64,000 nucleotides of DNA, taken from contig NZ_FQVI01000006.1 in the NCBI RefSeq assembly GCF_900129135.1, positions 62,001 through 126,000 on the forward strand, in the 5' to 3' direction. Within the stretch, counting starts at the first letter, position 1, and the number at the start of each line of letters is the position of its first letter. The notes beneath the pieces are model-generated. The model did not search any database. It was not told where the DNA came from and saw only the letters and a program-made list of their open reading frames with translations. The position numbers and the translations under genes are program-made. Source of the stretch: Lactonifactor longoviformis DSM 17459 (lineage in GTDB: Bacteria > Bacillota > Clostridia > Lachnospirales > Lachnospiraceae). This document shows positions 1 to 64,000 of the stretch, one piece after another.

Positions 1-1
1 G

Positions 2-814
2 ATGATTGATATCTCCAATATGGGGGATGACGCCCTGGCAGGCATCTGCAGGCGGATCCAGAGAGAAAAGATACAGGTACTGGTGAGCTACTCCAGTGCG
101 CTGACCGCGCTCTCCCGCTACATATCCCGCAATAAGATAGAGGTGAAGGATTGGAGTGTGGAAATGATCTTTGCCATGGGGGAGGCTCTTCCCTGGGATA
201 CATATCATCTTCTCACAGAGGAGTTTGGCTTCTCCCCTGTGCGCTCCTACGGTAATAATGAAAATGGATTTATTGCCATTCAGCTGGGTGAGGAGAAGGG
301 CTACACCATAGATCTCTATAATTTTTATGTAGAAATATTGAAGCTGGACAACGATGAGCCGGCCTCTCCGGGAGAACTGGGCCGGATTGTAGTCACCGAT
401 TATTATAATAAAATGTTTCCTATGATCCGGTATGATACGGGAGACACCGGGATTATGGAGCTGAAAACAGATAAAAAAGGCAGGGTGCACGGCACACTCA
501 CGGAAATCTACGGCAGAAGAGGTTCTCTGCTCTTTAACTGCAAAGGGGAGCCGCTGTCCATACACGTATTTATGAATGTGCTGATCCATCTGGAAGGCAT
601 TGTACATCAGGCAAAATGCATTCAGTGGGACAGAACCCAATATGAGCTGCTGCTGAATGCAGATCGTGAAAAGATTAAGGAAGAAGAAGTGGTAGGGCTG
701 TACCGCAGATATCTGGGGGAGGAAGCAGACATACGTGTGACCTACGTGGATGAGATTCCCATACAGGCCTCGGGGAAGCGTATGGTATGTGAAAACCGCT
801 GGAAAGAGAAATAG
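2..814 (+). CDS. CapK/PaaK-like adenylate-forming ligase, C-terminal part
   Basis: The frame is already open at the window edge, and about 270 residues remain of a family usually near 430-450, so the N-terminal ATP-binding part lies outside and the ATG at 2 is probably internal. The motif MIRYDTGDTG near residue 140 is the adenylation core of phenylacetate-CoA ligase/CapK proteins, and SYGNNENG lies before it. The C-terminal segment ends in an IQASGKR-type lysine loop. The family activates a carboxylate as acyl-AMP. CapK relatives are common in capsule and O-antigen clusters, and the sugar genes that follow suggest that setting. The substrate is unknown. Confidence 0.75.
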   Translation: MIDISNMGDDALAGICRRIQREKIQVLVSYSSALTALSRYISRNKIEVKDWSVEMIFAMGEALPWDTYHLLTEEFGFSPVRSYGNNENGFIAIQLGEEKGYTIDLYNFYVEILKLDNDEPASPGELGRIVVTDYYNKMFPMIRYDTGDTGIMELKTDKKGRVHGTLTEIYGRRGSLLFNCKGEPLSIHVFMNVLIHLEGIVHQAKCIQWDRTQYELLLNADREKIKEEEVVGLYRRYLGEEADIRVTYVDEIPIQASGKRMVCENRWKEK

Positions 815-826
815 GAAGGCAGCAGT

Positions 827-2668
827 ATGAAAAAGAAAGTATCCAACTACATTGCAGATTATATCTCCCAATGGGGAGTAAAACATGTGTTTACCGTTAC
901 CGGAGGGGGAGCCATGCATTTAAACGATGCTTTTGGCCATCACCCGGAGCTGAAATGCATCTATAACCATCATGAACAGGCTTCCGCCATGGCAGCGGAG
1001 GCATATGCCAGAGTGAACAACAGGATAGCGGCCGTGTGCGTTACCTCAGGGCCGGGGGCAGTCAACGCCCTTACAGGAGTGCTGTGCGGCTGGATGGATT
1101 CCATTCCCATGCTGGTTCTGTCCGGTCAGGTGCGGTATGACACTACGGTGAGAAGCACAGGGCTGGGACTCCGCAGTATGGGGGTACAGGAATACGACAT
1201 TGTGCAGTCGGCAGCTCCTATGACAAAATATGCGGTCATGGTGACGGATCCACTCAGTATACGCTATCACCTGGAACGGGCTTTGTATCTGGCCGGCCAC
1301 GGGCGGCCCGGCCCGGTGTGGCTGGATGTGCCTCTGAACGTTCAGGGGGCGGTAATAGAGACAGAGGATCTGATCCCCTACTGCCCCGAAGAAGACGCCG
1401 GGGAACTGCCCTGTGCTGTGCCGGAGGAAATAGTGGAACAGATTCTGGAGAAGATAAAGACAGCTTCCCGTCCTGTACTGTTCGCGGGAAATGGGGTGAG
1501 GCTGTCAGGGGCAATCCGTGAATTCCATGCTCTGGCGGAACATCTGGGGATACCGGTAGTTACAGGGATGAGCAGCGTAGACGCTATGGAGACGGCCCAT
1601 CCTCTGTATACGGGGCGGAGCGGAGGAACCGGGGACCGGGCGGGGAACTTTGCGGTTCAGAACTGTGATGTACTCCTCTCCCTGGGCAGCCGCCAGAGCT
1701 TTGTGCAGACGGGCTTCCAATATAAAAGCTGGGCCCGGGGGGCTTATACCATTTTAAATGATATTGATGGGGAGGAATTGAAAAAACCTAATCTCCATGT
1801 GAGCCTTCCCGTATGCGGGGATGCCGCAGACCTGATACATAAGCTTTTGGCCTCGGTGAGAGAGCGGGGATGTTCTCCCGGACACCCGTGGTTTTCCGGG
1901 GAGGAATGGCGGAGGCAGTGCCTTGGCTGGAAAAAGAAATACCCGGTTGTGACAGAGAAACATTACCAGGACCTGGAACCGGGATATACCAATATCTATG
2001 CCTTTTATCATGAGCTAACGGACTTGCTGGAAGAGGGAGCCCAGATGGTAGTGAGCGTGGGCACCGCCCGGGTGGCGGGAAGCCAGGCGTCTGTCATCAA
2101 GAAGGACCAGAGATTTATTACAAACCCCAATACGGCTTCCATGGGGTATGGCCTCCCTGCAGCTATCGGTGTCAGCGCTGCCGGAGGAAGAGAAACCATC
2201 TGTGTCACCGGGGAGGGAAGCCTGCAGATGAACCTGCAGGAACTCCAGACCATTCTGCACAACAGGCTCCCCATACGGATCTTTGTCATTAATAACCAGG
2301 GGTATCATTCCATCCGTCAGACGCAGAGCAATTATTTTGGTGAGCCTCTGGTAGGAGTGGGAGAGGAAAGCGGGGATCTCAGCTTTCCGGAGCTGAGAAA
2401 ACTGGCAGAAGCCTATGGGTATCCCTACTGCAGCTGCAGATCCGGGAAAACTCTGAGAGAGGATCTGAAGGCCGCCCTGAGGGCAGGAACCCCCTGTATC
2501 TGCGAAGTATATGCTACAAAATGCCAGATGACAGAGCCTAAGACCGCTTCCCGGCAGCTTCCCGACGGCACCATGGTATCTGCCACGCTGGAAGACATGT
2601 ATCCCTTCCTGGACCGGGAGGAACTGGAAGATAACATGTACATCCCCCTGGAGGAGGAAGAATCGTGA
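827..2668 (+). CDS. Thiamine-diphosphate-dependent enzyme, acetolactate-synthase-like
   Basis: This is a 613-residue protein with the three-domain layout of the IlvB/pyruvate-decarboxylase superfamily. The N-terminal PYR domain carries the conserved glutamate in YNHHEQASAMAAEAYAR (about residue 50). The C-terminal PP domain carries the Mg/ThDP motif GEGSLQMN followed by VINNQGYHSIRQTQ. The start is ATG with AGGAAGG upstream. It sits between a CapK-like ligase and a sugar epimerase and overlaps the epimerase by 4 nt, so it is probably not the housekeeping acetolactate synthase. ThDP enzymes in polysaccharide clusters can add two-carbon units to keto-sugars or make unusual acyl donors. That role is inference from context. 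Confidence 0.8.
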   Translation: MKKKVSNYIADYISQWGVKHVFTVTGGGAMHLNDAFGHHPELKCIYNHHEQASAMAAEAYARVNNRIAAVCVTSGPGAVNALTGVLCGWMDSIPMLVLSGQVRYDTTVRSTGLGLRSMGVQEYDIVQSAAPMTKYAVMVTDPLSIRYHLERALYLAGHGRPGPVWLDVPLNVQGAVIETEDLIPYCPEEDAGELPCAVPEEIVEQILEKIKTASRPVLFAGNGVRLSGAIREFHALAEHLGIPVVTGMSSVDAMETAHPLYTGRSGGTGDRAGNFAVQNCDVLLSLGSRQSFVQTGFQYKSWARGAYTILNDIDGEELKKPNLHVSLPVCGDAADLIHKLLASVRERGCSPGHPWFSGEEWRRQCLGWKKKYPVVTEKHYQDLEPGYTNIYAFYHELTDLLEEGAQMVVSVGTARVAGSQASVIKKDQRFITNPNTASMGYGLPAAIGVSAAGGRETICVTGEGSLQMNLQELQTILHNRLPIRIFVINNQGYHSIRQTQSNYFGEPLVGVGEESGDLSFPELRKLAEAYGYPYCSCRSGKTLREDLKAALRAGTPCICEVYATKCQMTEPKTASRQLPDGTMVSATLEDMYPFLDREELEDNMYIPLEEEES

Positions 2669-3591
2669 AGAAGATTATAATAACCGGATCCACCAGTATG
2701 ATAGGGACAGCACTTGTGCAGGAATGCCTGACCCGGGGACTGCTGGTCTACGCGGCGGTGCGCGAGGACTCTCCGAAGCTTTTGCGCCTTCCCCGCCATG
2801 AGCGGCTGAGGATTATCCGCTGTCCTCTGGAAGAGCTGGAACGGCTGCCAGGTCTCATCAAAGATTCCTGCGACACTTTTTACCATATTGCCTGGGGGAA
2901 CACCGGTGCGTCCAGGGATAAAAGCGTTCAGCTTCAAAGCAATAATATTCAGTATACTCTGGATGCGGTGCGCGCGGCAAAGACACTTGGGTGCCGCCGG
3001 TTTATCGGCGCGGGATCCCAGGCGGAATATGGTGTGCTGGATATGGAACGGATCGGCCCCGGGGCTCCGGTCAGCCCACGGACACCCTACGGAGTCAGCA
3101 AGCTGGCCGCGGGTAAGCTGGCGTTTCTCCTTTGCCGGGAGCTGGGAATGGAGTGCATCTGGCCCAGGATCTTCAGTGTATACGGGATCCACGACAAGGA
3201 AAGCTCTATGATTATGAGCAGCATAGAGAAATTCCTCCGGGGACAGCCGGGGGAGTTTACCCCCGGGGAACAGAGGTGGGATTATCTGTACAGCAAGGAC
3301 GCAGGCAGAGCGTACTATCTCATAGGGGAGAGGGGAAGAGATGGTGCCGTATACTGTGTGGGAAGCGGGAAAGCCCGTCTCCTGAAGGAATACATCTATG
3401 AGATGCGGGATGCGGCAGCACCCGGGGTACTTCCCGGTATAGGGAAACGTCCGTATCCGCCTGGCGCTGTTATGAACCTCTGTGCAGACATCAGTACCCT
3501 CACGCAAGATGTGGGGTTTGTTCCGGAATATACCTTTGAGCGGGGGATTAAGGAAACAGTAGAGTGGTTTAAGGAGAAAAATGTAAAATGA
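2665..3591 (+). CDS. NAD-dependent sugar epimerase/dehydratase (SDR family)
   Basis: This is a 308-residue extended short-chain dehydrogenase. The start is GTG 2665 behind GAGGAGGAAG, and it overlaps the stop of the preceding gene. The N-terminal Rossmann motif reads ITGSTSMIGTAL, a variant of GxxGxxG. The catalytic pair is seen as YGVSK near residue 142, and SYM/SSQ-type residues lie in GAGSQAEYG. Relatives epimerise, dehydrate or reduce nucleotide-activated sugars. It is translationally coupled to both neighbours, so it probably acts in the same sugar pathway as the ThDP enzyme. The exact substrate cannot be read. Confidence 0.82.
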   Translation: MKKIIITGSTSMIGTALVQECLTRGLLVYAAVREDSPKLLRLPRHERLRIIRCPLEELERLPGLIKDSCDTFYHIAWGNTGASRDKSVQLQSNNIQYTLDAVRAAKTLGCRRFIGAGSQAEYGVLDMERIGPGAPVSPRTPYGVSKLAAGKLAFLLCRELGMECIWPRIFSVYGIHDKESSMIMSSIEKFLRGQPGEFTPGEQRWDYLYSKDAGRAYYLIGERGRDGAVYCVGSGKARLLKEYIYEMRDAAAPGVLPGIGKRPYPPGAVMNLCADISTLTQDVGFVPEYTFERGIKETVEWFKEKNVK

Positions 3592-4604
3592 AGAAGAAAA
3601 TATCCGTGATTATCCCAACGTACAATGAAGAGAAGAATGTAAAGCCTCTGGCAGCCGCCATAACAGAGGTCTTTACCCGAAAGCTCTCCAGGTACGACTA
3701 TGAAATTATATTCATAGATAATCACTCTCAGGATCAGACCCAGAACTATCTTCGGGATCTTTGCAGAGAAAATAAAAAAATAAAGGCGATCTTCAACACA
3801 AAAAACTTCGGACAGATGCGCTCGCCTGTATATGGTCTGAAACAGACCACCGGGGACTGTGCCATCCGAATGTGTGCGGACTTCCAGGATCCCGTGGAGA
3901 TGATTGAAAAATTTGTGCAGGAATGGGAAAACGGGCATAAGATTGTAATAGGCATTAAGAAATCCAGCAAGGAGAGGCGCATTATGTATGCTGTCCGTGC
4001 CTGCTACTATAAACTGGTAAAACGGATCACAGATATCGATCATATTGAACAGTTTACCGGCTTTGGCCTCTATGATAAATCCTTTGTGGATGTGGTGAGA
4101 CAGCTTCACGATCCTATGCCGTATCTGAGAGGGATTATCGCAGAACTGGGCTATGACTATAAAGCCATTCCCTATGAGCAGCAGAAGAGAAAGGCCGGAA
4201 AAAGTAAAAATAATTTTTACAGCCTGTATGACTATGCTATGGTGGGGATTACTTCCTACTCCAAAGTTGTGATGCGTATGGCCACCTTTCTGGGCTTTTT
4301 GGTGGCCGGACTGAGCTTTCTGGCCGGTCTCTTCTACTTCGTTATGAAATTAATCTACTGGGACAGGTTTTCTGCGGGGGTTGCCCCTATGCTCATCGGC
4401 GTATTCTTTCTGGGAGCCCTGCAGTTATTTTTTATCGGCTTTCTCGGGGAATATGTGCTCAGCATTAATACCAGGGTTCTGGACAGGCCGCTGGTGGTAG
4501 AAGAGGAAAGAATTAATTTCGGGGACGGGTCTTCCTGCTCCGAAGAAGAAGCGTTAGTTGAGGAGAAGAATTGTGAAGAAGAAAGACAGAGAGACGCTGT
4601 TTAG
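3588..4604 (+). CDS. Family 2 glycosyltransferase, polyprenyl-phosphate type (GtrB/DPM1-like)
   Basis: This is a 338-residue protein beginning IPTYNEEKNV, with the GT-A donor site IDNHSQDQT and CADFQDP around residue 95 as the DxD-like metal site. Two hydrophobic C-terminal segments (around residues 230-255 and 265-290) anchor it to the membrane. This is the layout of GtrB/ArnC/DPM1 enzymes, which transfer a sugar from a nucleotide onto undecaprenyl phosphate. The ATGA overlap with the epimerase gene and the following polytopic glycosyltransferase suggest that it supplies a lipid-linked sugar donor used outside the membrane. Confidence 0.88.
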   Translation: MKKKISVIIPTYNEEKNVKPLAAAITEVFTRKLSRYDYEIIFIDNHSQDQTQNYLRDLCRENKKIKAIFNTKNFGQMRSPVYGLKQTTGDCAIRMCADFQDPVEMIEKFVQEWENGHKIVIGIKKSSKERRIMYAVRACYYKLVKRITDIDHIEQFTGFGLYDKSFVDVVRQLHDPMPYLRGIIAELGYDYKAIPYEQQKRKAGKSKNNFYSLYDYAMVGITSYSKVVMRMATFLGFLVAGLSFLAGLFYFVMKLIYWDRFSAGVAPMLIGVFFLGALQLFFIGFLGEYVLSINTRVLDRPLVVEEERINFGDGSSCSEEEALVEEKNCEEERQRDAV

Positions 4605-6408
4605 CAGATGGAAGGGGATGCCCTTGCTGAAGAGCGAAGAAATAAGCAAACTAGATATTATAGTCACTATAGTGGTGCTGGCTTTTCTGTACGTCACCTT
4701 TTTGCACGGTGATATCAGAGTGACAGGAAACCGTTCCTTTCTGCTGTATAAGCATCCTTTTGACTTTTATAAGGCAAGCTTTGAGCAATCCGGCAACTTT
4801 TATGCCAATTATATGCCCAGCACGTTCCTCGCATTTGCCGTTTGGAACCTGCCCCTCTATTTTCTGAAGGGGGCTCCTGCGGACAATACCGTGAATTCTT
4901 TTGTGAGCAACATGTGGTATAAGCTCCTGCCGGTGCTTCTGTATTTTATTACAGCGCATCTTATCTACAAGATTGCTATGCTTCTGGGATTTGGAGAGAA
5001 GAAAGCAAGACTCTGTAAGTTTGCGTTTATCATCTTCCCCATTGGAGTGTACAGCCAGTTTATCTTCAGCCAGTATGACATCTTTACTGTGTTTTTTGTG
5101 GTATTGGGCTTATACTTTTACTTTAAGGGTGAGAAGTGGGATATGCTGAAGTTTGCCCTAGCCTTTGGAATGGCAGCCACCTTTAAGTACCAGGCTCTTG
5201 CCTATTTTCTGATTCTGCTGGTGCTGAAAGAGAAGAAGATACGGAATATCATAAAGTATGCAGTTCCAGCCCTGGCTCCCCTGGCTGCGGAGGTACTGCC
5301 CAACTGGAATTCTCCTTACTTTCACAGGAGTGTTCTTGGCTTTGGAGCCCTTGACTTTGTTGACAATGGTTTTGAAGTTGGATTTATCTCGGGGATCAAC
5401 CTGATGATGGCGCTGGCTGCCTTCCTTCTGGTCTGGGCCTACCAGAAAAAAGCCGCAGCTCCCGGAGAACTGCAGTCCTGGGCGCTTTTTCTCACCACAG
5501 GTATGAGCTTTACCCTCTTTGGACTGGCAAACTGGAACCCTCAGTGGCTTCTGCTGATTGTTCCCTTCCTGCTGCTCAGCATCTTCCGGAATAAAAACGG
5601 CAATCTTTTTGTGATGATTACCAATATTCTTATGGTGGCCATGTATATATTCATGAGCCATTCTCTGGTAGGCGCCGGTGTGCTGACGGGGGGGATTTTT
5701 AAATATCTGATAGACGGGCGGCATTTTGCAACAAGCATGTGGGATATCTATGGATTCCACGATGAGACGCTTCTGGCCACGGCCATCTGGGTTGTCCTGC
5801 TGGCATATTTTGTCTTCAACCATCCCAGATTCCACACTAACCAGAGAACCGAGGTATCCAGAGGACTTCTGAACCAGCTCCGCGCAGCATTTGCAGTGGG
5901 GGTTCTGGCTTTCGCGGTACCCGCTTTCCTCTGCCTGGCCAGTGTGGTGAGGGGGGAAGTTATTTTCAAGGATAACTCCTCCGCAGAACGGGAGGAGTGT
6001 GTGGAGGTGGATGTGAGTGAAGACTCCAGCGTCCGGCAGCTGTTCTATGCTGACGGCAGTACACTCACAGATATCCAGATGAAGATGTGCCTCCATAACC
6101 GGATCAACGATTCGTACATGAATGTAGTGGTGCGCAGCCATGAAGACGGGACGGTGGTATATGAGGGACAGGTAGATACGCTTCCCTTTACCAGGGAAGA
6201 TGCGCTGTACTCTGTGATAGAGGGTCCTGTGGAAGTGGAAAAAGGGCACCTGTATGAGCTGGAGCTTACCAGTCCTGCTGTGGAGATCGGGTGTATCTCC
6301 GGCTACTATAAAGAGGCAGGGGAGGGTGAGACTGAAGTGGCTCTGGATGAAGACGGAAACCCCACCGATCAGCAGCTGATTATGAAAATACGAGGGGTAG
6401 ACAAATAG
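4573..6408 (+). CDS. Polytopic membrane glycosyltransferase-like protein
   Basis: I chose GTG 4573 because AGGAG lies 7 nt upstream; an upstream ATG at 4558 has no such site. The protein of about 611 residues has a first membrane segment at IIVTIVVLAFLYVTFL and about ten or more in all. Cytoplasmic and periplasmic loops include FIFSQYDIFTVFFVVLG, reminiscent of GT39/GT87 mannosyltransferases that use polyprenyl-phosphate sugars. The last 150 residues, after the final helix, are soluble and rich in acidic and beta-type sequence, probably an extracytoplasmic domain. It follows the GtrB-like gene with a 32-nt overlap, fitting a donor/transferase pair that decorates a surface polymer. Confidence 0.7.
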   Translation: MKKKDRETLFSRWKGMPLLKSEEISKLDIIVTIVVLAFLYVTFLHGDIRVTGNRSFLLYKHPFDFYKASFEQSGNFYANYMPSTFLAFAVWNLPLYFLKGAPADNTVNSFVSNMWYKLLPVLLYFITAHLIYKIAMLLGFGEKKARLCKFAFIIFPIGVYSQFIFSQYDIFTVFFVVLGLYFYFKGEKWDMLKFALAFGMAATFKYQALAYFLILLVLKEKKIRNIIKYAVPALAPLAAEVLPNWNSPYFHRSVLGFGALDFVDNGFEVGFISGINLMMALAAFLLVWAYQKKAAAPGELQSWALFLTTGMSFTLFGLANWNPQWLLLIVPFLLLSIFRNKNGNLFVMITNILMVAMYIFMSHSLVGAGVLTGGIFKYLIDGRHFATSMWDIYGFHDETLLATAIWVVLLAYFVFNHPRFHTNQRTEVSRGLLNQLRAAFAVGVLAFAVPAFLCLASVVRGEVIFKDNSSAEREECVEVDVSEDSSVRQLFYADGSTLTDIQMKMCLHNRINDSYMNVVVRSHEDGTVVYEGQVDTLPFTREDALYSVIEGPVEVEKGHLYELELTSPAVEIGCISGYYKEAGEGETEVALDEDGNPTDQQLIMKIRGVDK

Positions 6409-6431
6409 GAAAGGATTGTGGGAATAAAGCT

Positions 6432-7187
6432 ATGACATATCGTATGGAAGAAATGACCTGGCCGGAGTTTGCGGAGAAAAAGGACCGGGTAGTTATCCTG
6501 CCGGTTGGGGCTGTGGAACAGCATGCCCTGCATCTGCCCATCTGTACGGATGCAGTGATTGCAGAGCAGTTTGCTCTGCGGCTGGCAGAGAAAATAGACG
6601 GTGTGGTGATGCCGCCTTTGTCTTACGGGTATAAGTCAAAACCGCTGAGCGGGGGAGGCCCCTTATTTCCGGGGACCATTGACTTAAACGGCGAGACGGT
6701 AATTCGCCTGGTATATGATGTGCTGATGGAGCTGGTCAGAGACGGATTCACAAAAATTTTCATTATGAATGCCCATTTTGAAAATGAGGCTTTTCTTGTG
6801 GAAGCGATGGATCTTGTAAACAGAGATACGAAGGGAGCTGTTTTCCTTGTGGAATCCAACTGGTGGGATCCTCTGCCGGAGGAGGTCATTGAAAAGGTAT
6901 TTGACCAGGTACCGTTTCCAGGCTGGGCATTTGAACATGCGGCGGTGACAGAGACTTCTCTGATGCTGTATTTTGCTCCTTGGCTCTGCCATTTGGAGAG
7001 GATGGCAGAGGCACCGCCGGCGGAGGCACTGCCCTATTTCAGATACCCGCTGAAAAAGGGGGATGTCCCCGAGACCGGTGCTCTGGCAAGCGCCTATTCC
7101 TCGTCATCGGAAAAAGGAGAGCAGATCGTTGAGGCTGTGATACCGGAACTGGTAAAAATCTGCCAAAGGGAAATGCCCGGAGAGTGA
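6432..7187 (+). CDS. Creatininase-family amidohydrolase
   Basis: This is a 251-residue protein of the family length. The N-terminal metal-binding signature is present as GAVEQHALHLPICTD (residues about 27-41), and the later ETS motif appears as EHAAVTETSLMLYFAP. The middle signature, usually NGHGGN, reads NAHFEN here, so one glycine-rich active-site loop diverges. Family members hydrolyse cyclic amides such as creatinine or act on N-formyl/pyrrolopterin-type amides. The substrate is not predictable. The downstream gene starts 10 nt after its stop, so the two are probably cotranscribed. Confidence 0.82.
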   Translation: MTYRMEEMTWPEFAEKKDRVVILPVGAVEQHALHLPICTDAVIAEQFALRLAEKIDGVVMPPLSYGYKSKPLSGGGPLFPGTIDLNGETVIRLVYDVLMELVRDGFTKIFIMNAHFENEAFLVEAMDLVNRDTKGAVFLVESNWWDPLPEEVIEKVFDQVPFPGWAFEHAAVTETSLMLYFAPWLCHLERMAEAPPAEALPYFRYPLKKGDVPETGALASAYSSSSEKGEQIVEAVIPELVKICQREMPGE

Positions 7188-7197
7188 TGAGGGACAA

Positions 7198-7884
7198 ATG
7201 GATAAGAAAGAACTTATAAAACGCTGTTTATTTTTTCTGGCAGGCTTGTTTATTGCTTCTCTGGGTGTAAGCTGTATTACAAAGGCAGATCTGGGGACTT
7301 CTCCTATCTCCAGCATTCCATACGTTTTAAGCCTGGGATTCACCCCTACCATCGGGCAGTTTACGATTGTTCTAAGCATCCTGCTCATCTTGGGGCAGAT
7401 GCTGATATTAAAGAAAGATTTTAAAAAATATCAGCTTCTACAAATACCGGTTTCTGTTTTATTCGGGTATTTTATTGATATTACAATGGTCATTTTGAAG
7501 TGGGTTCACCCAGAGGTGTATTACAGGAAGCTGCTGTTTCTCCTGTGCGGCTGCGTGATACTGGGGTTCGGTATATTTATGGAAGTGCTGGCAGATGTGG
7601 TAATGCTGCCGGGGGAAGCTTTTGTAAATGCGGTTTCCACGGTGTATCACAGAGATTTCGGCAGTACAAAAGTGGCCTTTGACGCCTCTATGACAGTGAT
7701 TGCCGGAGGGATCTCGGTTGTGATGTTTCATAGTATTCAAGGGGTCAGGGAAGGAACCATAGCAGCAGCGGTAGTCGTGGGGATGATTGCCAGATTTTTT
7801 CTAAGAAAGCTTGGCTTCATGGAAAATATGCTGAGGACGGTGAAAGAAGAGGCGGACAAGAAAGAGGAAATTACAGTAGGATAG
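7198..7884 (+). CDS. YczE/YitT-like integral membrane protein
   Basis: This is a 228-residue protein with about five hydrophobic segments, starting behind GAGGGA. The N-terminal pattern GLFIASLGVSCITKADLGTSP is characteristic of the YczE/YyaS/YitT membrane family, whose function is not settled. It directly follows the creatininase-family gene, and a strong terminator closes the unit. A transport or export role is possible but unsupported. Confidence 0.75.
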   Translation: MDKKELIKRCLFFLAGLFIASLGVSCITKADLGTSPISSIPYVLSLGFTPTIGQFTIVLSILLILGQMLILKKDFKKYQLLQIPVSVLFGYFIDITMVILKWVHPEVYYRKLLFLLCGCVILGFGIFMEVLADVVMLPGEAFVNAVSTVYHRDFGSTKVAFDASMTVIAGGISVVMFHSIQGVREGTIAAAVVVGMIARFFLRKLGFMENMLRTVKEEADKKEEITVG

Positions 7885-7889
7885 GCGCA

Positions 7890-7931
7890 GCAGCGGTACA
7901 GTTTGATATGAAACTGTGCCGCTGCTTTTTT
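7890..7931 (+). terminator. Rho-independent terminator after the YczE-like gene
   Basis: A 15-bp stem (7890-7904 with 7911-7925, one G-T pair) has a 6-nt loop and is followed by TTTTTT. It ends the transcript that includes the creatininase-family and YczE-like genes. Confidence 0.88.
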
Positions 7932-7950
7932 GCGCCTTTTATTTTTGCCA

Positions 7951-8050
7951 CGTTAACTTCGGGCGTTAAGATTCTGTGAGGATCCAGTAAATCCCAACAC
8001 AACAGCAAAAATATGATTTATAATAGTAAAACCAAAGACGTTAAACGTTA
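7951..8050 (+). promoter_or_regulatory. Putative regulated promoter of the TRAP operon with CGTTAA repeats
   Basis: A TATAAT -10 element lies at 8019-8024, but the position 17 nt upstream (AACACA) is a poor -35, which suggests activator dependence. CGTTAA occurs at 7951-7956 and 7964-7969, upstream of the promoter. It recurs at 8039-8044 inside the inverted repeat ACGTT-A-AACGT just downstream of the expected start. These repeats could bind the regulator of dctPQM; no regulator gene is adjacent. Confidence 0.4.
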
Positions 8051-8123
8051 GACCTATTGTGCATATGGTGAACCAAAAAGACTAGTACCAACTAAAATCC
8101 AAAAAGGGAGAAGGAGAGAGAAC

Positions 8124-9191
8124 ATGAAAAAACGGGTAATTGCAGTTTTACTTGCGGCAACATTGGCAGGCACATTGACGGCCTGCGGCAGCGGAGGCGC
8201 TGGTGCCTCCAATGACACAGGAACTACAGAGACCACGAAAACCGGAGGCGGGTCAGAGGATACCATGCTGGGATCTGAGAGTGCAGCGGTGCATCTGAAG
8301 GCAGGTACGACCACAGCCCCTGACGGACACTACGTAAAAGGTCTGCAGGAGATGCAGAAACTACTGGAGGAGTACAGCAGCGGTGAGATGACCATTGATA
8401 TTTACCCTAACTCTCAGCTGGGAAATGAACGTGATATGATGGAAAATGTAGGCATGGGAGTACAGGAAATGTGCCTAATCTCCACAGGTCCTATTCCGAA
8501 CTTTGTACCTGATTTTGCGGTGCTGGATTTGCCGTATCTGTTTGAGGATGCCCAGCAGGCATATAAAGTTCTGGACGGTGAAGTGGGAACCTCTCTTTTG
8601 AGAAAGCTGGACGGACAGGGGATTAAGGGCGTAGGCTTCTGGGAGAACGGGTTCCGGGAAGTGACAAATGACAAGAAAGAAATTGTTACACCGGAAGATT
8701 TGAAGGGCATGAAAATCCGAACCATGGAGAATAACGTACATATGGCTACCTATAAGGAGCTTGGGGCTACGGCAACCCCCATGGCTTGGAGTGAAATCTT
8801 CACCGCTCTTCAGCAGGGAACAGTGGACGGACAGGAGAACCCCATTGCCATTATCGAGTCCGCAAAGGTGTATGAGGTCCAGAAATACGTCTCAATGATC
8901 GATCTATTCTACTCTCCATGTGTGCTGATGATTGCCCAGAGCACCTACGACAGCTTTACCGATGCACAGAAGGAGGCATTTGACAAGGCAGCCGAAGAAG
9001 CGAAAACTTATCAGAGAGAATACAGTGCAAGTTATACAGACGAGGCTGTCCGGAAAATGAAGGATGCCGGTGTTACGGTGACGGACGTAGACAAAGCCCA
9101 ATGGAAGGAAGCGGCAGCCGGCGTCTACGATGAGCTTGACAGCTTAGGGCTGAATAAGGAACTGGTAGAGAAAATTCAAGCATCTAAATAA
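8124..9191 (+). CDS. dctP: TRAP transporter solute-binding protein DctP
   Basis: This is a 355-residue lipoprotein. The signal peptide ends in a lipobox (LAGTLTACGS, cysteine about residue 21) followed by a Ser/Thr/Gly linker. The mature part is a DctP/SBP_bac_7 domain with KGMKIRTMEN and an arginine region typical of carboxylate-binding TRAP receptors, plus TVDGQENP. It captures a small organic acid outside the membrane and delivers it to the DctQ-DctM permease encoded next. The RBS is GGGAGAAGGAG. Confidence 0.93.
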   Translation: MKKRVIAVLLAATLAGTLTACGSGGAGASNDTGTTETTKTGGGSEDTMLGSESAAVHLKAGTTTAPDGHYVKGLQEMQKLLEEYSSGEMTIDIYPNSQLGNERDMMENVGMGVQEMCLISTGPIPNFVPDFAVLDLPYLFEDAQQAYKVLDGEVGTSLLRKLDGQGIKGVGFWENGFREVTNDKKEIVTPEDLKGMKIRTMENNVHMATYKELGATATPMAWSEIFTALQQGTVDGQENPIAIIESAKVYEVQKYVSMIDLFYSPCVLMIAQSTYDSFTDAQKEAFDKAAEEAKTYQREYSASYTDEAVRKMKDAGVTVTDVDKAQWKEAAAGVYDELDSLGLNKELVEKIQASK

Positions 9192-9204
9192 TGAGGTGAG
9201 CGTT

Positions 9205-9711
9205 ATGAAAAAATTTTTTGATGGCCTGAAGAGGGCGGAAGAAGTATTGCTGGTTATCTTAATGGTAATTATGTGTGTGATTATTTTTGTGGCAACCGTA
9301 GCCCGTTTCAGCGGATTGTTTATTATACCCTGGGCAGAAGAGCTTGCCAGGTACTGTATGATATGGGTTATCTTTTTGGGGATCGGTGTGGCCGCGTGCA
9401 ATGGGGAACACTTCTGCGTGGAAGCTCTGGAGCTGTTTTGCAGCAAAAGGATACTGAACGTTATTTATGTGGTGAATTCTGTCCTGGTTCTGGGCTTCTG
9501 TGTGTTCGCCTCCTGTTACGGGTTTCGGATTCTGGAGTCACAGATGGCAAGCGGGCAGATAACCCCCAGTCTCAGATGGCCGATGTGGATGATGTATCTG
9601 GCAATTCCCCTGGGACTGCTCCTCATGGCAATATGCTATGGGTACCACACTTATGAAAGAGTAACCGGTAAATTAGAACTTACGGAAAAAGAAAAAAAGG
9701 AGACGGAATAA
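9205..9711 (+). CDS. dctQ: TRAP transporter small permease DctQ
   Basis: A protein of about 168 residues with four hydrophobic segments, including VLLVILMVIMCVIIFVATVA and WAEELARYCMIWVIFLG, the latter a DctQ signature. I chose ATG 9205 because GAGGTGA sits 5 nt upstream; a GTG at 9196 lies inside that site. The stop overlaps the ATG of dctM in TAATG, so the two subunits are translationally coupled, as usual for TRAP systems. Confidence 0.92.
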   Translation: MKKFFDGLKRAEEVLLVILMVIMCVIIFVATVARFSGLFIIPWAEELARYCMIWVIFLGIGVAACNGEHFCVEALELFCSKRILNVIYVVNSVLVLGFCVFASCYGFRILESQMASGQITPSLRWPMWMMYLAIPLGLLLMAICYGYHTYERVTGKLELTEKEKKETE

Positions 9712-10994
9712 TGATTATAGGAATGCTGTTCGGAATTTTATTTGTTGTGCTGTTTCTGGGAGTTCCCATTGCTGTCTGCCTTGGAATCTCAGTGTGCGTG
9801 GCAATCGTAGCCAGCGGGAACATGAATCTTCTGCCTGCAGTTCCGCAGAGAATGTTTACACAGGCTGATAACTTTACCCTCATGGCGGTTCCTTTCTTTA
9901 TCCTGGCCGGAAATATCATGGAAAAAGGCGGAATCTCTAAAAGGCTTATTGATTTTATTGAAATTTTAATGAGAAGGGTGCCGGGGCGCCTGTCCTGCAT
10001 TACAGTTGCCGCTTCTGCATTTTTCGGAGCTATCTCCGGCTCCAATCCCGCAACAGTTGCTGCCATCGGGGGGATTACCATTCCCCGTATGAAGGAAAAA
10101 GGGTATCCGGATGATGTGGCGGCGGGTGTAGCTGCTTCGGCCGGTACACTTGGAGTAGTCATTCCTCCCAGTATTCCTATGGTAACCTATGCGGTAACTG
10201 CTTCAGTATCTGTCGGCACTATGTTTATTGCAGGCATTATACCGGGACTGCTGCTGGCAGTGGTACTAATTGCCACCAATATTTTTCTCTGCCGCAGGTA
10301 TGATGCTGCAGAGACGGAAAAGGTTACGGTAAAGACATTCCTTTATTCCTTTAAAGAAGCATTGCTGGCCATTTTTATGCCCGTTATTATCCTGGGGGGG
10401 ATCTACGGGGGATTATTTACCCCGACAGAGGCGGCAGCAGTTGCCTGTGTGTACGCATTTCTTATCAGTGTATTTGTCTATAAAGAATTAAATATAAAAG
10501 ATATTTATGCAATTTTTAAGAAATCCACAGTAAGTTCTGCGGTGGTACTGTTTGTGGTGAGTATGTCCGCGCCTTTCGGTTGGTTTATGACAAACCAGAA
10601 CATTCCTACATTTATTGCATCCAGCGTACTGGGTCTGTTCACCAACAAAGTGGCTCTGCTGCTGATGATCAACGTGATTCTGCTGTTTTTAGGGTGCTTC
10701 CTGGAAACCCAGGCCATCATCCTTCTGGTAACGCCCATTCTTCTCCCGATTGCAGCGTCCCTGGGATTATCACCGATTGCACTGGGTATCATTATTATCA
10801 TCAATACATCTATTGGTATGATAACGCCGCCAATGGCGGTCAACCTGTTTGTTGCTTCCGGGATCGCAGATACCAGTATTGGCAAGATCAGCAAACGGAT
10901 TGTACCTTATCTCTGTGCCGAAGTAGCTGCTTTACTGGTTATGACCTTTATCCCGGGGATTATTACCTGGCTGCCGGGAGTATTTGGAGTATAA
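9711..10994 (+). CDS. dctM: TRAP transporter large permease DctM
   Basis: This is a 427-residue, strongly hydrophobic protein of about 12 membrane segments with the family motifs VPFFILAGNIMEKGGIS, GAISGSNPATVAAIG and GVVIPPSIPMV, followed by FTPTEAAAVA and MITPPMAVN. DctM is the ion-coupled transport subunit and works with DctP and DctQ. The substrate is unknown. An MttB-family methyltransferase locus lies convergent just beyond, so a quaternary amine or carboxylate substrate would fit, but this is inference. Confidence 0.94.
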   Translation: MIIGMLFGILFVVLFLGVPIAVCLGISVCVAIVASGNMNLLPAVPQRMFTQADNFTLMAVPFFILAGNIMEKGGISKRLIDFIEILMRRVPGRLSCITVAASAFFGAISGSNPATVAAIGGITIPRMKEKGYPDDVAAGVAASAGTLGVVIPPSIPMVTYAVTASVSVGTMFIAGIIPGLLLAVVLIATNIFLCRRYDAAETEKVTVKTFLYSFKEALLAIFMPVIILGGIYGGLFTPTEAAAVACVYAFLISVFVYKELNIKDIYAIFKKSTVSSAVVLFVVSMSAPFGWFMTNQNIPTFIASSVLGLFTNKVALLLMINVILLFLGCFLETQAIILLVTPILLPIAASLGLSPIALGIIIIINTSIGMITPPMAVNLFVASGIADTSIGKISKRIVPYLCAEVAALLVMTFIPGIITWLPGVFGV

Positions 10995-11082
10995 ATTTAT
11001 AGGTATGTTTGTGCTATCCGGTTCCGGTGCACACTTCACAGAAGTATCGCCGGGACATAATCCTTTTTATAGACATCTGAAG

Positions 11083-11113
11083 CAATAGCGGGGGAAGTAT
11101 ACCCCCGCTATTG
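11083..11113. terminator. Hairpin between convergent dctM and MFS genes
   Basis: A perfect 12-bp GC-rich stem (11083-11094 with 11102-11113) and a 7-nt loop lie between two converging genes. No clear T tract follows on either strand, so it is a probable but imperfect bidirectional terminator. Confidence 0.55.
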
Positions 11114-11129
11114 TGCTGTACAGAAAATG

Positions 11130-12440
11130 CTATGGCCTGCACGCAGACTTCTTTTTCAGATTATTTGCATAACGTGTGGTAATGATAGCAGTTATCACAC
11201 CCAGCACGCCGCATCCTATGGTCCAGTACCAAATGAGATCATAACCGTGGTTTCCATAGGTATCCAGCCAAATCCCTGCAATTTTTGCGAAGTATACATC
11301 GGGGAGATAGCAGATGAGAGACACCACCCCAGTGGCAACGCCGTTCAGTGCCAGGGGGATACCCACTTCACTTAAAGTGGCAAAATAAACGCCACGCATG
11401 CCTGTGTAAATAATTGCAAAACCAAAGGATATTACAATTCCCAGAGTTAAGGAATTCTTTGTGAGAAGCATAGCAGCAACAAAGATACTTGCTATTGCCA
11501 GATAGTATCCCAGGGTCTTTACCTTAAATCCGATTTTATCTGCAATAAAGCCAATGGCCAGAGTGGAAAGTCCTGCTATAATATAATTTCTGACAATGGC
11601 AAAGGAACTGGCTGTGGTCTGGGAGACGCCCAGAACATTTACAGTAAACGCGCCCAAATATCCGGAGCCTGCAGCTGTAAATGAATAGCAGAAAAAAATC
11701 AGGAGAGAAACCAGCCATGTGCCCGGCATTTTCAATATGGTTAATGCATTTTTAAACGTGAGTTTTTCCTGGACAATGTCTCCTTCCACTTCCGCGCCTA
11801 CGAGATGATTGGGAAGCAGAAAGAACACCAGCGCCGCAAGAACAAAAAAGGCTATTCCGCAAAAAAACATGGCATTTTTCCACTGAGCCGCGAGCACATT
11901 CAGATCCGTTTCCCCGCCGGGCATAATGGCCCTGTTCAGAAGTCCTACAGCCAGGAATCCCAGCACCGTCCCCCAGATGGCACGGACAAACTCCGACATG
12001 GAAAACATTCGTCCCTGTTCCTTTGCGGTGCCAAGTTTGCGAACGGTTTTCAGATATGCGCTCCAGATAAGGATGCTGGTACCAATCCCATAAAAGAAGT
12101 GGATAAATTGAAGGGAATAGCCGCCCGGCACAAGACCGTACCAGAAAGAGCATACCCCCATAAGTACTGCCCCCAGAATCATCAGCCATTTTTCACTGAA
12201 CTTATCCGCAAGATAACCGCCGATAGGGTATCCTACGGTACAGACAACTCCCAGGACAAGCGTACAGTCTCCAATAAACTCGTTTACATTGGAAGGTTTT
12301 GCAATTTGTTTATATTCTGAAAAAAGCAGGACCATCTGGTCGTAATAATTAAAACGGAGATAAGGTACGTATACCATAATACCGGATAATAATGAGACAA
12401 TTACCAGCAACAGCCACCGTTTTTTTCCTGTTAACACCAT
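11130..12440 (-). CDS. MFS transporter next to MttB-family gene
   Basis: This is a 436-residue protein with about 12 hydrophobic segments, beginning GKKRWLLLVIVSLLSGIMVYV. The loop between helices 2 and 3 contains GYPIGGYLADKFSEK, the MFS GxLaDrxGrk motif. It starts behind AAGGAGG and lies 90 nt downstream of the methyltransferase gene on the same strand, so it probably belongs to the same transcript. It may import the methylated substrate. A very similar pairing occurs at 52269-54941. Confidence 0.85.
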   Translation of the reverse strand: MVLTGKKRWLLLVIVSLLSGIMVYVPYLRFNYYDQMVLLFSEYKQIAKPSNVNEFIGDCTLVLGVVCTVGYPIGGYLADKFSEKWLMILGAVLMGVCSFWYGLVPGGYSLQFIHFFYGIGTSILIWSAYLKTVRKLGTAKEQGRMFSMSEFVRAIWGTVLGFLAVGLLNRAIMPGGETDLNVLAAQWKNAMFFCGIAFFVLAALVFFLLPNHLVGAEVEGDIVQEKLTFKNALTILKMPGTWLVSLLIFFCYSFTAAGSGYLGAFTVNVLGVSQTTASSFAIVRNYIIAGLSTLAIGFIADKIGFKVKTLGYYLAIASIFVAAMLLTKNSLTLGIVISFGFAIIYTGMRGVYFATLSEVGIPLALNGVATGVVSLICYLPDVYFAKIAGIWLDTYGNHGYDLIWYWTIGCGVLGVITAIITTRYANNLKKKSACRP

Positions 12441-12491
12441 ATCCTACCGCCTCCTTTTCTTTATTCATCCCTTGCATACGACTCCGGATGC

Positions 12492-12517
12492 GTCTGCCCC
12501 GGTGAGAGGGGGCAGAC
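12492..12517 (-). other. Intercistronic hairpin between MttB-family gene and MFS gene
   Basis: A perfect 9-bp stem (12492-12500 with 12509-12517) lies in the 90-nt gap between the two genes. It lacks a T tract, so it more likely lowers readthrough or shields the 3' end of the upstream message than terminates fully. Confidence 0.4.
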
Positions 12518-12530
12518 ACATCTGATTTAC

Positions 12531-13955
12531 TTATAATGCTTCGATTTTATCCAGCAGCGCAGCGTCCACGCCTCTTGCAAGCAGGACTGCCCTCATTTTT
12601 TCCAGCACCGCAGGGTCGTTTTCGGGCATTTTATATTTTTCCAGAGAGGAGGAAATTGCTTTTTCTATGTTTATGCCAAACTGGTTCTTGGGATCCGAAC
12701 AGGGGCCGCTGACGCTGAGGAAAGGATCCAGGGGTTCTTCCCTGCAGTAATCCAGAGTGTGCTCTTCGGTCAGATACTGCCCGCTCTGCCCCTGAGAGAT
12801 CATAAGTTCGAGAGGGATTCTGTCCCCGTCGGATTCGATGTCTTTCAGATATCTTCTGACATAGTCAATAACCTGGAAATCCAGCATCAGTTTCTCAAAG
12901 GAGATACAGTTATAGCCGTCCAGAATACCAGCCGCGTGTACGATAAGATTCATTTCGCTCTGACTGCACACCATAAAAGTCAGAAGTGATTCGTAGCCCG
13001 CCTGGGCATCCACAACTTTTGCATCGCTGACACTGCCGCCGCCTCTGCAGGGCAGACCGTAATATTTAGCCAGCTTGGCTGCATATTTATAGGCAATGGC
13101 GCCTTCGGGGGATCCGCTTGTAATCGCGCCGTTTCTGAGGTTGGAGCCGGTTGACTGGGAACCATAGATAACCGGAGTACCGGGACGGATCATTTCGGCC
13201 AGGGCTATGGTACATAAAACCTCTGCGTTAGTGAGTGTCATCATACCGGCCAGAGTAATGGGCGCTGTTGTTCCGGCCATATCACAGGCTGCGACTATAA
13301 TGGGCTGCCCGTATTTTACAAATGTCATCAGGGTTTCCGTCATGCCTTCGGCAAACTGCAGAGGGGTGTTGACATTTACAATGGTAGTAAACCTTGGGTA
13401 GGCAATCAGGTCCTCCTCAGAACCATAAGCTGCCTTTGCCATCTCAAACATCGCCTCCAGCTGTTCCCGCTTGCCGGAGCCGGCAAACATACACTTATCC
13501 GAATGGGTAAAGGCGGCATAGAACATCAGCAGGGTAGCATTGTCAACAGGCACATCATCCGGCATACAGATAATACCGCCGTTCATATCAAAGTTGTGGT
13601 TCATATGGAACAGCTTTGTGAACTTCACATAATCCTCTATGGTAGCGTCACGGGTTTTGCCGTCCTGATCAGAGATAAAAGGTGAGCCATAAGCAGGGGC
13701 ACAGTTCACGCGGTCTCCTCCGATTACCATATCGTACTTGGGATTGCGGGCATAAATCTTAAAGGCGGCGGGAGCTTTCCTCACCCAGTACATCAGCTGC
13801 TCTTCGGTAAAATGGGCTACATTCCCCTCCATACGGATTCCGTGTGCTTTCAAAATCTCTACAGCTTCGGGGTGATGAAATTTCATGCCGGCTTTTTCTA
13901 CCAATTCCATAGTTGCCTCATGAATTCTTTGAATGTTAATCCTTTCTTTTGTCAT
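12531..13955 (-). CDS. MttB-family (non-pyrrolysine) trimethylamine methyltransferase homolog
   Basis: This 474-residue protein belongs to the COG5598/MttB family. Family sequence is recognisable in the N-terminal IHEATMELVEKAGMKFHHPEAVEIL, in VNVNTPLQFAEGM and in the glycine-rich stretch GGGSVSDAKVVDAQAGYES. There is no in-frame amber codon, so it is of the non-pyrrolysine type. Characterised relatives (MtgB, MtpB, MtcB) demethylate glycine betaine, proline betaine or carnitine onto a corrinoid protein. No corrinoid protein is encoded nearby. ATG 13955 is chosen because AGGAGG lies just upstream; an ATG at 13973 falls before that site. Expression is probably controlled by the divergent TetR protein. 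Confidence 0.85.
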   Translation of the reverse strand: MTKERINIQRIHEATMELVEKAGMKFHHPEAVEILKAHGIRMEGNVAHFTEEQLMYWVRKAPAAFKIYARNPKYDMVIGGDRVNCAPAYGSPFISDQDGKTRDATIEDYVKFTKLFHMNHNFDMNGGIICMPDDVPVDNATLLMFYAAFTHSDKCMFAGSGKREQLEAMFEMAKAAYGSEEDLIAYPRFTTIVNVNTPLQFAEGMTETLMTFVKYGQPIIVAACDMAGTTAPITLAGMMTLTNAEVLCTIALAEMIRPGTPVIYGSQSTGSNLRNGAITSGSPEGAIAYKYAAKLAKYYGLPCRGGGSVSDAKVVDAQAGYESLLTFMVCSQSEMNLIVHAAGILDGYNCISFEKLMLDFQVIDYVRRYLKDIESDGDRIPLELMISQGQSGQYLTEEHTLDYCREEPLDPFLSVSGPCSDPKNQFGINIEKAISSSLEKYKMPENDPAVLEKMRAVLLARGVDAALLDKIEAL

Positions 13956-13992
13956 AGCAGTTCCTCCTATCATTCTTATTTGACCGATATAG

Positions 13993-14027
13993 AAATCGCG
14001 ATTTTACTTAATGTGTAATCGCGATTA
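13993..14027. promoter_or_regulatory. Twin palindromic operators AAATCGCGATTT / TAATCGCGATTA
   Basis: Two 12-bp perfect palindromes sharing the core AATCGCGATT lie at 13993-14004 and 14016-14027, 23 bp apart centre to centre. They sit directly downstream of the predicted start of the leftward methyltransferase promoter, within its leader. A TetR-family gene lies on the other side of the intergenic region and is the obvious candidate ligand-responsive repressor. Confidence 0.7.
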
Positions 14028-14042
14028 TTAATTGTTAGTTAG

Positions 14043-14071
14043 AACATATCATATGAGTTGGAAGATGTCAA
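14043..14071 (-). promoter_or_regulatory. Promoter of the MttB-family/MFS operon
   Basis: On the minus strand, TTGACA (14066-14071) is separated by exactly 17 bp from TATGTT (14043-14048). Transcription would begin near 14036 and pass straight into the two palindromic operators. Confidence 0.65.
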
Positions 14072-14211
14072 TATAAAAACGGGGAATTCCAGATAATAAT
14101 TGAATAATATAGGTACAATCCATAAATAATTGTTCAAATTTAATGGAAAAGAGCATACAATAGAATAATCATGATTTATTTCATGCGCCGTCATGGGAGA
14201 CTCAAGATGTC

Positions 14212-14240
14212 TTGACTATTAATTTCCCGGATTATATAAT
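14212..14240 (+). promoter_or_regulatory. Promoter of the TetR-family gene
   Basis: TTGACT at 14212-14217 and TATAAT at 14235-14240 are separated by 17 bp and lie about 100 nt upstream of the TetR start codon. The rest of the 13974-14342 gap is AT-rich and shows no other gene. Confidence 0.65.
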
Positions 14241-14342
14241 AAAGAAATGGTTTATAGGCTGAGACTTACCAGAAAATAGAAAGGGATTCTATGATTTTAA
14301 AGCTTTTTGGTTCCATTAGAATCATGAATACATGAATGAGAA

Positions 14343-14984
14343 ATGAAGCAAGATGTAAAGAAACAATATGTTGAGTGTGTATATAAACTTCTGCAGACCG
14401 AAGGCGTGTCCGGGGTGAGCATACGCAGAGTGGCAAACGAAGTTGGCTGCAACAGTGCAACCCTTTATCGGTACTTTAATGATTTGGAGCACCTGATTTG
14501 TATTGCGTCCGTGAAATATCTGGAGCCGTATATAGAGGATATCAAAAATTATTCCAGTACTATTATCAATCCGGTGGAACTGAATCTGAAATTGTGGGAG
14601 CGTTTTTCCTTCTATGCCTTTCATAATGCAGATGTTTTTGAGACGATATTCTTCGGCTCATACAGTACAAACCTTATGGAGCTCATGTATGAATATTACG
14701 AAATCTACGCGTCTAATTTTTCGGGATTAGACGGTTTTGCGGTTAGCTTTATTTTTAACAGCGATATCTTCGAGAGGGATTATATGTTCTACCGCCGTGC
14801 TGCAAATATGGGGTACTTGTCCGCGGACGCTTCCCGTCTGCTTGCGCAGACCGGTGTATATATGTTTCACGGACTGCTGATTGAATGCAGGAAAAACGGT
14901 TATTCTACGGAGGAGCTGAACTGCAAAGCCTCTGAGTTTATATCCAATCTGACTACAATTGTTGACAAATTTCTGCTTAAATAA
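14343..14984 (+). CDS. TetR/AcrR-family transcriptional regulator
   Basis: This is a 213-residue protein. The N-terminal helix-turn-helix reads VSIRRVANEVGCNSATLYRYF (residues about 23-43), a standard TetR DNA-binding domain, and the rest is an alpha-helical ligand domain of unknown specificity. It is divergent from the MttB-family/MFS operon, and two palindromes lie at that operon's start, so it probably represses those genes until a substrate is present. The start lacks a strong ribosome site. Confidence 0.85.
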   Translation: MKQDVKKQYVECVYKLLQTEGVSGVSIRRVANEVGCNSATLYRYFNDLEHLICIASVKYLEPYIEDIKNYSSTIINPVELNLKLWERFSFYAFHNADVFETIFFGSYSTNLMELMYEYYEIYASNFSGLDGFAVSFIFNSDIFERDYMFYRRAANMGYLSADASRLLAQTGVYMFHGLLIECRKNGYSTEELNCKASEFISNLTTIVDKFLLK

Positions 14985-15026
14985 TTCCTGAGGCCCTCTG
15001 CTTGGGGTCTGGGTATGTTAAAAAGA

Positions 15027-15039
15027 TTTGATTATCAAA
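15027..15039. promoter_or_regulatory. FabT-type box upstream of the MarR gene
   Basis: TTTGAT-T-ATCAAA is a perfect 6+6 inverted repeat. It matches the published pneumococcal FabT operator pattern (TTTGA..TCAAA). It lies 26 bp before the -35 element of the FabT-like gene and suggests autoregulation. Confidence 0.55.
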
Positions 15040-15065
15040 AATTTCGCATTCCTTCCCCTTTTTTC

Positions 15066-15094
15066 TTGAGTAATATACATCCTTCGTGTATAAT
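15066..15094 (+). promoter_or_regulatory. Promoter of the FabT-like gene
   Basis: TTGAGT (15066-15071), a 17-bp spacer and TATAAT (15089-15094) place the transcript start near 15101. A start codon at 15015, upstream of this promoter, is therefore unlikely. Confidence 0.65.
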
Positions 15095-15116
15095 GAAAGA
15101 AAAAAGGAGTGATAAT

Positions 15117-15554
15117 GTGGAGAGTTACAGCACACTAAATGAACTTTTCGTGAATATGTTCCATGAAATTATGGATATTGAAGAAAAAGCACTTATTACT
15201 TCTGAGTTCGGTAATATTTCCAATAATGATATGCATATTATAGAAGCGATCGGTGTCGGGGAACCAAGAAATATGTCGTCAGTGGCCAAGACACTGTCTG
15301 TAACTGTAGGGACACTGACCATTGCGATAAACAGCCTGGTGAAAAAGGGATATGTAAACAGAGTGCGCAGCGAGGAAGACCGCAGAGTGGTTCTGATTTC
15401 CCTGTCAGACATTGGGAGGAAGGCATATGAACATCACAGGAGGTTTCATGAGGATATGATCCGTGCAACCCTGGAGGGACTCTCAGAAGAGGAAGCAAAG
15501 ATTCTGACAGGTGCACTGAAGAACTTGCTGAAGTTTTTTCAGAGATATCAATAG
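15117..15554 (+). CDS. MarR-family regulator, FabT-like
   Basis: With GTG 15117 as start (AAGGAG 7 nt upstream) the protein is 145 residues, the usual MarR length. The winged helix includes MSSVAKTLSVTVGTLTIAIN followed by GYVNRVRSEEDRRVVLI. The overall spacing and the N-terminal pattern LNELFVNMFHEIMDIEEKAL resemble FabT, the repressor of fatty-acid synthesis in Firmicutes. A FabT-type box lies just upstream. No fab genes are in the window, so this would be a stand-alone copy acting in trans. The FabT assignment is inference from pattern; the MarR fold is secure. Confidence 0.8.
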   Translation: MESYSTLNELFVNMFHEIMDIEEKALITSEFGNISNNDMHIIEAIGVGEPRNMSSVAKTLSVTVGTLTIAINSLVKKGYVNRVRSEEDRRVVLISLSDIGRKAYEHHRRFHEDMIRATLEGLSEEEAKILTGALKNLLKFFQRYQ

Positions 15555-15556
15555 AG

Positions 15557-15616
15557 AAGGAAAAGACAGCGCTGCGGCGCAGGCCATGAGCCTGCAGGCA
15601 GCGCTGTCTTTTCCTT
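15557..15616. terminator. Bidirectional terminator between FabT-like and DUF885 genes
   Basis: A perfect 19-bp inverted repeat (15557-15575 with 15598-15616) has A-rich and T-rich outer ends, so it can terminate transcripts from both sides. Confidence 0.85.
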
Positions 15617-17427
15617 TATAACATTTCAGACTTCAGATATTTTTTAAGAACCGGAAATTGTGAAGGCCCAAGCTTCAGTATTTCTTTGTGGAATTCTTTC
15701 AGGTTAAAACTATCTCCCAGAGAAGTCTGCATCTCAGTTTTCAGATCCAGAAAGTTCAGGTACCCTACATAGTATTTGAGATAGTTTGCCGGGTTTTCTA
15801 CAATATACTGGAAGATCTCAGAGGCTATCTCTTCGCTGGCTATGCCGAACTCCTGGAGGTACTCTTTTACCGTGTCAACGGTCCATCCCCGATAGTGAAT
15901 CCCCATATCCATAATAGAATACAGACACAGATTGACGGAGCGGTTCAGCCATAAGAGACGGGTAACGGCGGGATCTGCGTCTGCATAGCCGTAGGCGTAG
16001 GATTCCACGTAGGTGGCCCATCCTTCCACATAACCGGAGTTACTAAGCAGGTACCGGATATTGGAGGGATCCTGCTGGACGAAGTAGAGGGTCTGGTACA
16101 GGTGGCCGGGGAACCCCTCGTGGGCCAGCGTGGTGAAGAGATCCAGGGAGGAGGATGGCGTACCGTTATTAATATATATAACATTGGGGGACTGCGTATC
16201 CACCGGTGGTGTAAGGTAGAAGGCAGGGCTCAGAAACTCCTCCAGAGAAGGATGAACGTATTTGATCTCATAGGAAGTATCGGCTGCCTTGGGAAAGTCT
16301 GTCTGGATCTTTTTTTCCAGGGACTCCAGCATTTCTTTGGGGACATCCGTTGTGGGGACATCTGCGGCAACATTAGAGGAAGATGCCTCCAGCTCGGTGG
16401 CCTGGGTTATGAGATCCGGGTGGGCAGTGATAAGCTGCTGCATCTCCTGGTAATCTGCGAGCAGCTGTTTGTAGAGACGCTGTTCGATCTCTTCCAGGGA
16501 GGAGAAATCCCCCACATCCTTCCGGATGAGATAGGTATAATACTCCACACCGTTGGGATAACCGGCCAGCCCATTGGGATTCTTTCCTGTACCCTTCAGG
16601 GCGGTCAGGCCCTTCACCAGGTTTTGGTAGGCAGGGAATACCTGAGTATCCATTACCTTTTGATGGGCTTCTATGTATCGGTCAATATCCTGCGGAGAGG
16701 GCTGGTATGACGCTTCTGAAGAGGCGCCGGAGGCCATATCTTCCAGTTTTTCCCGGAACATGGCGGTGAGATAATTGGAGGAGGCGGATTCCACAAAGGC
16801 ATTGCACTGTTCTGCAATCCGATCTACGGTGGCGTCACTCATAAATAGGCCTTTTTCGGATTTTTCCTGCTCAAATACCACGATTTCTTCGAAGTACTTG
16901 GGAATGGATGTCAGGAGGTTCAGATAATCCGCAATGTCCTGTTCGGTGCGGAAAGTATATTCGGCCAAAAGTACAGGAAGCTGTGCCTGAATGCCCAGGC
17001 TGGGACTTAGGACCTCTGTGAGCATATAATTATCCCCCAGGGAGAGCTGAGTAGAGAAATCCTGATCCAGAATATCGTAGGTCATCTGATTTTCTTCTGA
17101 AAGCTTCTCGTAATTATAGGAATGCAGCTTTGTCTGATAGTTTTCAATCGCCGTATAGCTGGCGGGTATGGCTTCTGAACGCAGGCTTCCCAGTGAAATG
17201 GGGTAGTCGGTGATGCCGTAGGAGGATGGATTTGCCAGTGTATAGTGGAGATTCAGAGTGTTAGAGCTGACCTCCTCCTGGAAAAGCTGATCGGTAAATT
17301 TTTGGAACTTTTTATTTTCTGTAGGAAATACGTCTTTTTTGATTCCGGCGGCAGTCAGACACCCGGCAGACAGCAGCAGGACGGTAAGGATAGGAAGAAG
17401 ACGTTTGCGAAGTAAGGATTTGTCCAT
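15616..17427 (-). CDS. DUF885-family lipoprotein, probable zinc metallopeptidase
   Basis: This is a 603-residue protein from ATG 17427, chosen because TAAGGAG lies upstream. A signal peptide with lipobox LLLSAGC precedes a helical DUF885 domain. Near the C-terminal third is AHEGFPGHLYQ, the HExxPGH signature of the family, which resembles the zinc site of M32-type carboxypeptidases, with a downstream glutamate in GYVEGWATYVESYA. It is therefore likely an exported, membrane-anchored peptidase. The gene is monocistronic and convergent with the FabT-like gene. The substrate is unknown. Confidence 0.85.
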   Translation of the reverse strand: MDKSLLRKRLLPILTVLLLSAGCLTAAGIKKDVFPTENKKFQKFTDQLFQEEVSSNTLNLHYTLANPSSYGITDYPISLGSLRSEAIPASYTAIENYQTKLHSYNYEKLSEENQMTYDILDQDFSTQLSLGDNYMLTEVLSPSLGIQAQLPVLLAEYTFRTEQDIADYLNLLTSIPKYFEEIVVFEQEKSEKGLFMSDATVDRIAEQCNAFVESASSNYLTAMFREKLEDMASGASSEASYQPSPQDIDRYIEAHQKVMDTQVFPAYQNLVKGLTALKGTGKNPNGLAGYPNGVEYYTYLIRKDVGDFSSLEEIEQRLYKQLLADYQEMQQLITAHPDLITQATELEASSSNVAADVPTTDVPKEMLESLEKKIQTDFPKAADTSYEIKYVHPSLEEFLSPAFYLTPPVDTQSPNVIYINNGTPSSSLDLFTTLAHEGFPGHLYQTLYFVQQDPSNIRYLLSNSGYVEGWATYVESYAYGYADADPAVTRLLWLNRSVNLCLYSIMDMGIHYRGWTVDTVKEYLQEFGIASEEIASEIFQYIVENPANYLKYYVGYLNFLDLKTEMQTSLGDSFNLKEFHKEILKLGPSQFPVLKKYLKSEML

Positions 17428-17522
17428 AGAAAGGCTCCTTAAAAGAAGAAAAGGATTCTTTATCATTTTATGAGCGGATAGTCAAGGTATGAATATTTTC
17501 CAGATCTGGTGGAAAGAATTAT

Positions 17523-17551
17523 TTGGAAAAGATGAGGGAGTGTGTTACAAT
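17523..17551 (+). promoter_or_regulatory. Promoter of the lipoprotein-trxB operon
   Basis: TTGGAA (17523-17528) and TACAAT (17546-17551) are separated by 17 bp. The next start codon is 34 nt downstream behind AAGGAGGT. Confidence 0.5.
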
Positions 17552-17585
17552 CTCCATAGGATGAGACTGCTAAAGGAGGTTGCCT

Positions 17586-18926
17586 ATGAAAAAACGGGCA
17601 TGGCTCTGTCTGCTGGCAGTTACAGTGATGCTGGCAGGCTGTAACGACAAAGCAAATGATAAAACGGAGGAAGAAAGCACATCCTCGCATCAGATAGAGG
17701 AAGAACCTCAGGGGGAGAAAGACCCCAACGGGGAGATAGAATTGCCCGGGAAGCTGTCGGATTTTGCATTTGCTATGGACGGAGAGGCATATTCCCTCCC
17801 CATGTCTGTAGAAGCTTTGAATTCCATGGGATGGATTTACGACGGGGATGATACCAAGAGTATGGACTCAGAATCCTTTTTGGAGGGAAGCACCATTAAA
17901 AGGGGAAAAGTAACTTTGACGGCAGATATTGTGAATCTGGAGGGGGAAACCCTCCCCATAGCCAGCTGTCAAATGGGGGGAATTACCCTTGATCTCAGGG
18001 AGAATAAGGACATGCAGGTAACTCTTCCCGGAGGGATTGTTATGGGAAAGTCCTCTCTGAACGATGTTCTGGAAGCTTACGGGGAGGCTGCGGATCAGTA
18101 TGAAGAAAAGGATACCATTTTTTTGACCTATGAATATGGTATTTATAAGAAAGCAGATTTGCTTTTTGATGCGCAGGAAGAGATTCTGTATAAGATAGAA
18201 ATGAAAAATTTTCGAAGTCCCTCCAGTGAAAAGGGAGCCGGGCAGGTGAGCCGGGAGCCCCCAAAAGAGGTTATGGGTTATACAAGGCCTGAAGGACTTC
18301 AGGAGGATATCTCTGCATTTGCGCTGGAATACGGGGGATTTTACTACAGAATTCCTGCTCCTGTGGCTGAGTTCCTGAAGAACGGCTGGAGTCTTCTGGA
18401 GGAGGGATCTGATAAAAGTGTGGAAGCCGGAAAACATGGGTACGTGGCCCTGGAAAAAGACGGGCAGAGGCTTTACGGAGTAGTAACCAATTACAGTGAT
18501 GTTCCTGTTATTATAGAAAATAGCTTTGTTACGTCTGTCCATGGAGACTTTGAAGTTACCAAGGTGCCGATTAAGGTTTATAAGGGGATCACCCTGGGAA
18601 TGGATGAGGAGAACGTCAAAGCTTTGCTGGACGGCGTGGAATATGTTACAAAAGAAGAGGACGGAGTCCTGAATTATTATTACTATGCGGATGAGGAGCA
18701 GCTGGATTATCTGAAGATCAGCATAGACCAAAGTCTGGGGCTTGTGCGGGAGATAGAGGTTAACAACAATCCCGATGTGCTGCCGCAGAATGAGGGGGAG
18801 CAGGAGGATGGGGAGGATTCGGCGGATGCCACGGCAATGTATACACCGGAGGAGCCGCCCCGGGAAGACAATGTGCCTGCCAGTACCCTGCCCGATGACA
18901 GTAATGAGAAAGGAGAATCAGAATGA
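17586..18926 (+). CDS. Two-repeat lipoprotein of unknown function, coupled to trxB
   Basis: This is a 446-residue protein starting at ATG 17586 behind AAGGAGGT. The lipobox is VTVMLAGC (cysteine about residue 19), followed by an acidic linker. Two domains of about 130 residues share a pattern: the first begins LSDFAFAMDGEAYSLPMSVE, the second ISAFALEYGGFYYRIPAPVA. Each has a later segment of the type VYKGITLGMDEENVKALL / MGKSSLNDVLEAYG, so it is an internal duplication. The C-terminus is acidic, proline-rich and low complexity. The stop overlaps the trxB start (ATGA), which links it to thiol redox expression. I do not recognise a function. Confidence 0.7.
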   Translation: MKKRAWLCLLAVTVMLAGCNDKANDKTEEESTSSHQIEEEPQGEKDPNGEIELPGKLSDFAFAMDGEAYSLPMSVEALNSMGWIYDGDDTKSMDSESFLEGSTIKRGKVTLTADIVNLEGETLPIASCQMGGITLDLRENKDMQVTLPGGIVMGKSSLNDVLEAYGEAADQYEEKDTIFLTYEYGIYKKADLLFDAQEEILYKIEMKNFRSPSSEKGAGQVSREPPKEVMGYTRPEGLQEDISAFALEYGGFYYRIPAPVAEFLKNGWSLLEEGSDKSVEAGKHGYVALEKDGQRLYGVVTNYSDVPVIIENSFVTSVHGDFEVTKVPIKVYKGITLGMDEENVKALLDGVEYVTKEEDGVLNYYYYADEEQLDYLKISIDQSLGLVREIEVNNNPDVLPQNEGEQEDGEDSADATAMYTPEEPPREDNVPASTLPDDSNEKGESE

Positions 18927-19888
18927 GTAAAATCTATGATATGGTAATTATCGGTTCCGGCCCGGCCGGGCTGAGTGCGGCGATCTACGCTGCAAGGGCG
19001 AAGCTGAATGCTATTATACTAGAGCAGAATTATGTAAGCGGAGGCCAGGTTGTGAACACGTATGAGGTAGATAACTATCCGGGACTTCCTGGGATGAATG
19101 GTTTTGATATGGGGGCCAGCTTCCGGGAGCATGCGGAAAAGCTGGGCGCCCAGTTTATTACGGAAAAGGTTCAGGAGGTAGTGCCGGAGACGGAGGACGT
19201 GTCAGAGATGCATGTGGCCGAGGACGGACCTGCAGTTGAGCTTAAAAAGGTTATCACAGACAAAAACGAATATAAGACAAGGACTATTGTGATTGCCGCG
19301 GGCGCCCGCCACAGTAAGCTGGGAATCCCCGGGGAAGAAGAATTTTCCGGCATGGGAGTATCCTACTGCGCTACCTGCGACGGAGCCTTTTTCAAGGACA
19401 AAACAACCGCGGTAATAGGCGGCGGAGATGTGGCTGTGGAAGATGCAATATTTTTGGCCAGGATCTGCAAAAAGGTTTATCTGGTACACCGCAGACATGA
19501 GCTGAGGGCCGCAAAGATCCTTCAGGAGAGACTTTTTTCTTTGGATAACGTGGAGATTGTATGGGATCATGTGGCAAAGGAAATCAAAGGGGAAGGCCAG
19601 GTAAATACGCTGGTGGTTGAAAATGTGAAGGATACTTCCAGAACGGAGCTGGCTGTGGACGGCGTGTTTATTGCCGTAGGTATTAAACCAAATTCAGAAC
19701 TGTTCCAGGGGATTGTGGATACAGATGAAAAGGGATATATCATTGCAGGCGAAGACTGTAAAACAAGTGTGGACGGTATCTTCGCGGCAGGGGATATCCG
19801 AACAAAGATGCTGCGGCAGATTATTACGGCAGCGGCTGACGGGGCGAATTCCGTGACCGCTTCCCAGAACTATCTGCTGGGGATTTAG
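18923..19888 (+). CDS. trxB: Thioredoxin reductase
   Basis: This is a 321-residue flavoprotein. The FAD motif GSGPAGLSAA is at residues 11-20, the redox-active pair CATC at 149-152 followed by DGAFF, the NAD(P)H motif GGGDVAVEDA at about 165, and HRRHELRA gives the NADPH-type arginines. It reduces oxidised thioredoxin. It is the second gene after a lipoprotein, with an ATGA overlap; thioredoxin itself is encoded separately at 32606. A strong terminator follows. Confidence 0.95.
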   Translation: MSKIYDMVIIGSGPAGLSAAIYAARAKLNAIILEQNYVSGGQVVNTYEVDNYPGLPGMNGFDMGASFREHAEKLGAQFITEKVQEVVPETEDVSEMHVAEDGPAVELKKVITDKNEYKTRTIVIAAGARHSKLGIPGEEEFSGMGVSYCATCDGAFFKDKTTAVIGGGDVAVEDAIFLARICKKVYLVHRRHELRAAKILQERLFSLDNVEIVWDHVAKEIKGEGQVNTLVVENVKDTSRTELAVDGVFIAVGIKPNSELFQGIVDTDEKGYIIAGEDCKTSVDGIFAAGDIRTKMLRQIITAAADGANSVTASQNYLLGI

Positions 19889-19906
19889 TCCCGGCAGAGG
19901 GCAGTA

Positions 19907-19950
19907 ACCGCTGGGGTATACAGGATACTGTATACCCCAGCGGTTTTTTT
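19907..19950 (+). terminator. Terminator after trxB
   Basis: A 16-bp perfect stem (19907-19922 with 19929-19944), a short loop and a run of seven or more T. Confidence 0.92.
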
Positions 19951-20016
19951 GCAGGCTCAGTGCGGGAATTTGTCCGATAAAGAAATATTAAGTAAAAATA
20001 AACAGATATTAAATAT

Positions 20017-20077
20017 TTGACATAAAAACCTCCGCGTGATAGAATAAAAATGTAATAAGTCGTAACAAGTTCGTAAC
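20017..20077 (+). promoter_or_regulatory. Promoter of the NlpC/P60 gene with WalR-like direct repeats
   Basis: TTGACA (20017-20022), a 17-bp spacer and TAGAAT (20040-20045) form a good sigma-A promoter. Just downstream are TGTAAT (20051), CGTAAC (20061) and CGTAAC (20072). The last two have exactly the N5 spacing of the WalR consensus TGTWAH-N5-TGTWAH, although T is replaced by C at position 1. Sites downstream of the -10 would be expected to repress. Confidence 0.5.
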
Positions 20078-20143
20078 ATTTAAAAGAGACATCAGCGTAA
20101 GACTTATACATAAAAAATTAGAAGGTTATATTTGGAGGGTAAT

Positions 20144-21130
20144 ATGAGGAACAAAATTGCAAAAGTAACAGTGTGTGCGCTCACTGGACTGACAGTACTC
20201 GCAGGTTCTCCGGTGAATGCACATGCACTGCCTACGGAGTCTGCACTTGCGGGAATCAGTCTACCTTTAGAGAAAACCTATGAAGCAGTAGGGAGTATGG
20301 CAGCTGCCAATGTGGAGGATTATGTTAACATCAGAAGCGGAGCATCTGAGGAGAGCGAAATTGTGGGGAAACTCTACCGCGGGGCAGTGGCAGCGATTAC
20401 AGGACTGGAAGGGGAATGGTATCAGGTATCATCCGGTTCTGTAGAGGGATACATAAAGCGGGAGTATTTGATTTATGGAGAGGAGGCAGAGCCTGCCATC
20501 CGGGAAGCCAGGACAAGCACAGCTACAGTGAATACAGAGGTTCTTCATGTCCGGGCGGACAAGACTATGGATGCGGAAATTCTCGGCACTTTGCAGGAAG
20601 GGGAGCGGATTCCGGTAATAGAATCCTTGGAGGGATGGGAAAAGATTTCCTACGGGGAGCAGGAAGGATATATTTCTCAGGAATATGTAAGTCTGGAAAG
20701 CGGCTATGAGACGGCGGAGTCTATAGAAGAGGAGCAGGCCCGGCTGGCAGAGGAAGCAGCCAGACAGGAGGCTGGGATCCGTCAGGAGATGGTATCTTAC
20801 TCGAAACAGTTTTTGGGCAATCCTTATGTCTGGGGTGGGACAAGCCTTACCAATGGCACGGACTGTTCGGGATTTGTGCAGTCCCTGTATGCGCATTTCG
20901 GATATGCCATTCCACGGGACTCCAGATCCCAGGCCGCAGGTGCGGCAGGGATCTCCCAGGAGGAGATGCAGCCAGGGGACTTGCTGTTTTACAGCAGGGG
21001 AGGTTCTATTAACCATGTGGCCATGTATATTGGGGACGGACAGATCATCCATGCCAGCAACCCGAAAACAGGCATTAAAATTTCTCCTTATGATTACAGG
21101 CAGCCTGTGAAAGTAGGGCGTTATATCTGA
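20144..21130 (+). CDS. Secreted SH3-domain NlpC/P60 cell-wall hydrolase
   Basis: This is a 328-residue protein from ATG 20144 (GGAGGGT upstream). A signal peptide ends near VNAHALP. Two bacterial SH3 domains follow (about residues 50-110 and 125-185, each with a LNVRSG-like YVNIRSGAS / VLHVRADKT), then a charged helical linker EEEQARLAEEAARQEAG. The C-terminal NlpC/P60 peptidase has catalytic Cys in NGTDCSGFVQSLY, His in INHVAMYIG and a polar residue after IIHASNP. Such enzymes cut gamma-D-Glu-mDAP or related bonds in peptidoglycan. The gene is monocistronic, with its own promoter and terminator. Confidence 0.93.
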   Translation: MRNKIAKVTVCALTGLTVLAGSPVNAHALPTESALAGISLPLEKTYEAVGSMAAANVEDYVNIRSGASEESEIVGKLYRGAVAAITGLEGEWYQVSSGSVEGYIKREYLIYGEEAEPAIREARTSTATVNTEVLHVRADKTMDAEILGTLQEGERIPVIESLEGWEKISYGEQEGYISQEYVSLESGYETAESIEEEQARLAEEAARQEAGIRQEMVSYSKQFLGNPYVWGGTSLTNGTDCSGFVQSLYAHFGYAIPRDSRSQAAGAAGISQEEMQPGDLLFYSRGGSINHVAMYIGDGQIIHASNPKTGIKISPYDYRQPVKVGRYI

Positions 21131-21208
21131 GAAGGCCGCCCTGGATACATTCCGTAGGGCAGCTGACAGCAGAAGGGGAATAAGGCGGAGTATATCATAT
21201 AAAAGGAG

Positions 21209-21245
21209 GCAGCCATCTGCGAGGGAGTGCAGATGGCTGCTTTTA
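21209..21245 (+). terminator. Terminator after the NlpC/P60 gene
   Basis: A perfect 12-bp stem (21209-21220 with 21229-21240), an 8-nt loop and TTTT. Confidence 0.85.
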
Positions 21246-21290
21246 CGTTGAAGACAAATATTAGGTAAATACGCAGTGCGTATTAAGGGC

Positions 21291-21887
21291 TTAAGCAGAC
21301 GGTGTGAAAGAGCCGCCGTCCATGACAGTCACAGTTATAGTTACTGCCTTATCACCATCCATTTCCACGGTAAGAATGGAGCCTACAGAGATGTCATCCA
21401 GAGAACCCTCAGAGGTTTCTCCCCTGGTGTCCAGTACAATAGACACGGAATCATCTGCAGCAATGGTAGTTTCCTCACCGGTCAGTTCTAGCCCGCCCGG
21501 CAGACCAATCCCGTTGTCCGGAGGAGTGAAGCCGTCCTCACCGCCGGGAGGGGTACCGCCATTCTCCGCGTCCGGGGGAGTGAAGCCGTCCTCGCCGCCG
21601 GGAGGGGTACCGCCATTCTCCATGTCCGGGAGTGTGCCGCTGTCCTCACCGTCTGGAGGAGTGCCGGGGGTTTCACCATCCGGAGGCTGCATCTTCTCAT
21701 TCTCAGAACGCTCACCAAGGGCCAGTGTGATGGTGCCGTCTTCCACTGCCGTTACCTGACCCAGGATACTTTTGCTCTCCTGAGAGGTATCTTTGGCTGT
21801 ATCATCGGAACTGCCTGACTGACAGCCCACAGCAAGAAACGCTGCTGCGGTGAGACATAAGATTCCGGTAAGTATACGCTTCTTCAT
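21291..21887 (-). CDS. Small lipoprotein with tandem Pro/Gly/Asp repeats
   Basis: A protein of about 198 residues. ATG 21887 is preferred because it gives a compact lipoprotein signal (LTAAAFLAVGC); ATG 21899 is the alternative. After the lipid anchor comes a short domain (ILGQVTAVEDGTITLALGE), then a nine-residue repeat of the type GTPPGGEDG/FTPPDAENG present about six times. A conserved-looking C-terminal domain follows (ETTIAADDSVSIVLDTRG, ending TITVTVMDGG). The repeat is probably an extended spacer at the cell surface. I do not recognise a function. Confidence 0.7.
   Translation of the reverse strand: MKKRILTGILCLTAAAFLAVGCQSGSSDDTAKDTSQESKSILGQVTAVEDGTITLALGERSENEKMQPPDGETPGTPPDGEDSGTLPDMENGGTPPGGEDGFTPPDAENGGTPPGGEDGFTPPDNGIGLPGGLELTGEETTIAADDSVSIVLDTRGETSEGSLDDISVGSILTVEMDGDKAVTITVTVMDGGSFTPSA
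21517..21675. repeat. 54-bp tandem repeat within the lipoprotein gene
   Basis: A 54-bp unit (18 codons, itself two 9-codon halves) is present in two nearly identical copies starting at 21526 and 21580, with degenerate half-copies after them. The near identity at DNA level suggests recent expansion by slippage or recombination. Confidence 0.75.
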
Positions 21888-22098
21888 AAACCATATCATC
21901 CCTTTCCGCCGGAGCTTCTATGTCAGTCCGGCTAACATGGTTATCATAAGTGCTGTTCCTTAAATTACTCTGAAAGTAAGGGAAGTTCCACAAGTTATTT
22001 CCTGAAAATCCGACGTATAATTTTCAGAAAATTCACGTTTGTAAAAAATGCACAAAGTTTGTCGAACCATGTAAAAAACCCTCCTTTTCATCAACAAT

Positions 22099-22173
22099 TT
22101 ATCCATAAAGTTATCCACATGGTAAAAAGTTGGTAATAGCTATAAAATGGAGTTGTACACAAAGTTATCCACA
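22099..22173 (+). other. Cluster of DnaA-box-like sequences
   Basis: TTATCCATA (22099-22107) and two perfect TTATCCACA boxes (22111-22119 and 22165-22173) lie in an AT-rich, gene-free stretch. A degenerate TTATCCCAA begins at 22494. No dnaA, dnaN or rpmH is nearby, so this is not clearly oriC. It may titrate DnaA or be part of a promoter. Confidence 0.5.
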
Positions 22174-22370
22174 TCGTCCACAAAAAAGTGGTTAAAGTAG
22201 AGTGTTTTACATAAAATAATAAAGAACAAAGGTTTTGTGAAGTTCTTATAAATCGCATTATTTCGAAAAAAAACCACCCAAATCCCTTGACTTTTTCAAT
22301 GTCAAATATCGGTCAAAGGCCGTCGAAACTGAGCGACATAACCAAACAACTTAACAAATTGTGTAAAAAT

Positions 22371-22408
22371 TTAGGTTTACCATAACCTAAACATTATGGT
22401 AAACCTAA
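22371..22408. repeat. Perfect 15-bp inverted repeat
   Basis: A perfect inverted repeat (22371-22385 with 22394-22408) has an 8-nt spacer whose CCTAA echoes the arms. It lies in the gene-free region between the DnaA-like boxes and the long inverted element. It has no T tract, so it is a possible protein-binding site rather than a terminator. Confidence 0.65.
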
Positions 22409-22499
22409 CATAAACTACCGTTCTCCCCCCTGCTAAACAACGAAACACTAGGTTAGGAAAGTCTTTCCGCCGATCAGTTCCAGCCAACAAAGTTTATCC

Positions 22500-22707
22500 C
22501 AAGAAAAGATGGGTGCAAGGGTGGCAGCAGAGGGCGACTGGCAGGCGAGGTCAAGCGGAGACGAGCCGAAGATCCACGGCCAGTGAACACTTAGCCGCGA
22601 AGGCTTTCCTGAGCTGCTTAGTGATCACTAGACCGTTAGCTGAGGCGGGCGCAGCCTCGAGTCTGCCAGTCGCCCTCTGCTGCCACCCTTGCACCCATCT
22701 TTTCTTG
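22500..22707. ncRNA. 208-nt element with 45-bp inverted arms: candidate structured RNA or mobile element
   Basis: The arms 22500-22544 and 22663-22707 are perfectly complementary. They enclose 118 nt that can fold further: GAGGC/GCCTC around 22642-22657, AGCC/GGCT around 22593-22605, CACT..AGC/GCT..AGTG around 22588-22624, and an AGTGATCACT palindrome. It is GC-rich inside an AT-rich gap, between the V-ATPase operon terminator and the DnaA-like boxes. Size and a long closing helix recall Firmicute structured RNAs of about 200 nt such as the raiA motif, but I cannot confirm a match. No target-site duplication is evident for a MITE. Strand is undetermined. Confidence 0.5.
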
Positions 22708-22716
22708 AACATCAAT

Positions 22717-22748
22717 AAAAAACGAGACCTGATCCCAAAGACCAGGTC
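22717..22748 (-). terminator. Terminator of the V-type ATPase operon
   Basis: On the minus strand GACCTG (22743-22748) pairs with CAGGTC (22726-22731) and is followed, after CTCG-type bases, by TTTTTT (22717-22722). It starts 8 nt beyond the last gene of the operon. Confidence 0.75.
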
Positions 22749-22755
22749 CCCTGAC

Positions 22756-23376
22756 TCATCCTTTCCCCTGCATCCTTTTTATTACCTTCAGCCGGGTAAA
22801 TTCCTCACGTTCCTTCTCCTCCAAAGCATTCTGAATATCCTTGCTCAGCGCTTCAAATTTAGGAATCGTTATATTTTTCAGTGCGTTAGCGCGTTTCTGT
22901 GTTTTTTTAATATTGACGGCCAGCCGGTAAGCAGCGTTCTCCACCATAGAGAGCCGGATAGTCAGCTCCTTCACCCTCTCAAATGCAGCCTTGGCCTCGT
23001 CCAGTACAGATTTTGTGCCATAGTAGGCATAAGTTGGAACAGAAGAACCTTTATCATACTCTACAAGCGGTATCTCCGTACCCATAACACTTCTGGTTTT
23101 AATCCGGATGGAAGTCTCCACCGGGACGGAGAAGGATATCTGTGCCACCATATTAATGCCCAGCACCATATTGGCGCTCTGAAGGGCCGCATAGGCGGTT
23201 CGGAACGTTACATCAATCTGTGACTGAATCTCTTTCGCCTGGTCAATGAGGCCCATCAGCTCGCGGATGAGAATGTTCCGTTTTTTATCCATGAGTTCAA
23301 AGCCCTGTCTGGAGAGGGCAAGGGAGTTTTTTGCCAATATAAGGTTTCCTTTGGTAGGAAATGTATTCGGATCCAT
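22756..23376 (-). CDS. atpD: V-type ATP synthase subunit D
   Basis: This is a 206-residue, mostly helical protein with the subunit D pattern: an N-terminal PTKGNLILAKNSLALSRQGFELMDKKRNIL and a C-terminal ALEEKEREEFTRLKVIKRM. Subunit D is the central rotor shaft that links the catalytic A3B3 head to the membrane ring. It is the last gene of the nine-gene operon and starts 17 nt after the B subunit gene. Confidence 0.95.
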   Translation of the reverse strand: MDPNTFPTKGNLILAKNSLALSRQGFELMDKKRNILIRELMGLIDQAKEIQSQIDVTFRTAYAALQSANMVLGINMVAQISFSVPVETSIRIKTRSVMGTEIPLVEYDKGSSVPTYAYYGTKSVLDEAKAAFERVKELTIRLSMVENAAYRLAVNIKKTQKRANALKNITIPKFEALSKDIQNALEEKEREEFTRLKVIKRMQGKG

Positions 23377-23392
23377 AAAATCCCTCCCTTAC

Positions 23393-24787
23393 TTATACTT
23401 CCGCCTTAACTTCCGTGGGTTTATAGTACTTATCAAGAATCTTAGTATCAATACGGTCCAGCTCTTCTTTCGGCAGCATGCCAAGGAGCTCCCACCCTTT
23501 TTCCAGGGTATCAATAATCGTTCGGTTTTCCAGAGGCCCCTGACCTACAAACTCATGTTCAAAAGCATTGCCGAACAGAAGGTATTTTTTATCCAGCGGA
23601 GACAATTCGTCTTCACCGATAACGGATGCCAGGGCTCTTGCATCCCCCACCTTTGCATAGCAGGAAAACAGCTGGTTGGCAACATCCTGGTGATCCACCC
23701 GGGTGTATCCTTCACCGATCCCATCCTTCATCAAGCGGGACAGGGAGGGTAGTACATTGATGGGCGGATAGATGGCCTGGCCGTGCAGCTGCCGGTCAAG
23801 CACGATCTGACCTTCCGTAATATAACCCGTAAGGTCAGGAATGGGATGCGTAATGTCATCATTAGGCATGGTCAGGATAGGGATCTGTGTAACAGAACCT
23901 TTCCCCCCCTTCACAATGCCTGCCCTCTCATATAAGGTTGCCAGCTCACTGTACAGATAACCGGGATAGCCCTTTCTGGAAGGAATCTCGCCCTTCGAAG
24001 AGGAGACCTCACGCATAGCCTCTGCAAAGGAAGTGATATCTGTGAGAATAACCAGGATATGCATTCCTCTCTCAAAGGCCAGATACTCGGCTGCTGTCAA
24101 AGCAACCTTAGGGGTGATCAACCGCTCCACTACTGGGTCATTGGCCAGATTCAGATACATAACAACGTGGTCAGACACACCGCTTTCCTCAAAGGTCCGG
24201 CGGAAAAATTCTGCCACATCGTATTTAACCCCCATAGCGGCAAATACAATAGCGAACTGTTCATCTGTGTCATCCCCCAGGGAGGCCTGCTGTACAATCT
24301 GGGCGGCCAGCTGATCGTGGGGAAGTCCGTTTCCTGAAAAGATAGGAAGCTTCTGTCCGCGGATCAGAGTGGTGAGTCCGTCAATGGCTGAGATACCTGT
24401 GCGGATATAGTTTCTGGGATACTCTCTGGTCACCGGGTTTAACGGAAGTCCGTTTACATTGACCTTAGTATCAGAGATAATGGGGCCCAGTCCGTCGATG
24501 GGCTGGCCGATCCCGTTAAAGGTACGCCCCAGGATATCAGAAGAAAGATTGATTTCCATAGGGTGTCCGGTCAATTTTGTATGGGTATTGATGAGGGACA
24601 TGCTCTCCGTTCCCTCAAACACCTGAATTACTGCTTTATCTTCGTATATTTCTACAATACGCCCCAGCTTTCTGGTGCCGTCATCCATGCGAAACTCTAC
24701 CATTTCATCAAAGAATGCGCCTTTTACATCTTCCAGAACAACAAGGGGGCCGTTTACTTCGCTTAGTCCTAAATATTCAATTGCCAT
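23393..24787 (-). CDS. atpB: V-type ATP synthase subunit B
   Basis: A protein of about 464 residues, the regulatory (non-catalytic) nucleotide-binding subunit. The P-loop position is degenerate ([15 protein letters not shown] instead of GxxxxGKT), as expected for B, and the hallmark [17 protein letters not shown] is present. ATG 24787 is preferred because GGAGGG is 8 nt upstream; ATG 24793 is too close to that site. It forms the head with subunit A, encoded just upstream. Confidence 0.96.
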
Positions 24788-24802
24788 ATTCATTACCCTC
24801 CT

Positions 24803-26569
24803 TTACGCATTCTTTTCCAAAACTTTATCGTAGAACTCGTCGACAGCCTTTTTGTAGTCCTCAAACATTTCAGGCTTATCGTTGGGAACATCATATTTGA
24901 TTGCAATTATCCTTTCAAAGATGTTATCCTCTTTCAGGATGGACATAGGCATGCCCATAGCAATGAGTGCTTTTGATTTCTTATAGAGATATAAAATCAC
25001 TTCCATCATAAGAAACTGCTTGCTCATAGGGACACAGGTATCTTCCGGGTGGAAAGCATTCTGCTGCAGGAATCCCAGGCGTACCACCCTTGCAATTTCC
25101 AGAGTCAGCTTTTGATCATCCGGCAGCACGTCACTTCCGATTAGCTTTACGATCTCCATAAGACTGCTCTCCTGATTCAGGATAGCCAGTAACTGGTTTC
25201 GGTAGTCTACGAATTTGGGTGAGACCTCATCCTTGTACCAGGGAGCCAGATCATTGAGATATTCGCTGTAGCTGGTAAGCCAATGGATGGCCGGGAAATG
25301 TCTTGCATATGCCAGTGATTTATCCAGGCCCCAGAAGCAGCGGACAAATCGTTTGGTATTCTGGGTGACAGGCTCTGAGAAGTCGCCTCCCTGGGGTGAT
25401 ACCGCACCGATGATGGACACAGAGCCCTCGGTACCGTTCAGGTTCTGCATCATCCCTGCTCTTTCATAGAAGGCGGAGAGGCGTGATGCCAGATAGGCAG
25501 GGAAGCCCTCCTCTGCGGGCATTTCTTCAAGACGTCCGGATAATTCACGGAGCGCTTCTGCCCAGCGGGAAGTGGAGTCAGCCATGATAGCCACATCATA
25601 TCCCATATCCCGGTAATACTCTGCCAGGGTAAGCCCTGTGTAAATGGAGGCCTCACGGGCCGCAACCGGCATATTGGAGGTATTGGCGATGAGGGTGGTC
25701 CGATCCATCAGCAGATTGCCTGTTTTAGGATCCTGAAGTTCACCGAATTCTTCGAGCACCTGGGTCATCTCATTTCCGCGCTCTCCGCATCCGATGTATA
25801 CGATAATATCTGCATCTGACCATTTAGCGATCTGATGCTGGGTCATGGTTTTCCCGGTCCCGAAGCCTCCCGGTACGGCTGCGGTTCCCCCTTTGGCAAT
25901 AGGAAACAGGGTATCCAGGATACGCTGGCCGGTGATCAGAGGCTTGCTGGCCGGATAGCGCTTATCTGTGGGTCTGGCGATTCGGATCGGCCACTTCTGT
26001 GCCAGCCGGACCTCCACCTCAGAGCCGTCGTGCCTCTGTACGGTTACAATAGGATCGTTAATAGTATACTGTCCGTCTTCTGCTGTCTTTATAATTCTTC
26101 CTCTCAGATAGGGAGGAATCATAGATTTGTGTACAATGGATTTGGTCTCCGGTATCTCCGCAATTATGGTGCCTCCGCTTACCTCGTCTCCCACGGAGAC
26201 TGTAAGATGGACATCCCATTTTTTATCGGGATCCAGAGAATCCACCTGCATTCCCCGGGAAATATATTTGCCCGATTCTTTTGCGATTTCACTTAAAGGT
26301 CTCTGGATACCGTCAAAAATATTATTTAAGATACCAGGTCCCAGGAGAACAGACACAGCGTCCCCGGTTGCAGTTACCTTTTCTCCGGGCCGCAGGCCGG
26401 AGGTTTCCTCATAGACCTGTACGGTTGTTGTGTCTTTGGTCAGGCCGATAACCTCGCCTACCAGATGCTCTTCTCCGACATAAACCATCTCTGACATTTT
26501 AAAACCGGTGTTGCCTTTTAGGTAAATGACAGGGCCGTTGATGCCGTAGATAATTCCTGTTTTATTCAT
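24803..26569 (-). CDS. atpA: V-type ATP synthase subunit A (catalytic)
   Basis: A protein of about 588 residues from ATG 26569 (GGAGGG upstream). Walker A is GGFGTGKT at residues 234-241. The catalytic region includes [16 protein letters not shown], and the usual V/A-type non-homologous insert lies at about residues 115-185. It hydrolyses or makes ATP in the A3B3 head. The start overlaps the end of the E subunit gene by 8 nt, giving translational coupling. Confidence 0.96.
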
Positions 26570-27158
26570 AAGAAAGCCCTCCGTCAAATGTAAATTCCGC
26601 CTTTTCTGCCTCTACCAGGGCAGAGAAGGTATTGTCAATGATGATATTTTTGGATGGGATCACAGCCTTTAGGCCTCCGAAAAAAGTCTCGGAGGAGATT
26701 TCAACCTGCTGGTTCGTCTGGGCAACCAGAGTAGGCATCAGAGAAGCATCATTGGAAGAGATATAGATTGTCATCTCATCCCCGTCTGCAAACTCAAGGG
26801 CCTCGTTAATCTTCTTGCATAAGTATCTGGGATAATCAGGAGTACTCATAAATTCTTCCAGCCGGTTTTTAACCTCGGAGATTATGGAGTCTCTGAGTTC
26901 CAGCTGTTTCTTAGCCAGACGGCGTTTGATATTCAGCTGCTCTACAGAGAGAGCTTTGTTAATCTGCCGTTTTGCGCTGTCTGTTTCAGCCTTTAACTCC
27001 ATCTGTGACTGGCGGATTTTTTCCTCCTTATGTTCCTCTAACAGCTTCATTAAAGCTTTTTTATAATTTTCAATTTCCTGTGCGGCTTCGGCCTTGGCAC
27101 TTTCCACGGAAACATCATAGAAATGTTGTAATTTTTCGTCCGTTGTCAATTCTTTCAC
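26562..27158 (-). CDS. atpE: V-type ATP synthase subunit E (peripheral stalk)
   Basis: This is a 198-residue protein. The first 110 residues form a long charged helix (ENYKKALMKLLEEHKEEKIRQ and following), and the last 80 form an alpha/beta head, the standard E-subunit layout. With the G/H-type subunit it makes the peripheral stalk that holds the head still. It lies 35 nt after the F gene and overlaps the A gene by 8 nt. Confidence 0.9.
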   Translation of the reverse strand: MKELTTDEKLQHFYDVSVESAKAEAAQEIENYKKALMKLLEEHKEEKIRQSQMELKAETDSAKRQINKALSVEQLNIKRRLAKKQLELRDSIISEVKNRLEEFMSTPDYPRYLCKKINEALEFADGDEMTIYISSNDASLMPTLVAQTNQQVEISSETFFGGLKAVIPSKNIIIDNTFSALVEAEKAEFTFDGGLSYE

Positions 27159-27193
27159 CTTCTTTTCTTAGAACGAACATCGCTCATAGATTT

Positions 27194-27502
27194 TTATAAC
27201 TTCAGGCCTATTGCCTCATTGACATAAGATGTGATAAAGTCCGGTGCACGGCCTGTACCGTGACGGTCCGGTATTTCAATGATAAGTGGAAGCTTGTGAT
27301 TGAGCTTTACATCATCGATAATTTCTGGAAATTCCCTTCCAAATCTTTCTGTCAGAAGAATGATCCCGATTTCTTTATCGGCGAGGGTCGCCTCCAGAGC
27401 CTTCCGCAGTTCTTCCTTTTCGTGAACTACGATCCCTTCCACTCCTGCTAGTCGCATACCGGTGTAAGTATCAACGTTATCACTGATTAGATACATCTTC
27501 AT
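27194..27502 (-). CDS. atpF: V-type ATP synthase subunit F
   Basis: This is a 102-residue small rotor subunit with the pattern MKMYLISDNVDTYTGMRLAG, EIGIILLTERFG and LIIEIPDRHG, all typical of subunit F. It binds the D shaft and tunes ATP hydrolysis. It lies 7 nt downstream of the K gene. Confidence 0.93.
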   Translation of the reverse strand: MKMYLISDNVDTYTGMRLAGVEGIVVHEKEELRKALEATLADKEIGIILLTERFGREFPEIIDDVKLNHKLPLIIEIPDRHGTGRAPDFITSYVNEAIGLKL

Positions 27503-27509
27503 AATAGAA

Positions 27510-27944
27510 TTACAGCCTTCCCAAGATCATGAAGGAAATAATCAGACCGTAGAGGCAGACACCTTCTGCGAGTCCTACGAAGATAAGTGATTTACCAAGT
27601 ACACTCTGATCTTCGCTGATTGCACCGAGAGCAGCACTTGCAGCACTAGCAACTGCGATACCGCCGCCGATACAGGATAATCCGGTAACTAAAGCAGCAG
27701 CCATATAACCGAGACCTGTGGAGAGGCCTGCACCGGAGTCGCCGGCAGCGGCAAGCGCCGGGCTGGTTCCTGTGAACATGGTCACTACGGCGATTAACAG
27801 GGTTCCGAAGAAGAAAAATACATTGATGCCGAGAGAGGTTTTGTAACGTCCTCTGTTCTTTTCACCGATCAGGTATGCTCCGAAAGGAACGATGATGCTG
27901 AGTACTAATGCTGTTACTAATAAGATTTGAATTGCTGTTGTCAT
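27510..27944 (-). CDS. atpK: V-type ATP synthase subunit K (proteolipid rotor ring)
   Basis: This is a 144-residue protein with four membrane segments. The only membrane carboxylate is the glutamate in VGLAEGVCLYG of the last helix; the corresponding place in helix 2 (NVFFFFGTLLIAVV) has none. It is thus a V-type double hairpin with a single ion site. The helix 3 glutamine used for Na+ in Enterococcus NtpK is not evident (GLSCIGGGIAVASAASAALG). The coupling ion therefore cannot be called from sequence, and H+ is at least as likely. Confidence 0.93.
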   Translation of the reverse strand: MTTAIQILLVTALVLSIIVPFGAYLIGEKNRGRYKTSLGINVFFFFGTLLIAVVTMFTGTSPALAAAGDSGAGLSTGLGYMAAALVTGLSCIGGGIAVASAASAALGAISEDQSVLGKSLIFVGLAEGVCLYGLIISFMILGRL

Positions 27945-27978
27945 AATGTGACCTCCTATTTTTAAAGTTAATATTTAT

Positions 27979-29925
27979 TTATTTCGCAGCTTTTGCTTTT
28001 TTGCTGCGATATAAAAACGGGATAAATTCCTTGCCTGTGCCCTTATAGAAACGGCTGAATAATTCATAATATTCAAGACGAAGTACCTGAATACCAACGA
28101 TCAGACCTTCCATACCGCAGACAATGATGTTGCCTATTACTACAACAATCCAGTTGGGACTGCCTGCTTCGGCCCCTGCCAGCATGAGGACAACCTCCAT
28201 CATAGCGGCGTGGCTTACTGCAAATGCTCCGATACGCACAAAGGAAAGGGTATTGGAGAAGTAGCTGAGAAGAACTTCAAAAAGCTCGAAGAAGGATTGG
28301 GCGATAAACATACCCTTCTCATCCGGAAATATCTTACTTTTCTTTTCCACCAGCCTGGTTAAAGGCTCTTTCATTGCAATGACCAACAGAGGGACAACAA
28401 ACATTATCACCAGAACAATGGCTCCCGGAAGCTTATTCCCCGTGAGGAATAACCCTATGGTAAGTATAATTGCGGCGTAAAACACCAGACCTGCCACCGC
28501 GTTGGTGTCAAACCAGATGTTCTCTGTATCTCTTGCCTTGATACCGTTTATAATATGGAAGATCATGGTCACCACTACCAGGAACATACCAAAGGCAATC
28601 GCCACCACGAAAACAGTATTCAGATTCCCGATGAGAGGGAGCTGGGTCATGCTTTTTACCGGGCGGAGCCAGACTGCAGGGATTAGATCTTCAAAACCAA
28701 AGACGCTTCCGAACATGAAACCAAAAAAGGTTGAGAAGATTCCGGCAGTGCCTATAATGGCAGCCAGGTTCAATTTCTTGAATTTGTAAAGCAGAAAGCC
28801 TCCGGCTACAAGGCAGAGGCCCTGACCGGCATCCCCGAACATAGCGCCGAAGATAAAGGCATAGGTAACAGCTACAAATATAGTCGGATCGATTTCATTG
28901 TATGCCGGCAGTCCGTACATCCTTACAAACATCTCGAAAGGACGGAACGGTCTGGGATTCTTTAGCTTAGTAGGCGGCTGGCAGTGAATGTTGTTCTGAT
29001 CATCTTCAATAATACAGAAGAGATTCATATCATTCTCAATTTCTTTCTGGAACGCCTCCGCATCATTTTCAGCCATCCACCCGCACAGGATATAGAAGGT
29101 ATCCAGATCCGCTGCCGTGCAGGCAGCTACCTTGCGGACGTCAAAGTTTGTAGAGAGAGCTGCCAGGCGGTCCTGGGCGGAAACCAGGCGGATTGCTTCT
29201 TTTTGAAGAACCTGGGTAATTTCCATCTTGCAGGACTGAATCTCTTCTAATATCTCCTGGTATTTCCCGTCCAGTGCTTTGTAAGCCTGAGAGGGAGTAC
29301 CCTGATAGTGATCCGGGATAAATACCTTTTCAAAGTGCATGGAAGAGAATACCGCATCTACTTTGGCAATGGTGGTACGGGGAGCAAAGTACACGCCCCA
29401 TACGTACTCGTCATCTGAATGGCAGGGATAAAACACTGCATCCAGGTTTTCATAAACATAATTTTCAAAATTCGAATAGAATTCTTTTCCGATCTTTCCA
29501 AACCGGGACTGTACAAAGTTGAAGTGAATCACCGAAGAAATATCACAGGGGAGTTCCTGGAAGGGTTCAATCCTCTCCATGGAGGCCTCCAGAGCACTCC
29601 TTTTTTCTTCCAGCGCAGCCCTTTTGCTGTTCAGGCCGCTTAGTTTTTCTTCCATATCCTGTACCAGCTTAATGGCATCTTCAACGCTGATGTCTTCAAT
29701 TGGAATATCGTCTGTATTACCTAAAAGCTCGGTGAATCCAGTCGCCTTATTCAGTGCTTCCCTGTAGGGATTTATCTGTATATAAGGGGTGAGATGCTGT
29801 ACCTGGGTTAGCTGAGCCAGGGCATTCTCAAGATGGATTTCATATTTGGCCAGGTATTTATTTACCACTCGGTCAATGTCTTCCTTAGGGCCGGTAATAC
29901 TTAAAAACTTCATTTTTACAATCAC
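27979..29925 (-). CDS. atpI: V-type ATP synthase subunit I (membrane stator)
   Basis: A protein of about 648 residues. The N-terminal cytoplasmic half (about 330 residues) has coiled-coil parts, and the C-terminal half has about eight membrane segments. The essential arginine is visible in LSFVRIGAFAVSHAAMM, and FGAMFGDAGQGL is the family signature. GTG 29925 is preferred because GGAGG lies 8 nt upstream; ATG 29931 would be only 2 nt from it. It forms the ion path against the K ring. Confidence 0.94.
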   Translation of the reverse strand: MIVKMKFLSITGPKEDIDRVVNKYLAKYEIHLENALAQLTQVQHLTPYIQINPYREALNKATGFTELLGNTDDIPIEDISVEDAIKLVQDMEEKLSGLNSKRAALEEKRSALEASMERIEPFQELPCDISSVIHFNFVQSRFGKIGKEFYSNFENYVYENLDAVFYPCHSDDEYVWGVYFAPRTTIAKVDAVFSSMHFEKVFIPDHYQGTPSQAYKALDGKYQEILEEIQSCKMEITQVLQKEAIRLVSAQDRLAALSTNFDVRKVAACTAADLDTFYILCGWMAENDAEAFQKEIENDMNLFCIIEDDQNNIHCQPPTKLKNPRPFRPFEMFVRMYGLPAYNEIDPTIFVAVTYAFIFGAMFGDAGQGLCLVAGGFLLYKFKKLNLAAIIGTAGIFSTFFGFMFGSVFGFEDLIPAVWLRPVKSMTQLPLIGNLNTVFVVAIAFGMFLVVVTMIFHIINGIKARDTENIWFDTNAVAGLVFYAAIILTIGLFLTGNKLPGAIVLVIMFVVPLLVIAMKEPLTRLVEKKSKIFPDEKGMFIAQSFFELFEVLLSYFSNTLSFVRIGAFAVSHAAMMEVVLMLAGAEAGSPNWIVVVIGNIIVCGMEGLIVGIQVLRLEYYELFSRFYKGTGKEFIPFLYRSKKAKAAK

Positions 29926-29946
29926 GTGCATTACCTCCAGGGTTTT

Positions 29947-30993
29947 TTAGTTTTTCATTATGTGTTCCATGGTTTCCTGAGGGGGAACACCATACCTTAC
30001 ACATTCCACAGCAGTAGTTAGCCGGTCTACCTCATGTTCTTTGTGATACAGGTATGAATAGATGATAGCCACAGAGTGGGGATTCCTGCGGGCTTCCACT
30101 TCCAAAATGGAGCGGAGCACATAATTGTACTCATTTTCCAGATTCTCAGGTGTCATATCATCTAAGGTTCTTCCATAGTATGTCTGCGCCAGCAGCTTGC
30201 CGAATTCGTCCATATCATTTGCCTCTACCAGGGCCGTAATCTCTTCTTTGTGAAGTTTGAACCGCACTGGGATCAGCAGTGCATAGATTTCGGCATGTGA
30301 CATTTGATAATACTTTTTGGACCTGTAAATCCACGAAAGATTCAGCATGTCGAATTTGCGGCCGTACGCCTGAGTCATTTCTTTTAAATCCACGCTTTTA
30401 AACAGCTTATCCTTCACCTTCCAGATCTGTGCAAAATAGTACTGATCCAGGGCCATTCCATAGTCGAACAGCAGCGGCTGTTCTTTTGGGGAGTTCAGTA
30501 TGCGGCTTAAGGGGGCATAATACTCAGTGTCCTTTAAGTTATTAATGAATTCTTCGATGGTGCCGGAAGCAGTGAGCTTGGAAATGTTCAGCTGTGAATG
30601 GCGGTCAAAAAATTCCTTAAAGATTGACAGGTCTAATGTTGCCTCCCTGTGATCAAAAATCTTACGAAGACAATCTTTCATAATTGAGATCTCATAGCGT
30701 TTAAAGTAAAGTGCCAGAAAGGTTCTCTGCTTTGGATTAGAAAAATGATAAATCCTTGTAAAGTTCTGGTAGATGGTATGGGTCAGCAGGTGTTCGATTT
30801 CCCCCCGGTGAAGTGTGTTCTCGTCAAGATCAGCCCACAGTTTTTCAAATCCCGGCTGCTTCTTAAGGTAGGCCACTACCTGGGGAACGCTGGTCATCTG
30901 TGAGATCTCCTGGAACTGGGGGATGTCTATCAGACGGCGCTGCATAGCCCGAATCTTAGTGGATAACCCACTGTAGGATAATAAGCTTCCCAT
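29947..30993 (-). CDS. atpC: V-type ATP synthase subunit C
   Basis: This is a 348-residue, all-helical protein of the V-ATPase C/AC39 (subunit d) family, with SGLSTKIRAMQRRLID at the start and a central MSHAEIYALLIPVRF. It caps the K ring and receives the D-F shaft. It is placed second in the operon before I, unlike the classical NtpIKECGABD order of Enterococcus. It starts 4 nt after the preceding stop. Confidence 0.9.
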   Translation of the reverse strand: MGSLLSYSGLSTKIRAMQRRLIDIPQFQEISQMTSVPQVVAYLKKQPGFEKLWADLDENTLHRGEIEHLLTHTIYQNFTRIYHFSNPKQRTFLALYFKRYEISIMKDCLRKIFDHREATLDLSIFKEFFDRHSQLNISKLTASGTIEEFINNLKDTEYYAPLSRILNSPKEQPLLFDYGMALDQYYFAQIWKVKDKLFKSVDLKEMTQAYGRKFDMLNLSWIYRSKKYYQMSHAEIYALLIPVRFKLHKEEITALVEANDMDEFGKLLAQTYYGRTLDDMTPENLENEYNYVLRSILEVEARRNPHSVAIIYSYLYHKEHEVDRLTTAVECVRYGVPPQETMEHIMKN

Positions 30994-30997
30994 AATA

Positions 30998-31309
30998 TCA
31001 CATCCTTAATAGTTTATTGAATATTTCCTTGGAGATATCCTCATGGTTTTCCTCGAAAAATTCATCCAGCTTTTTCACCAGGGTGTCTGTACGCATCTTT
31101 AACCCTGCAAGTTCGGATTCCTTTTTCTCTTCCAGCTTCTTTCTAATGTTTTCCAATTCTTTCTGTGTCTGGGAATCGATTTGCGCATCATAGGCCTTTT
31201 GCTTTTCCTCCATCTCCGCTGCAAGGGCCTTCTTCTGGATGTTAACGTCTTCCATAATCTTCGACGCAGTAGATTCTATCTCGGATAATTTATTAATCAC
31301 GTTTTCCAT
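30998..31309 (-). CDS. V-type ATP synthase G/H-type stalk subunit (NtpF-like)
   Basis: This is a 103-residue, highly charged helix (EEKQKAYDAQIDSQTQKELE) without membrane segments, typical in size and composition of the G/H subunit that pairs with E. ATG 31309 is chosen because AAGGAGG lies upstream; an in-frame start at 31342 lacks one. As first gene of the operon it completes the peripheral stalk set. Confidence 0.8.
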   Translation of the reverse strand: MENVINKLSEIESTASKIMEDVNIQKKALAAEMEEKQKAYDAQIDSQTQKELENIRKKLEEKKESELAGLKMRTDTLVKKLDEFFEENHEDISKEIFNKLLRM

Positions 31310-31342
31310 CTTTCTCCTCCTTCTTACATTTCTGCTAGACAA

Positions 31343-31680
31343 TATAGTTACACTTGGCTGCCAGTTTTCTTCTTTTCTATATCATACACCTTTTTTTGAA
31401 AAAGGGAAGAGTCTTTATATAAAATTAATGTATTTTATTAATAAATATCGTAAGTGTTAACGTAAGAGGCAAATTATGCTGATTCTGTGGGCTAACCCTC
31501 GAAATTTGGCAGATTCGCTGCCGGAAATGCTTAAATTTGGTCTAAAATATACATTTCAGCTTCCCTAAACAGAAGATATATTGTACTATTAGGGTGTGCA
31601 AAAAACGTAGAAAGGGCAAAACGATAAATTTAACCCTCTCTCAGGGAGCGTTAAGATTTCGTAAATGTTTTTAGGAAGCT
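31343..31680. other. Divergent intergenic region between V-ATPase operon and trmB
   Basis: This AT-rich stretch must hold promoters in both directions, but I could not identify a convincing -35/-10 pair on either strand. Short inverted segments (for example around 31500-31530) are weak. No gene is seen. Confidence 0.5.
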
Positions 31681-32334
31681 ATGAGATTAAGAAATATTCC
31701 AGCTGCAAAAGATGAGATATCCAACAGCCCGTATGTGGTACATGGTGAAAAGGACTATAAAGGCCGATGGATGAATGTATTCGGCAACAGCAACCCTATC
31801 GCCCTTGAGGTAGGTATGGGAAAAGGCCGCTTTATCATGGATATGGCAGAACTTTATCCCGACTGGAACTTTGTGGGGATAGAGATGTATGACAGCGTTC
31901 TGCTTCGGGCCCTTCAGAAAATGGATGATAAGAACGCAAAGGGCTGTGTTCCGGGAAACCTCAGGTTCCTGCGCATGGATGCCAGGGAACTTCCGGAGGT
32001 ATTTGCAAAGGATGAGGTTGCTAAAATTTACCTCAATTTTTCCGATCCCTGGCCCAAAGAACGCCACGCCAAACGCAGACTGACATCCCGCCAGTTTCTG
32101 GACCGGTATGTTAAGATATTATGCCCCGATGGGCTTGTAGAATTCAAGACAGATAATGGGCCCCTGTTTGAATTTTCGTTGGAGGAGATTCAGGCGTCGG
32201 GATGGGAATTAATGACTTGTACGTATGATCTTCATCATGATAGGAAACTGGCTGAGAGCAACATTATGACGGAGTATGAAGAAAAGTTTTCAGGAATGGG
32301 AAATCCTATACACAAGCTGATCGCCAGACCCTGA
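31681..32334 (+). CDS. trmB: tRNA (guanine-N7-)-methyltransferase
   Basis: This is a 217-residue protein with the SAM-binding motif LEVGMGKGRFIMDMAELYPD (around residue 43) and the TrmB signature NFSDPWPKERHAKRRLTS. It methylates G46 in the variable loop of tRNAs. AGGAAG lies just upstream of ATG 31681. Confidence 0.95.
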   Translation: MRLRNIPAAKDEISNSPYVVHGEKDYKGRWMNVFGNSNPIALEVGMGKGRFIMDMAELYPDWNFVGIEMYDSVLLRALQKMDDKNAKGCVPGNLRFLRMDARELPEVFAKDEVAKIYLNFSDPWPKERHAKRRLTSRQFLDRYVKILCPDGLVEFKTDNGPLFEFSLEEIQASGWELMTCTYDLHHDRKLAESNIMTEYEEKFSGMGNPIHKLIARP

Positions 32335-32353
32335 ACGTGATTTTAGAATAAAA

Positions 32354-32383
32354 TTTACATTTAAGGGAATGCTTTCATATTAT
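32354..32383 (+). promoter_or_regulatory. Promoter of the small-protein/trxA unit
   Basis: TTTACA (32354-32359), an 18-bp spacer and TATTAT (32378-32383) lie just after trmB. Confidence 0.5.
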
Positions 32384-32419
32384 AGTGTAAGAAGGCAGAA
32401 GCAGGAGACGTAAAGCTCT

Positions 32420-32563
32420 ATGGCAAAAAGAAAGAAAGGCTTAGAAACTTCGCTGACCCAGTGGGCCTATCAGAATAAGAAGGCCGGAAGTAAGATGACG
32501 GATATTATGAAATCGCTGGAAGAGGTCCAGAAACTGCTGGGTGAAAAGAAGAAAGATAAGTAA
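32420..32563 (+). CDS. 47-residue basic protein of unknown function
   Basis: A short frame begins MAKRKKGLETSLTQWAYQNK and continues with a helical, charged segment containing MTDIMKSLEEVQKLL, ending in a lysine-rich tail. AGGAGA lies about 11 nt upstream. It follows the promoter at 32354-32383 and lies 42 nt before trxA, so it is probably the first gene of that transcript. I do not recognise it. Confidence 0.6.
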   Translation: MAKRKKGLETSLTQWAYQNKKAGSKMTDIMKSLEEVQKLLGEKKKDK

Positions 32564-32605
32564 ATTGGATGAATATACATCCCCGACAAAGAAAGGAGAG
32601 CAGCT

Positions 32606-32923
32606 ATGGTTAAAGTGTTAAATGAAGAGAACTTTGAGACAGAGGTGATGGGAGCAGGCAAGGCGGCGCTGGTAGATTTCTATGCAGACTGGTGCGGACC
32701 CTGCAAGATGATGGCTCCCGTAGTAGAAGAGCTTTCTGAGGAGTACAAAGAAAAGGCGGTATTCGGAAAGGTGAATGTGGATGAGAATCCCTCACTTGCT
32801 CAGAAATACGGTGTAATGTCCATTCCTACTTTTGTGATTCTCAAGGACGGTCAGGTGGCAGGAAAGGCCATGGGCGCAATTGACAAAAAGGAATTGGAAG
32901 AAAAGCTTGACGCAGTGCTTTAA
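32606..32923 (+). CDS. trxA: Thioredoxin
   Basis: This is a 105-residue protein with the active site FYADWCGPCKMMAPV (WCGPC around residues 28-32) and the cis-proline loop VMSIPTFVILKDG. It is the general disulfide reductant recycled by TrxB, which is encoded about 13 kb away. AAAGGAG precedes the start, and the terminator begins inside the last codons. Confidence 0.96.
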   Translation: MVKVLNEENFETEVMGAGKAALVDFYADWCGPCKMMAPVVEELSEEYKEKAVFGKVNVDENPSLAQKYGVMSIPTFVILKDGQVAGKAMGAIDKKELEEKLDAVL

Positions 32924-32944
32924 AGCATTGCGTCTCTCTTTTTT
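32909..32944 (+). terminator. Terminator overlapping the trxA stop
   Basis: A dyad at 32909-32934 that includes the TAA stop is followed by CTCTTTTTT. Confidence 0.82.
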
Positions 32945-33007
32945 CGGGGAGGATTTCGTTTAAATTTCATGTTTGTAAAAAAAATATGAAAAAAGTAAAA
33001 AATATGC

Positions 33008-33036
33008 TTGCATTTTTCGGGAGTTTCTATTATAAT
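33008..33036 (+). promoter_or_regulatory. Promoter of tRNA-Lys
   Basis: TTGCAT (33008-33013), 17 bp, TATAAT (33031-33036), about 45 nt before the mature tRNA. Confidence 0.7.
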
Positions 33037-33081
33037 AAATTTTGCGCTGGTGAAGCAGCGTAAAAGAAATAAATCAAATAA

Positions 33082-33154
33082 GCGCGATTAGCTCAGCTGG
33101 CAGAGCACCTGACTCTTAATCAGGGTGTCCAGGGTTCGAACCCCTGATCGCGCA
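33082..33154 (+). tRNA. tRNA-Lys (anticodon CTT)
   Basis: This is a 73-nt cloverleaf. The acceptor GCGCGAT (33082-33088) pairs with ATCGCGC (33147-33153), with discriminator A. The D arm contains AGCTCAGCTGGCAGAGC, the anticodon stem is CCTGA/TCAGG, the loop is CTCTTAA with anticodon CTT at 33115-33117, and the T arm contains GGTTCGAACCC. CCA is not encoded. Confidence 0.97.
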
Positions 33155-33161
33155 TTTAAGG

Positions 33162-33203
33162 CACTGTTTTTGCAGACGTAGAGCTGCGGGGACGGTGTTT
33201 TTT
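33162..33203 (+). terminator. Terminator of tRNA-Lys
   Basis: A 14-bp hairpin (33162-33175 with 33184-33197) contains several G-T pairs and is followed by TTTTTT. Confidence 0.65.
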
Positions 33204-33296
33204 ATGTTTACGGGAGATATATGGGCGGGATAGGGTATCAGCTTTTCAGGATAAAATCCCTTTAGAAAAATCATTTTTTGATTCTTGATCATACAG

Positions 33297-33329
33297 CCAG
33301 GGCCTGAAAGTTTCAAGCCCTGGTTTTTT
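33297..33329 (+). terminator. Second terminator-like hairpin downstream of tRNA-Lys
   Basis: CCAGGGC (33297-33303) and GCCCTGG (33317-33323) flank a partly pairable loop, with TTTTTT after it. It guards the convergent membrane-protein gene from readthrough. Confidence 0.65.
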
Positions 33330-33374
33330 GTAATGGTATCCAGAGGTAGGAACGGTTTTTAACAATGAATTTCT

Positions 33375-33911
33375 CTAATAGATATCATCATCCTCCATAT
33401 CCAGCTCTTTTTTCTTACCCATCACCAGGTAAACTCCAAGGGCTACCAGGCCGACAGCAATAATTGTTTTGGGCAGATAATTGCTGATACCATTGAGAAT
33501 GTCGATAATAAAAGCGGGCATAAAACTATAGAAGATGGAGCGCATAATGTTCCACAGCATGGAAGCACCCATAAGTATAAGTACAAGGGAGACAAATCCC
33601 TGATATTTTCTGAGAAAGCCTTCTTTATCTCTCAGAAGCTCATCCAGATGGAACAGATAAGTATCTTCCAGGGAGTAAAATTCCTCTTCGGAGAGGGATG
33701 CCAGATTATGGACATTAAAGAAGCTGTAAAACCACAGCACCGGGATGGCAAGCATCAATATGCCTATATTCAGTGTTGTGGAGAGTGCGATAATCCCCCA
33801 GAAAACACCCATAATACTGATTCCCTGCCTGCGGAAGCCCATATATAATTCCCCCGCTCCTGGGATAAGAGAGAAGATAAAGAGCCAAAAGCCACGTTTT
33901 TGTTTAGTCAT
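33375..33911 (-). CDS. Small membrane protein of the sigma/anti-sigma operon
   Basis: This is a 178-residue protein from ATG 33911 behind GGAGGT. It has about four membrane segments. The N-terminal part LIPGAGELYMGFRRQGISIM resembles a TM2-type hairpin, and the middle is soluble with acidic stretches (SLSEEEFYSLEDTYLFHLDE). It overlaps the anti-sigma gene by 8 nt and is the third gene of the ECF operon. It may sense or transmit an envelope signal, but no specific function is recognisable. Confidence 0.7.
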   Translation of the reverse strand: MTKQKRGFWLFIFSLIPGAGELYMGFRRQGISIMGVFWGIIALSTTLNIGILMLAIPVLWFYSFFNVHNLASLSEEEFYSLEDTYLFHLDELLRDKEGFLRKYQGFVSLVLILMGASMLWNIMRSIFYSFMPAFIIDILNGISNYLPKTIIAVGLVALGVYLVMGKKKELDMEDDDIY

Positions 33912-34368
33912 TGTAGTTACCTCCATTTATAATTTTATTTGTAATATCCTGCAGCCAATCGGACATCTGACTGCCTTTTTCCTGAATTCGCCCGGGCATC
34001 TGTGAGGTGATGCCAGGGGACTCCTCCCGGGAAATGGAAGGAATCAGATCAAATCGGCTCACTGCCAGGAGAATCAGCAGAGCACCTATGACGCCTGCGG
34101 CTGTTTTCAGACTGTAGTATAGCAGCTGAAGCTGCTTCGTAGTCTCTTTCACCTGGACGGCAGCCTGTATATCCGGGCGGTGCACCCGGTCTTTAATCTG
34201 CTCTTTCAGATAGGCGGGAGCCTGAACCATCGGGGTACTTTTCTCCAGTGCGGCCAGAGTTTCCCGGCAATATTCACAGGTATCCAGATGTTCTAATACC
34301 TGCAGCAGTTCATCGGCGTTCAGTGTGCCGTTTAGAAAATTCTGCAGGGACTTTTCCTTTATATGCAT
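33904..34368 (-). CDS. Zinc-finger anti-sigma factor
   Basis: This is a 154-residue protein. The N-terminal HLDTCEYCRETL (residues about 27-38) is the H-x3-C-x2-C motif of zinc-binding anti-sigma (ZAS/HC2) domains. One membrane helix (AGVIGALLILLAVSRF, about residues 90-108) separates it from a short outer domain. It is placed directly after an ECF sigma gene (stop and start adjoining), so it should hold that sigma at the membrane. Confidence 0.85.
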   Translation of the reverse strand: MHIKEKSLQNFLNGTLNADELLQVLEHLDTCEYCRETLAALEKSTPMVQAPAYLKEQIKDRVHRPDIQAAVQVKETTKQLQLLYYSLKTAAGVIGALLILLAVSRFDLIPSISREESPGITSQMPGRIQEKGSQMSDWLQDITNKIINGGNYND

Positions 34369-34872
34369 CTAACCGCTCCTTTCCACAAGTTTTTTCAGCA
34401 TCCCTTTGGCACGGTAGAGCTGAGTTTGAATGGTTTTAAGGTTCTTTCCGGTTTTATCCGCAATTTCTTTAGGTGAAAGCTCGTGACAGAAATGCTCTGT
34501 GGCAATTTCCCGATACGGGCTTTTCAGCTGTCCGCACAGATTCTGTACCTTAAGGCTGGATTCTGCAAGAAGATACTGCGCTTCCGGGGAGCCTTCCTTG
34601 TCTGCTATACCGGTGAAATAAGAGTCTTCAGCCGGAATCATGCGCCTGGCGGCCTGCTTCCGATAGTCCAGGCATTTATGCACCGCTATTTTGCTGAGCC
34701 AGGCCCTTTCATGAGCACCGTCAAAGGATGAAAGGCTTTTGTAGGCGGCTAGAAACACATCCTGAGTCAAATCTTCGGCATCAAATGGATTTCCTGCGGA
34801 TTGAAGACATATGGAGTAAATGAGATTCTGGTAATTGTCTATCAGATGTTCGAAATATTCTTCCCGGTTGAT
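34369..34872 (-). CDS. ECF-type RNA polymerase sigma factor, apparent ATC start
   Basis: Reading back from the stop, the frame shows a full region 2 (EEYFEHLIDNYQNLIYSIC, DAEDLTQDVFLAAYKS) and region 4 (LSPKEIADKTGKNLKTIQTQL). Region 2 extends upstream of the first TTG at 34770, so that TTG is internal. Between the in-frame TAA near 34914 and region 2 there is no ATG, GTG or TTG. AGGAGG at 34881-34886 stands 8 nt before ATC at 34872, giving a 167-residue protein of normal ECF length. The gene is followed by its anti-sigma. Confidence 0.75.
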   Translation of the reverse strand: MNREEYFEHLIDNYQNLIYSICLQSAGNPFDAEDLTQDVFLAAYKSLSSFDGAHERAWLSKIAVHKCLDYRKQAARRMIPAEDSYFTGIADKEGSPEAQYLLAESSLKVQNLCGQLKSPYREIATEHFCHELSPKEIADKTGKNLKTIQTQLYRAKGMLKKLVERSG

Positions 34873-35068
34873 GTGATCCGCCTCCTCTGCAGGTATTTGT
34901 AAGCCTGTGTTTTAACTCACCTATATACTATAACGAGTCAAAGGTGAGAAAGTCTTCAGTTTTTATATATTTTATTTAATTTTTCTTTCTCTCTGTGATT
35001 GCAGTAGAAAATCTATGATACAATAGAACAGACAGAAAGTAAAGGAACAGAGGATGGAGGATTAGGAT

Positions 35069-35869
35069 ATGAGATACGGATGTTGTCTTAGCATGGTAGC
35101 AGAAGGTCCTGATAAAACGGGCAGGGAGTTTATCAAAGAGGCGGCCCGAATCGGTTACGATTATATAGAACTGCCTCTGTCGGGCCTGGGCAGTTTGTCA
35201 GAGGATGCATTTCATGAATTAAAGAAACAGATAAAAGACGCAGGGATCACATGTGAAGCCTGTAATAACTTTTTTCCTGCTGACATGCCCCTCGTAGGTC
35301 CGCGCAGGAAGGAAGAGGAGATTCTGAAGTATACGGAACTCGTTTTGGACAGGGCAGAGAGATTAGGTGCGGAGTATGTGGGATTAGGGAGCGGTGCGTC
35401 AAGGAACGTACCCCAGGGTGTACCATTGGATGAGGGATACCGGCAGCTTGCAGGACTGATGAGGCAGCTGGGGAGAATAGCGGAGAAAAAGGGGATTACG
35501 ATTCTAATTGAGCCTCTGAGAAAAGAAGAATGTAACTTAATCCATACCCTTACGGAGGCAAGGCAGCTGGCAGAGGACACAGGCAGCAGGAATGTAAAGA
35601 TTCTGGTGGATTATTATCATTTTTGTACAGAGAAAGAGCCCGCAGATCATATCACCGGGCAGACTACAGACATGCTCCGCCATGTACATTTTGCCCGGCC
35701 GGATAACAGATATTATCCTACAGGGGAGGAGCACTGCAGTTATAAAGAGTTTTTTCATGCACTGAAGTCCATCGGATATGACAGCAGAATCAGCTTTGAG
35801 GCATATGCCAATAATTTTAGCAGGGACGCAGAGGCGGCTCTCGGTCTAATCAAAGCGAGTGTGGGTTGA
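35069..35869 (+). CDS. Sugar phosphate isomerase/epimerase-like TIM-barrel protein
   Basis: This is a 266-residue protein of the xylose-isomerase-like/AP-endonuclease-2 superfamily. Putative metal ligands appear in order: Glu in ILIEPLRKEEC, Asp/His in ILVDYYHFC, His in HVHFARPDNR and Glu in RISFEAYANN. Relatives isomerise or epimerise keto-sugars such as tagatose, hexulose phosphates or inosose. It is a single gene ending in a bidirectional terminator, with no pathway neighbours, so the substrate is open. Confidence 0.82.
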   Translation: MRYGCCLSMVAEGPDKTGREFIKEAARIGYDYIELPLSGLGSLSEDAFHELKKQIKDAGITCEACNNFFPADMPLVGPRRKEEEILKYTELVLDRAERLGAEYVGLGSGASRNVPQGVPLDEGYRQLAGLMRQLGRIAEKKGITILIEPLRKEECNLIHTLTEARQLAEDTGSRNVKILVDYYHFCTEKEPADHITGQTTDMLRHVHFARPDNRYYPTGEEHCSYKEFFHALKSIGYDSRISFEAYANNFSRDAEAALGLIKASVG

Positions 35870-35875
35870 GACAGA

Positions 35876-35921
35876 AGAGACCTGTATCCGGAGATAATCA
35901 CCCGGATACAGGTCTCTTTAA
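35876..35921. terminator. Bidirectional terminator
   Basis: A 16-bp stem (35876-35891 with 35902-35917) lies between the converging isomerase-like and hemerythrin genes, with CTTTA beyond it on the plus strand. Confidence 0.75.
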
Positions 35922-35923
35922 TG

Positions 35924-36328
35924 TTATAAACTTTTCACATAGTCAGCTACTTTTTTATCATACCCCTGGATATGATTTACCAGCCAGTCTGAAACATTTC
36001 TTTTAACAGCAGCCACAAATGCATCTGTAGGTCCTTCTTCTTCCTGAAGCATATCCTTCAGATCTTCTACAGCCTTGGCAAACTCTTCATGCTGCTTTTT
36101 ATGAGAGTCATAATCCGGGTAGTCAGTCTCCTTCTGAAGCTTTTCCTCCGCATCAAAATGGAATACCGTATAGTCCATCAGAAAATCAAGTGTCTGGATG
36201 GCAACATTTTTCTCTTTATTCGTCTCACAGCTGGCAACAAGCTTATTCACACGATCAATCAGCTCTTTATGCTGTGTATCTATCATATTGTTTCCGGTTA
36301 CCAGACTCTCGTCGAATATAATGCTCAT
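35924..36328 (-). CDS. Bacteriohemerythrin
   Basis: This is a 134-residue four-helix protein with the di-iron ligand pattern: His in MIDTQHKELIDRV, His and Glu in FHFDAEEKLQ, two His in SHKKQHEEF, and His/Asp in VNHIQGYDKKVADY. It binds O2 reversibly and in anaerobes probably buffers or senses oxygen. It is monocistronic, with AGGAGGAATTGAA before the ATG. Confidence 0.93.
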   Translation of the reverse strand: MSIIFDESLVTGNNMIDTQHKELIDRVNKLVASCETNKEKNVAIQTLDFLMDYTVFHFDAEEKLQKETDYPDYDSHKKQHEEFAKAVEDLKDMLQEEEGPTDAFVAAVKRNVSDWLVNHIQGYDKKVADYVKSL

Positions 36329-36477
36329 TTCAATTCCTCCTTTAAATTGGGATGCTTAATTATTTCACATCACTGATGTCCTTATTATATACTGTTTTAG
36401 TCCTGCTTTCCACAGGAAGTTGAAAAATTTTATCAGAAATAATGGTGGGCGGGGGCAAAGTTTGTGAAAATTTATGT

Positions 36478-36506
36478 TTGACAAAATTTAAACAGATTGC
36501 TACCAT
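36478..36506 (+). promoter_or_regulatory. Promoter upstream of the YqeY gene
   Basis: TTGACA (36478-36483), a 17-bp spacer and TACCAT (36501-36506). Confidence 0.45.
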
Positions 36507-36515
36507 ATAGAATAA

Positions 36516-36589
36516 GGGACAGGGCAAGTTGAATTTGGGACAGGCCGCCCTGATTTTGGGACGTGTTCTTTCTAGAAAGAACACGTCCC
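36516..36589. repeat. REP-like palindrome with GGGAC repeats
   Basis: A perfect 32-bp palindrome (36558-36589) is preceded by two GGGACAGG units at 36516 and 36537; the palindrome itself begins GGGACGTG. In the transcript it forms a 15-bp hairpin ending about 20 nt before the YqeY start, next to the ribosome site. It resembles dispersed GGGACGTGTTC-type intergenic repeats of Firmicutes. Confidence 0.6.
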
Positions 36590-36611
36590 CCTTTTAAAAA
36601 GGAGGTACCAT

Positions 36612-37061
36612 ATGAGTAAAATTGATGAGGTAAGAAAAGAAATGGTTACGGCTATGAAGTCGGGGGACAAGGGCAGAAAGGATGCTCTGTCTATGCTGCT
36701 GTCTGCGCTGAAGAATAAGGCCATTGATAAAAGGGAAGATCTGACGGAAGCGGAGGAGAATGAAGTTGTCTTAAAGGAGATTAAGCAGACAAAGGAGACG
36801 CTGGAGATGACCCCGGAAGACAGGGGGGACATTATTGAGGAATGCAGGCTGAGGATTGCTGTCTATGAGGAGTTTGCGCCTAAGATGATGGGGGAAGAGG
36901 AAATTAAGGCTGTGATTGGGGAAGTTCTGTCCGGCCTGGGAATTGAAGCTCCCACAGCTAAGGATAAAGGCAGGATTATGAAGGAACTGATGCCGAAGGT
37001 GAAGGGAAAAGCTGACGGTAAGGCTGTCAATCAGGTATTGGCAGGGATGATGAAGAGTTAG
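36612..37061 (+). CDS. GatB/YqeY-domain protein
   Basis: This is a 149-residue protein of the YqeY family, with the helical N-terminal MSKIDEVRKEMVTAMKSGDK and the C-terminal GRIMKELMPKVKGKADGKAVNQVL typical of the GatB-tail domain that can bind tRNA. In related bacteria it occurs free-standing with no proven function. AAGGAGG precedes the start. The palindrome upstream may influence its translation. Confidence 0.92.
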   Translation: MSKIDEVRKEMVTAMKSGDKGRKDALSMLLSALKNKAIDKREDLTEAEENEVVLKEIKQTKETLEMTPEDRGDIIEECRLRIAVYEEFAPKMMGEEEIKAVIGEVLSGLGIEAPTAKDKGRIMKELMPKVKGKADGKAVNQVLAGMMKS

Positions 37062-37188
37062 GAGAGACAAATGGCGGGTCGGATCCCATGGGGGATCGGA
37101 CTCGCCTGCTTTGATCTGAGGAAAAGGGGGTCTGAAACTAATTAATTGGGGAAAACTATAGTTATATTTGTTCTGATGGAAAGGAAGT

Positions 37189-38358
37189 ATGACGATGAAG
37201 ACAGACAGCTTTTTAACGGAATACCTGGGAAACATTATTCCCTGCACATTTGTGCTGAAGACAGATGAGGAGACGACTACGGTCGGCAAAGGTACACCGG
37301 AATTCACAGTAACTCTGAATAAACCTCTTAGTAAGAAGGAATTATTAACCAGCACATCTCTGGCGCTGGGAGAGGCTTACATGCATAAGGATCTGGAAGT
37401 GGACGGGGATCTCTATGAGGTTTTGGATAAGTTTATGGGACAGATGGGCAAATTTACAACCAATAAGTCCGTACTGCACAAGCTTCTCTTTACCTCCAGC
37501 AGTAAGAAAAATCAGGCGAAGGAAGTGACCAGCCATTATGACATAGGAAATGATTTTTATAAGCTGTGGCTGGACGAGACTATGAGCTACTCCTGCGGGT
37601 ATTTTAAGGAGGCGTCTGATACTCTGTATGAGGCACAGGTGAATAAGGTACACCATATTCTGGATAAGCTGCAGCTTCAGGAAGGGCAGACACTGCTGGA
37701 TATCGGCTGCGGCTGGGGATTTCTCTTAATGGAGGCAGTGAAAAAGTATAAGGTAAAGGGCGTGGGTATTACCCTGAGTACCGAACAGGCGAAGGAATTT
37801 GAGGAGCGGGCGAGGAAGGCAGGAATGGAAGATTCCCTGGAGGTGAAGGTTATGGACTACAGGGATTTGGAGAAAAGCGGTATGGCCTTTGACCGGGCAG
37901 TAAGTGTGGGAATGATTGAGCATGTGGGCAGAGACAATTACCAGACCTTTATGAAGAATGTAGACGCAGTTCTGAAACCCCAGGGGCTCTTTCTTCTGCA
38001 CTGCATTACCGCACAGAAAGAGCACCCCGGAGACCCCTGGATCCGCAAATATATCTTCCCGGGCGGAACGGTGCCAAGCCTTCGGGAGCTTGTAAATCTT
38101 CTTCCGGACTATAATTTTTATACCCTGGATATCGAAAGCCTGAGACGCCATTATAACAGGACTCTTCTCTGCTGGAGGGATAATTTTACGGCCCGCAGGG
38201 AGGAGATCATGGATATGATGGGGGAGGAATTCACAAGAATGTGGGAACTTTATCTGGATTCCTGCGCAGCAACCTTCCACAACGGAATCATAGACCTCCA
38301 CCAGATCCTTGTCTCAAAAGGGGTGAATAACGATCTCCCTATGCGCCGGGTAGTATAG
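37189..38358 (+). CDS. cfa: Cyclopropane-fatty-acyl-phospholipid synthase
   Basis: This is a 389-residue protein. SAM-binding residues appear in LLDIGCGWGFLLMEAV, with family motifs YDIGNDFYKLWLDETMSYSC and VGMIEHVGRDNY. It adds a methylene group from SAM across double bonds of membrane lipids, a stress-phase modification. ATG 37195 is an alternative start with better spacing from AAGGAAG. It lies 128 nt after yqeY, with a weak GC hairpin (37073-37107) between. A FabT-like regulator of lipid synthesis is encoded elsewhere in the window. Confidence 0.93.
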   Translation: MTMKTDSFLTEYLGNIIPCTFVLKTDEETTTVGKGTPEFTVTLNKPLSKKELLTSTSLALGEAYMHKDLEVDGDLYEVLDKFMGQMGKFTTNKSVLHKLLFTSSSKKNQAKEVTSHYDIGNDFYKLWLDETMSYSCGYFKEASDTLYEAQVNKVHHILDKLQLQEGQTLLDIGCGWGFLLMEAVKKYKVKGVGITLSTEQAKEFEERARKAGMEDSLEVKVMDYRDLEKSGMAFDRAVSVGMIEHVGRDNYQTFMKNVDAVLKPQGLFLLHCITAQKEHPGDPWIRKYIFPGGTVPSLRELVNLLPDYNFYTLDIESLRRHYNRTLLCWRDNFTARREEIMDMMGEEFTRMWELYLDSCAATFHNGIIDLHQILVSKGVNNDLPMRRVV

Positions 38359-38382
38359 GAAACCTATGCCCGGCGGGGACCG

Positions 38383-38412
38383 TTGACAATTCCCGTCCCG
38401 GTATTCTATAAT
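38383..38412 (+). promoter_or_regulatory. Promoter of the first two-component module
   Basis: TTGACA (38383-38388), an 18-bp spacer and TATAAT (38407-38412), about 30 nt before the GTG start of the response regulator. Confidence 0.65.
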
Positions 38413-38441
38413 CAGACTATCAATGGGAAGGGAGAGTTCAG

Positions 38442-39119
38442 GTGAAGAAAACAATACTGCTTCTGGAGGATGATAAGAATCTGAACCGTGGGATTACAAT
38501 GCGGCTGGAAAAGGAAGGGTACCACGTTCTTTCTGCGTTTGGCGTATCCCAGGCGGAAGCGCTGATGGAACAGAACAAGGTCCAGCTGATTATCAGCGAT
38601 ATTACCCTGGAAGACGGGAACGGCATTGATTTTTGCTGCAGACTAAGGGAAACCAGCGGTGTGCATCTTATCTTTCTGACCGCTCTGGACCAGGAGATGG
38701 ATATTGTAAACGGCTATGACGCCGGGGCGGATGATTATATGACCAAGCCCTTCAGCCTCATGGTGCTCGTCTCCAAGGTACATGCGCTGATGAAGCGGGT
38801 GGAGATGGCAGAGACTGTTTATCTGAACAGCGGAGATATCCGCGTATCTCTTCAGAAAATGAAGGCGTGGAGGGGAGAGGAGCAGATCCCCTTAAGCAAA
38901 AAGGAAATGCAGCTTCTGATATTCTTCCTGGAGAATCCCAAACAGATTCTGTCCAGAGAACAGATCACGGAGGCTGTCTGGGATGTTGACGGGCAGTTTG
39001 TAGATGACAATACAGTACCCGTTAACATCAGCCGCCTCAAGGGAAAACTGGAAGACGATGCCATACAGAATGTAAGGGGAATGGGATATATATGGACAAA
39101 AGAAGTCATAAAAGAGTAG
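38442..39119 (+). CDS. OmpR-family response regulator (module 1)
   Basis: This is a 225-residue protein. The receiver domain has acidic LLLEDDKN, a phosphoacceptor Asp in LIISDITLEDGNG, Thr in IFLTALD and Lys in MTKPFS. The C-terminal winged helix has DDNTVPVNISRLKGKLED and RGMGYIW. GTG 38442 is used with GGGAGAG upstream. Its 3' end overlaps the kinase gene by 28 nt. It probably activates the adjacent ABC transporter genes, as in BceRS-type systems. Confidence 0.92.
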   Translation: MKKTILLLEDDKNLNRGITMRLEKEGYHVLSAFGVSQAEALMEQNKVQLIISDITLEDGNGIDFCCRLRETSGVHLIFLTALDQEMDIVNGYDAGADDYMTKPFSLMVLVSKVHALMKRVEMAETVYLNSGDIRVSLQKMKAWRGEEQIPLSKKEMQLLIFFLENPKQILSREQITEAVWDVDGQFVDDNTVPVNISRLKGKLEDDAIQNVRGMGYIWTKEVIKE

Positions 39120-40249
39120 TTCTGTTTATAGGGCTGCTCTTTCTTATACTGTTGGGAGGGGCACTGGCTGCCGTTCGGTGGATAGATACGGTACATACAG
39201 AGGAACTGGAGATGCTGGGGCAGTGTATTCTGCTGAAACCAGGGACAGAAGGAGAATATACAGCCGCTTTTCTGGGGAAAAATAGTGTGGATAGGGAGCG
39301 CGCCTTACGCACGGGCCGGGAGGCACGGGATAAGTATGGATATACAGAAAGATTCCGGACGTTTTCCCCGTCCCTCGCCGCCTTTTTACCGGTGCTGATC
39401 AGTTTTATGCTGTTCTGTACCCTTTTGACAGGGTTTCTTATCTTTTACCAGCAAAAGAAAAGACATCTGGCCGACATTAAAATCTTTGATCTGGAGGATA
39501 AGCTGGCTGAAATGGGAGAAGAAAATCAGATACTGCGGGAGAGAATGGCCAGGGAAGAGGCAAAAACCAAGACGCTGGTAACTGATATTTCCCATCAGCT
39601 GAAAACCCCGCTGGCATCCCTGAAGATGTGCTATGAAATCGCAGACAGCGGAAGCTTTACAGAAGAGGAGCAGCAGACGTTTCTAAGGCAGGGAATACAT
39701 GAGGTGAACAAGCTGGAGAATCTGACCAAAGCACTTGTCCAGATCTCCCGTCTGGAGACTAACATGATCCGGGTGGAGGGGAAAATGGAAAGCCTGAAAA
39801 AAACCATCCGGGGTGCGGTTAACAGTGTTTATATGAAGGCATTTGAAAAGAATATTACAATCTCTGTGGACGAATTTGAAGACGAGAAGATTTTTCAGGA
39901 CCCCAAATGGACCCAGGAAGCACTGGTTAATGTTCTGGATAATGCGGTAAAGTATTCCCCGCCGGGAACAGAAGTGGAGCTTCGGGTGTCCTCAATGGTC
40001 AGCTGCTGCCTGATTGAAATTGAAGATCAGGGCATAGGGATCCCAAAAGAAGAGATGCATCAGGTGTTTCAGCGGTTTTACCGGGGAGACCGTACTGAGG
40101 TGCAGGACACGGAGGGGTCCGGGGTGGGCCTGTACCTGACAAGAAAGATCCTGGAGGATCTGGGGGGAAGCATCCGCATCAGGAAAGGAAAAAGGGGAAG
40201 CATCTTCCAGATTTCCCTTCCCAAAACCCCGTACAGAGCACAGAAGTAA
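39092..40249 (+). CDS. Sensor histidine kinase (module 1)
   Basis: This is a 385-residue protein. Two membrane helices (VVLFIGLLFLILLGGALAA and FLPVLISFMLFCTLLTGFLIF) flank an outer loop of about 65 residues, followed by a coiled linker. The H box is DISHQLKTPLASLKM, with N box LDNAVKYSPPG, G1 DQGIGIP, F FQRFYRGD and G2 GSGVGLYL. It likely responds to an envelope-active compound together with the adjacent transporter. Confidence 0.92.
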   Translation: MDKRSHKRVVLFIGLLFLILLGGALAAVRWIDTVHTEELEMLGQCILLKPGTEGEYTAAFLGKNSVDRERALRTGREARDKYGYTERFRTFSPSLAAFLPVLISFMLFCTLLTGFLIFYQQKKRHLADIKIFDLEDKLAEMGEENQILRERMAREEAKTKTLVTDISHQLKTPLASLKMCYEIADSGSFTEEEQQTFLRQGIHEVNKLENLTKALVQISRLETNMIRVEGKMESLKKTIRGAVNSVYMKAFEKNITISVDEFEDEKIFQDPKWTQEALVNVLDNAVKYSPPGTEVELRVSSMVSCCLIEIEDQGIGIPKEEMHQVFQRFYRGDRTEVQDTEGSGVGLYLTRKILEDLGGSIRIRKGKRGSIFQISLPKTPYRAQK

Positions 40250-40262
40250 AGTTCCGGTGCAG

Positions 40263-40323
40263 GTCCGGCTTGCCGGACTCTTATCTTACAATTCTGTTAT
40301 TTTTCCCGATATGTTGTTGTAAG
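40263..40323 (+). promoter_or_regulatory. Hairpin and inverted repeat before ABC module 1
   Basis: A tight hairpin (40263-40278) followed by TCTTATCTT may weakly terminate the two-component transcript. CTTACAA (40285-40291) and TTGTAAG (40317-40323) form an inverted repeat just upstream of the ABC genes, a candidate site for the module 1 regulator. Confidence 0.35.
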
Positions 40324-40371
40324 AATCACAGAGTAATATGAAGAGAGAATAACAGAAAAGGAGAATTGTTT

Positions 40372-41046
40372 ATGGGTGCAATGTTATTGGAAACAGTTGA
40401 TTTGTGTAAATATTACGGCAGCGGAGATAATCTGGTGAAGGCCATTGACCATACCACAATGGATATACAGAGAGGGGAATTCACAGCCATAGTAGGCCGC
40501 TCCGGTTCCGGCAAAAGCACGCTTCTGCATATGCTGGGCGCACTGGACCGCCCGGACAGCGGGAAGGTACTCATTGAGGGGAAGAATGTATTTCACCTGA
40601 AAGATGAACAGCTGGCAGTCTTCCGGAGGAGGAAAATCGGATTTATATTTCAGAACTATAACCTGATCCCTTCTCTGAACGTGTGGGAGAACATTGTACT
40701 GCCCATGGGGCTGGACAAGAAAAAGGCAGATAAAAGCTTTGTCCTGGATCTGGCAGAGCGCATCGGGATTGCGGATAAGCTCAAATCCCTTCCCAACACG
40801 CTGTCCGGCGGCCAGCAGCAGAGAGTCGCCATCGCCCGGGCACTGGCAGCCAAGCCTGCCATTATACTGGCGGATGAACCTACCGGGAATCTGGATTCTA
40901 AGACAGAGATGGAAGTCATTTCTCTTTTAAAGGCTTGTGTAAATGAATATGGTCAGACGTTAGTTATGATTACCCATGACGAGACCATAGCCCAGATGGC
41001 TGACCGGATTCTTGTCATTGAGGATGGTAAGGTGGTGAGCCAATGA
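40372..41046 (+). CDS. ABC transporter ATP-binding protein (module 1, peptide type)
   Basis: A protein of about 224 residues of the MacB/BceA/LolD class: Walker [10 protein letters not shown], signature [15 protein letters not shown], Walker [14 protein letters not shown] and H-loop MITHDE. ATG 40372 fits AAGGAG 8 nt upstream; a TTG at 40366 is less likely. It overlaps the permease gene in ATGA. Together they probably detoxify or sense antimicrobial peptides. Confidence 0.93.
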
Positions 41047-43511
41047 ATACAGTAAACAGAACCGCACTGTCCAATTTGAAGCAGAACAAGGGCAAAAATA
41101 TGCTGACAGGGATCGCAATTTTCCTGACTACCATTCTGATTTTTGTAATTCCCACGGTTGGACTTGGAACAGTAGATACCCAGATGGCTGCCATCAATAA
41201 ATATTATCCGACATTTCACGCCATGTTCCGGGATGTGGATCTTAAGACTATCGAGGAGCTGTCCTACCGGGGCGAGATAGAGACCATGGGACTCCGGCAG
41301 GATCCGGCTCAGATTCCGGTGCCGGATGGAGCAGGCATGATGGTTTATATGGATGATACGGCCCTGAAGCTGGGCAAGATGGAACTGGAGGCGGGGGAGT
41401 TTCCGAAAAGAGGAAATGAGATTGCTGTGTCACAGGGGCTTCTGGAGGCTTTAGGCATTACCGCGGGGATTGGAGATACGATTACACTGCCCTATCAGCC
41501 TGTCGAGCAGGGCGGACTTGGTTATGAGAAAAAGGGGGAATTTCTGATTACCGGACTGCTTCCGTCCTCAGAGGAACAAAAAGAGACAAAGATGTATTCC
41601 GCTCTGGTTTCCAAAGAGTTTATGGAACAGGAGCAGCCCGGGGAGTCCAGGAAATACAGAGTAATGTTCCGGATCCAGGGGGCAGATTCTATGACCAAGG
41701 ATCAGATTGAGAACGTGTACGGGAAAGTCGCGGCAGAGCTGGGGATTCCGGAGGGAGACATTGCAGACAACAGCAGCTACCTGATGGCAAATTATGTGGA
41801 TCCTGCATTCTACTCAGGAATCGTGGGTATCCTTCTAGTAGTGGTACTGGCCGGAATCATGACTATATACAGCATTTACTATATTTCTATGATTTATAAA
41901 GTACAGGAATACGGCAAGATAAAAGCCCTGGGAGCCACAAAGCGCCAGATACGCCAGATTGTGTTCCGGGAGGGAATGCTGGTAGCCTGTATTGCCGTTC
42001 CCGTGGGACTTTTGGCGGGAAGCATCGCTTCTAAACTGGGATTTAAATACCTGCTGAATGCGTTCGGGGAGGGAGATGCCCTGGGGGACATTACAAGACA
42101 GCTGGTAGAGTGTAACGAGGTTGCCATGCTGAAACCCTGGATTTATGTGGCTGCGGCAGGGATCACTCTTGTTACTGTAGCCCTTTCCCTCATACGTCCG
42201 ATGCAGATTGCGTCTAAAATCTCCCCGGTAGAAGCCATGCGCTATGACGGAAGCATTAAAACCCGGAAAAAGGTGAGAAAGGGCCATGAAGAGATGAATC
42301 TGGTTCATCTCACGGGGGCCAATCTTTCCCGCAATAAGAAGCGGACGGTTATTACGATTATAACCTTAAGCCTGACAGGAATTCTGTTCATGGTAATTTC
42401 TACTGTTCTGTCCTGTGCGGACCCGGAAGAAATTGCACGTGACAGCATGTTCGATGAGTTTGTCCTGTCTGTTGACAGCAGCAACGGGGATAAAATGCAC
42501 CCCGAGAAGGAGTGGTCGGTGATCAGCCAGAACAATCCTCTCAACGACCAATTAGAGAATTACATTATGAGTATTCCCGGGACAGAGAAGGTAACAAGGA
42601 CCAGCTCCGCCGACGCAGATTTGAAGGAACTTATGGATGGTGACGAGTACTGGAAGACCGGAATCGTGGGTATCCCGGAGACATATGCGCGGGAGATGGA
42701 GAAAAGTATTGTAGAAGGCTCCTGCACCTATGAGGATTTGCTGCAGGGCGATAAAATCGTGATGGATCAGAAAATGCGGCACTGGGCGCCGGAATTTAAG
42801 GCAGGGGATACCATTCACATGATCCTGGAGGCGGGAGATAAGACGGTGGAAAAGGAATTTACCATCGCCGCGGTAGCAGATATGCCCAACGGGCTCAGCC
42901 ATTATAATTCTTTTGTGCTGCCCAAAGCCGTGTTGGATGATATCTGCGGGCTTTCAATGGATTACTACTGGTCCATTGCTGCCGGGGATAAGGAAGTTAA
43001 GGCGGTGGAAGAACAGCTCCGTGCGGTCATTGGGGAGAATCAAAACCTTAAGATGAGAACCTTTGAGGAGGAGCTGGCGGAGAGAACGAAAAATTCGGGC
43101 TTTACATCACAGCTCTGCTATGTCTTTATGGCAGTTCTGGGCGGTGTGGGGATTATGAACCTTATTAACACTATGATAAACAGCATCTATGTGAGAAGAA
43201 GAGAGCTTGGGATTATGCAGGCCATAGGGCTTTCGGAACGCCAGCTGGTACGGATGCTGCAGATGGAAGGGGCTTTCTACACCGCAGGTACCCTTCTCCT
43301 CTCGCTGGGACTGGGAAATCTGCTGGGGTATCTGACTTTCCTCTATGGGAAGAAAGACGGACTGCTGGGAATTATCAGTTACCATTACCCGGCAGTACAG
43401 ACCATAGTTCTTATTGCTGTGGTGCTTGTGATACAGCTATTGCTTACCTATCTTATTATGAAAAATTTCAGGAGACAAAGTATGATTGAAAGAATCCGTT
43501 TTTCGGAATAA
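41043..43511 (+). CDS. FtsX-family ABC permease (module 1)
   Basis: This is an 822-residue permease with an N-terminal helix (MLTGIAIFLTTILIFVIPTVG), a large outer domain, a FtsX block near residues 265-390 and a second repeat with another outer domain and FtsX block at the C-terminus (GGVGIMNLINTMINSIYVRRRELGIM). It is longer than BceB (about 650) and resembles the duplicated FtsX permeases of Clostridia. It pairs with the ATPase encoded immediately upstream. Confidence 0.9.
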   Translation: MNTVNRTALSNLKQNKGKNMLTGIAIFLTTILIFVIPTVGLGTVDTQMAAINKYYPTFHAMFRDVDLKTIEELSYRGEIETMGLRQDPAQIPVPDGAGMMVYMDDTALKLGKMELEAGEFPKRGNEIAVSQGLLEALGITAGIGDTITLPYQPVEQGGLGYEKKGEFLITGLLPSSEEQKETKMYSALVSKEFMEQEQPGESRKYRVMFRIQGADSMTKDQIENVYGKVAAELGIPEGDIADNSSYLMANYVDPAFYSGIVGILLVVVLAGIMTIYSIYYISMIYKVQEYGKIKALGATKRQIRQIVFREGMLVACIAVPVGLLAGSIASKLGFKYLLNAFGEGDALGDITRQLVECNEVAMLKPWIYVAAAGITLVTVALSLIRPMQIASKISPVEAMRYDGSIKTRKKVRKGHEEMNLVHLTGANLSRNKKRTVITIITLSLTGILFMVISTVLSCADPEEIARDSMFDEFVLSVDSSNGDKMHPEKEWSVISQNNPLNDQLENYIMSIPGTEKVTRTSSADADLKELMDGDEYWKTGIVGIPETYAREMEKSIVEGSCTYEDLLQGDKIVMDQKMRHWAPEFKAGDTIHMILEAGDKTVEKEFTIAAVADMPNGLSHYNSFVLPKAVLDDICGLSMDYYWSIAAGDKEVKAVEEQLRAVIGENQNLKMRTFEEELAERTKNSGFTSQLCYVFMAVLGGVGIMNLINTMINSIYVRRRELGIMQAIGLSERQLVRMLQMEGAFYTAGTLLLSLGLGNLLGYLTFLYGKKDGLLGIISYHYPAVQTIVLIAVVLVIQLLLTYLIMKNFRRQSMIERIRFSE

Positions 43512-43549
43512 AATATAGGTATAAAAGCTAACGTTAGGAGGTACATGAT

Positions 43550-44236
43550 ATGTATGGGATTCTGGTGGTTGAGGACGACGCAGGGCTGAATCGGGGGATA
43601 TGTTTTACCCTGGAGAGAGAAGGCTATCAGGTCTGGGGCGCAGATTCTGTGAAACAGGCCTGCCGGCTGTACCGGGAAAAGCTGCCGGATCTCATAGTAC
43701 TGGATCTGAATCTCCCGGACGGTGACGGCCTCAAGCTGTGCTGCCGCATCAGAAAAGAGTCACAGGTTCCCATTATCATGCTCACCGCCCGGGATATGGA
43801 AACGGATGAGATAATCGGTCTGGAGTCCGGAGCAGATGATTACATTAAGAAGCCATTTTCTCTTGCCGTGCTGAAGGTGCGGATACAGACCGCACTCAGA
43901 AAGCATCAGGGCGGGGAGAAGGAGAGTACGCTGTACTGCGGGGATCTTGCGCTGGACCCGCAGAGAGTGAAGGTGTTTAAAGGAGGAAAAGAGGTCTGTC
44001 TGACTACCCAGGAGTTCCGACTGCTGAAGTACTTTATGGAAAACAGAGAGCGGGTGCTTTTAAAAGAACAGATCATGGATATCCTATGGGATCAGAAAGG
44101 AAACTTTGTGGAAGAGAATACCCTGCCGGTAACCATATCGCGGCTCAGAAAAAAAATCGAGGATGATCCGGTAAATCCCTTCTATATTAAGACGGTTCAC
44201 GGAATGGGGTATCTGTTCCACGGAGAGAAAGATTGA
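43550..44236 (+). CDS. OmpR-family response regulator (module 2)
   Basis: This is a 228-residue paralog of the module 1 regulator: acidic VVEDDAG, phosphoacceptor Asp in LIVLDLNLPDGDG, Thr in IIMLTARD, Lys in IKKPFS and a winged-helix C-terminus VEENTLPVTISRLRKKIED. AGGAGG lies upstream, within 40 nt of the previous permease, so readthrough from module 1 is likely. Confidence 0.92.
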   Translation: MYGILVVEDDAGLNRGICFTLEREGYQVWGADSVKQACRLYREKLPDLIVLDLNLPDGDGLKLCCRIRKESQVPIIMLTARDMETDEIIGLESGADDYIKKPFSLAVLKVRIQTALRKHQGGEKESTLYCGDLALDPQRVKVFKGGKEVCLTTQEFRLLKYFMENRERVLLKEQIMDILWDQKGNFVEENTLPVTISRLRKKIEDDPVNPFYIKTVHGMGYLFHGEKD

Positions 44237-45183
44237 ACGGGGGCGTATGGATGGGGATCTCACTGCTCCTTCTCCTGGCTGGGGGTATCCTCCTGGCAGG
44301 GTACAAAAGAAAACTGGAGAGGTCCTATGCAAAAACAGAAAAAGTTCTTCAGGATATCCTGAACCGGAAAACCGTAGATTACAGTGAGACACTGGGGGAC
44401 ACCAGGGAGGATAAGCTGGTGTCCCTCAGCGTGAAACTGTCCGGGCAGCTGCTGCATGCCAGCCGGGAGGCGGAAGAGGAAAAAGAGGCAGTAAAAGGTA
44501 TGATTGGTGATATCTCCCACCAGCTGAAGACACCTCTTTCCAACATTAAAATGTGTACAGAGCTGCTGGAGGAACCCTCCTTAACAGAGGGAGAACGCCT
44601 GGAGTTTCTTCACCGTATCAGGGAGCAGACGGAAAAGATACAGTGGCTTTTGTCCCAGCTGGTGAAGATTTCGCGTCTGGAGACAGGAGCTGTCTCCTTC
44701 ACCCCCGCCTGGAATGGGCTGAAACAGACGGTTGCAGACAGTGTAGCCTCTGTATTTGCGGCAGCAGGCGAGAAACAGATTGAGATTCAGGTTCAGGAGT
44801 TTCCGGAGATACAGGTCTGGCATAACCGGAAATGGACGGTGGAAGCCCTGGGAAATATACTGGAGAATGCTGTAAAGTATTCTCCCAAAGGTTCGGCCAT
44901 TGTGATAAGGGTAAATGTACTGGAGCTCTATGTGGATATAGAGATTCAGGATGAAGGCCCGGGAATCTCCCAGGATGAATATAATCTTATCTTTCAGAGA
45001 TTTTACAGAGGAAAAAATGGGGAGAAAGTTCCTGGATCCGGCCTGGGCCTGTATCTGACCCAGCTGATTCTCTCCAAAGAAAAAGGGTATGCAGCCGTAC
45101 AGTCCCAGCCGGGAACCGGGAGCTGCTTTCACGTGATGCTTCCTGTGGGTTTCTTACAGAATCGTCATAAAATTACTTCCTGA
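44233..45183 (+). CDS. Sensor histidine kinase (module 2), minimal input
   Basis: This is a 316-residue kinase with a single N-terminal helix (MGISLLLLLAGGILLAG) and no outer domain. It therefore probably depends on the partner permease for sensing, as in BceS-type kinases. The H box is GDISHQLKTPLSNIKM, with N box LENAVKYSPKG, G1 DEGPGIS and G2 GSGLGLYL. The TTG start at 44233 overlaps the regulator stop and follows GGAGAG; ATG 44251 is an alternative. Confidence 0.9.
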   Translation: MNGGVWMGISLLLLLAGGILLAGYKRKLERSYAKTEKVLQDILNRKTVDYSETLGDTREDKLVSLSVKLSGQLLHASREAEEEKEAVKGMIGDISHQLKTPLSNIKMCTELLEEPSLTEGERLEFLHRIREQTEKIQWLLSQLVKISRLETGAVSFTPAWNGLKQTVADSVASVFAAAGEKQIEIQVQEFPEIQVWHNRKWTVEALGNILENAVKYSPKGSAIVIRVNVLELYVDIEIQDEGPGISQDEYNLIFQRFYRGKNGEKVPGSGLGLYLTQLILSKEKGYAAVQSQPGTGSCFHVMLPVGFLQNRHKITS

Positions 45184-45191
45184 TGTCATAA
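45164..45191 (+). promoter_or_regulatory. Direct repeat GTCATAA x2 upstream of ABC module 2
   Basis: GTCATAA occurs at 45164-45170 and 45185-45191, a 21-bp period equal to two helical turns, at the end of the kinase gene and just before the ABC operon. OmpR-family regulators bind such direct repeats, so this may be the module 2 target site. Confidence 0.4.
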
Positions 45192-45248
45192 GGATGTAAG
45201 GTCCTTCTCTTATACTAAAGGCAGATAGAATAAGAGGAGGACATTTTT

Positions 45249-45974
45249 ATGCCAATTTTAACAGCCAGTCAGCTGAAAAAATACTATCAGCAGGGAAATA
45301 ATACGGTAAAGGCTCTTGACGGGATAGATCTTACGGTGGAGGAAGGAGAATTTGTGGCCATAGTAGGGACCTCCGGGAGCGGTAAGTCTACACTGCTAAA
45401 TATGCTGGGGGGACTGGACTACCCTACCAGCGGAGGGGTGAGCATCCGGGGGGTGGAATTCTCCCGCCTGAATGATAATCAGCTCACCATTTTCAGGCGG
45501 CGCAACATCGGATTTGTATTTCAGGACTATAACCTGGTTCCTATCTTAAATGTTTATGATAACATCACTCTTCCGGCAGAGCTGGACGGAGGGGCGGTTG
45601 ACAGGGCGTTTATTGAGGATATTATTGAGAGCCTTGGTCTGACAGATAAAATGTCCGCACTGCCGGGTCAGCTGTCCGGGGGACAGCAGCAGAGAGTAGC
45701 CATAGCGAGAGCTCTGGCGTCAAAGCCGGCGATTCTTTTAGCCGACGAACCCACAGGAAATCTGGATTCCAGGACCACCACTGAGGTGATGGGACTTCTG
45801 AAACTGAGCGGGGAGCGCTACCGCCAGACCATCATTATGATTACCCACAACGAGGCCCTTGCCCAGCTCTGCGGGCGGGTGCTCCATATAGAAGACGGCA
45901 AACTGGCGGGGGATACCAGGAACAGGGAGACTGCCTGCAGGGGAGAGAAAGGTGGCGGAGAACGTGAGGAATAA
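45249..45974 (+). CDS. ABC transporter ATP-binding protein (module 2, peptide type)
   Basis: This is a 241-residue paralog of the module 1 ATPase: Walker A GTSGSGKST, signature [15 protein letters not shown], Walker [14 protein letters not shown] and H-loop MITHNE. The C-terminal tail is charged. AGAGGAGG precedes the start, and its end overlaps the permease gene by 23 nt. Confidence 0.93.
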   Translation: MPILTASQLKKYYQQGNNTVKALDGIDLTVEEGEFVAIVGTSGSGKSTLLNMLGGLDYPTSGGVSIRGVEFSRLNDNQLTIFRRRNIGFVFQDYNLVPILNVYDNITLPAELDGGAVDRAFIEDIIESLGLTDKMSALPGQLSGGQQQRVAIARALASKPAILLADEPTGNLDSRTTTEVMGLLKLSGERYRQTIIMITHNEALAQLCGRVLHIEDGKLAGDTRNRETACRGEKGGGEREE

Positions 45975-48618
45975 CAACCAGAAGGCAGTAAAAAAGCTCT
46001 CCAAGGCAAGCCTTAGAAACAGCAGGATGAGAAACTTATTCGCCGTGATCGCCATCGCACTGACAACCATTCTCTTTACCACCCTATTTACCCTGGCAAT
46101 GGGTCTGATTTCTTCCATGGAAAAGGAGATCATGCGTCAGGTAGGAACCAGCGCCCATGCGGGTTACAAAGATCTTACCCGGGCAGAGTATGACAAGATC
46201 CGGGGAAATTCCAGGATTAAGGAGATAAGCTATAACATCCTGGTGGGGATGGCTGCCAACGGGGAGCTGGCGAAACGCCAGACAGAGATCCGTTACGGGG
46301 AGCCGAAGGATCTGGAGTGGGGATTCCGCGAGCCGGAGGAGGGCACTTATCCCAGGAATAAAAAAGAGATACTGGCAGATACCATTGTGTTGGAGATGAT
46401 GGGGATACCCAGGGAACTTGGCCAAAAGATTACCCTGGAATTCGATTATCTGGGGCATAAGCACAGAGACACTTTTACGGTGTCCGGAATCTACCAGGGA
46501 GATCCCATGCTGGGGGCAAGCCAGATATATCTGTCAAAGGAGTATGTGGAGGAAGTGATCGCTTCCGTAGATGAAACAGACAGAAAAGAAATGATGCGGT
46601 CCGGGAAGAGCCTGGGAGAAGGACTGATCCAGGCAGAGGTCTTTTTTGGAAGCAGCAGGAGGATAGAGGAAAATGCCCGTACAGTACTAAAGGAATGCGG
46701 GTTTGAAGATAATGAAATTGATTTCGGGGTGAACTGGGCGTATCTGTCCGGAAAAACAGAGAGCGCGGACGCACAGACAATGCTGGGCGTTGTATTTGTG
46801 CTGGTACTGATTGGAATAACCGGGTATCTGGTAATCTATAATATTTTTCAGATATCCATTGTTATGGATATCCGGTTTTACGGACTGCTAAAGACTCTGG
46901 GGGCTACCAGAAAGCAGATCCGCTACCTGGTGCGCAGGCAGGCTCTTATACTCTCCGCCGCAGGGATACCGGCAGGCCTGATTCTGGGGTGGCTGCTGGG
47001 GATTAAGCTTACCCCTGTGATGCTTCATTTGGCTTCGGGAGTCTATGGAGATGGCTTTACAGCAAGCCCTGTTATATTTATGGGATCAGCTGTCTTCTCA
47101 CTGATTACCGTTTTAATCAGCTGCCGCAGGCCGGGAAAGGCAGCTTCCTGTGTGTCGCCGGTGGAGGCTGTTAAATATGTAGAATGTGACAAAGGGAAAA
47201 GAAAAAAGCAAAAAGCAGCCTCTCACAGGGGCAAAATCGGCCGGATGGCCCTGGCCAATGTGTTCCGTTATAAGAAAAAGGCAGTTGTAGTTATCACATC
47301 CCTGTCTCTTGGGATTATTCTGCTCCTGACAATATACTCTGCAGTCAGAGGTTTCAGCATAGACAAATATATGGATGAAATGATATGCGGGGATCTCAAT
47401 ATAGGAACCACAGATTATTTCCATAACTACGGAACCGGAGACATTGAGCTGCCGGAGAATTTCTTTGACACTGTAAATAAGATGGACGGGATTGAAGAGA
47501 GCGGAAGCGCATATATATCGTTTTTTCCGTATCTCATGGACGAGACAGGCAAAGAGCGTCTCCGGCAGGGAATGGAAAAGGGATTTCTAAAGGATTCCGC
47601 TGCTGGTTTCAGGAAAACCTATGAAGAGGTGCTGACCCGGGACCGGATCATGACGGAGCGGCGGTTTGCCTTTGATCCCTATATTCTGAGGCAGCTTCAT
47701 GTGACAGAGGGAGAACTGGATCTTGAAAAGTTCAATGAAGGAGGGTATGTTCTCGCAGTTGCACAGATGGATATTAATAATAAGAACGAGAGCTGGTATC
47801 ATCCCGGGGATAAGGTAAAGCTTTGCCGGTATGATACCCGGGAGCAGTATGACAAGAGGCAGGAAGAACTCTATGATGCCTACGGAAACCCGGTGGACAC
47901 TACCGGAATCGTATCAGACAGGGGGGTCAGAGAACTTCCGTGGGATGAGTATGAGGTTATGGCTGTTGTAGAGCTGGGGGAGGGTGTTGCAGGCCTGGCC
48001 GCGGGAGCTCCCGAGATCTCTATGATCGTACCTAAAAAAGAGCTGGAGCGAACCGCTGCTGTCAATGGGTACCAGAGATATCTGGCATGCTTTGAGATAG
48101 GGGAGGAACACCTGGACACAGCGGAAGCTGCGGTTGAGAAATATACAACTCAGATAAATCCTCAGACAGACTACAGATCCAGAAAAGAGCTGAAGAAGGA
48201 GTTTATGCAGATGATGGAGGTGCTGAAGCTCATCGGAGGCGCTCTGTGCATTGTAGTGGGGGCAGTGGGCATGCTGAATTATGTAAACTCGACACTGACA
48301 GGAATTATTACCAGGAGGAAGGAACTGGCCATGATGAAAAGCATTGGAATGACGGATCGGCAGCAGCAGAAGATGCTCATTTTAGAGGGGCTGTATTATG
48401 TCATCTTTATCGGTCTTATAAGCTCGGCGGTGGGAAGCCTGGTAAGCCTTCTCATTCTCAGGCCCTTTGGCAGAACCCTGCGCTGGTTTGTATATGACTT
48501 TACCCTGCTGCCGGTGGCGCTGGTACTGCCCTTCATGGCAATTCTGGCTGTGGCCATTCCTGTACTCATGTACCGGAGGGTGAACAGGATAAGCATAGTG
48601 GAAAGACTGAGAGAGTGA
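45952..48618 (+). CDS. FtsX-family ABC permease (module 2)
   Basis: This is an 888-residue permease starting at GTG 45952. It has an N-terminal helix (NLFAVIAIALTTILFTTLFTL), two FtsX blocks (GITGYLVIYNIFQISIVMDI near 285 and GAVGMLNYVNSTLTGIITRR near 770) and two outer domains, the second large. It pairs with the preceding ATPase. Similarity in layout to 41043-43511 points to an ancient tandem duplication of the whole module. Confidence 0.9.
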   Translation: MAENVRNNNQKAVKKLSKASLRNSRMRNLFAVIAIALTTILFTTLFTLAMGLISSMEKEIMRQVGTSAHAGYKDLTRAEYDKIRGNSRIKEISYNILVGMAANGELAKRQTEIRYGEPKDLEWGFREPEEGTYPRNKKEILADTIVLEMMGIPRELGQKITLEFDYLGHKHRDTFTVSGIYQGDPMLGASQIYLSKEYVEEVIASVDETDRKEMMRSGKSLGEGLIQAEVFFGSSRRIEENARTVLKECGFEDNEIDFGVNWAYLSGKTESADAQTMLGVVFVLVLIGITGYLVIYNIFQISIVMDIRFYGLLKTLGATRKQIRYLVRRQALILSAAGIPAGLILGWLLGIKLTPVMLHLASGVYGDGFTASPVIFMGSAVFSLITVLISCRRPGKAASCVSPVEAVKYVECDKGKRKKQKAASHRGKIGRMALANVFRYKKKAVVVITSLSLGIILLLTIYSAVRGFSIDKYMDEMICGDLNIGTTDYFHNYGTGDIELPENFFDTVNKMDGIEESGSAYISFFPYLMDETGKERLRQGMEKGFLKDSAAGFRKTYEEVLTRDRIMTERRFAFDPYILRQLHVTEGELDLEKFNEGGYVLAVAQMDINNKNESWYHPGDKVKLCRYDTREQYDKRQEELYDAYGNPVDTTGIVSDRGVRELPWDEYEVMAVVELGEGVAGLAAGAPEISMIVPKKELERTAAVNGYQRYLACFEIGEEHLDTAEAAVEKYTTQINPQTDYRSRKELKKEFMQMMEVLKLIGGALCIVVGAVGMLNYVNSTLTGIITRRKELAMMKSIGMTDRQQQKMLILEGLYYVIFIGLISSAVGSLVSLLILRPFGRTLRWFVYDFTLLPVALVLPFMAILAVAIPVLMYRRVNRISIVERLRE

Positions 48619-48739
48619 CAGGAGGAGAAATTAAATTTTGCAAACCTGCTCTCATATGATAAAATAGGCAGAGGAGCAGGCCTGTGCCGGCTGCTCCCGG
48701 GAGTACTTTTTTAGAATATGAAGAAAAGAGAGCAGGTAA

Positions 48740-49933
48740 ATGAGAAAATATGGAAAATGGGCCGCGGCAGTATGTATGACAGTTGTCCTGGCCGCCGCCG
48801 GATGTCAGCCGAAAGAAGAGGGGAAATCTGCCATTGCGGATCTCATCTCCGGAGAACCGGAGCACGGGGGTGAGATCCCGGAAGAGACAGAGGAGATCCG
48901 GGCCGGTTACTATTACAATCAGCTTGCAGAAGAGGAAAAGGGAATCTACAGGCAGCTATTACAGGGCATTCAGGAGTTTCAGGGGGAGGTGGAGGTCGCC
49001 AGCGGTGACAAGGATATCATAGACAGAGCATACAGTGCACTGCTGTGTGACCGGATGGAGCTGTTCTGGGTAAAGAATGCCTCTACTTATTACACAACCC
49101 TCTACGATGACTATGCTGTCTTTGAACCTAATTATGAGAGAAACCGGGAAGAGGCCGGGGAGATACAGACCCAGATAGAGGGGAAGACAGATGCTGTGGC
49201 AGAGGAGATTGCTGCCGGAGGCGGATCTTCCTACGATATGGTAAAGGCCGTTTACGAATATATTATCAATACGACTCAGTATCTGGACTCTCAGGATGAT
49301 CAGAATATTGTAAGTGTATTTCAGAATAACCAGTCCGTGTGCGCCGGCTATGCGGCCTCTGTCAAATACCTTCTGGACAAAATTGGCATTCCATGTATTT
49401 ATGTACAGGGAACCTCCCTGGAGACAAATATCGGACATGCGTGGAATATTGTAGAGATAGACGGTGAGTATTACTATGTGGATGCCACCTATGGGGATCC
49501 GGACAGCGCATCCTCCCAGGCAGAGGGGGATACCCAGGGAATCTTAAACGGCATCATTTTATATGATTACCTCTGCCCTGTTCCCCGGGAATATGAGAGT
49601 ATCTGCAGTCCGGACGGGGATTTTCAGCTTCCGGTCTGTGAGTCAGGAGCCTATAATTACTATGAGATGGCGGGAGATTATTTCACCTCCTACGATCCCG
49701 GGCAGATATATGAGTACTGTGCCGGGAAAATAGATGAGGGTGCATCTGATATGATGATGAAGTTTGCCGACCAGGAAAGCTATGAGGCTGCTGCCGGGGA
49801 TCTGTTTACAGAGGAGAGCCTGGACAAACTGAGTCAGTATTACATGAAGGTCCGGGGAATTGAGCATGTAGAATTCCGGTATGGAAATGTTGACGGTCTC
49901 CATCTTATCCGCTTTATCTTTGTTGAATCGTGA
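48740..49933 (+). CDS. Transglutaminase-like lipoprotein
   Basis: This is a 397-residue protein. The lipobox is VVLAAAGC (cysteine about residue 22). A helical N-terminal half is followed by a transglutaminase-like core with Cys in QSVCAGYAASVKYLL, His in IGHAWNIVEIDG and Asp in YYYVDATYGDP, the full catalytic triad. Such exported domains act as proteases or crosslinkers in the envelope. It follows module 2 after 121 nt and ends in a strong terminator. Confidence 0.85.
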   Translation: MRKYGKWAAAVCMTVVLAAAGCQPKEEGKSAIADLISGEPEHGGEIPEETEEIRAGYYYNQLAEEEKGIYRQLLQGIQEFQGEVEVASGDKDIIDRAYSALLCDRMELFWVKNASTYYTTLYDDYAVFEPNYERNREEAGEIQTQIEGKTDAVAEEIAAGGGSSYDMVKAVYEYIINTTQYLDSQDDQNIVSVFQNNQSVCAGYAASVKYLLDKIGIPCIYVQGTSLETNIGHAWNIVEIDGEYYYVDATYGDPDSASSQAEGDTQGILNGIILYDYLCPVPREYESICSPDGDFQLPVCESGAYNYYEMAGDYFTSYDPGQIYEYCAGKIDEGASDMMMKFADQESYEAAAGDLFTEESLDKLSQYYMKVRGIEHVEFRYGNVDGLHLIRFIFVES

Positions 49934-49940
49934 CACCATA

Positions 49941-49988
49941 AAAATACCCGCGGGGAGGAACAAGAGGATTCCTTCCCGCGGGTATTTT
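49941..49988 (+). terminator. Terminator after the transglutaminase-like gene
   Basis: A 20-bp stem (49941-49960 with 49969-49988, one wobble) ends in a T run. Confidence 0.9.
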
Positions 49989-50036
49989 TTTGCTCTTTTT
50001 TGACATAAACGTTAAAAAAGTTACCCTGAACGGCAG

Positions 50037-50066
50037 TTGTAACATCAGGATAAAATATGGTACTAT
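50037..50066 (+). promoter_or_regulatory. Promoter of yaaA
   Basis: TTGTAA (50037-50042), an 18-bp spacer and TACTAT (50061-50066). Confidence 0.4.
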
Positions 50067-50136
50067 AACTTTAAAATGAATTTACAAGAGAAAACAGCAA
50101 CCCGGCAGTCAGATTTACATGAGGAGTGGGATAGGT

Positions 50137-50889
50137 ATGAAAATTATTATTTCTCCGGCAAAGAAGATGAACCTGTGTGATGACATGATGAATACGGACC
50201 AGAGGCCTGTGTTTCAGGAAGAGATGGAGGCGCTTTTTCAATGCCTGAGGCAGATGAGCTATGAAGAACTGAAGACACTGTGGTGCTGCAATGATAAGAT
50301 TGCGCGGCTGAACTATGAGAGACTGCAGAACTGGGAATCGGTCAGACGGAATACCCCCGCACTGCTGGCATACGAGGGGCTTCAGTATCAATATATGGCG
50401 CCGCAGGTGTTTACAAACAAGCAGTGGGATTATGCAGATCACTATCTTAGGATTATCTCCGGATTGTATGGGGTGCTTAGGCCCATGGATGGGGTGGCGC
50501 CGTATCGTCTGGAGATGCAGGCCAGACTGCAGGCAGATGGGAAACAGAATCTGTATGAGTTCTGGGGGGACAAGATCTTCAGGGAACTAACCAGAGGCGA
50601 GGATGAGATTTTAAATCTGGCCTCCAAAGAATACAGCAAGACGGTGGAACGGTACCTGGGAAGATATCCCGGCAAAAGTGTCCGGTATATTTCCTGTATC
50701 TTCGGGGAACTGTCGCAGAGTATTGTTAAGGTAAAGGCAACCCAGGCTAAGATGGCAAGAGGGGAGATGGTGCGCTGGATGGCAGAGACCTATGTGGAAA
50801 ATCTGGAGGATGTAAAGGAGTTTACAGGGCTGGGATATGAATACTGCCCGGAGTATTCCACAGGCTACGAGTATGTTTTTCTAAAATAA
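50137..50889 (+). CDS. yaaA: YaaA-family peroxide stress protein
   Basis: This is a 250-residue protein starting at ATG 50137 with the YaaA/UPF0246 hallmark MKIIISPAKKMN. Further family motifs are YEGLQYQYM, IISGLYGVLRPMDG and YRLEMQ. In E. coli YaaA limits free iron and DNA damage during peroxide stress. An upstream ATG at 50119 is out of reach of the AGGAG site and is rejected. The gene is probably monocistronic. Confidence 0.92.
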   Translation: MKIIISPAKKMNLCDDMMNTDQRPVFQEEMEALFQCLRQMSYEELKTLWCCNDKIARLNYERLQNWESVRRNTPALLAYEGLQYQYMAPQVFTNKQWDYADHYLRIISGLYGVLRPMDGVAPYRLEMQARLQADGKQNLYEFWGDKIFRELTRGEDEILNLASKEYSKTVERYLGRYPGKSVRYISCIFGELSQSIVKVKATQAKMARGEMVRWMAETYVENLEDVKEFTGLGYEYCPEYSTGYEYVFLK

Positions 50890-50910
50890 TAGCATAAAGT
50901 GACGATTTTA

Positions 50911-50940
50911 TTGTCTCATTCTGCCTGATTTTGGTATAAT
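50911..50940 (+). promoter_or_regulatory. Promoter of the CapA-like gene
   Basis: TTGTCT (50911-50916), an 18-bp spacer and a perfect TATAAT (50935-50940), 28 nt before the start codon. Confidence 0.6.
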
Positions 50941-50967
50941 GAAGAAAAAGCAGGAGGGGGCGGAAGG

Positions 50968-52209
50968 ATGGACGAGGAGGTCAAAAGAAGACAGGAACGC
51001 CTCAGGCGTCAGAAAATAAGAGAGAGGCAGGTAAAGAGAATGCGGCTGCGGCTGGCCGGCATGGGAATACTGCTGCTGGCCGTTATCGCAGCCATCGTGT
51101 CTCTATCCATACATAAAAAAAGGGTGAAAGCAGAGGAGGCTGCCGCAAAAGCAAAAGAAGTGCAGATGAAAAAGGAGCGGGAGGAGAAGCTGGCTCTGGA
51201 AGAAGAAAACACACTCAGGATAGCTGCGGTGGGAGATAATATCATGCATGACCAGATCCTGGAGGAAGCCAGACAGAGTGACGATTCCTGGGACTTTAAT
51301 TTTCTGTATACCCATGTGAAAGACGAGATTCAGAAGGTTGACCTCGCAGCGGTGAATCAGGAGACGATCTTTATCGGGGATGAGGACGAGGTGGGAGGAT
51401 ACCCTGATTTCGGAAGCCCGTTTGCTGTGGGAGATGCCCTGGTTTCCGCAGGGTTCCGGGTGGTGGAGCATGCGTCTAACCACGCCTATGACAGGGGAAA
51501 ACAGGGGATACTGGATACCGCAGGATTCTGGAAAAAAAATTATCCCCAGCTGTCAGTTCTGGGGCTCCATGATGAGGAGGGGGATTCCCCTATACGGGTG
51601 GCGGAGGTTAAAAACTTCAAGGTAGCCATGCTGAACTATACCTATGGGGTCAATGGGGACACCCTGTCCAAAGATACCTATCTTCTGGATATTCTGGAGA
51701 AGGAGAAGGTTGCGGCAGAGGTGAAAGAGGCCCGGGAAATGGGAGATCTGGTAGTGTTTTTCCTCCATGCGGGAACAGAATATTCTGACGGACCGGATGA
51801 ATCCGTGCAGGAGTGGGTAAAATTTCTGGGGGAACAGGGGGTTGACATAATTATAGGAACACATCCCCATGTGCTTCAGGGGTATGAAATGAGAAAAGTG
51901 GGGGACGGGCGCGAGATGCTGGTTTATTATTCTCTGGGGAATTTTGCGTCCCTGCAGAAAGACGTAAAAGGACTCCTGGGCGGAATGGCCCGGATTACTG
52001 TGAAGAAGGATCCGGCCAGCGGGAACGTATGGATTGAGGATTACGGACTTACGCCTCTGGTTATGCACTACGATGAACCGAGAAAGGTCATGGGAGTATA
52101 TAAGCTGGAGGACTATACCGAGGAGCTGGCCAAAGAACATGGAATCCATGGGGAGACGGACGAGGAATTTACAGTCAAAAGCCTGAAGAAGATGGCGGGC
52201 GTGCAGTAA
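50968..52209 (+). CDS. CapA-family (PGA_cap) metallophosphatase-like protein
   Basis: This is a 413-residue protein. A basic N-terminus, a single membrane helix (LAGMGILLLAVIAAIVSLSI) and a charged coiled linker precede the CapA domain. Domain motifs are IAAVGDNIMHDQIL, VNQETIF, HASNHAYDRGKQGILDT and GTHPHVLQGYE, the calcineurin-like metal site. CapA members take part in poly-gamma-glutamate capsule synthesis, but the isolated family is broad. No capB or capC is nearby, so the polymer role is not established. Confidence 0.87.
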   Translation: MDEEVKRRQERLRRQKIRERQVKRMRLRLAGMGILLLAVIAAIVSLSIHKKRVKAEEAAAKAKEVQMKKEREEKLALEEENTLRIAAVGDNIMHDQILEEARQSDDSWDFNFLYTHVKDEIQKVDLAAVNQETIFIGDEDEVGGYPDFGSPFAVGDALVSAGFRVVEHASNHAYDRGKQGILDTAGFWKKNYPQLSVLGLHDEEGDSPIRVAEVKNFKVAMLNYTYGVNGDTLSKDTYLLDILEKEKVAAEVKEAREMGDLVVFFLHAGTEYSDGPDESVQEWVKFLGEQGVDIIIGTHPHVLQGYEMRKVGDGREMLVYYSLGNFASLQKDVKGLLGGMARITVKKDPASGNVWIEDYGLTPLVMHYDEPRKVMGVYKLEDYTEELAKEHGIHGETDEEFTVKSLKKMAGVQ

Positions 52210-52220
52210 AGAGAGAAGTA

Positions 52221-52267
52221 GGAGCCTGTGGGGGACAGAGGTATGTGCTGTCCTCCACAGGCTCCCT
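52221..52267. terminator. Bidirectional terminator between capA-like and MFS genes
   Basis: An 18-bp stem (52221-52238 with 52248-52265, one mismatch) is followed by CTTTT on the plus strand. Confidence 0.75.
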
Positions 52268-52268
52268 T

Positions 52269-53447
52269 TTATGCGGCAGTATGATTCCTTCTTACGGACA
52301 GGACTGCGGAAATGATGCCGCAGACGGCCAGTGTCCCAATCATATATGGCAGGACGGCAACAATAGTGGATCTGGAAAATACCTTTTGGTACACAAGAGG
52401 GACATAGGGTCCTGCAAAGATGCCCAGATAAACGGCAGCATTGGCGATAGAGATGGAGAGGGATGCCTTTGAGGGCGGAACAATGACAGAGGCATACATG
52501 AGGTAATAAGAAAAGCTGAGTCCGTACATTGCTCCAAGGATCGTACACATCAGACCTACCAGCAGGATATTTCGGGAGAAGTAAAGCCCTGTATATCCGA
52601 GAGCCATGATTAAGGTAAAGATAACCGGAATAAAGTTCTTGCACTTATCATAGATTCGGCCAAAAGCCAGACAGGCGCACAGGCTTCCTATGGTCCCAAG
52701 AGATCCCATTACCCCTGCAGTGGATGCGTTGCCAATCCCCAGTTCTGTGACTACAACAGCTACCTGGGTGAGAATGACTGCATACATAGCATTCACTACA
52801 AAGGCGGCGCCGGCCAGTGCCAGGACATTCTTATAGGGGACGGCCTCACGGGCGGTGCCCCGGGAGTCTTTTTTCCCTTCCGGCTCTGTCTGGGGGATAA
52901 AGGCAATGACAGCAAGAGTGACAGGGACCATAACCAGGAATACAAGAAACACAAAATGCCAGTTTTTAAGTGCCAGATATCCTGCGCCCAGGGAGAAAAG
53001 TGCCCCCATCCCCGCCATAATGCCGTTATAGTATCCCAGGACAGAGCTTCTTGCGTTTTCATCTATGTAAAGCTCTGCGATAAGACCTACCATAGCTGTC
53101 CCGATAAAGCCCATGGCAACTCCCATCAGAGCGCGCATGACCGCCAGCAGAGCCGGTGCGTCAGCAAAGACACAGGCCAGAGAGCTGAGTGTAAAAAGGA
53201 TGTAGGCCCCGGATATCAGGACTTTTTTCCCTATATACTGAGCCATCACGCCGCACAGGACAGAGGAGAAGATAAGAATCAGGGACGGTCCGGTGAGGAT
53301 AAAATTCAGCAGTCCTGTATTGGATTGAGGAAAAGCTTCAAATATTTTTTCAGCGGCAGGATATACTGCCAGATCTGCCATCATGACACCGCCGGACAGC
53401 AGAATCGTTAGTTTCAGATAGAGAGATCGCCGTTTTTCTTTACTCAT
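52269..53447 (-). CDS. MFS transporter in the second MttB module
   Basis: This is a 392-residue protein of 12 hydrophobic segments beginning LKLTILLSGGVMMADLAVYP. GVMAQYIGKKVLISGAYI gives the helix 2-3 loop, and ALMGVAMGFIGTAMVGLIAELY is helix 4-like. It lies 30 nt downstream of the MttB-family gene and is probably cotranscribed, repeating the pairing seen at 11130-13955. It is a candidate importer of the methylated substrate. Confidence 0.86.
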   Translation of the reverse strand: MSKEKRRSLYLKLTILLSGGVMMADLAVYPAAEKIFEAFPQSNTGLLNFILTGPSLILIFSSVLCGVMAQYIGKKVLISGAYILFTLSSLACVFADAPALLAVMRALMGVAMGFIGTAMVGLIAELYIDENARSSVLGYYNGIMAGMGALFSLGAGYLALKNWHFVFLVFLVMVPVTLAVIAFIPQTEPEGKKDSRGTAREAVPYKNVLALAGAAFVVNAMYAVILTQVAVVVTELGIGNASTAGVMGSLGTIGSLCACLAFGRIYDKCKNFIPVIFTLIMALGYTGLYFSRNILLVGLMCTILGAMYGLSFSYYLMYASVIVPPSKASLSISIANAAVYLGIFAGPYVPLVYQKVFSRSTIVAVLPYMIGTLAVCGIISAVLSVRRNHTAA

Positions 53448-53477
53448 ATCAAAGCTCCTTTCTGGGGGTTAATCAGA

Positions 53478-54941
53478 TCAGAGGAGTCCCGACGGGTCCA
53501 CGTCCAGTGACTCCGCAATTTCACAGAACGCTTTTTGGACGCATTCGGCCCGTTCTGCTTCCAGGGGGTGGGAGAGGGCTGACTGTATAGAGGTGCAGGC
53601 GCGCTGTGTGATGGAAGCATATTTGGAATGGGACTGCTCGTAATTGACTTTATCTGCAATGCCGTCCAGCATACACTGCTCCTTTTGGTACCAGTCTGCC
53701 GTGTGCTCCAGCTCCAGAAACACACCATCTTCCCCCCAGTTGATTTCACGTATCTCATCTTGGGCAAGGGTTTCTTCATTTACCATAATCCTATCCTGCA
53801 GGCGGCGGCAGTACCGGAAAAATTGTCCGTCCATGGCAAGCTTTTCATTGCTGGTACAGAGATAGCTGTCCAGGGTGCCTCCCCCGAATACAATATCAAT
53901 GCCTGCAAGGGTGGCGGTCATAAGATCCATAGCAGTCTCGAATCCAGCCTGATAATCACTTTCCTTTGCGTCGGTTTGGGCAAGGAAGGCCAGAGTGGGG
54001 AGTCCGTAATAACGGCCCATGCAGGCGTAGGCGGCAGTAGACAGACAGGGTTCTATGGAAGAGGAAGAGCAGTACGTGCTTCTCATATCCATAACCCCGG
54101 GAATCCCTCCGTACAATACTTTATGCCCGGGATGCATCAGCTGGATAAAGGTGAGAAAAGACAGAGACTCTACCGTATGTGTTAACACAGAGCCGGCAAT
54201 AGTAACGGGACAGGATACACCCATCACGGGGGAGGGAGAGAGAAACAGGGGAATCCCGTACTCCATGGAGTCAAGGGCGTTATCAATGACACGTTTTTCC
54301 CAGCGCATGGGAGGAGACGGGCAGGCGGCCAGAAGAACAAAGGGTTTTTCCCTGACCAGCTCTTTGGTTCCGCAGACGGCTTCCAGCAGTTTTCCCACGC
54401 GTTTTACAGAAGATTCTTCCCATGCCTCGGCTAAAAGTGTTTTCCGGGAATGCAGGATCATTTGATACAGAATATATACATCCGTAATGATACTGGGGGT
54501 ATCTCCCGGTACCACAGAGCCGGAAGAGATCTGATAACCCGGAGAAGATTCTGTGATTCTCAGGGCCTCCTTTAAATCCTCAGAGGTCCCAAAACGCCGA
54601 TTAAAGGCAGAGCCTGCAATATTGGGGGCACCGGGGCCAGGGGCATAGTAGGAGCTCCCCTCTCCAAGGCGAAGGGTAACTTCACCGTCCCTGTTATACA
54701 TCTCAAAATGCTCAGGCGCGGATAAAACTGCATCCTCTGCCAGCTTTCTGGGAATGCGCAGAACCATATTTTTCAGATCTGCCTCACAGCCTTTGCGGCC
54801 TAATTCCGCCAGAATATCAGGGTGCTCAAATTTAACACCTGTCGTTTCCAGAAGTTCTAAAGCTTTTTCGTGGATTTGTAAGATTTCCTGCTGCGTAAGC
54901 ACCTGATATGAGGGCATACGATCAAAACTGAATTTTGCCAT
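53478..54941 (-). CDS. Second MttB-family (non-pyrrolysine) methyltransferase homolog
   Basis: This is a 487-residue protein sharing the family layout: N-terminal IHEKALELLETTGVKFEHPDIL, then a barrel with SSGSVVPGD, VTIAGSVLTHTVESLSF and DAKESDYQAGFE. It has no in-frame amber codon. It differs strongly from the first copy, so the two probably use different substrates. No corrinoid or MtrH-type protein is encoded next to it. AAGGAGG precedes the ATG. Upstream on the same strand is a MerR regulator, likely in the same transcript. Confidence 0.83.
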   Translation of the reverse strand: MAKFSFDRMPSYQVLTQQEILQIHEKALELLETTGVKFEHPDILAELGRKGCEADLKNMVLRIPRKLAEDAVLSAPEHFEMYNRDGEVTLRLGEGSSYYAPGPGAPNIAGSAFNRRFGTSEDLKEALRITESSPGYQISSGSVVPGDTPSIITDVYILYQMILHSRKTLLAEAWEESSVKRVGKLLEAVCGTKELVREKPFVLLAACPSPPMRWEKRVIDNALDSMEYGIPLFLSPSPVMGVSCPVTIAGSVLTHTVESLSFLTFIQLMHPGHKVLYGGIPGVMDMRSTYCSSSSIEPCLSTAAYACMGRYYGLPTLAFLAQTDAKESDYQAGFETAMDLMTATLAGIDIVFGGGTLDSYLCTSNEKLAMDGQFFRYCRRLQDRIMVNEETLAQDEIREINWGEDGVFLELEHTADWYQKEQCMLDGIADKVNYEQSHSKYASITQRACTSIQSALSHPLEAERAECVQKAFCEIAESLDVDPSGLL

Positions 54942-55061
54942 AAGATAAACCTCCTTGTAGGATAAATTATATGTTTATCCACATCCCAAAGGCTGTGGGA
55001 AACATCACCGGAAGTCTTAGTTTACAGCAGGATCCAGGCGGTACAGGAATGAAGAATATAA

Positions 55062-55898
55062 TCAAAGAGAACGTTTCAGAACGGGAATCTGCAGTTCCAG
55101 CATCTCACCAGAAGGGGAAGCTGTTCTGCCCTGTTCCCATATTTTCAGTACATAACAATCCCCACTGGAGACAAAACCTTCTTTATGAATGAAGGCCAGC
55201 AGTTTTGGGATCATATCATAAGCATAGTCAAAATATCCCCGCAGGGGCATTACGCCATAGATTCCTTTTGGAATCAGCTGGCTTTCGGAGACCTTGTGAT
55301 TGCGGATGTTTACAACGGCGGGATATAATCCGCTTTTATAGTCTGGGCTTTTTTTCTCACGGCGGTAGATGCCTCCGAAAAAAGAGTTAAAATAAGAATC
55401 TTTATTGTTTATGCGCTGCAGTATATTTTTCAATCCCAGCTCATACTCGCTGCGGCTGCCGGGAGGGACAGAGTAATCTGTGGATACACAATAGCGGTTT
55501 TCAAACTCCAGAAGGTAGCATTCGTTTACCTCCCACTCCATACATTTTTTCATATGTGAGATGTAATAACGGTTGGCATACAGTTGATTCTGCAGTTTTT
55601 GAATCTGATCTTTCAGCTTTGCATTCTCACTGGACAAAATATCAATGACTTTATCCAAAGACTTGATTTCTAGAATCTGGCGGGTTTCATGGACTGACGC
55701 TCCGTTCATGCGGAGCCATAGAATCAGATCCAGATCAACCAGCTGCTTAACCTCATAGTAACGGTACCCATTATCATCAGTAACCACGGGTTTAAACAGA
55801 TCTATCTTATCATAATAGCGGAGGGTGTCTGTAGAAATATCATTTAATTTTGCCACCTCGCCGATTTTTAGCAATGGTTGATTTTCGCTGCATTTCAT
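55062..55898 (-). CDS. MerR-family regulator with C-terminal effector domain
   Basis: This is a 278-residue protein from ATG 55898, chosen because an upstream ATG at 55952 lies inside the promoter. The winged helix reads LLKIGEVAKLNDISTDTLRYYDKI, followed by NGYRYYEVKQL, then a coiled dimer helix and a C-terminal domain of about 150 residues similar in layout to BmrR/GyrI effector domains (KGIYGVMPLRGYFDYA). It likely senses a small organic ligand and activates itself and the downstream MttB-MFS genes. Confidence 0.87.
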   Translation of the reverse strand: MKCSENQPLLKIGEVAKLNDISTDTLRYYDKIDLFKPVVTDDNGYRYYEVKQLVDLDLILWLRMNGASVHETRQILEIKSLDKVIDILSSENAKLKDQIQKLQNQLYANRYYISHMKKCMEWEVNECYLLEFENRYCVSTDYSVPPGSRSEYELGLKNILQRINNKDSYFNSFFGGIYRREKKSPDYKSGLYPAVVNIRNHKVSESQLIPKGIYGVMPLRGYFDYAYDMIPKLLAFIHKEGFVSSGDCYVLKIWEQGRTASPSGEMLELQIPVLKRSL

Positions 55899-55921
55899 AG
55901 GATTATCACTTCCTTGTATAA

Positions 55922-55952
55922 AGAATAAACCTTGGAGCGGCTCCAAGGTCAA
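55922..55952 (-). promoter_or_regulatory. MerR-type promoter with 19-bp spacer and central dyad
   Basis: On the minus strand TTGACC (55947-55952) and TATTCT (55922-55927) are separated by 19 bp, the over-long spacer typical of MerR-activated promoters. The dyad ACCTTGGAG-N3-CTCCAAGGT (55929-55949) fills the spacer. Confidence 0.8.
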
Positions 55953-55970
55953 GCAGTATTTCCGCAGAAT

Positions 55971-56333
55971 TTAAAAAATGGGAACCCCGGCTGTGTCAGC
56001 TAAATCTTTCAGCCCCTGCCGGATCTCCTCCCTGGTATAGTTGTGCGCTTCCAGATAGTCGTCAGTCAACTGATTCAATTTCATATAAAAGTCAAGAGCA
56101 ACCTCCTGGTACCGCTTGTCAGAAAAATCCATCTCGTCCAGGAGCAGATTCTCCGCCTCGTTAATCTTCCCCTGAGAGAGAAGCGCCTGAATTCTGCAGT
56201 ACAGGTCATCCGCAGCTGTGAATTCTGCTTCTTCCGGCAGTTCGTACATCACCGAATCTTTGTGAAAGAGAACCTTAGCCAAAGCCCGGGCCAGGTCGTG
56301 TATCATCCGCATAACATAATCATTTTCAAACAT
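55971..56333 (-). CDS. Small DUF6483-like protein
   Basis: This is a 120-residue acidic, helical protein beginning MFENDYVMRMIHDLARALAKVLF, a pattern I associate with a Firmicute family of unknown function (DUF6483-like). A C-terminal part with GKINEAENLLLDEMD looks like a single TPR-type helix pair. AAGGAG precedes the ATG. It lies upstream of merR but has its own promoter, and the MerR promoter separates the two units. Confidence 0.65.
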   Translation of the reverse strand: MFENDYVMRMIHDLARALAKVLFHKDSVMYELPEEAEFTAADDLYCRIQALLSQGKINEAENLLLDEMDFSDKRYQEVALDFYMKLNQLTDDYLEAHNYTREEIRQGLKDLADTAGVPIF

Positions 56334-56367
56334 AGGCAGTCACTCCTTAATCTAAGTTCTAAGGGTT

Positions 56368-56396
56368 ATTATACTATACCGGCAGGGGAATGTAAA
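56368..56396 (-). promoter_or_regulatory. Promoter of the DUF6483-like gene
   Basis: Minus strand TTTACA (56391-56396), a 17-bp spacer and TATAAT (56368-56373), 35 nt before the start codon. Confidence 0.65.
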
Positions 56397-56458
56397 TTTA
56401 ACAGGCTGTTAAGGTTTCCGGATATATCTTACGGGGAAACCGGCAGCCGGAAATTTCC

Positions 56459-56487
56459 TTGCTTTGAAAAAGTTTACCAATTATAAT
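56459..56487 (+). promoter_or_regulatory. Promoter of the GntR-family gene
   Basis: TTGCTT (56459-56464), a 17-bp spacer and TATAAT (56482-56487). Confidence 0.6.
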
Positions 56488-56533
56488 AAAAAGTACGTTG
56501 CCTTTATCATAAAAAGAGAGAAGGAAAGAGTGT

Positions 56534-57148
56534 ATGAGAGACAGTGACATTGCATATGAAAAAATAAAGGAAATGCTGATAACCTGTGAACTGAGGCCGG
56601 GGCAGGTGATCGTGGAATCCCAGCTGACGGAGCAGATAAAGGTGGGAAGAACACCTGTCAGGGAGGCGCTGAAACGCCTTTCCTGGGAAAAGCTTATCTG
56701 CATTATTCCAAGGCAGTGTATGATTGTCAGCGAATTATCCGGCCGGGATCTGGAATCCATCTGTCAGCTGCGGTATGCCCTTTCCGCACTGGCAGGCCGT
56801 CTGGCAGCAGCCAGAAGAACCGGGGATGAGCTCCGCGAACTGTGCAGCATCGCTGATAAAACCAGAGCTGAAACAATACCGGAAAAGCGGATTCTTCTGG
56901 GGCGGGAGTTTCATCGTGCGGTATCTGGCATTACCAGGAATGAATTCCTGGAGACGCAGATGAATATAACGCTGGACTTATGTGTAAGACAGCTGTTTGT
57001 AAACAGAGAATATATCGGAAGCATGGATGATACCGTGATAAGGGAGTACGGAGATATAATCTGCAGTATAGAAAAAAGGGATGAGAAGGAGACCACACGG
57101 CTGCTGCAGCGCCATGTGATGTCCTTCCAATCAAAATTTTTGGGATAG
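56534..57148 (+). CDS. GntR-family regulator, FadR-type
   Basis: This is a 204-residue protein. The N-terminal winged helix has VIVESQLTEQIKVGRTPVREALKRLSWE (the VGRTPVREAL signature near residue 35), and the C-terminal helical FCD domain begins LESICQLRYALSALAGRLAA. FCD regulators sense small carboxylates or sugar acids through a metal site. It is not clearly linked to a neighbouring operon. Confidence 0.88.
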   Translation: MRDSDIAYEKIKEMLITCELRPGQVIVESQLTEQIKVGRTPVREALKRLSWEKLICIIPRQCMIVSELSGRDLESICQLRYALSALAGRLAAARRTGDELRELCSIADKTRAETIPEKRILLGREFHRAVSGITRNEFLETQMNITLDLCVRQLFVNREYIGSMDDTVIREYGDIICSIEKRDEKETTRLLQRHVMSFQSKFLG

Positions 57149-57168
57149 CAGGAGACAGTATAGAGCGT

Positions 57169-57822
57169 TTACATAATATCTGTCTCCCAGAACTCTGAGA
57201 GGTTTGAGATGGTAAAGTCCGCATCTGCACAGGAGGATGTGCCAAGATAAATGCTTACCATCCCTCCGGCATTGGCCGCCAGGATCCCTGCTTCGGAATC
57301 CTCAAAAACCATACATTCCTCGCCCGGATACCCAAGCCCTTTGGCTCCGAGAAGAAAGACCTCCGGATCCGGCTTTGCTTTTGAGGTACAGTTACCGTCA
57401 ATGATCACATCAAAATACGGGGCCAGCTTTGTCTTCTCCAGAATCAGAGGCGTATTCTTGCTGGCGGATCCGATGGCAAGGCCGATCCCCAGCCGCCTCA
57501 GTCGGGTCAGGGTATCTGTCACATAATCCAGAACTTCATCCTCGGTAATTTGCTGGAGATATTCTACATACCACGCATTCTTTTTGGCGGCCAGCTCTTC
57601 CTTTTTTTCGCTGCAAAAGGTCAAGCCTCCTGCTTTGAGGAGAAGATCGAGGGAGGCCATCCGGCTGACGCCTTTTAGTGCCTCATTGTCTTTCTCTGTA
57701 AAGTCAAATCCCAGCTCGGCAGCCAGGCGTTTCCAGGCAAGATAGTGGTATTTGGCAGTATCAACCAGAACCCCATCCAAATCAAAGATGGCGCCCTGAA
57801 TTCTTCTATATTCTTTTTTCAT
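57169..57822 (-). CDS. pgmB: Beta-phosphoglucomutase (HAD family)
   Basis: This is a 217-residue HAD-IA enzyme. Motif I FDLDGVLVDT (residues about 13-22) holds the nucleophile and acid-base Asp, followed by the cap pattern YHYLAWKRLAAELG typical of beta-PGM, GSASKNTPLILEK and the motif IV region CMVFEDSEAGILAANAGGM. It interconverts beta-glucose-1-phosphate and glucose-6-phosphate, the step after disaccharide phosphorolysis. It is divergent from a lacI-type gene and shares an operator-bearing intergenic region with it. No phosphorylase is visible before the window ends. Confidence 0.9.
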   Translation of the reverse strand: MKKEYRRIQGAIFDLDGVLVDTAKYHYLAWKRLAAELGFDFTEKDNEALKGVSRMASLDLLLKAGGLTFCSEKKEELAAKKNAWYVEYLQQITEDEVLDYVTDTLTRLRRLGIGLAIGSASKNTPLILEKTKLAPYFDVIIDGNCTSKAKPDPEVFLLGAKGLGYPGEECMVFEDSEAGILAANAGGMVSIYLGTSSCADADFTISNLSEFWETDIM

Positions 57823-57892
57823 GTTTTCAAAATAATTCCTTTCTGAACTATAAGATTATGCAGTAGTAATCACAGGTAAAAGGAAAAAGATA

Positions 57893-57951
57893 TTGAAAAC
57901 GATTTCTATTTGGTATATAGTAGTTATATGATACAAAAACGTTTTCGTCAA
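57893..57951. promoter_or_regulatory. Face-to-face promoters and LacI-type operators (pgmB / lacI-type gene)
   Basis: Rightward: TTGAAA (57893-57898), 17 bp, TATAGT (57916-57921). Leftward: TTGACG (57946-57951), 17 bp, TATAAC (57923-57928). The two -10 elements are adjacent, so both promoters cannot be occupied at once. GAAAACGATTTC (57895-57906) overlaps the rightward -35, and AAAACGTTTT (57936-57945) fills the leftward spacer; both resemble LacI/GalR operators. Confidence 0.7.
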
Positions 57952-57992
57952 GAGCTTTTTGAAATTTTGTGAGAACAATTTGAGGAGGAACT

Positions 57993-58985
57993 ATGGCTTC
58001 AATAAAAGATGTAGCGAACCGCGCAGGGGTGAGCATTACAACAGTCTCCAGGGCGCTGAACAATTACGCAGATGTAAGTCCAAAGACGAAAAAACGCATC
58101 CTGGAAATCTGTGAAGAACTCCACTATTCCCCCAACCCCTCGGCAAGGAATCTGGCCCTGAAGCGTTCCAGTGTAATTGGGTTTATCTTCTCAGACGTGA
58201 AAGAGACAGATATGAACGGTAACATTATCTACCGCCTGCTGCTGGGGGCCCAGGCCGGATGTGAGGAGAGAGGCTATGAGCTGATTATCCTGTTCATCAA
58301 TAAGAAGAAGCAGGAGGAAAAGAGCTTCCTGGAGCTGTGTAAGGAAAAGAATATGGGCAGCGCCGTGGTATACGGTCTGAAGTCCACAGACCCTTATTAC
58401 AGGCAGCTTCCGGAATTAAGCATTCCCTGTGTGGGGATTGATGTGGACAAAGCACCTGTTATGGTGGGGACCAATAATGACCAGGCGGTGGAGGAGCTGA
58501 TTGAACTCTTATACAGCAGAGGAAAGCGCAGAATTGCCATGGTCAACGGTTCTTTTGAGGCAGATATCAGCAGGATCAGGGAAACTGCATTTATACGCGC
58601 CATGCGGAAACTAAAACTAGATCTCCCCCAGAAAAGTGTCCGTTATGCGGATTTCTTTGAGGAAAAAGCGTATCAGGAGACAAAAGAGCTTTTAAAGGAA
58701 CGGCCGGAGATAGATGCTATATTTGCCGCTTCGGACTTAATGGCAATCGGTGTCATGAGGGCCCTCAGGGAGATGAGGAGGGATATCCCGGGTGAGATTG
58801 CAGTAGCCGGTATGGACGGCATACAGGTGGGGGCATATATGGATCCGCCCCTGACCACGGTGTTTCAGGACTTTAAGGCCATGGGATATAAAGCTGTTAC
58901 AATGGTGGCGGATATGCACGCAGGCAAGGAGGTTCCCTACATAGAGTACGTGGATCACCGGCTCCTGATCCGGAAAAGTGTTTAA
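57993..58985 (+). CDS. LacI-family transcriptional regulator
   Basis: This is a 330-residue protein with the N-terminal HTH ASIKDVANRAGVSITTVSRALNN and hinge SPNPSARNLALKRS, followed by a periplasmic-binding-type sugar-sensing core (IGFIFSDVKE, VGIDVDKAP, DAIFAASDLMAIGVMRAL). It probably controls pgmB, itself and the downstream ABC operon, all of which carry GAAAACG-type operators. AGGAGG lies upstream of the ATG. Confidence 0.93.
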   Translation: MASIKDVANRAGVSITTVSRALNNYADVSPKTKKRILEICEELHYSPNPSARNLALKRSSVIGFIFSDVKETDMNGNIIYRLLLGAQAGCEERGYELIILFINKKKQEEKSFLELCKEKNMGSAVVYGLKSTDPYYRQLPELSIPCVGIDVDKAPVMVGTNNDQAVEELIELLYSRGKRRIAMVNGSFEADISRIRETAFIRAMRKLKLDLPQKSVRYADFFEEKAYQETKELLKERPEIDAIFAASDLMAIGVMRALREMRRDIPGEIAVAGMDGIQVGAYMDPPLTTVFQDFKAMGYKAVTMVADMHAGKEVPYIEYVDHRLLIRKSV

Positions 58986-59043
58986 AAATAATGCTCTGAT
59001 TTTAGAGGAAATTCACAAATCGCAGAAAGCTGCAAAAAAAATA

Positions 59044-59186
59044 TTTACAAATTTCGCAGGGTGATGTAATATACAGTTATGAAAACGCTTTCGGTATTTG
59101 GTATGAAACGTAAATAAATGGGAAGAATAAACAAAAAAAGATTGTGAGAAATCTTTTTTATTTTCCCTTTTAACGAAAACGTTTTG
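59044..59186 (+). promoter_or_regulatory. Promoter and LacI-type operators of the sugar ABC operon
   Basis: TTTACA (59044-59049), a 17-bp spacer and TAATAT (59067-59072) form the promoter. GAAAACGCTTTC (59081-59092) lies at the expected transcript start, and GAAAACGTTTTG (59175-59186) lies further down the leader. Between them an AT-rich hairpin (59133-59160, AAAAAGATT/AATCTTTTT) may act in the leader RNA. Confidence 0.65.
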
Positions 59187-59227
59187 GAAAAAGATGGATA
59201 GGAATACAATATTAAGGAGGTAGCAAC

Positions 59228-60562
59228 GTGAAGAAGAAACTTGTGGTAATGATGTTAACTGTGGTTATGGCAGTGACCGGCTTAGCTGGCTGCGGCGGAG
59301 GTTCCGACTCTGCAAAAAGCGACAAGGATTCTAAAAAAGATGGGGATGTGGTTGAGATTCAGTTCCTTCATGGACAGCCGGAGGAAGAACGTGTGCAGGC
59401 GATTCAGGAAATCATAGATGATTTCGAGGCGGAGAACGAGGGAATCAAGGTAACACAGATGCCCATTCCTGAGGATGGTTTCTGGACAAAGATATCTACT
59501 TTAATGAGTACAGGGAAGCTTCCGGCAGTGGTAGAAGGCGGCGTGGATCAGCTTCGTCTTATGAACGGAGAAGAGGCCCTGGATCTGGAAGCCAACACGG
59601 AAGCTATAGAAGCTATTGGAAAAGACAGATTTTATGAAGGCGTTCTCAAGATGGCAAAAGCGCCGGGTGCAGACCAGTATTTGGGAGTGCCGGTTGCAGG
59701 CTGGGTGTCAGGTATCTGGTACAGAAAGTCTATGTTTGAAGAAAAAGGACTGGAAGCTCCCACTACCTGGGAAAATATCCAGAAAGCAGCGGAAGCCTTC
59801 AGTGATCCTGCTAATAAGAAATACGGCATCATGATTGCCACAGAGGAATCCGACTTTACAGAACAGAGCTTCAGCTCATTCACAGGTTCTGCCGGATTCG
59901 AACTCTTCGATGACCAGGGTAAGCCTCAGTTTAATACTCCGGAGATGAAAGAGATTCTGGAATATTATAAAACCCTGTATCAGTACACAATGCCCGGATC
60001 CAATGGCGTAGAGGAAGTAAAAGACGCATTTGTCGGCGGACATTCCGCTATGGCACTGTACTCCACCTATATTATGGGAGCGCTCGTAGATCAGGGACTT
60101 GCTGATGATGTTGGATTTGCGGTACCTGAAAAGACAGAGCAGGGAAGCTTTGGTATGACCTCAACGATGACCATCTCCAATATGATTTCCGAGGAGGAGA
60201 GAGAGGCTGCCATCAAGTTTGTATCCTACATGGGAAATAAAGAAGCGAATATCAAGTGGTGCCACATGTCACCGGGCGGTTCCAACCCTGTATTAAAGGA
60301 TGTTGCCGACGATCCTGCGTACCTGGAAAATGATGTATTAAAAGCATTCGGCGATACAGCTGCCACCATTCCAGACGCTTTTGAGAACCTGCAGATGTTA
60401 GGAGTGAAGGATGGAGAAGTGAATCCGGCTATGGGCAATATCTCCAGCAAATTTATAATTCCCCACTGCATTAACTCTATTCTGGTTCAGGGTGAGGATG
60501 TAGATGCCGCCATGGAGAAATGCCAGGCGGATCTTGAGGCAGAGGTTGCTGCTGTCGAGTAA
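59228..60562 (+). CDS. Sugar ABC transporter substrate-binding lipoprotein
   Basis: This is a 444-residue family 1 solute-binding protein. The lipobox is MAVTGLAGC (cysteine about residue 21), followed by a Ser/Lys/Asp linker. The binding fold includes VAGWVSGIWYRKSMFEEKGL, PTTWENIQKAAEAF and FVGGHSAMALYSTYI. It captures an oligosaccharide or related compound for the two permeases encoded after it. No ATPase is encoded here, so a shared MsmK-type ATPase elsewhere is expected. AAGGAGG precedes the GTG start. Confidence 0.93.
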   Translation: MKKKLVVMMLTVVMAVTGLAGCGGGSDSAKSDKDSKKDGDVVEIQFLHGQPEEERVQAIQEIIDDFEAENEGIKVTQMPIPEDGFWTKISTLMSTGKLPAVVEGGVDQLRLMNGEEALDLEANTEAIEAIGKDRFYEGVLKMAKAPGADQYLGVPVAGWVSGIWYRKSMFEEKGLEAPTTWENIQKAAEAFSDPANKKYGIMIATEESDFTEQSFSSFTGSAGFELFDDQGKPQFNTPEMKEILEYYKTLYQYTMPGSNGVEEVKDAFVGGHSAMALYSTYIMGALVDQGLADDVGFAVPEKTEQGSFGMTSTMTISNMISEEEREAAIKFVSYMGNKEANIKWCHMSPGGSNPVLKDVADDPAYLENDVLKAFGDTAATIPDAFENLQMLGVKDGEVNPAMGNISSKFIIPHCINSILVQGEDVDAAMEKCQADLEAEVAAVE

Positions 60563-60610
60563 AGAATGCCGGATAGTATATGCTGAATTTGTAAGTTGGT
60601 AGTGACTGCG

Positions 60611-60654
60611 AACGGCGCGGCTGGTAGAGAAAGACACTGGCCGGGCCGTTTTCA
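60611..60654 (+). other. Intercistronic hairpin after the binding-protein gene
   Basis: An 11-bp stem with one mismatch (60611-60621 with 60640-60650) is followed by TTTTC. Placed between the binding-protein and permease genes, it probably causes partial termination or 3'-end protection, so that more binding protein than permease is made. Confidence 0.5.
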
Positions 60655-60673
60655 TTACCAGAAAGGAGAAAAC

Positions 60674-61573
60674 ATGCAGAATTCTGTAAAAAAGATAAAA
60701 AAAAGCAGCGGTACGATGCAGAAGAGAGAAAGCAGATTGGGCATTCTTCTGATACTGCCCACGGTAATCCTCATTGGAGCTGTAATTATCTACCCAATTA
60801 TCTATAACATTATACTTAGCTTTCAAAAAGTTGCGTTAAATCCGAACCGCCCAAGCAAATTTATAGGGCTGGAGAACTACACGAAGCTATTTGCAGATCC
60901 TACGTTTTATAAATCTTTGGGGGTAACCATTGCTTATGTGGTGGTAACTGTTTTAGGCTCTACCCTGGTGGGCCTGCTGGTGGCCCTGTTAATGAACCGG
61001 CAGTTTAAAGGCAGAAGAGTTGCCAGAAGTTTGATGCTGATGTCTTACGTAGCTCCTATGGTAGCTACCGTCTATGTATGGAAATATATGTTCAACGGTT
61101 TGTACGGGGTTATGAATTACCTCACCGTAGATATCCTGCACATATTTGAAGAAGCGCCTATGTGGATGGATCATCCGGTATATTCTGTTTTATTGGTTAT
61201 CCTTTATGACATTTGGAGAGTATTTCCCTATGCGTTCCTGATGATCCTGGCCGCACTGCAGTCGGTGGACGAAAGTCTGTATGAGGCGGCGCAGATGGAC
61301 GGTGCCTCAGCCTGGCACAGGTTCTGGGCCATTACCTTCCCGGAACTTCTTCCCTCCATCGCGGCAATCATATCTCTGAGAACCATATGGAATTTCTATA
61401 AATTTGATGATATTTACCTGTTTACCAAACAAGTTCCGGTGCTGGGCGTTTACCTGTACCAGACGGCATTTGCCACTCACAATAACGGAGGGGCGGCAGC
61501 AATTACCATTGTACTCTTTGTGATTGTATTTGCGTTCGTTATCCTCTTTGGAAGAAAGGCGGTGAGAAAATGA
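60674..61573 (+). CDS. Sugar ABC transporter permease (MalF-type)
   Basis: This is a 299-residue permease from ATG 60674 (AAGGAG upstream; the longer open frame from 60596 runs through the hairpin and is rejected). It has six membrane segments, and the EAA loop reads YEAAQMDGASAWHRFWAITFPEL. It pairs with the next permease and overlaps it in ATGA. Confidence 0.94.
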   Translation: MQNSVKKIKKSSGTMQKRESRLGILLILPTVILIGAVIIYPIIYNIILSFQKVALNPNRPSKFIGLENYTKLFADPTFYKSLGVTIAYVVVTVLGSTLVGLLVALLMNRQFKGRRVARSLMLMSYVAPMVATVYVWKYMFNGLYGVMNYLTVDILHIFEEAPMWMDHPVYSVLLVILYDIWRVFPYAFLMILAALQSVDESLYEAAQMDGASAWHRFWAITFPELLPSIAAIISLRTIWNFYKFDDIYLFTKQVPVLGVYLYQTAFATHNNGGAAAITIVLFVIVFAFVILFGRKAVRK

Positions 61574-62409
61574 AACAGAAGAAAAAAGCAATGTCCGTAT
61601 TACATTATGTGCTTGTCATCTTAGTGCTGGTGGTCACTCTTTTTCCGTTTTACATTATGATCACCACCGCTTTTAAAACCTCTGAGGCAGCGGTTGCTTT
61701 TCCGCCTCAGATCATTCCAAAAGACACCACGCTTCAGCATTTTAAAGATGTTCTGAACCCCGAGATATTTCCCTTTGGAAGGTATTTTCTGAACAGTTTT
61801 AAGATTGCCTTTACAACGGCTGCCATAGCCATTGTTATCGGAGGGATGGCAGCATACAGTCTTGCCCGCCTGGTGTTTCCGGGGCGTATTGTCTTTAAGG
61901 AGTCTACGTTAATTGTTTACATGTTTTCCGGAATCCTCCTGGTAGTGCCGCTGTTCAAGATCATGTCCTCCATAGGACTGAACGACAGCATGTGGGCGGT
62001 TGTAATTGCCAATCTGGTTTCCACTCTGCCCGCGGCTATTTACATGCTGTCAGGGTATTTCGAAACCATACCGGCATCACTGGAAGAAGCCGCCATGATA
62101 GATGGGCTGAGCAGATTTCAGGTCATTTATAAAATTATCCTGCCCTTGTCGGTTCCTGCTATTTCTTCCGCATTTATTTATGTATTCATGATTGCCTGGA
62201 ATGACTTCCTGTTTTCATTCACCTTCTTGTCTTCACAGAGCAAACTGACGCTGGCGGTAGGATTAAAGCAGTTATTCGGTTCCATGGATTACGTATGGGG
62301 ACGCATGATGGCGGCGGCGCTGCTGACTGCGATACCTGTAATTATCACGTTCTCCGCTGTTGAAAAGTTTATCTCAGGCGGTCTTACAGCCGGCGGAGAG
62401 AAGGGCTAA
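61570..62409 (+). CDS. Sugar ABC transporter permease (MalG-type)
   Basis: This is a 279-residue permease with six membrane segments. The EAA loop is EEAAMIDGLSRFQVIYKIILPL, and the C-terminus VEKFISGGLTAGGEKG is typical of MalG-type subunits. It completes the membrane part of the transporter and lies 3 nt before the ADP-ribosylglycohydrolase-family gene. Confidence 0.94.
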   Translation: MKQKKKAMSVLHYVLVILVLVVTLFPFYIMITTAFKTSEAAVAFPPQIIPKDTTLQHFKDVLNPEIFPFGRYFLNSFKIAFTTAAIAIVIGGMAAYSLARLVFPGRIVFKESTLIVYMFSGILLVVPLFKIMSSIGLNDSMWAVVIANLVSTLPAAIYMLSGYFETIPASLEEAAMIDGLSRFQVIYKIILPLSVPAISSAFIYVFMIAWNDFLFSFTFLSSQSKLTLAVGLKQLFGSMDYVWGRMMAAALLTAIPVIITFSAVEKFISGGLTAGGEKG

Positions 62410-62412
62410 GGT

Positions 62413-63795
62413 ATGAGAGAAAATATATTAGAACATATTCGCTTACAGTATGTAAGCAGGGCGGAATATATAGAAACAGAGCTGAGGCAGAGTGCCCAGG
62501 AGGGAAAGGATATAGATGCTTCCATAAAACAGGAGGCAGAAGATATTCTGAAAGAAAAAGGCACGGTCCGGGGCGAAGACAGGGCTTTAAGGCTTTATGA
62601 AAGGGTAAGGCAGATGCCGGTAAAGGCGGATTTCCCTTACCGGGAACCAGAGACACTGGAGGAGATTCTGGAACTTCTGCCTCCGTGCAGTCCCCGGGCA
62701 ATAAATAAAGATGTGCTGAAGGATAAGATTTTGGGGGCCTGGCTGGGCAGAGCCGCCGGGTGCCTCCTTGGACAGCCGGTGGAATGCTGGACAAGAGACA
62801 GGATCCTGGGTTTCCTGAAGGAGACGGACAATTATCCTATCCAGAGGTATATGTCTTCTGATGTCAGCGGGGATGTCAGGGAACGGTATCAGGTAGCAGA
62901 TGAACCCGGCGCCTATGGAAATCCTAAAATCAGCTGGATCAACAACATTTCCTGCGCACCTGAGGATGATGACATGAATTACACGGTTATGGGGATGCAG
63001 ATCCTGGAGAACTACGGCAGAGAATTTGTCCCCATGGATGTGGCAGAGTTTCTAACAACAAATGTGCCTGTATTCATGACATGTACGGCAGAGCGCATGG
63101 CGTATAAAAATATTATTAATGGAATTCTCCCTCCGGAGACTGCAGCATACGGCAATCCCTACCGGGAATGGCTGGGAGGGCAGATCCGGGTGGACGCATA
63201 TGCCTATGTGAATCCGGGAAATCCCCGGGAAGCAGCCCGGATGGCAGTGAAGGATGCCAGTGTGACACATACGAAAAACGGCATTTATGCTTCCGCCTTC
63301 TGTGCGGCTCTCATCGCGGAGAGCGCTGTCTGTGAAACGCCCGGAGAGGCGATTGAAAGGGCAATGCATTATATTCCCCAGACTTCCAGGCTTTACAGCG
63401 CTTTGGAAGAATTCCTGAAGCTGTGCGGGGAGACGGAGGATCCCGAGGAGATGATTGCCTGGATTCATAAAAATTACAACGAAGAGGATCTCCATGACTG
63501 GTGTCATGTGATTCCCAATGATATGATTATCTGTCTCTCCCTTTTGTATGGGGGAAGGGATTATACCAGAGTGATCGGACTTGCAGTGGAGGCGGGGTTT
63601 GATACGGACTGCAATGGCGCCACGGCAGGCTCTGCATTTGGCATGATGTACGGCGCTGAGGCCATACCGGACAAATGGAAGACTCCCCTGGGAGGGCAGC
63701 TGATGACAAGAATCGGGTGCCAGGGCAGGGTGAGTTTTCAGGAACTGGCAGACAGATGTATAAAACTGATAGACGAACCATATGTGACTTTATAA
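62413..63795 (+). CDS. ADP-ribosylglycohydrolase-family enzyme in a sugar operon
   Basis: This is a 460-residue protein. An N-terminal helical part of about 110 residues precedes the ARH core, which begins DKILGAWLGRAAGCLLGQPVE. Metal-site acidic residues appear in APEDDDMNYTVMG and in the C-terminal GFDTDCNGATAGSAFGMMYG. Classical ARH enzymes remove ADP-ribose from proteins. Here the gene is fused tightly into a LacI-controlled sugar ABC operon, so it more likely cleaves a ribosyl- or glycosyl-type substrate brought in by the transporter. That role is inference. Confidence 0.85.
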   Translation: MRENILEHIRLQYVSRAEYIETELRQSAQEGKDIDASIKQEAEDILKEKGTVRGEDRALRLYERVRQMPVKADFPYREPETLEEILELLPPCSPRAINKDVLKDKILGAWLGRAAGCLLGQPVECWTRDRILGFLKETDNYPIQRYMSSDVSGDVRERYQVADEPGAYGNPKISWINNISCAPEDDDMNYTVMGMQILENYGREFVPMDVAEFLTTNVPVFMTCTAERMAYKNIINGILPPETAAYGNPYREWLGGQIRVDAYAYVNPGNPREAARMAVKDASVTHTKNGIYASAFCAALIAESAVCETPGEAIERAMHYIPQTSRLYSALEEFLKLCGETEDPEEMIAWIHKNYNEEDLHDWCHVIPNDMIICLSLLYGGRDYTRVIGLAVEAGFDTDCNGATAGSAFGMMYGAEAIPDKWKTPLGGQLMTRIGCQGRVSFQELADRCIKLIDEPYVTL

Positions 63796-63808
63796 GGAGA
63801 TGAAGGCT

Positions 63809-64000
63809 ATGAGCAAAATGTTAGTTGCAGTTGAACCAAGAGTAGCAGGGTTTAAGGAATATACAGACCGTCCCATACAGGAGGATGAGATTAAGTGCAA
63901 AGTTCTGTATGCGGCCCCTAAGCACGGAACAGAGGTGACAGAGTTCCGGGCGTCCAGCGTGCATGTGAAGGAACGCTATGACAGCGAGTGGCAGTTATTT
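63809..64000 (+). CDS. MDR-family zinc-type dehydrogenase, N-terminal fragment
   Basis: The first 64 codons of a gene cut by the window end, behind AAGGAGATGAAGGCT. The sequence KCKVLYAAPKHGTEVTEFRA is the start of a GroES-like domain of medium-chain alcohol/polyol dehydrogenases. It lies 13 nt after the ARH-family gene and probably belongs to the same catabolic operon, oxidising the released sugar or polyol. Confidence 0.6.
   Translation, partial: MSKMLVAVEPRVAGFKEYTDRPIQEDEIKCKVLYAAPKHGTEVTEFRASSVHVKERYDSEWQLF

Follow-up and report, generated by a model that had tools for sequence, protein, structure and literature searches.

A dispersed palindromic element of the Lachnospiraceae with a structured core and variable, matching arms

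The window analysed here, a stretch of 64,000 nucleotides from the genome of Lactonifactor longoviformis DSM 17459, contains between two genes a large hairpin that raises a simple question: is it a structured RNA, a signal belonging to one of its neighbours, or a mobile repeat? The original prediction, made from the window alone, had left the choice between a large non-coding RNA, perhaps of the raiA kind, and a miniature inverted-repeat element. H is the name used here for the family of short, gene-less, dispersed hairpin elements to which this copy belongs.

The hairpin and its surroundings

The two arms of the hairpin (22500-22544 and 22663-22707, plus strand) are 45 nt each and 100% complementary across a spacer of 118 nt. 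This match is far beyond chance and bears out the perfect 45-bp inverted arms originally proposed. The RNA fold of 22490-22720 reaches -149.7 kcal/mol against -77.3 kcal/mol (sd 4.5) in shuffled sequences (z -16.1), a value equalled by none of 200 shuffles, and helices of the interior recur in other copies, in agreement with the foldable core of nested helices that had been described. The structured core of 118 nt (22545-22662, plus strand) has counterparts at 35 other places in the host genome and in other Lachnospiraceae genomes. At its base GAGG (22547-22550) pairs with CCTC (22655-22658), as judged from folds and pair counts; this pair is present in one subfamily and in the window copy. 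Further in, the conserved motif CCGAAGATCCA (22566-22576) has the conserved motif TTAGCTGAGG (22636-22645) as its partner, the CC of the former pairing with GG at 22644-22645 and its AG with CT at 22640-22641, while its GA would face the GA at 22642-22643 as tandem mismatches. The cap, which consists of GA, AGG, the loop CTTT, CCT and GA (22599-22612), is near-invariant across the H family; all of these features are given on the plus strand. Aligned cores share the same plan: CC-GA-AG / CT-GA-GG forms an internal motif, a long helix occupies the middle, and the cap reads GA-AGG-CTYT-CCT-GA.

The gap that holds the element is bounded by a minus-strand ORF (21291-21899), for which no Pfam match was found, and by the gene for V/A-type ATPase subunit D (22756-23376; PF01813). 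The sole ORF over the 208-bp unit is a mechanical one of 236 aa (22513-23223) that also runs antisense over most of the subunit D gene. A terminator-like stem with a T tail (22724-22750, minus strand) adjoins the hairpin where the ATPase operon had been thought to have a terminator of its own (22717-22748). The scan for such sites counted only loops of 3-8 and gave two in 901 bases against 1.0 in shuffles, and the position of this site after the operon weighs as much as the scan in calling it terminator-like. A 15-bp perfect hairpin at 22371-22408 is also terminator-like on the minus strand. H itself was rejected as an intrinsic terminator: no T run follows either arm and the scan sites lie at 22724-22750 and 22371-22408 instead, which agrees with the earlier view that the element ends neither gene.

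Copies in the host genome and taxonomic range

A covariance model of the core (R1) gives 36 matches in the host genome, the window copy included; four of these are partial, three being cut at contig ends and one scoring 43.9 bits. Comparison at the DNA level also finds 36 places in the host genome, of which the window copy accounts for two, one per strand; the remaining matches span the core plus at most a few arm bases. The cores of the window copy and of L003 are 81% identical. No DNA-level match was found in 40 relatives of other genera. L001, L002, L019 and L020 were omitted from the host-copy tables as duplicates. H copies lie within ~150 bases of the end of nine host contigs (C15, C22, C30, C42, C44, C51, C60, C74 and C75); the assembly therefore probably breaks at these hairpins, so that host copies may be missed.

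A second model, R2, was built without the host genome from 106 matches in other genomes only. It matches the window copy over its full length at 22534-22673 (plus strand; G+C 62%) with a score of 101.0 bits (E 2.2e-24). Prevalence was estimated as a lower bound, the searches over 40 genomes having scored 8 candidates per genome under strict filters: R1 finds H in 19 of 396 other sampled Lachnospiraceae genomes (20 of 397 with the host) and in 19 genera, and R2 is positive in 10 of 392 genomes of an order sample, nine of them Lachnospiraceae (the host included) and one outside, and in 2 of 398 genomes of a phylum sample, both Lachnospiraceae. Among the genomes sampled, H occurs nearly only in this family. 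In GTDB contigs at least 116 stretches match the short exact cap pattern. For 115 of these the title gives Lachnospiraceae, Blautia, Dorea, Roseburia, Eubacterium, Eubacteriales or Clostridia(les); the remaining stretch (L162), titled Candidatus Cryptobacteroides, is without a model match. A plasmid or phage origin was rejected. One query (L062:1480-1660) gave no match in plasmid and phage collections, and of the viral contigs three carry the cap pattern and none the longer pattern, with no model match in any of the three.

In a tree of 106 cores, from which four antisense self-matches had been removed beforehand, the 14 host copies included form one clade with support of 0.95. Every copy has its nearest neighbour within its own group in nine of the ten other labelled groups, four of these nine not being clades, and in the tenth, which mixes two genomes, this is true of none of three copies. 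This grouping fits separate bursts of H in most lineages.

Covariation of the core, turnover of the arms and the folding strand

Covariation in related genomes, which the original prediction had named as a check on the fold, proved to be strong. Alignment A1 holds 22 of the 25 host copies with both arms readable, L022, L033 and L036 having been removed by hand as near-duplicates. In these 22 copies 29 of 48 pairs are changed on both sides against 17.6 in shuffles, and 89% of alignment cells pair against at most 46% in slid controls. Among 104 distinct sequences of other genomes 44 of 46 pairs show double changes against 36.2 in shuffles, and 90.8% of cells are paired against 31-48% when slid, in an alignment that was fitted to the model and hence leans to its structure. 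Kinship inflates counts of double changes, yet the slid controls retain kinship and fall far lower. The alignments contain a few duplicates, some loci being the same contig (L065 and L123, for example).

The arms behave differently from the core. In the 25 host copies with both arms readable they are 41-66 nt long, with 10 pairs perfect and 15 carrying 1-4 differences; in 102 distinct copies elsewhere the arms have a median length of 33 nt, with perfect pairing in 17 of the 102. Across H the arms are mostly 20-70 bp long and the core measures ~115 nt. Mean identity of an arm to its partner is 98%, and identity between copies is 65% for the arms against 80% for the core. The arm of the window copy scores 45 in alignment with its own partner; against the arms of 21 other host copies its mean score is 8.7 (best 14), compared with 8.8 (best 15) when shuffled. 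Within subfamilies, block and indel differences between copies are present symmetrically in both arms. Independent compensatory mutation cannot easily give changes of this kind, whereas arm-to-arm copying can, and the wholesale and symmetrical change of arm sequence would be explained if one arm were copied from the other by template switching or conversion at the hairpin. Homogenised arms and an inverted spacer have both been reported as outcomes of template switching between inverted repeats (PMC8604942). At L032 (586-722) the hairpin stands in the opposite orientation to its outer flanks, an arrangement that template switching can produce and that arm-to-arm recombination would give as well. 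H resembles the published examples of inverted repeats homogenised in this way in its perfect arms, block changes and spacer inversion (PMC8604942, PMC6649704). The examples treated there are yeast genes and nematomorph mitochondrial genes, whereas in H the process is one that we infer, and it concerns a mobile element of bacteria whose core is under selection.

Copying between arms would erase the unpaired motifs of the core, and these are nonetheless conserved; selection on the core is therefore indicated, and would be what keeps these motifs. Arm copying and selection both seem to be at work in H, and can thus be separated and put to the test. This carries a caution for those who search for RNAs, as near-perfect palindromes may covary through arm-to-arm copying as well as through selection on an RNA. 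The core is probably selected to fold as a single strand, of either RNA or DNA, and the fold would aid spread or tolerance of the element. Transcriptional read-through of H would give a long hairpin of the kind cut by RNase III.

Alternatively, H could be a structured non-coding RNA that serves its host, or many hosts, and is present in several paralogous copies, with the arms as its closing helix and mobility incidental. The strong covariation and the conserved unpaired motifs would suit such an RNA. A search of the whole window with Rfam 15 at the gathering score matched only a tRNA elsewhere. At E <= 5 the element itself gave only five rows for miRNA precursors plus two more, none of them near its cut-off, and miRNA-precursor rows are what any long perfect hairpin gives. 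Among 20 loci with relatives the only Rfam match was TwoAYGGAY in L041 and L046, outside H in both. With the raiA motif RNA (ModT) H shares a size class near 200 nt. The raiA RNA is described as an abundant transcript with two pseudoknots and a sigA promoter in four clostridial species, and its usual neighbours are given as comFC (74%) and raiA (66%) (PMC11706538). H differs in giving no Rfam match, in its many copies and in its neighbours, the window copy standing between an ORF with no Pfam match and the gene for ATPase subunit D; neither comFC nor raiA, which are common but not universal neighbours, lies beside it, and identity with the raiA motif was rejected. Copies with unlike flanks, and those of other genomes, have by eye no common upstream or promoter-like sequence beyond the short foot described below, and in other genomes the orientation of H relative to neighbouring genes is mixed. 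With no Rfam match, many copies, no shared upstream sequence and mixed orientation, the raiA or large RNA half of the original prediction was not supported.

Wobble pairs bear on which strand might fold. In the arms G.U exceeds A.C by 66 to 51 in other genomes (p 0.20) and by 8 to 5 in the host genome, an excess that vanishes or reverses at looser scores (176:172 and 192:219; host 8:7 and 11:11). A further looser count gave 189:180, and 11:19 in the host. Counts of 62:18, 57:8 and 81:25 were obtained on the model-fitted alignment, which leans to the structure and in which two columns dominate; in alignment A2, helix columns 97-140 and 31-190 show G.U at high frequency and never A.C. When distinct events within clusters were counted at three thresholds, other genomes gave 13:9, 14:6 and 10:2 for the core and 13:6, 11:4 and 4:2 for the arms, and the host genome 5:2 and 2:1 respectively. 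Taken together, these counts do not discriminate between RNA and DNA and lean weakly to the plus strand of the window; the two fixed G.U columns would somewhat favour RNA over DNA as the folding strand. A host RNA is also consistent with these two columns, with the modest surplus of G.U over A.C in the core and with the long upstream flank common to many host copies, which could hold a promoter. Against it stand the lack of shared upstream sequence among copies with unlike flanks, the mixed gene orientation, an arm in the window unrelated to those of other host copies, the absence of a clear wobble bias in the arms, and a patchy presence with lineage-specific bursts. We regard this explanation as improbable.

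Ends, mobility and relation to known elements

Evidence for movement comes from the ends of units centred on H in three related genomes. In two of them (CAJSZQ and JAUNPS records) the units begin with GTTACNGTTCACA and end with its complement (the GTTAC shell), those bearing H being 202, 236-239 and 292-293 bp long. Target duplications of 8 bp that differ at no more than one position flank 12 of 21 units scored, a set in which L209 was scored on both strands and several members have poor end repeats, and 11 of 20 distinct elements; shuffled right flanks gave a mean of 0.04 and a maximum of 1. In JAUNHC, the third genome, it is the arms that start with GATGTCGGGGTC (the GATGTCGGGG shell), and a 7-bp duplication with at most one mismatch accompanies four of five elements, all of one genome, against a shuffled mean of 0.19. 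H-bearing units in the GATGTC shell measure 206-207 bp. Hence at least two different kinds of end enclose one and the same core. For a third shell (CTGTRCRGTTGGA) duplications reached 3 of 39 at the best offset, as shuffles also did, and a first loose scan found duplications in 21 of 126 cases where shuffling of the flanks left 9 of 126, so that single cases such as L103 are no proof.

In the host genome the picture is different. Neither a target duplication nor a clear outer end repeat was found for the window copy, nor a convincing one for the other host copies, and the GTTAC end is not enriched there (16 matches against 26 in a reversed control). What host copies have, in 23 of 25 cases, is a foot: the left arm is preceded by CA and the right arm followed by GTCC. 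It is absent from the window copy and, owing to the inverted hairpin, from L032, and in other genomes CA and GT are found at 48 of 102 copies. The joined flanks of the window copy have no host-genome match longer than 11 nt among the matches listed. They resemble a string, GTTTATCC..AACATC, common in other host copies, a likeness too short for a claim of an empty site.

The dispersed copies, together with the duplications round H-centred units in the three related genomes, are the grounds on which we infer transposition. They favour the miniature inverted-repeat half of the original prediction. Its test for a mobile repeat, identical dispersed copies with target duplications, came out largely positive: copies are dispersed and relatives have duplications, but the copies are not identical and no duplication was found for that in the window. 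Bacterial MITEs have been described as short, gene-less, intergenic and dispersed, with terminal inverted repeats and direct repeats of 7-9 bp (PMC10969869; PMC2229807). H is short, has no coding gene and is present in many dispersed copies (36 host matches); terminal inverted repeats are seen in relatives, and in the window as the arms themselves only; and target duplications accompany two shells in three related genomes, with none seen for the window copy. On the working definition the relatives of H count as bacterial MITEs, save that an autonomous partner is missing. In our view H is probably a non-autonomous palindrome of MITE-like character, whose structured core is conserved and whose arms are homogenised through copying between them. 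It would have spread by transposition, presumably through DDE transposases acting in trans.

Several candidate partners were considered. Among the loci searched, no unit with GTTAC ends and a duplication fell in the range from above 293 bp to 4 kb. IS256 was not supported, being present in one of four genomes with no GTTAC ends bounding the copies inspected, and neither was UPF0236, found in none of the four, a weak answer since the positive control was silent too. L055 and L067, from two genomes of one genus, carry 18 to ~290 nt from an H copy what we take, from its recombinase and TnpB-like ORF, to be an IS607-like element; it was rejected as a carrier because the sequence common to both loci ends before the hairpin is reached, 18 nt away in one and ~290 nt in the other.

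A Y1/HUH transposase (RAYT) acting on single-stranded DNA could in principle move H as a REPIN-like element, with the foot CA/G...C/GTCC as its recognition site. The foot beside the arms, as counted above, agrees with this, as do inverted pairs of H hairpins 234-258 nt apart, found at 7 of 93 loci (L112, L113, L145, L155, L165, L048 and L068). The model search for such pairs took in 72 of the 80 pattern loci L097-L176 and 21 others; L177-L212 were searched with R2. Y1 transposase is uncorrelated with H, being found in 12 of 20 genomes with H (two matches in the host) and missing from the other eight, and found in 11 of 18 without an H match. The 7- and 8-bp target duplications around H are not expected of Y1 transposition. 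REPINs, which are moved by RAYT, are like H in having imperfect hairpins, inverted pairs and compensatory changes (PMC3116915). Their ends are conserved and their middle variable, whereas H has a conserved middle, variable arms and no observed link to RAYT, and a REPIN-like origin appears very unlikely.

We give equally little credence to a fixed intergenic palindrome, serving as bidirectional terminator, mRNA stabiliser or protein-binding site and spread by recombination only. In its favour none of 26 host copies lies inside a called ORF (4 of 98 elsewhere), 12 of the 18 copies for which both neighbours were called are flanked by convergent genes, and the window copy adjoins a terminator-like site. 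Elsewhere only 18 of 90 copies lie between convergent genes, no T run follows the hairpin, and the target duplications and end repeats of relatives are at odds with a palindrome of this sort.

The MITE-like reading of H sets it apart from the usual picture, in which bacterial MITEs are insertion sequences minus their transposase, with interiors free to vary. H reverses this: the interior is conserved, its shape is kept over many genera and it has more than one kind of end. QMITE2 of Coxiella burnetii, Correia/NEMIS, ERIC and RUP likewise have transcripts predicted to form long hairpins (PMC10969869; PMC2229807). H is unlike those MITEs in its structured core with conserved loops and covarying helices, shared across 19 genera in one sample and set in unlike end-repeat shells, and in the turnover of its arms. 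The main text of the MITE review (PMC10969869) has no occurrence of Lachnospiraceae, Clostridi- or Firmicutes, and no earlier description of the H family was found in the open literature searched; the new aspect is a conserved core common to unlike ends, with variable arms. A bolder suggestion would make the core a bacterial counterpart of the SINE body, a single-strand structure, RNA or ssDNA, selected for a role of its own in mobilisation or survival. It would have been handed on between unrelated MITE shells that use different transposases, each copy remaking its arms by snap-back copying. We consider this unlikely.

Three minor observations may be added. The GTTACNGTTCACA end is frequent (at least 180 pattern rows in one genome, one site being counted up to three times), and units of 131-157 bp with GTTACNGTTCACA ends and 8-bp duplications are found in L223, L224, L222, L230, L232 and L227; short GTTACNGTTCACA-ended units in L227, L232, L188, L206 and L104 have no H match. 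Many host copies of H have in common an extended flank in which another large palindrome lies. This dispersed palindrome of ~400 nt, self-complementary over more than 300 nt at ~70%, lies upstream of many of the host copies, for example at L017 (1785-2191 and 2274-2678, in tandem) and L006 (1758-2181), and has no Rfam match. Finally, a repeat at 36515-36594 of the window, which matches in reverse too, is also present near L010 2969-3054 and L013 2615-2701 of the host genome among the matches listed.
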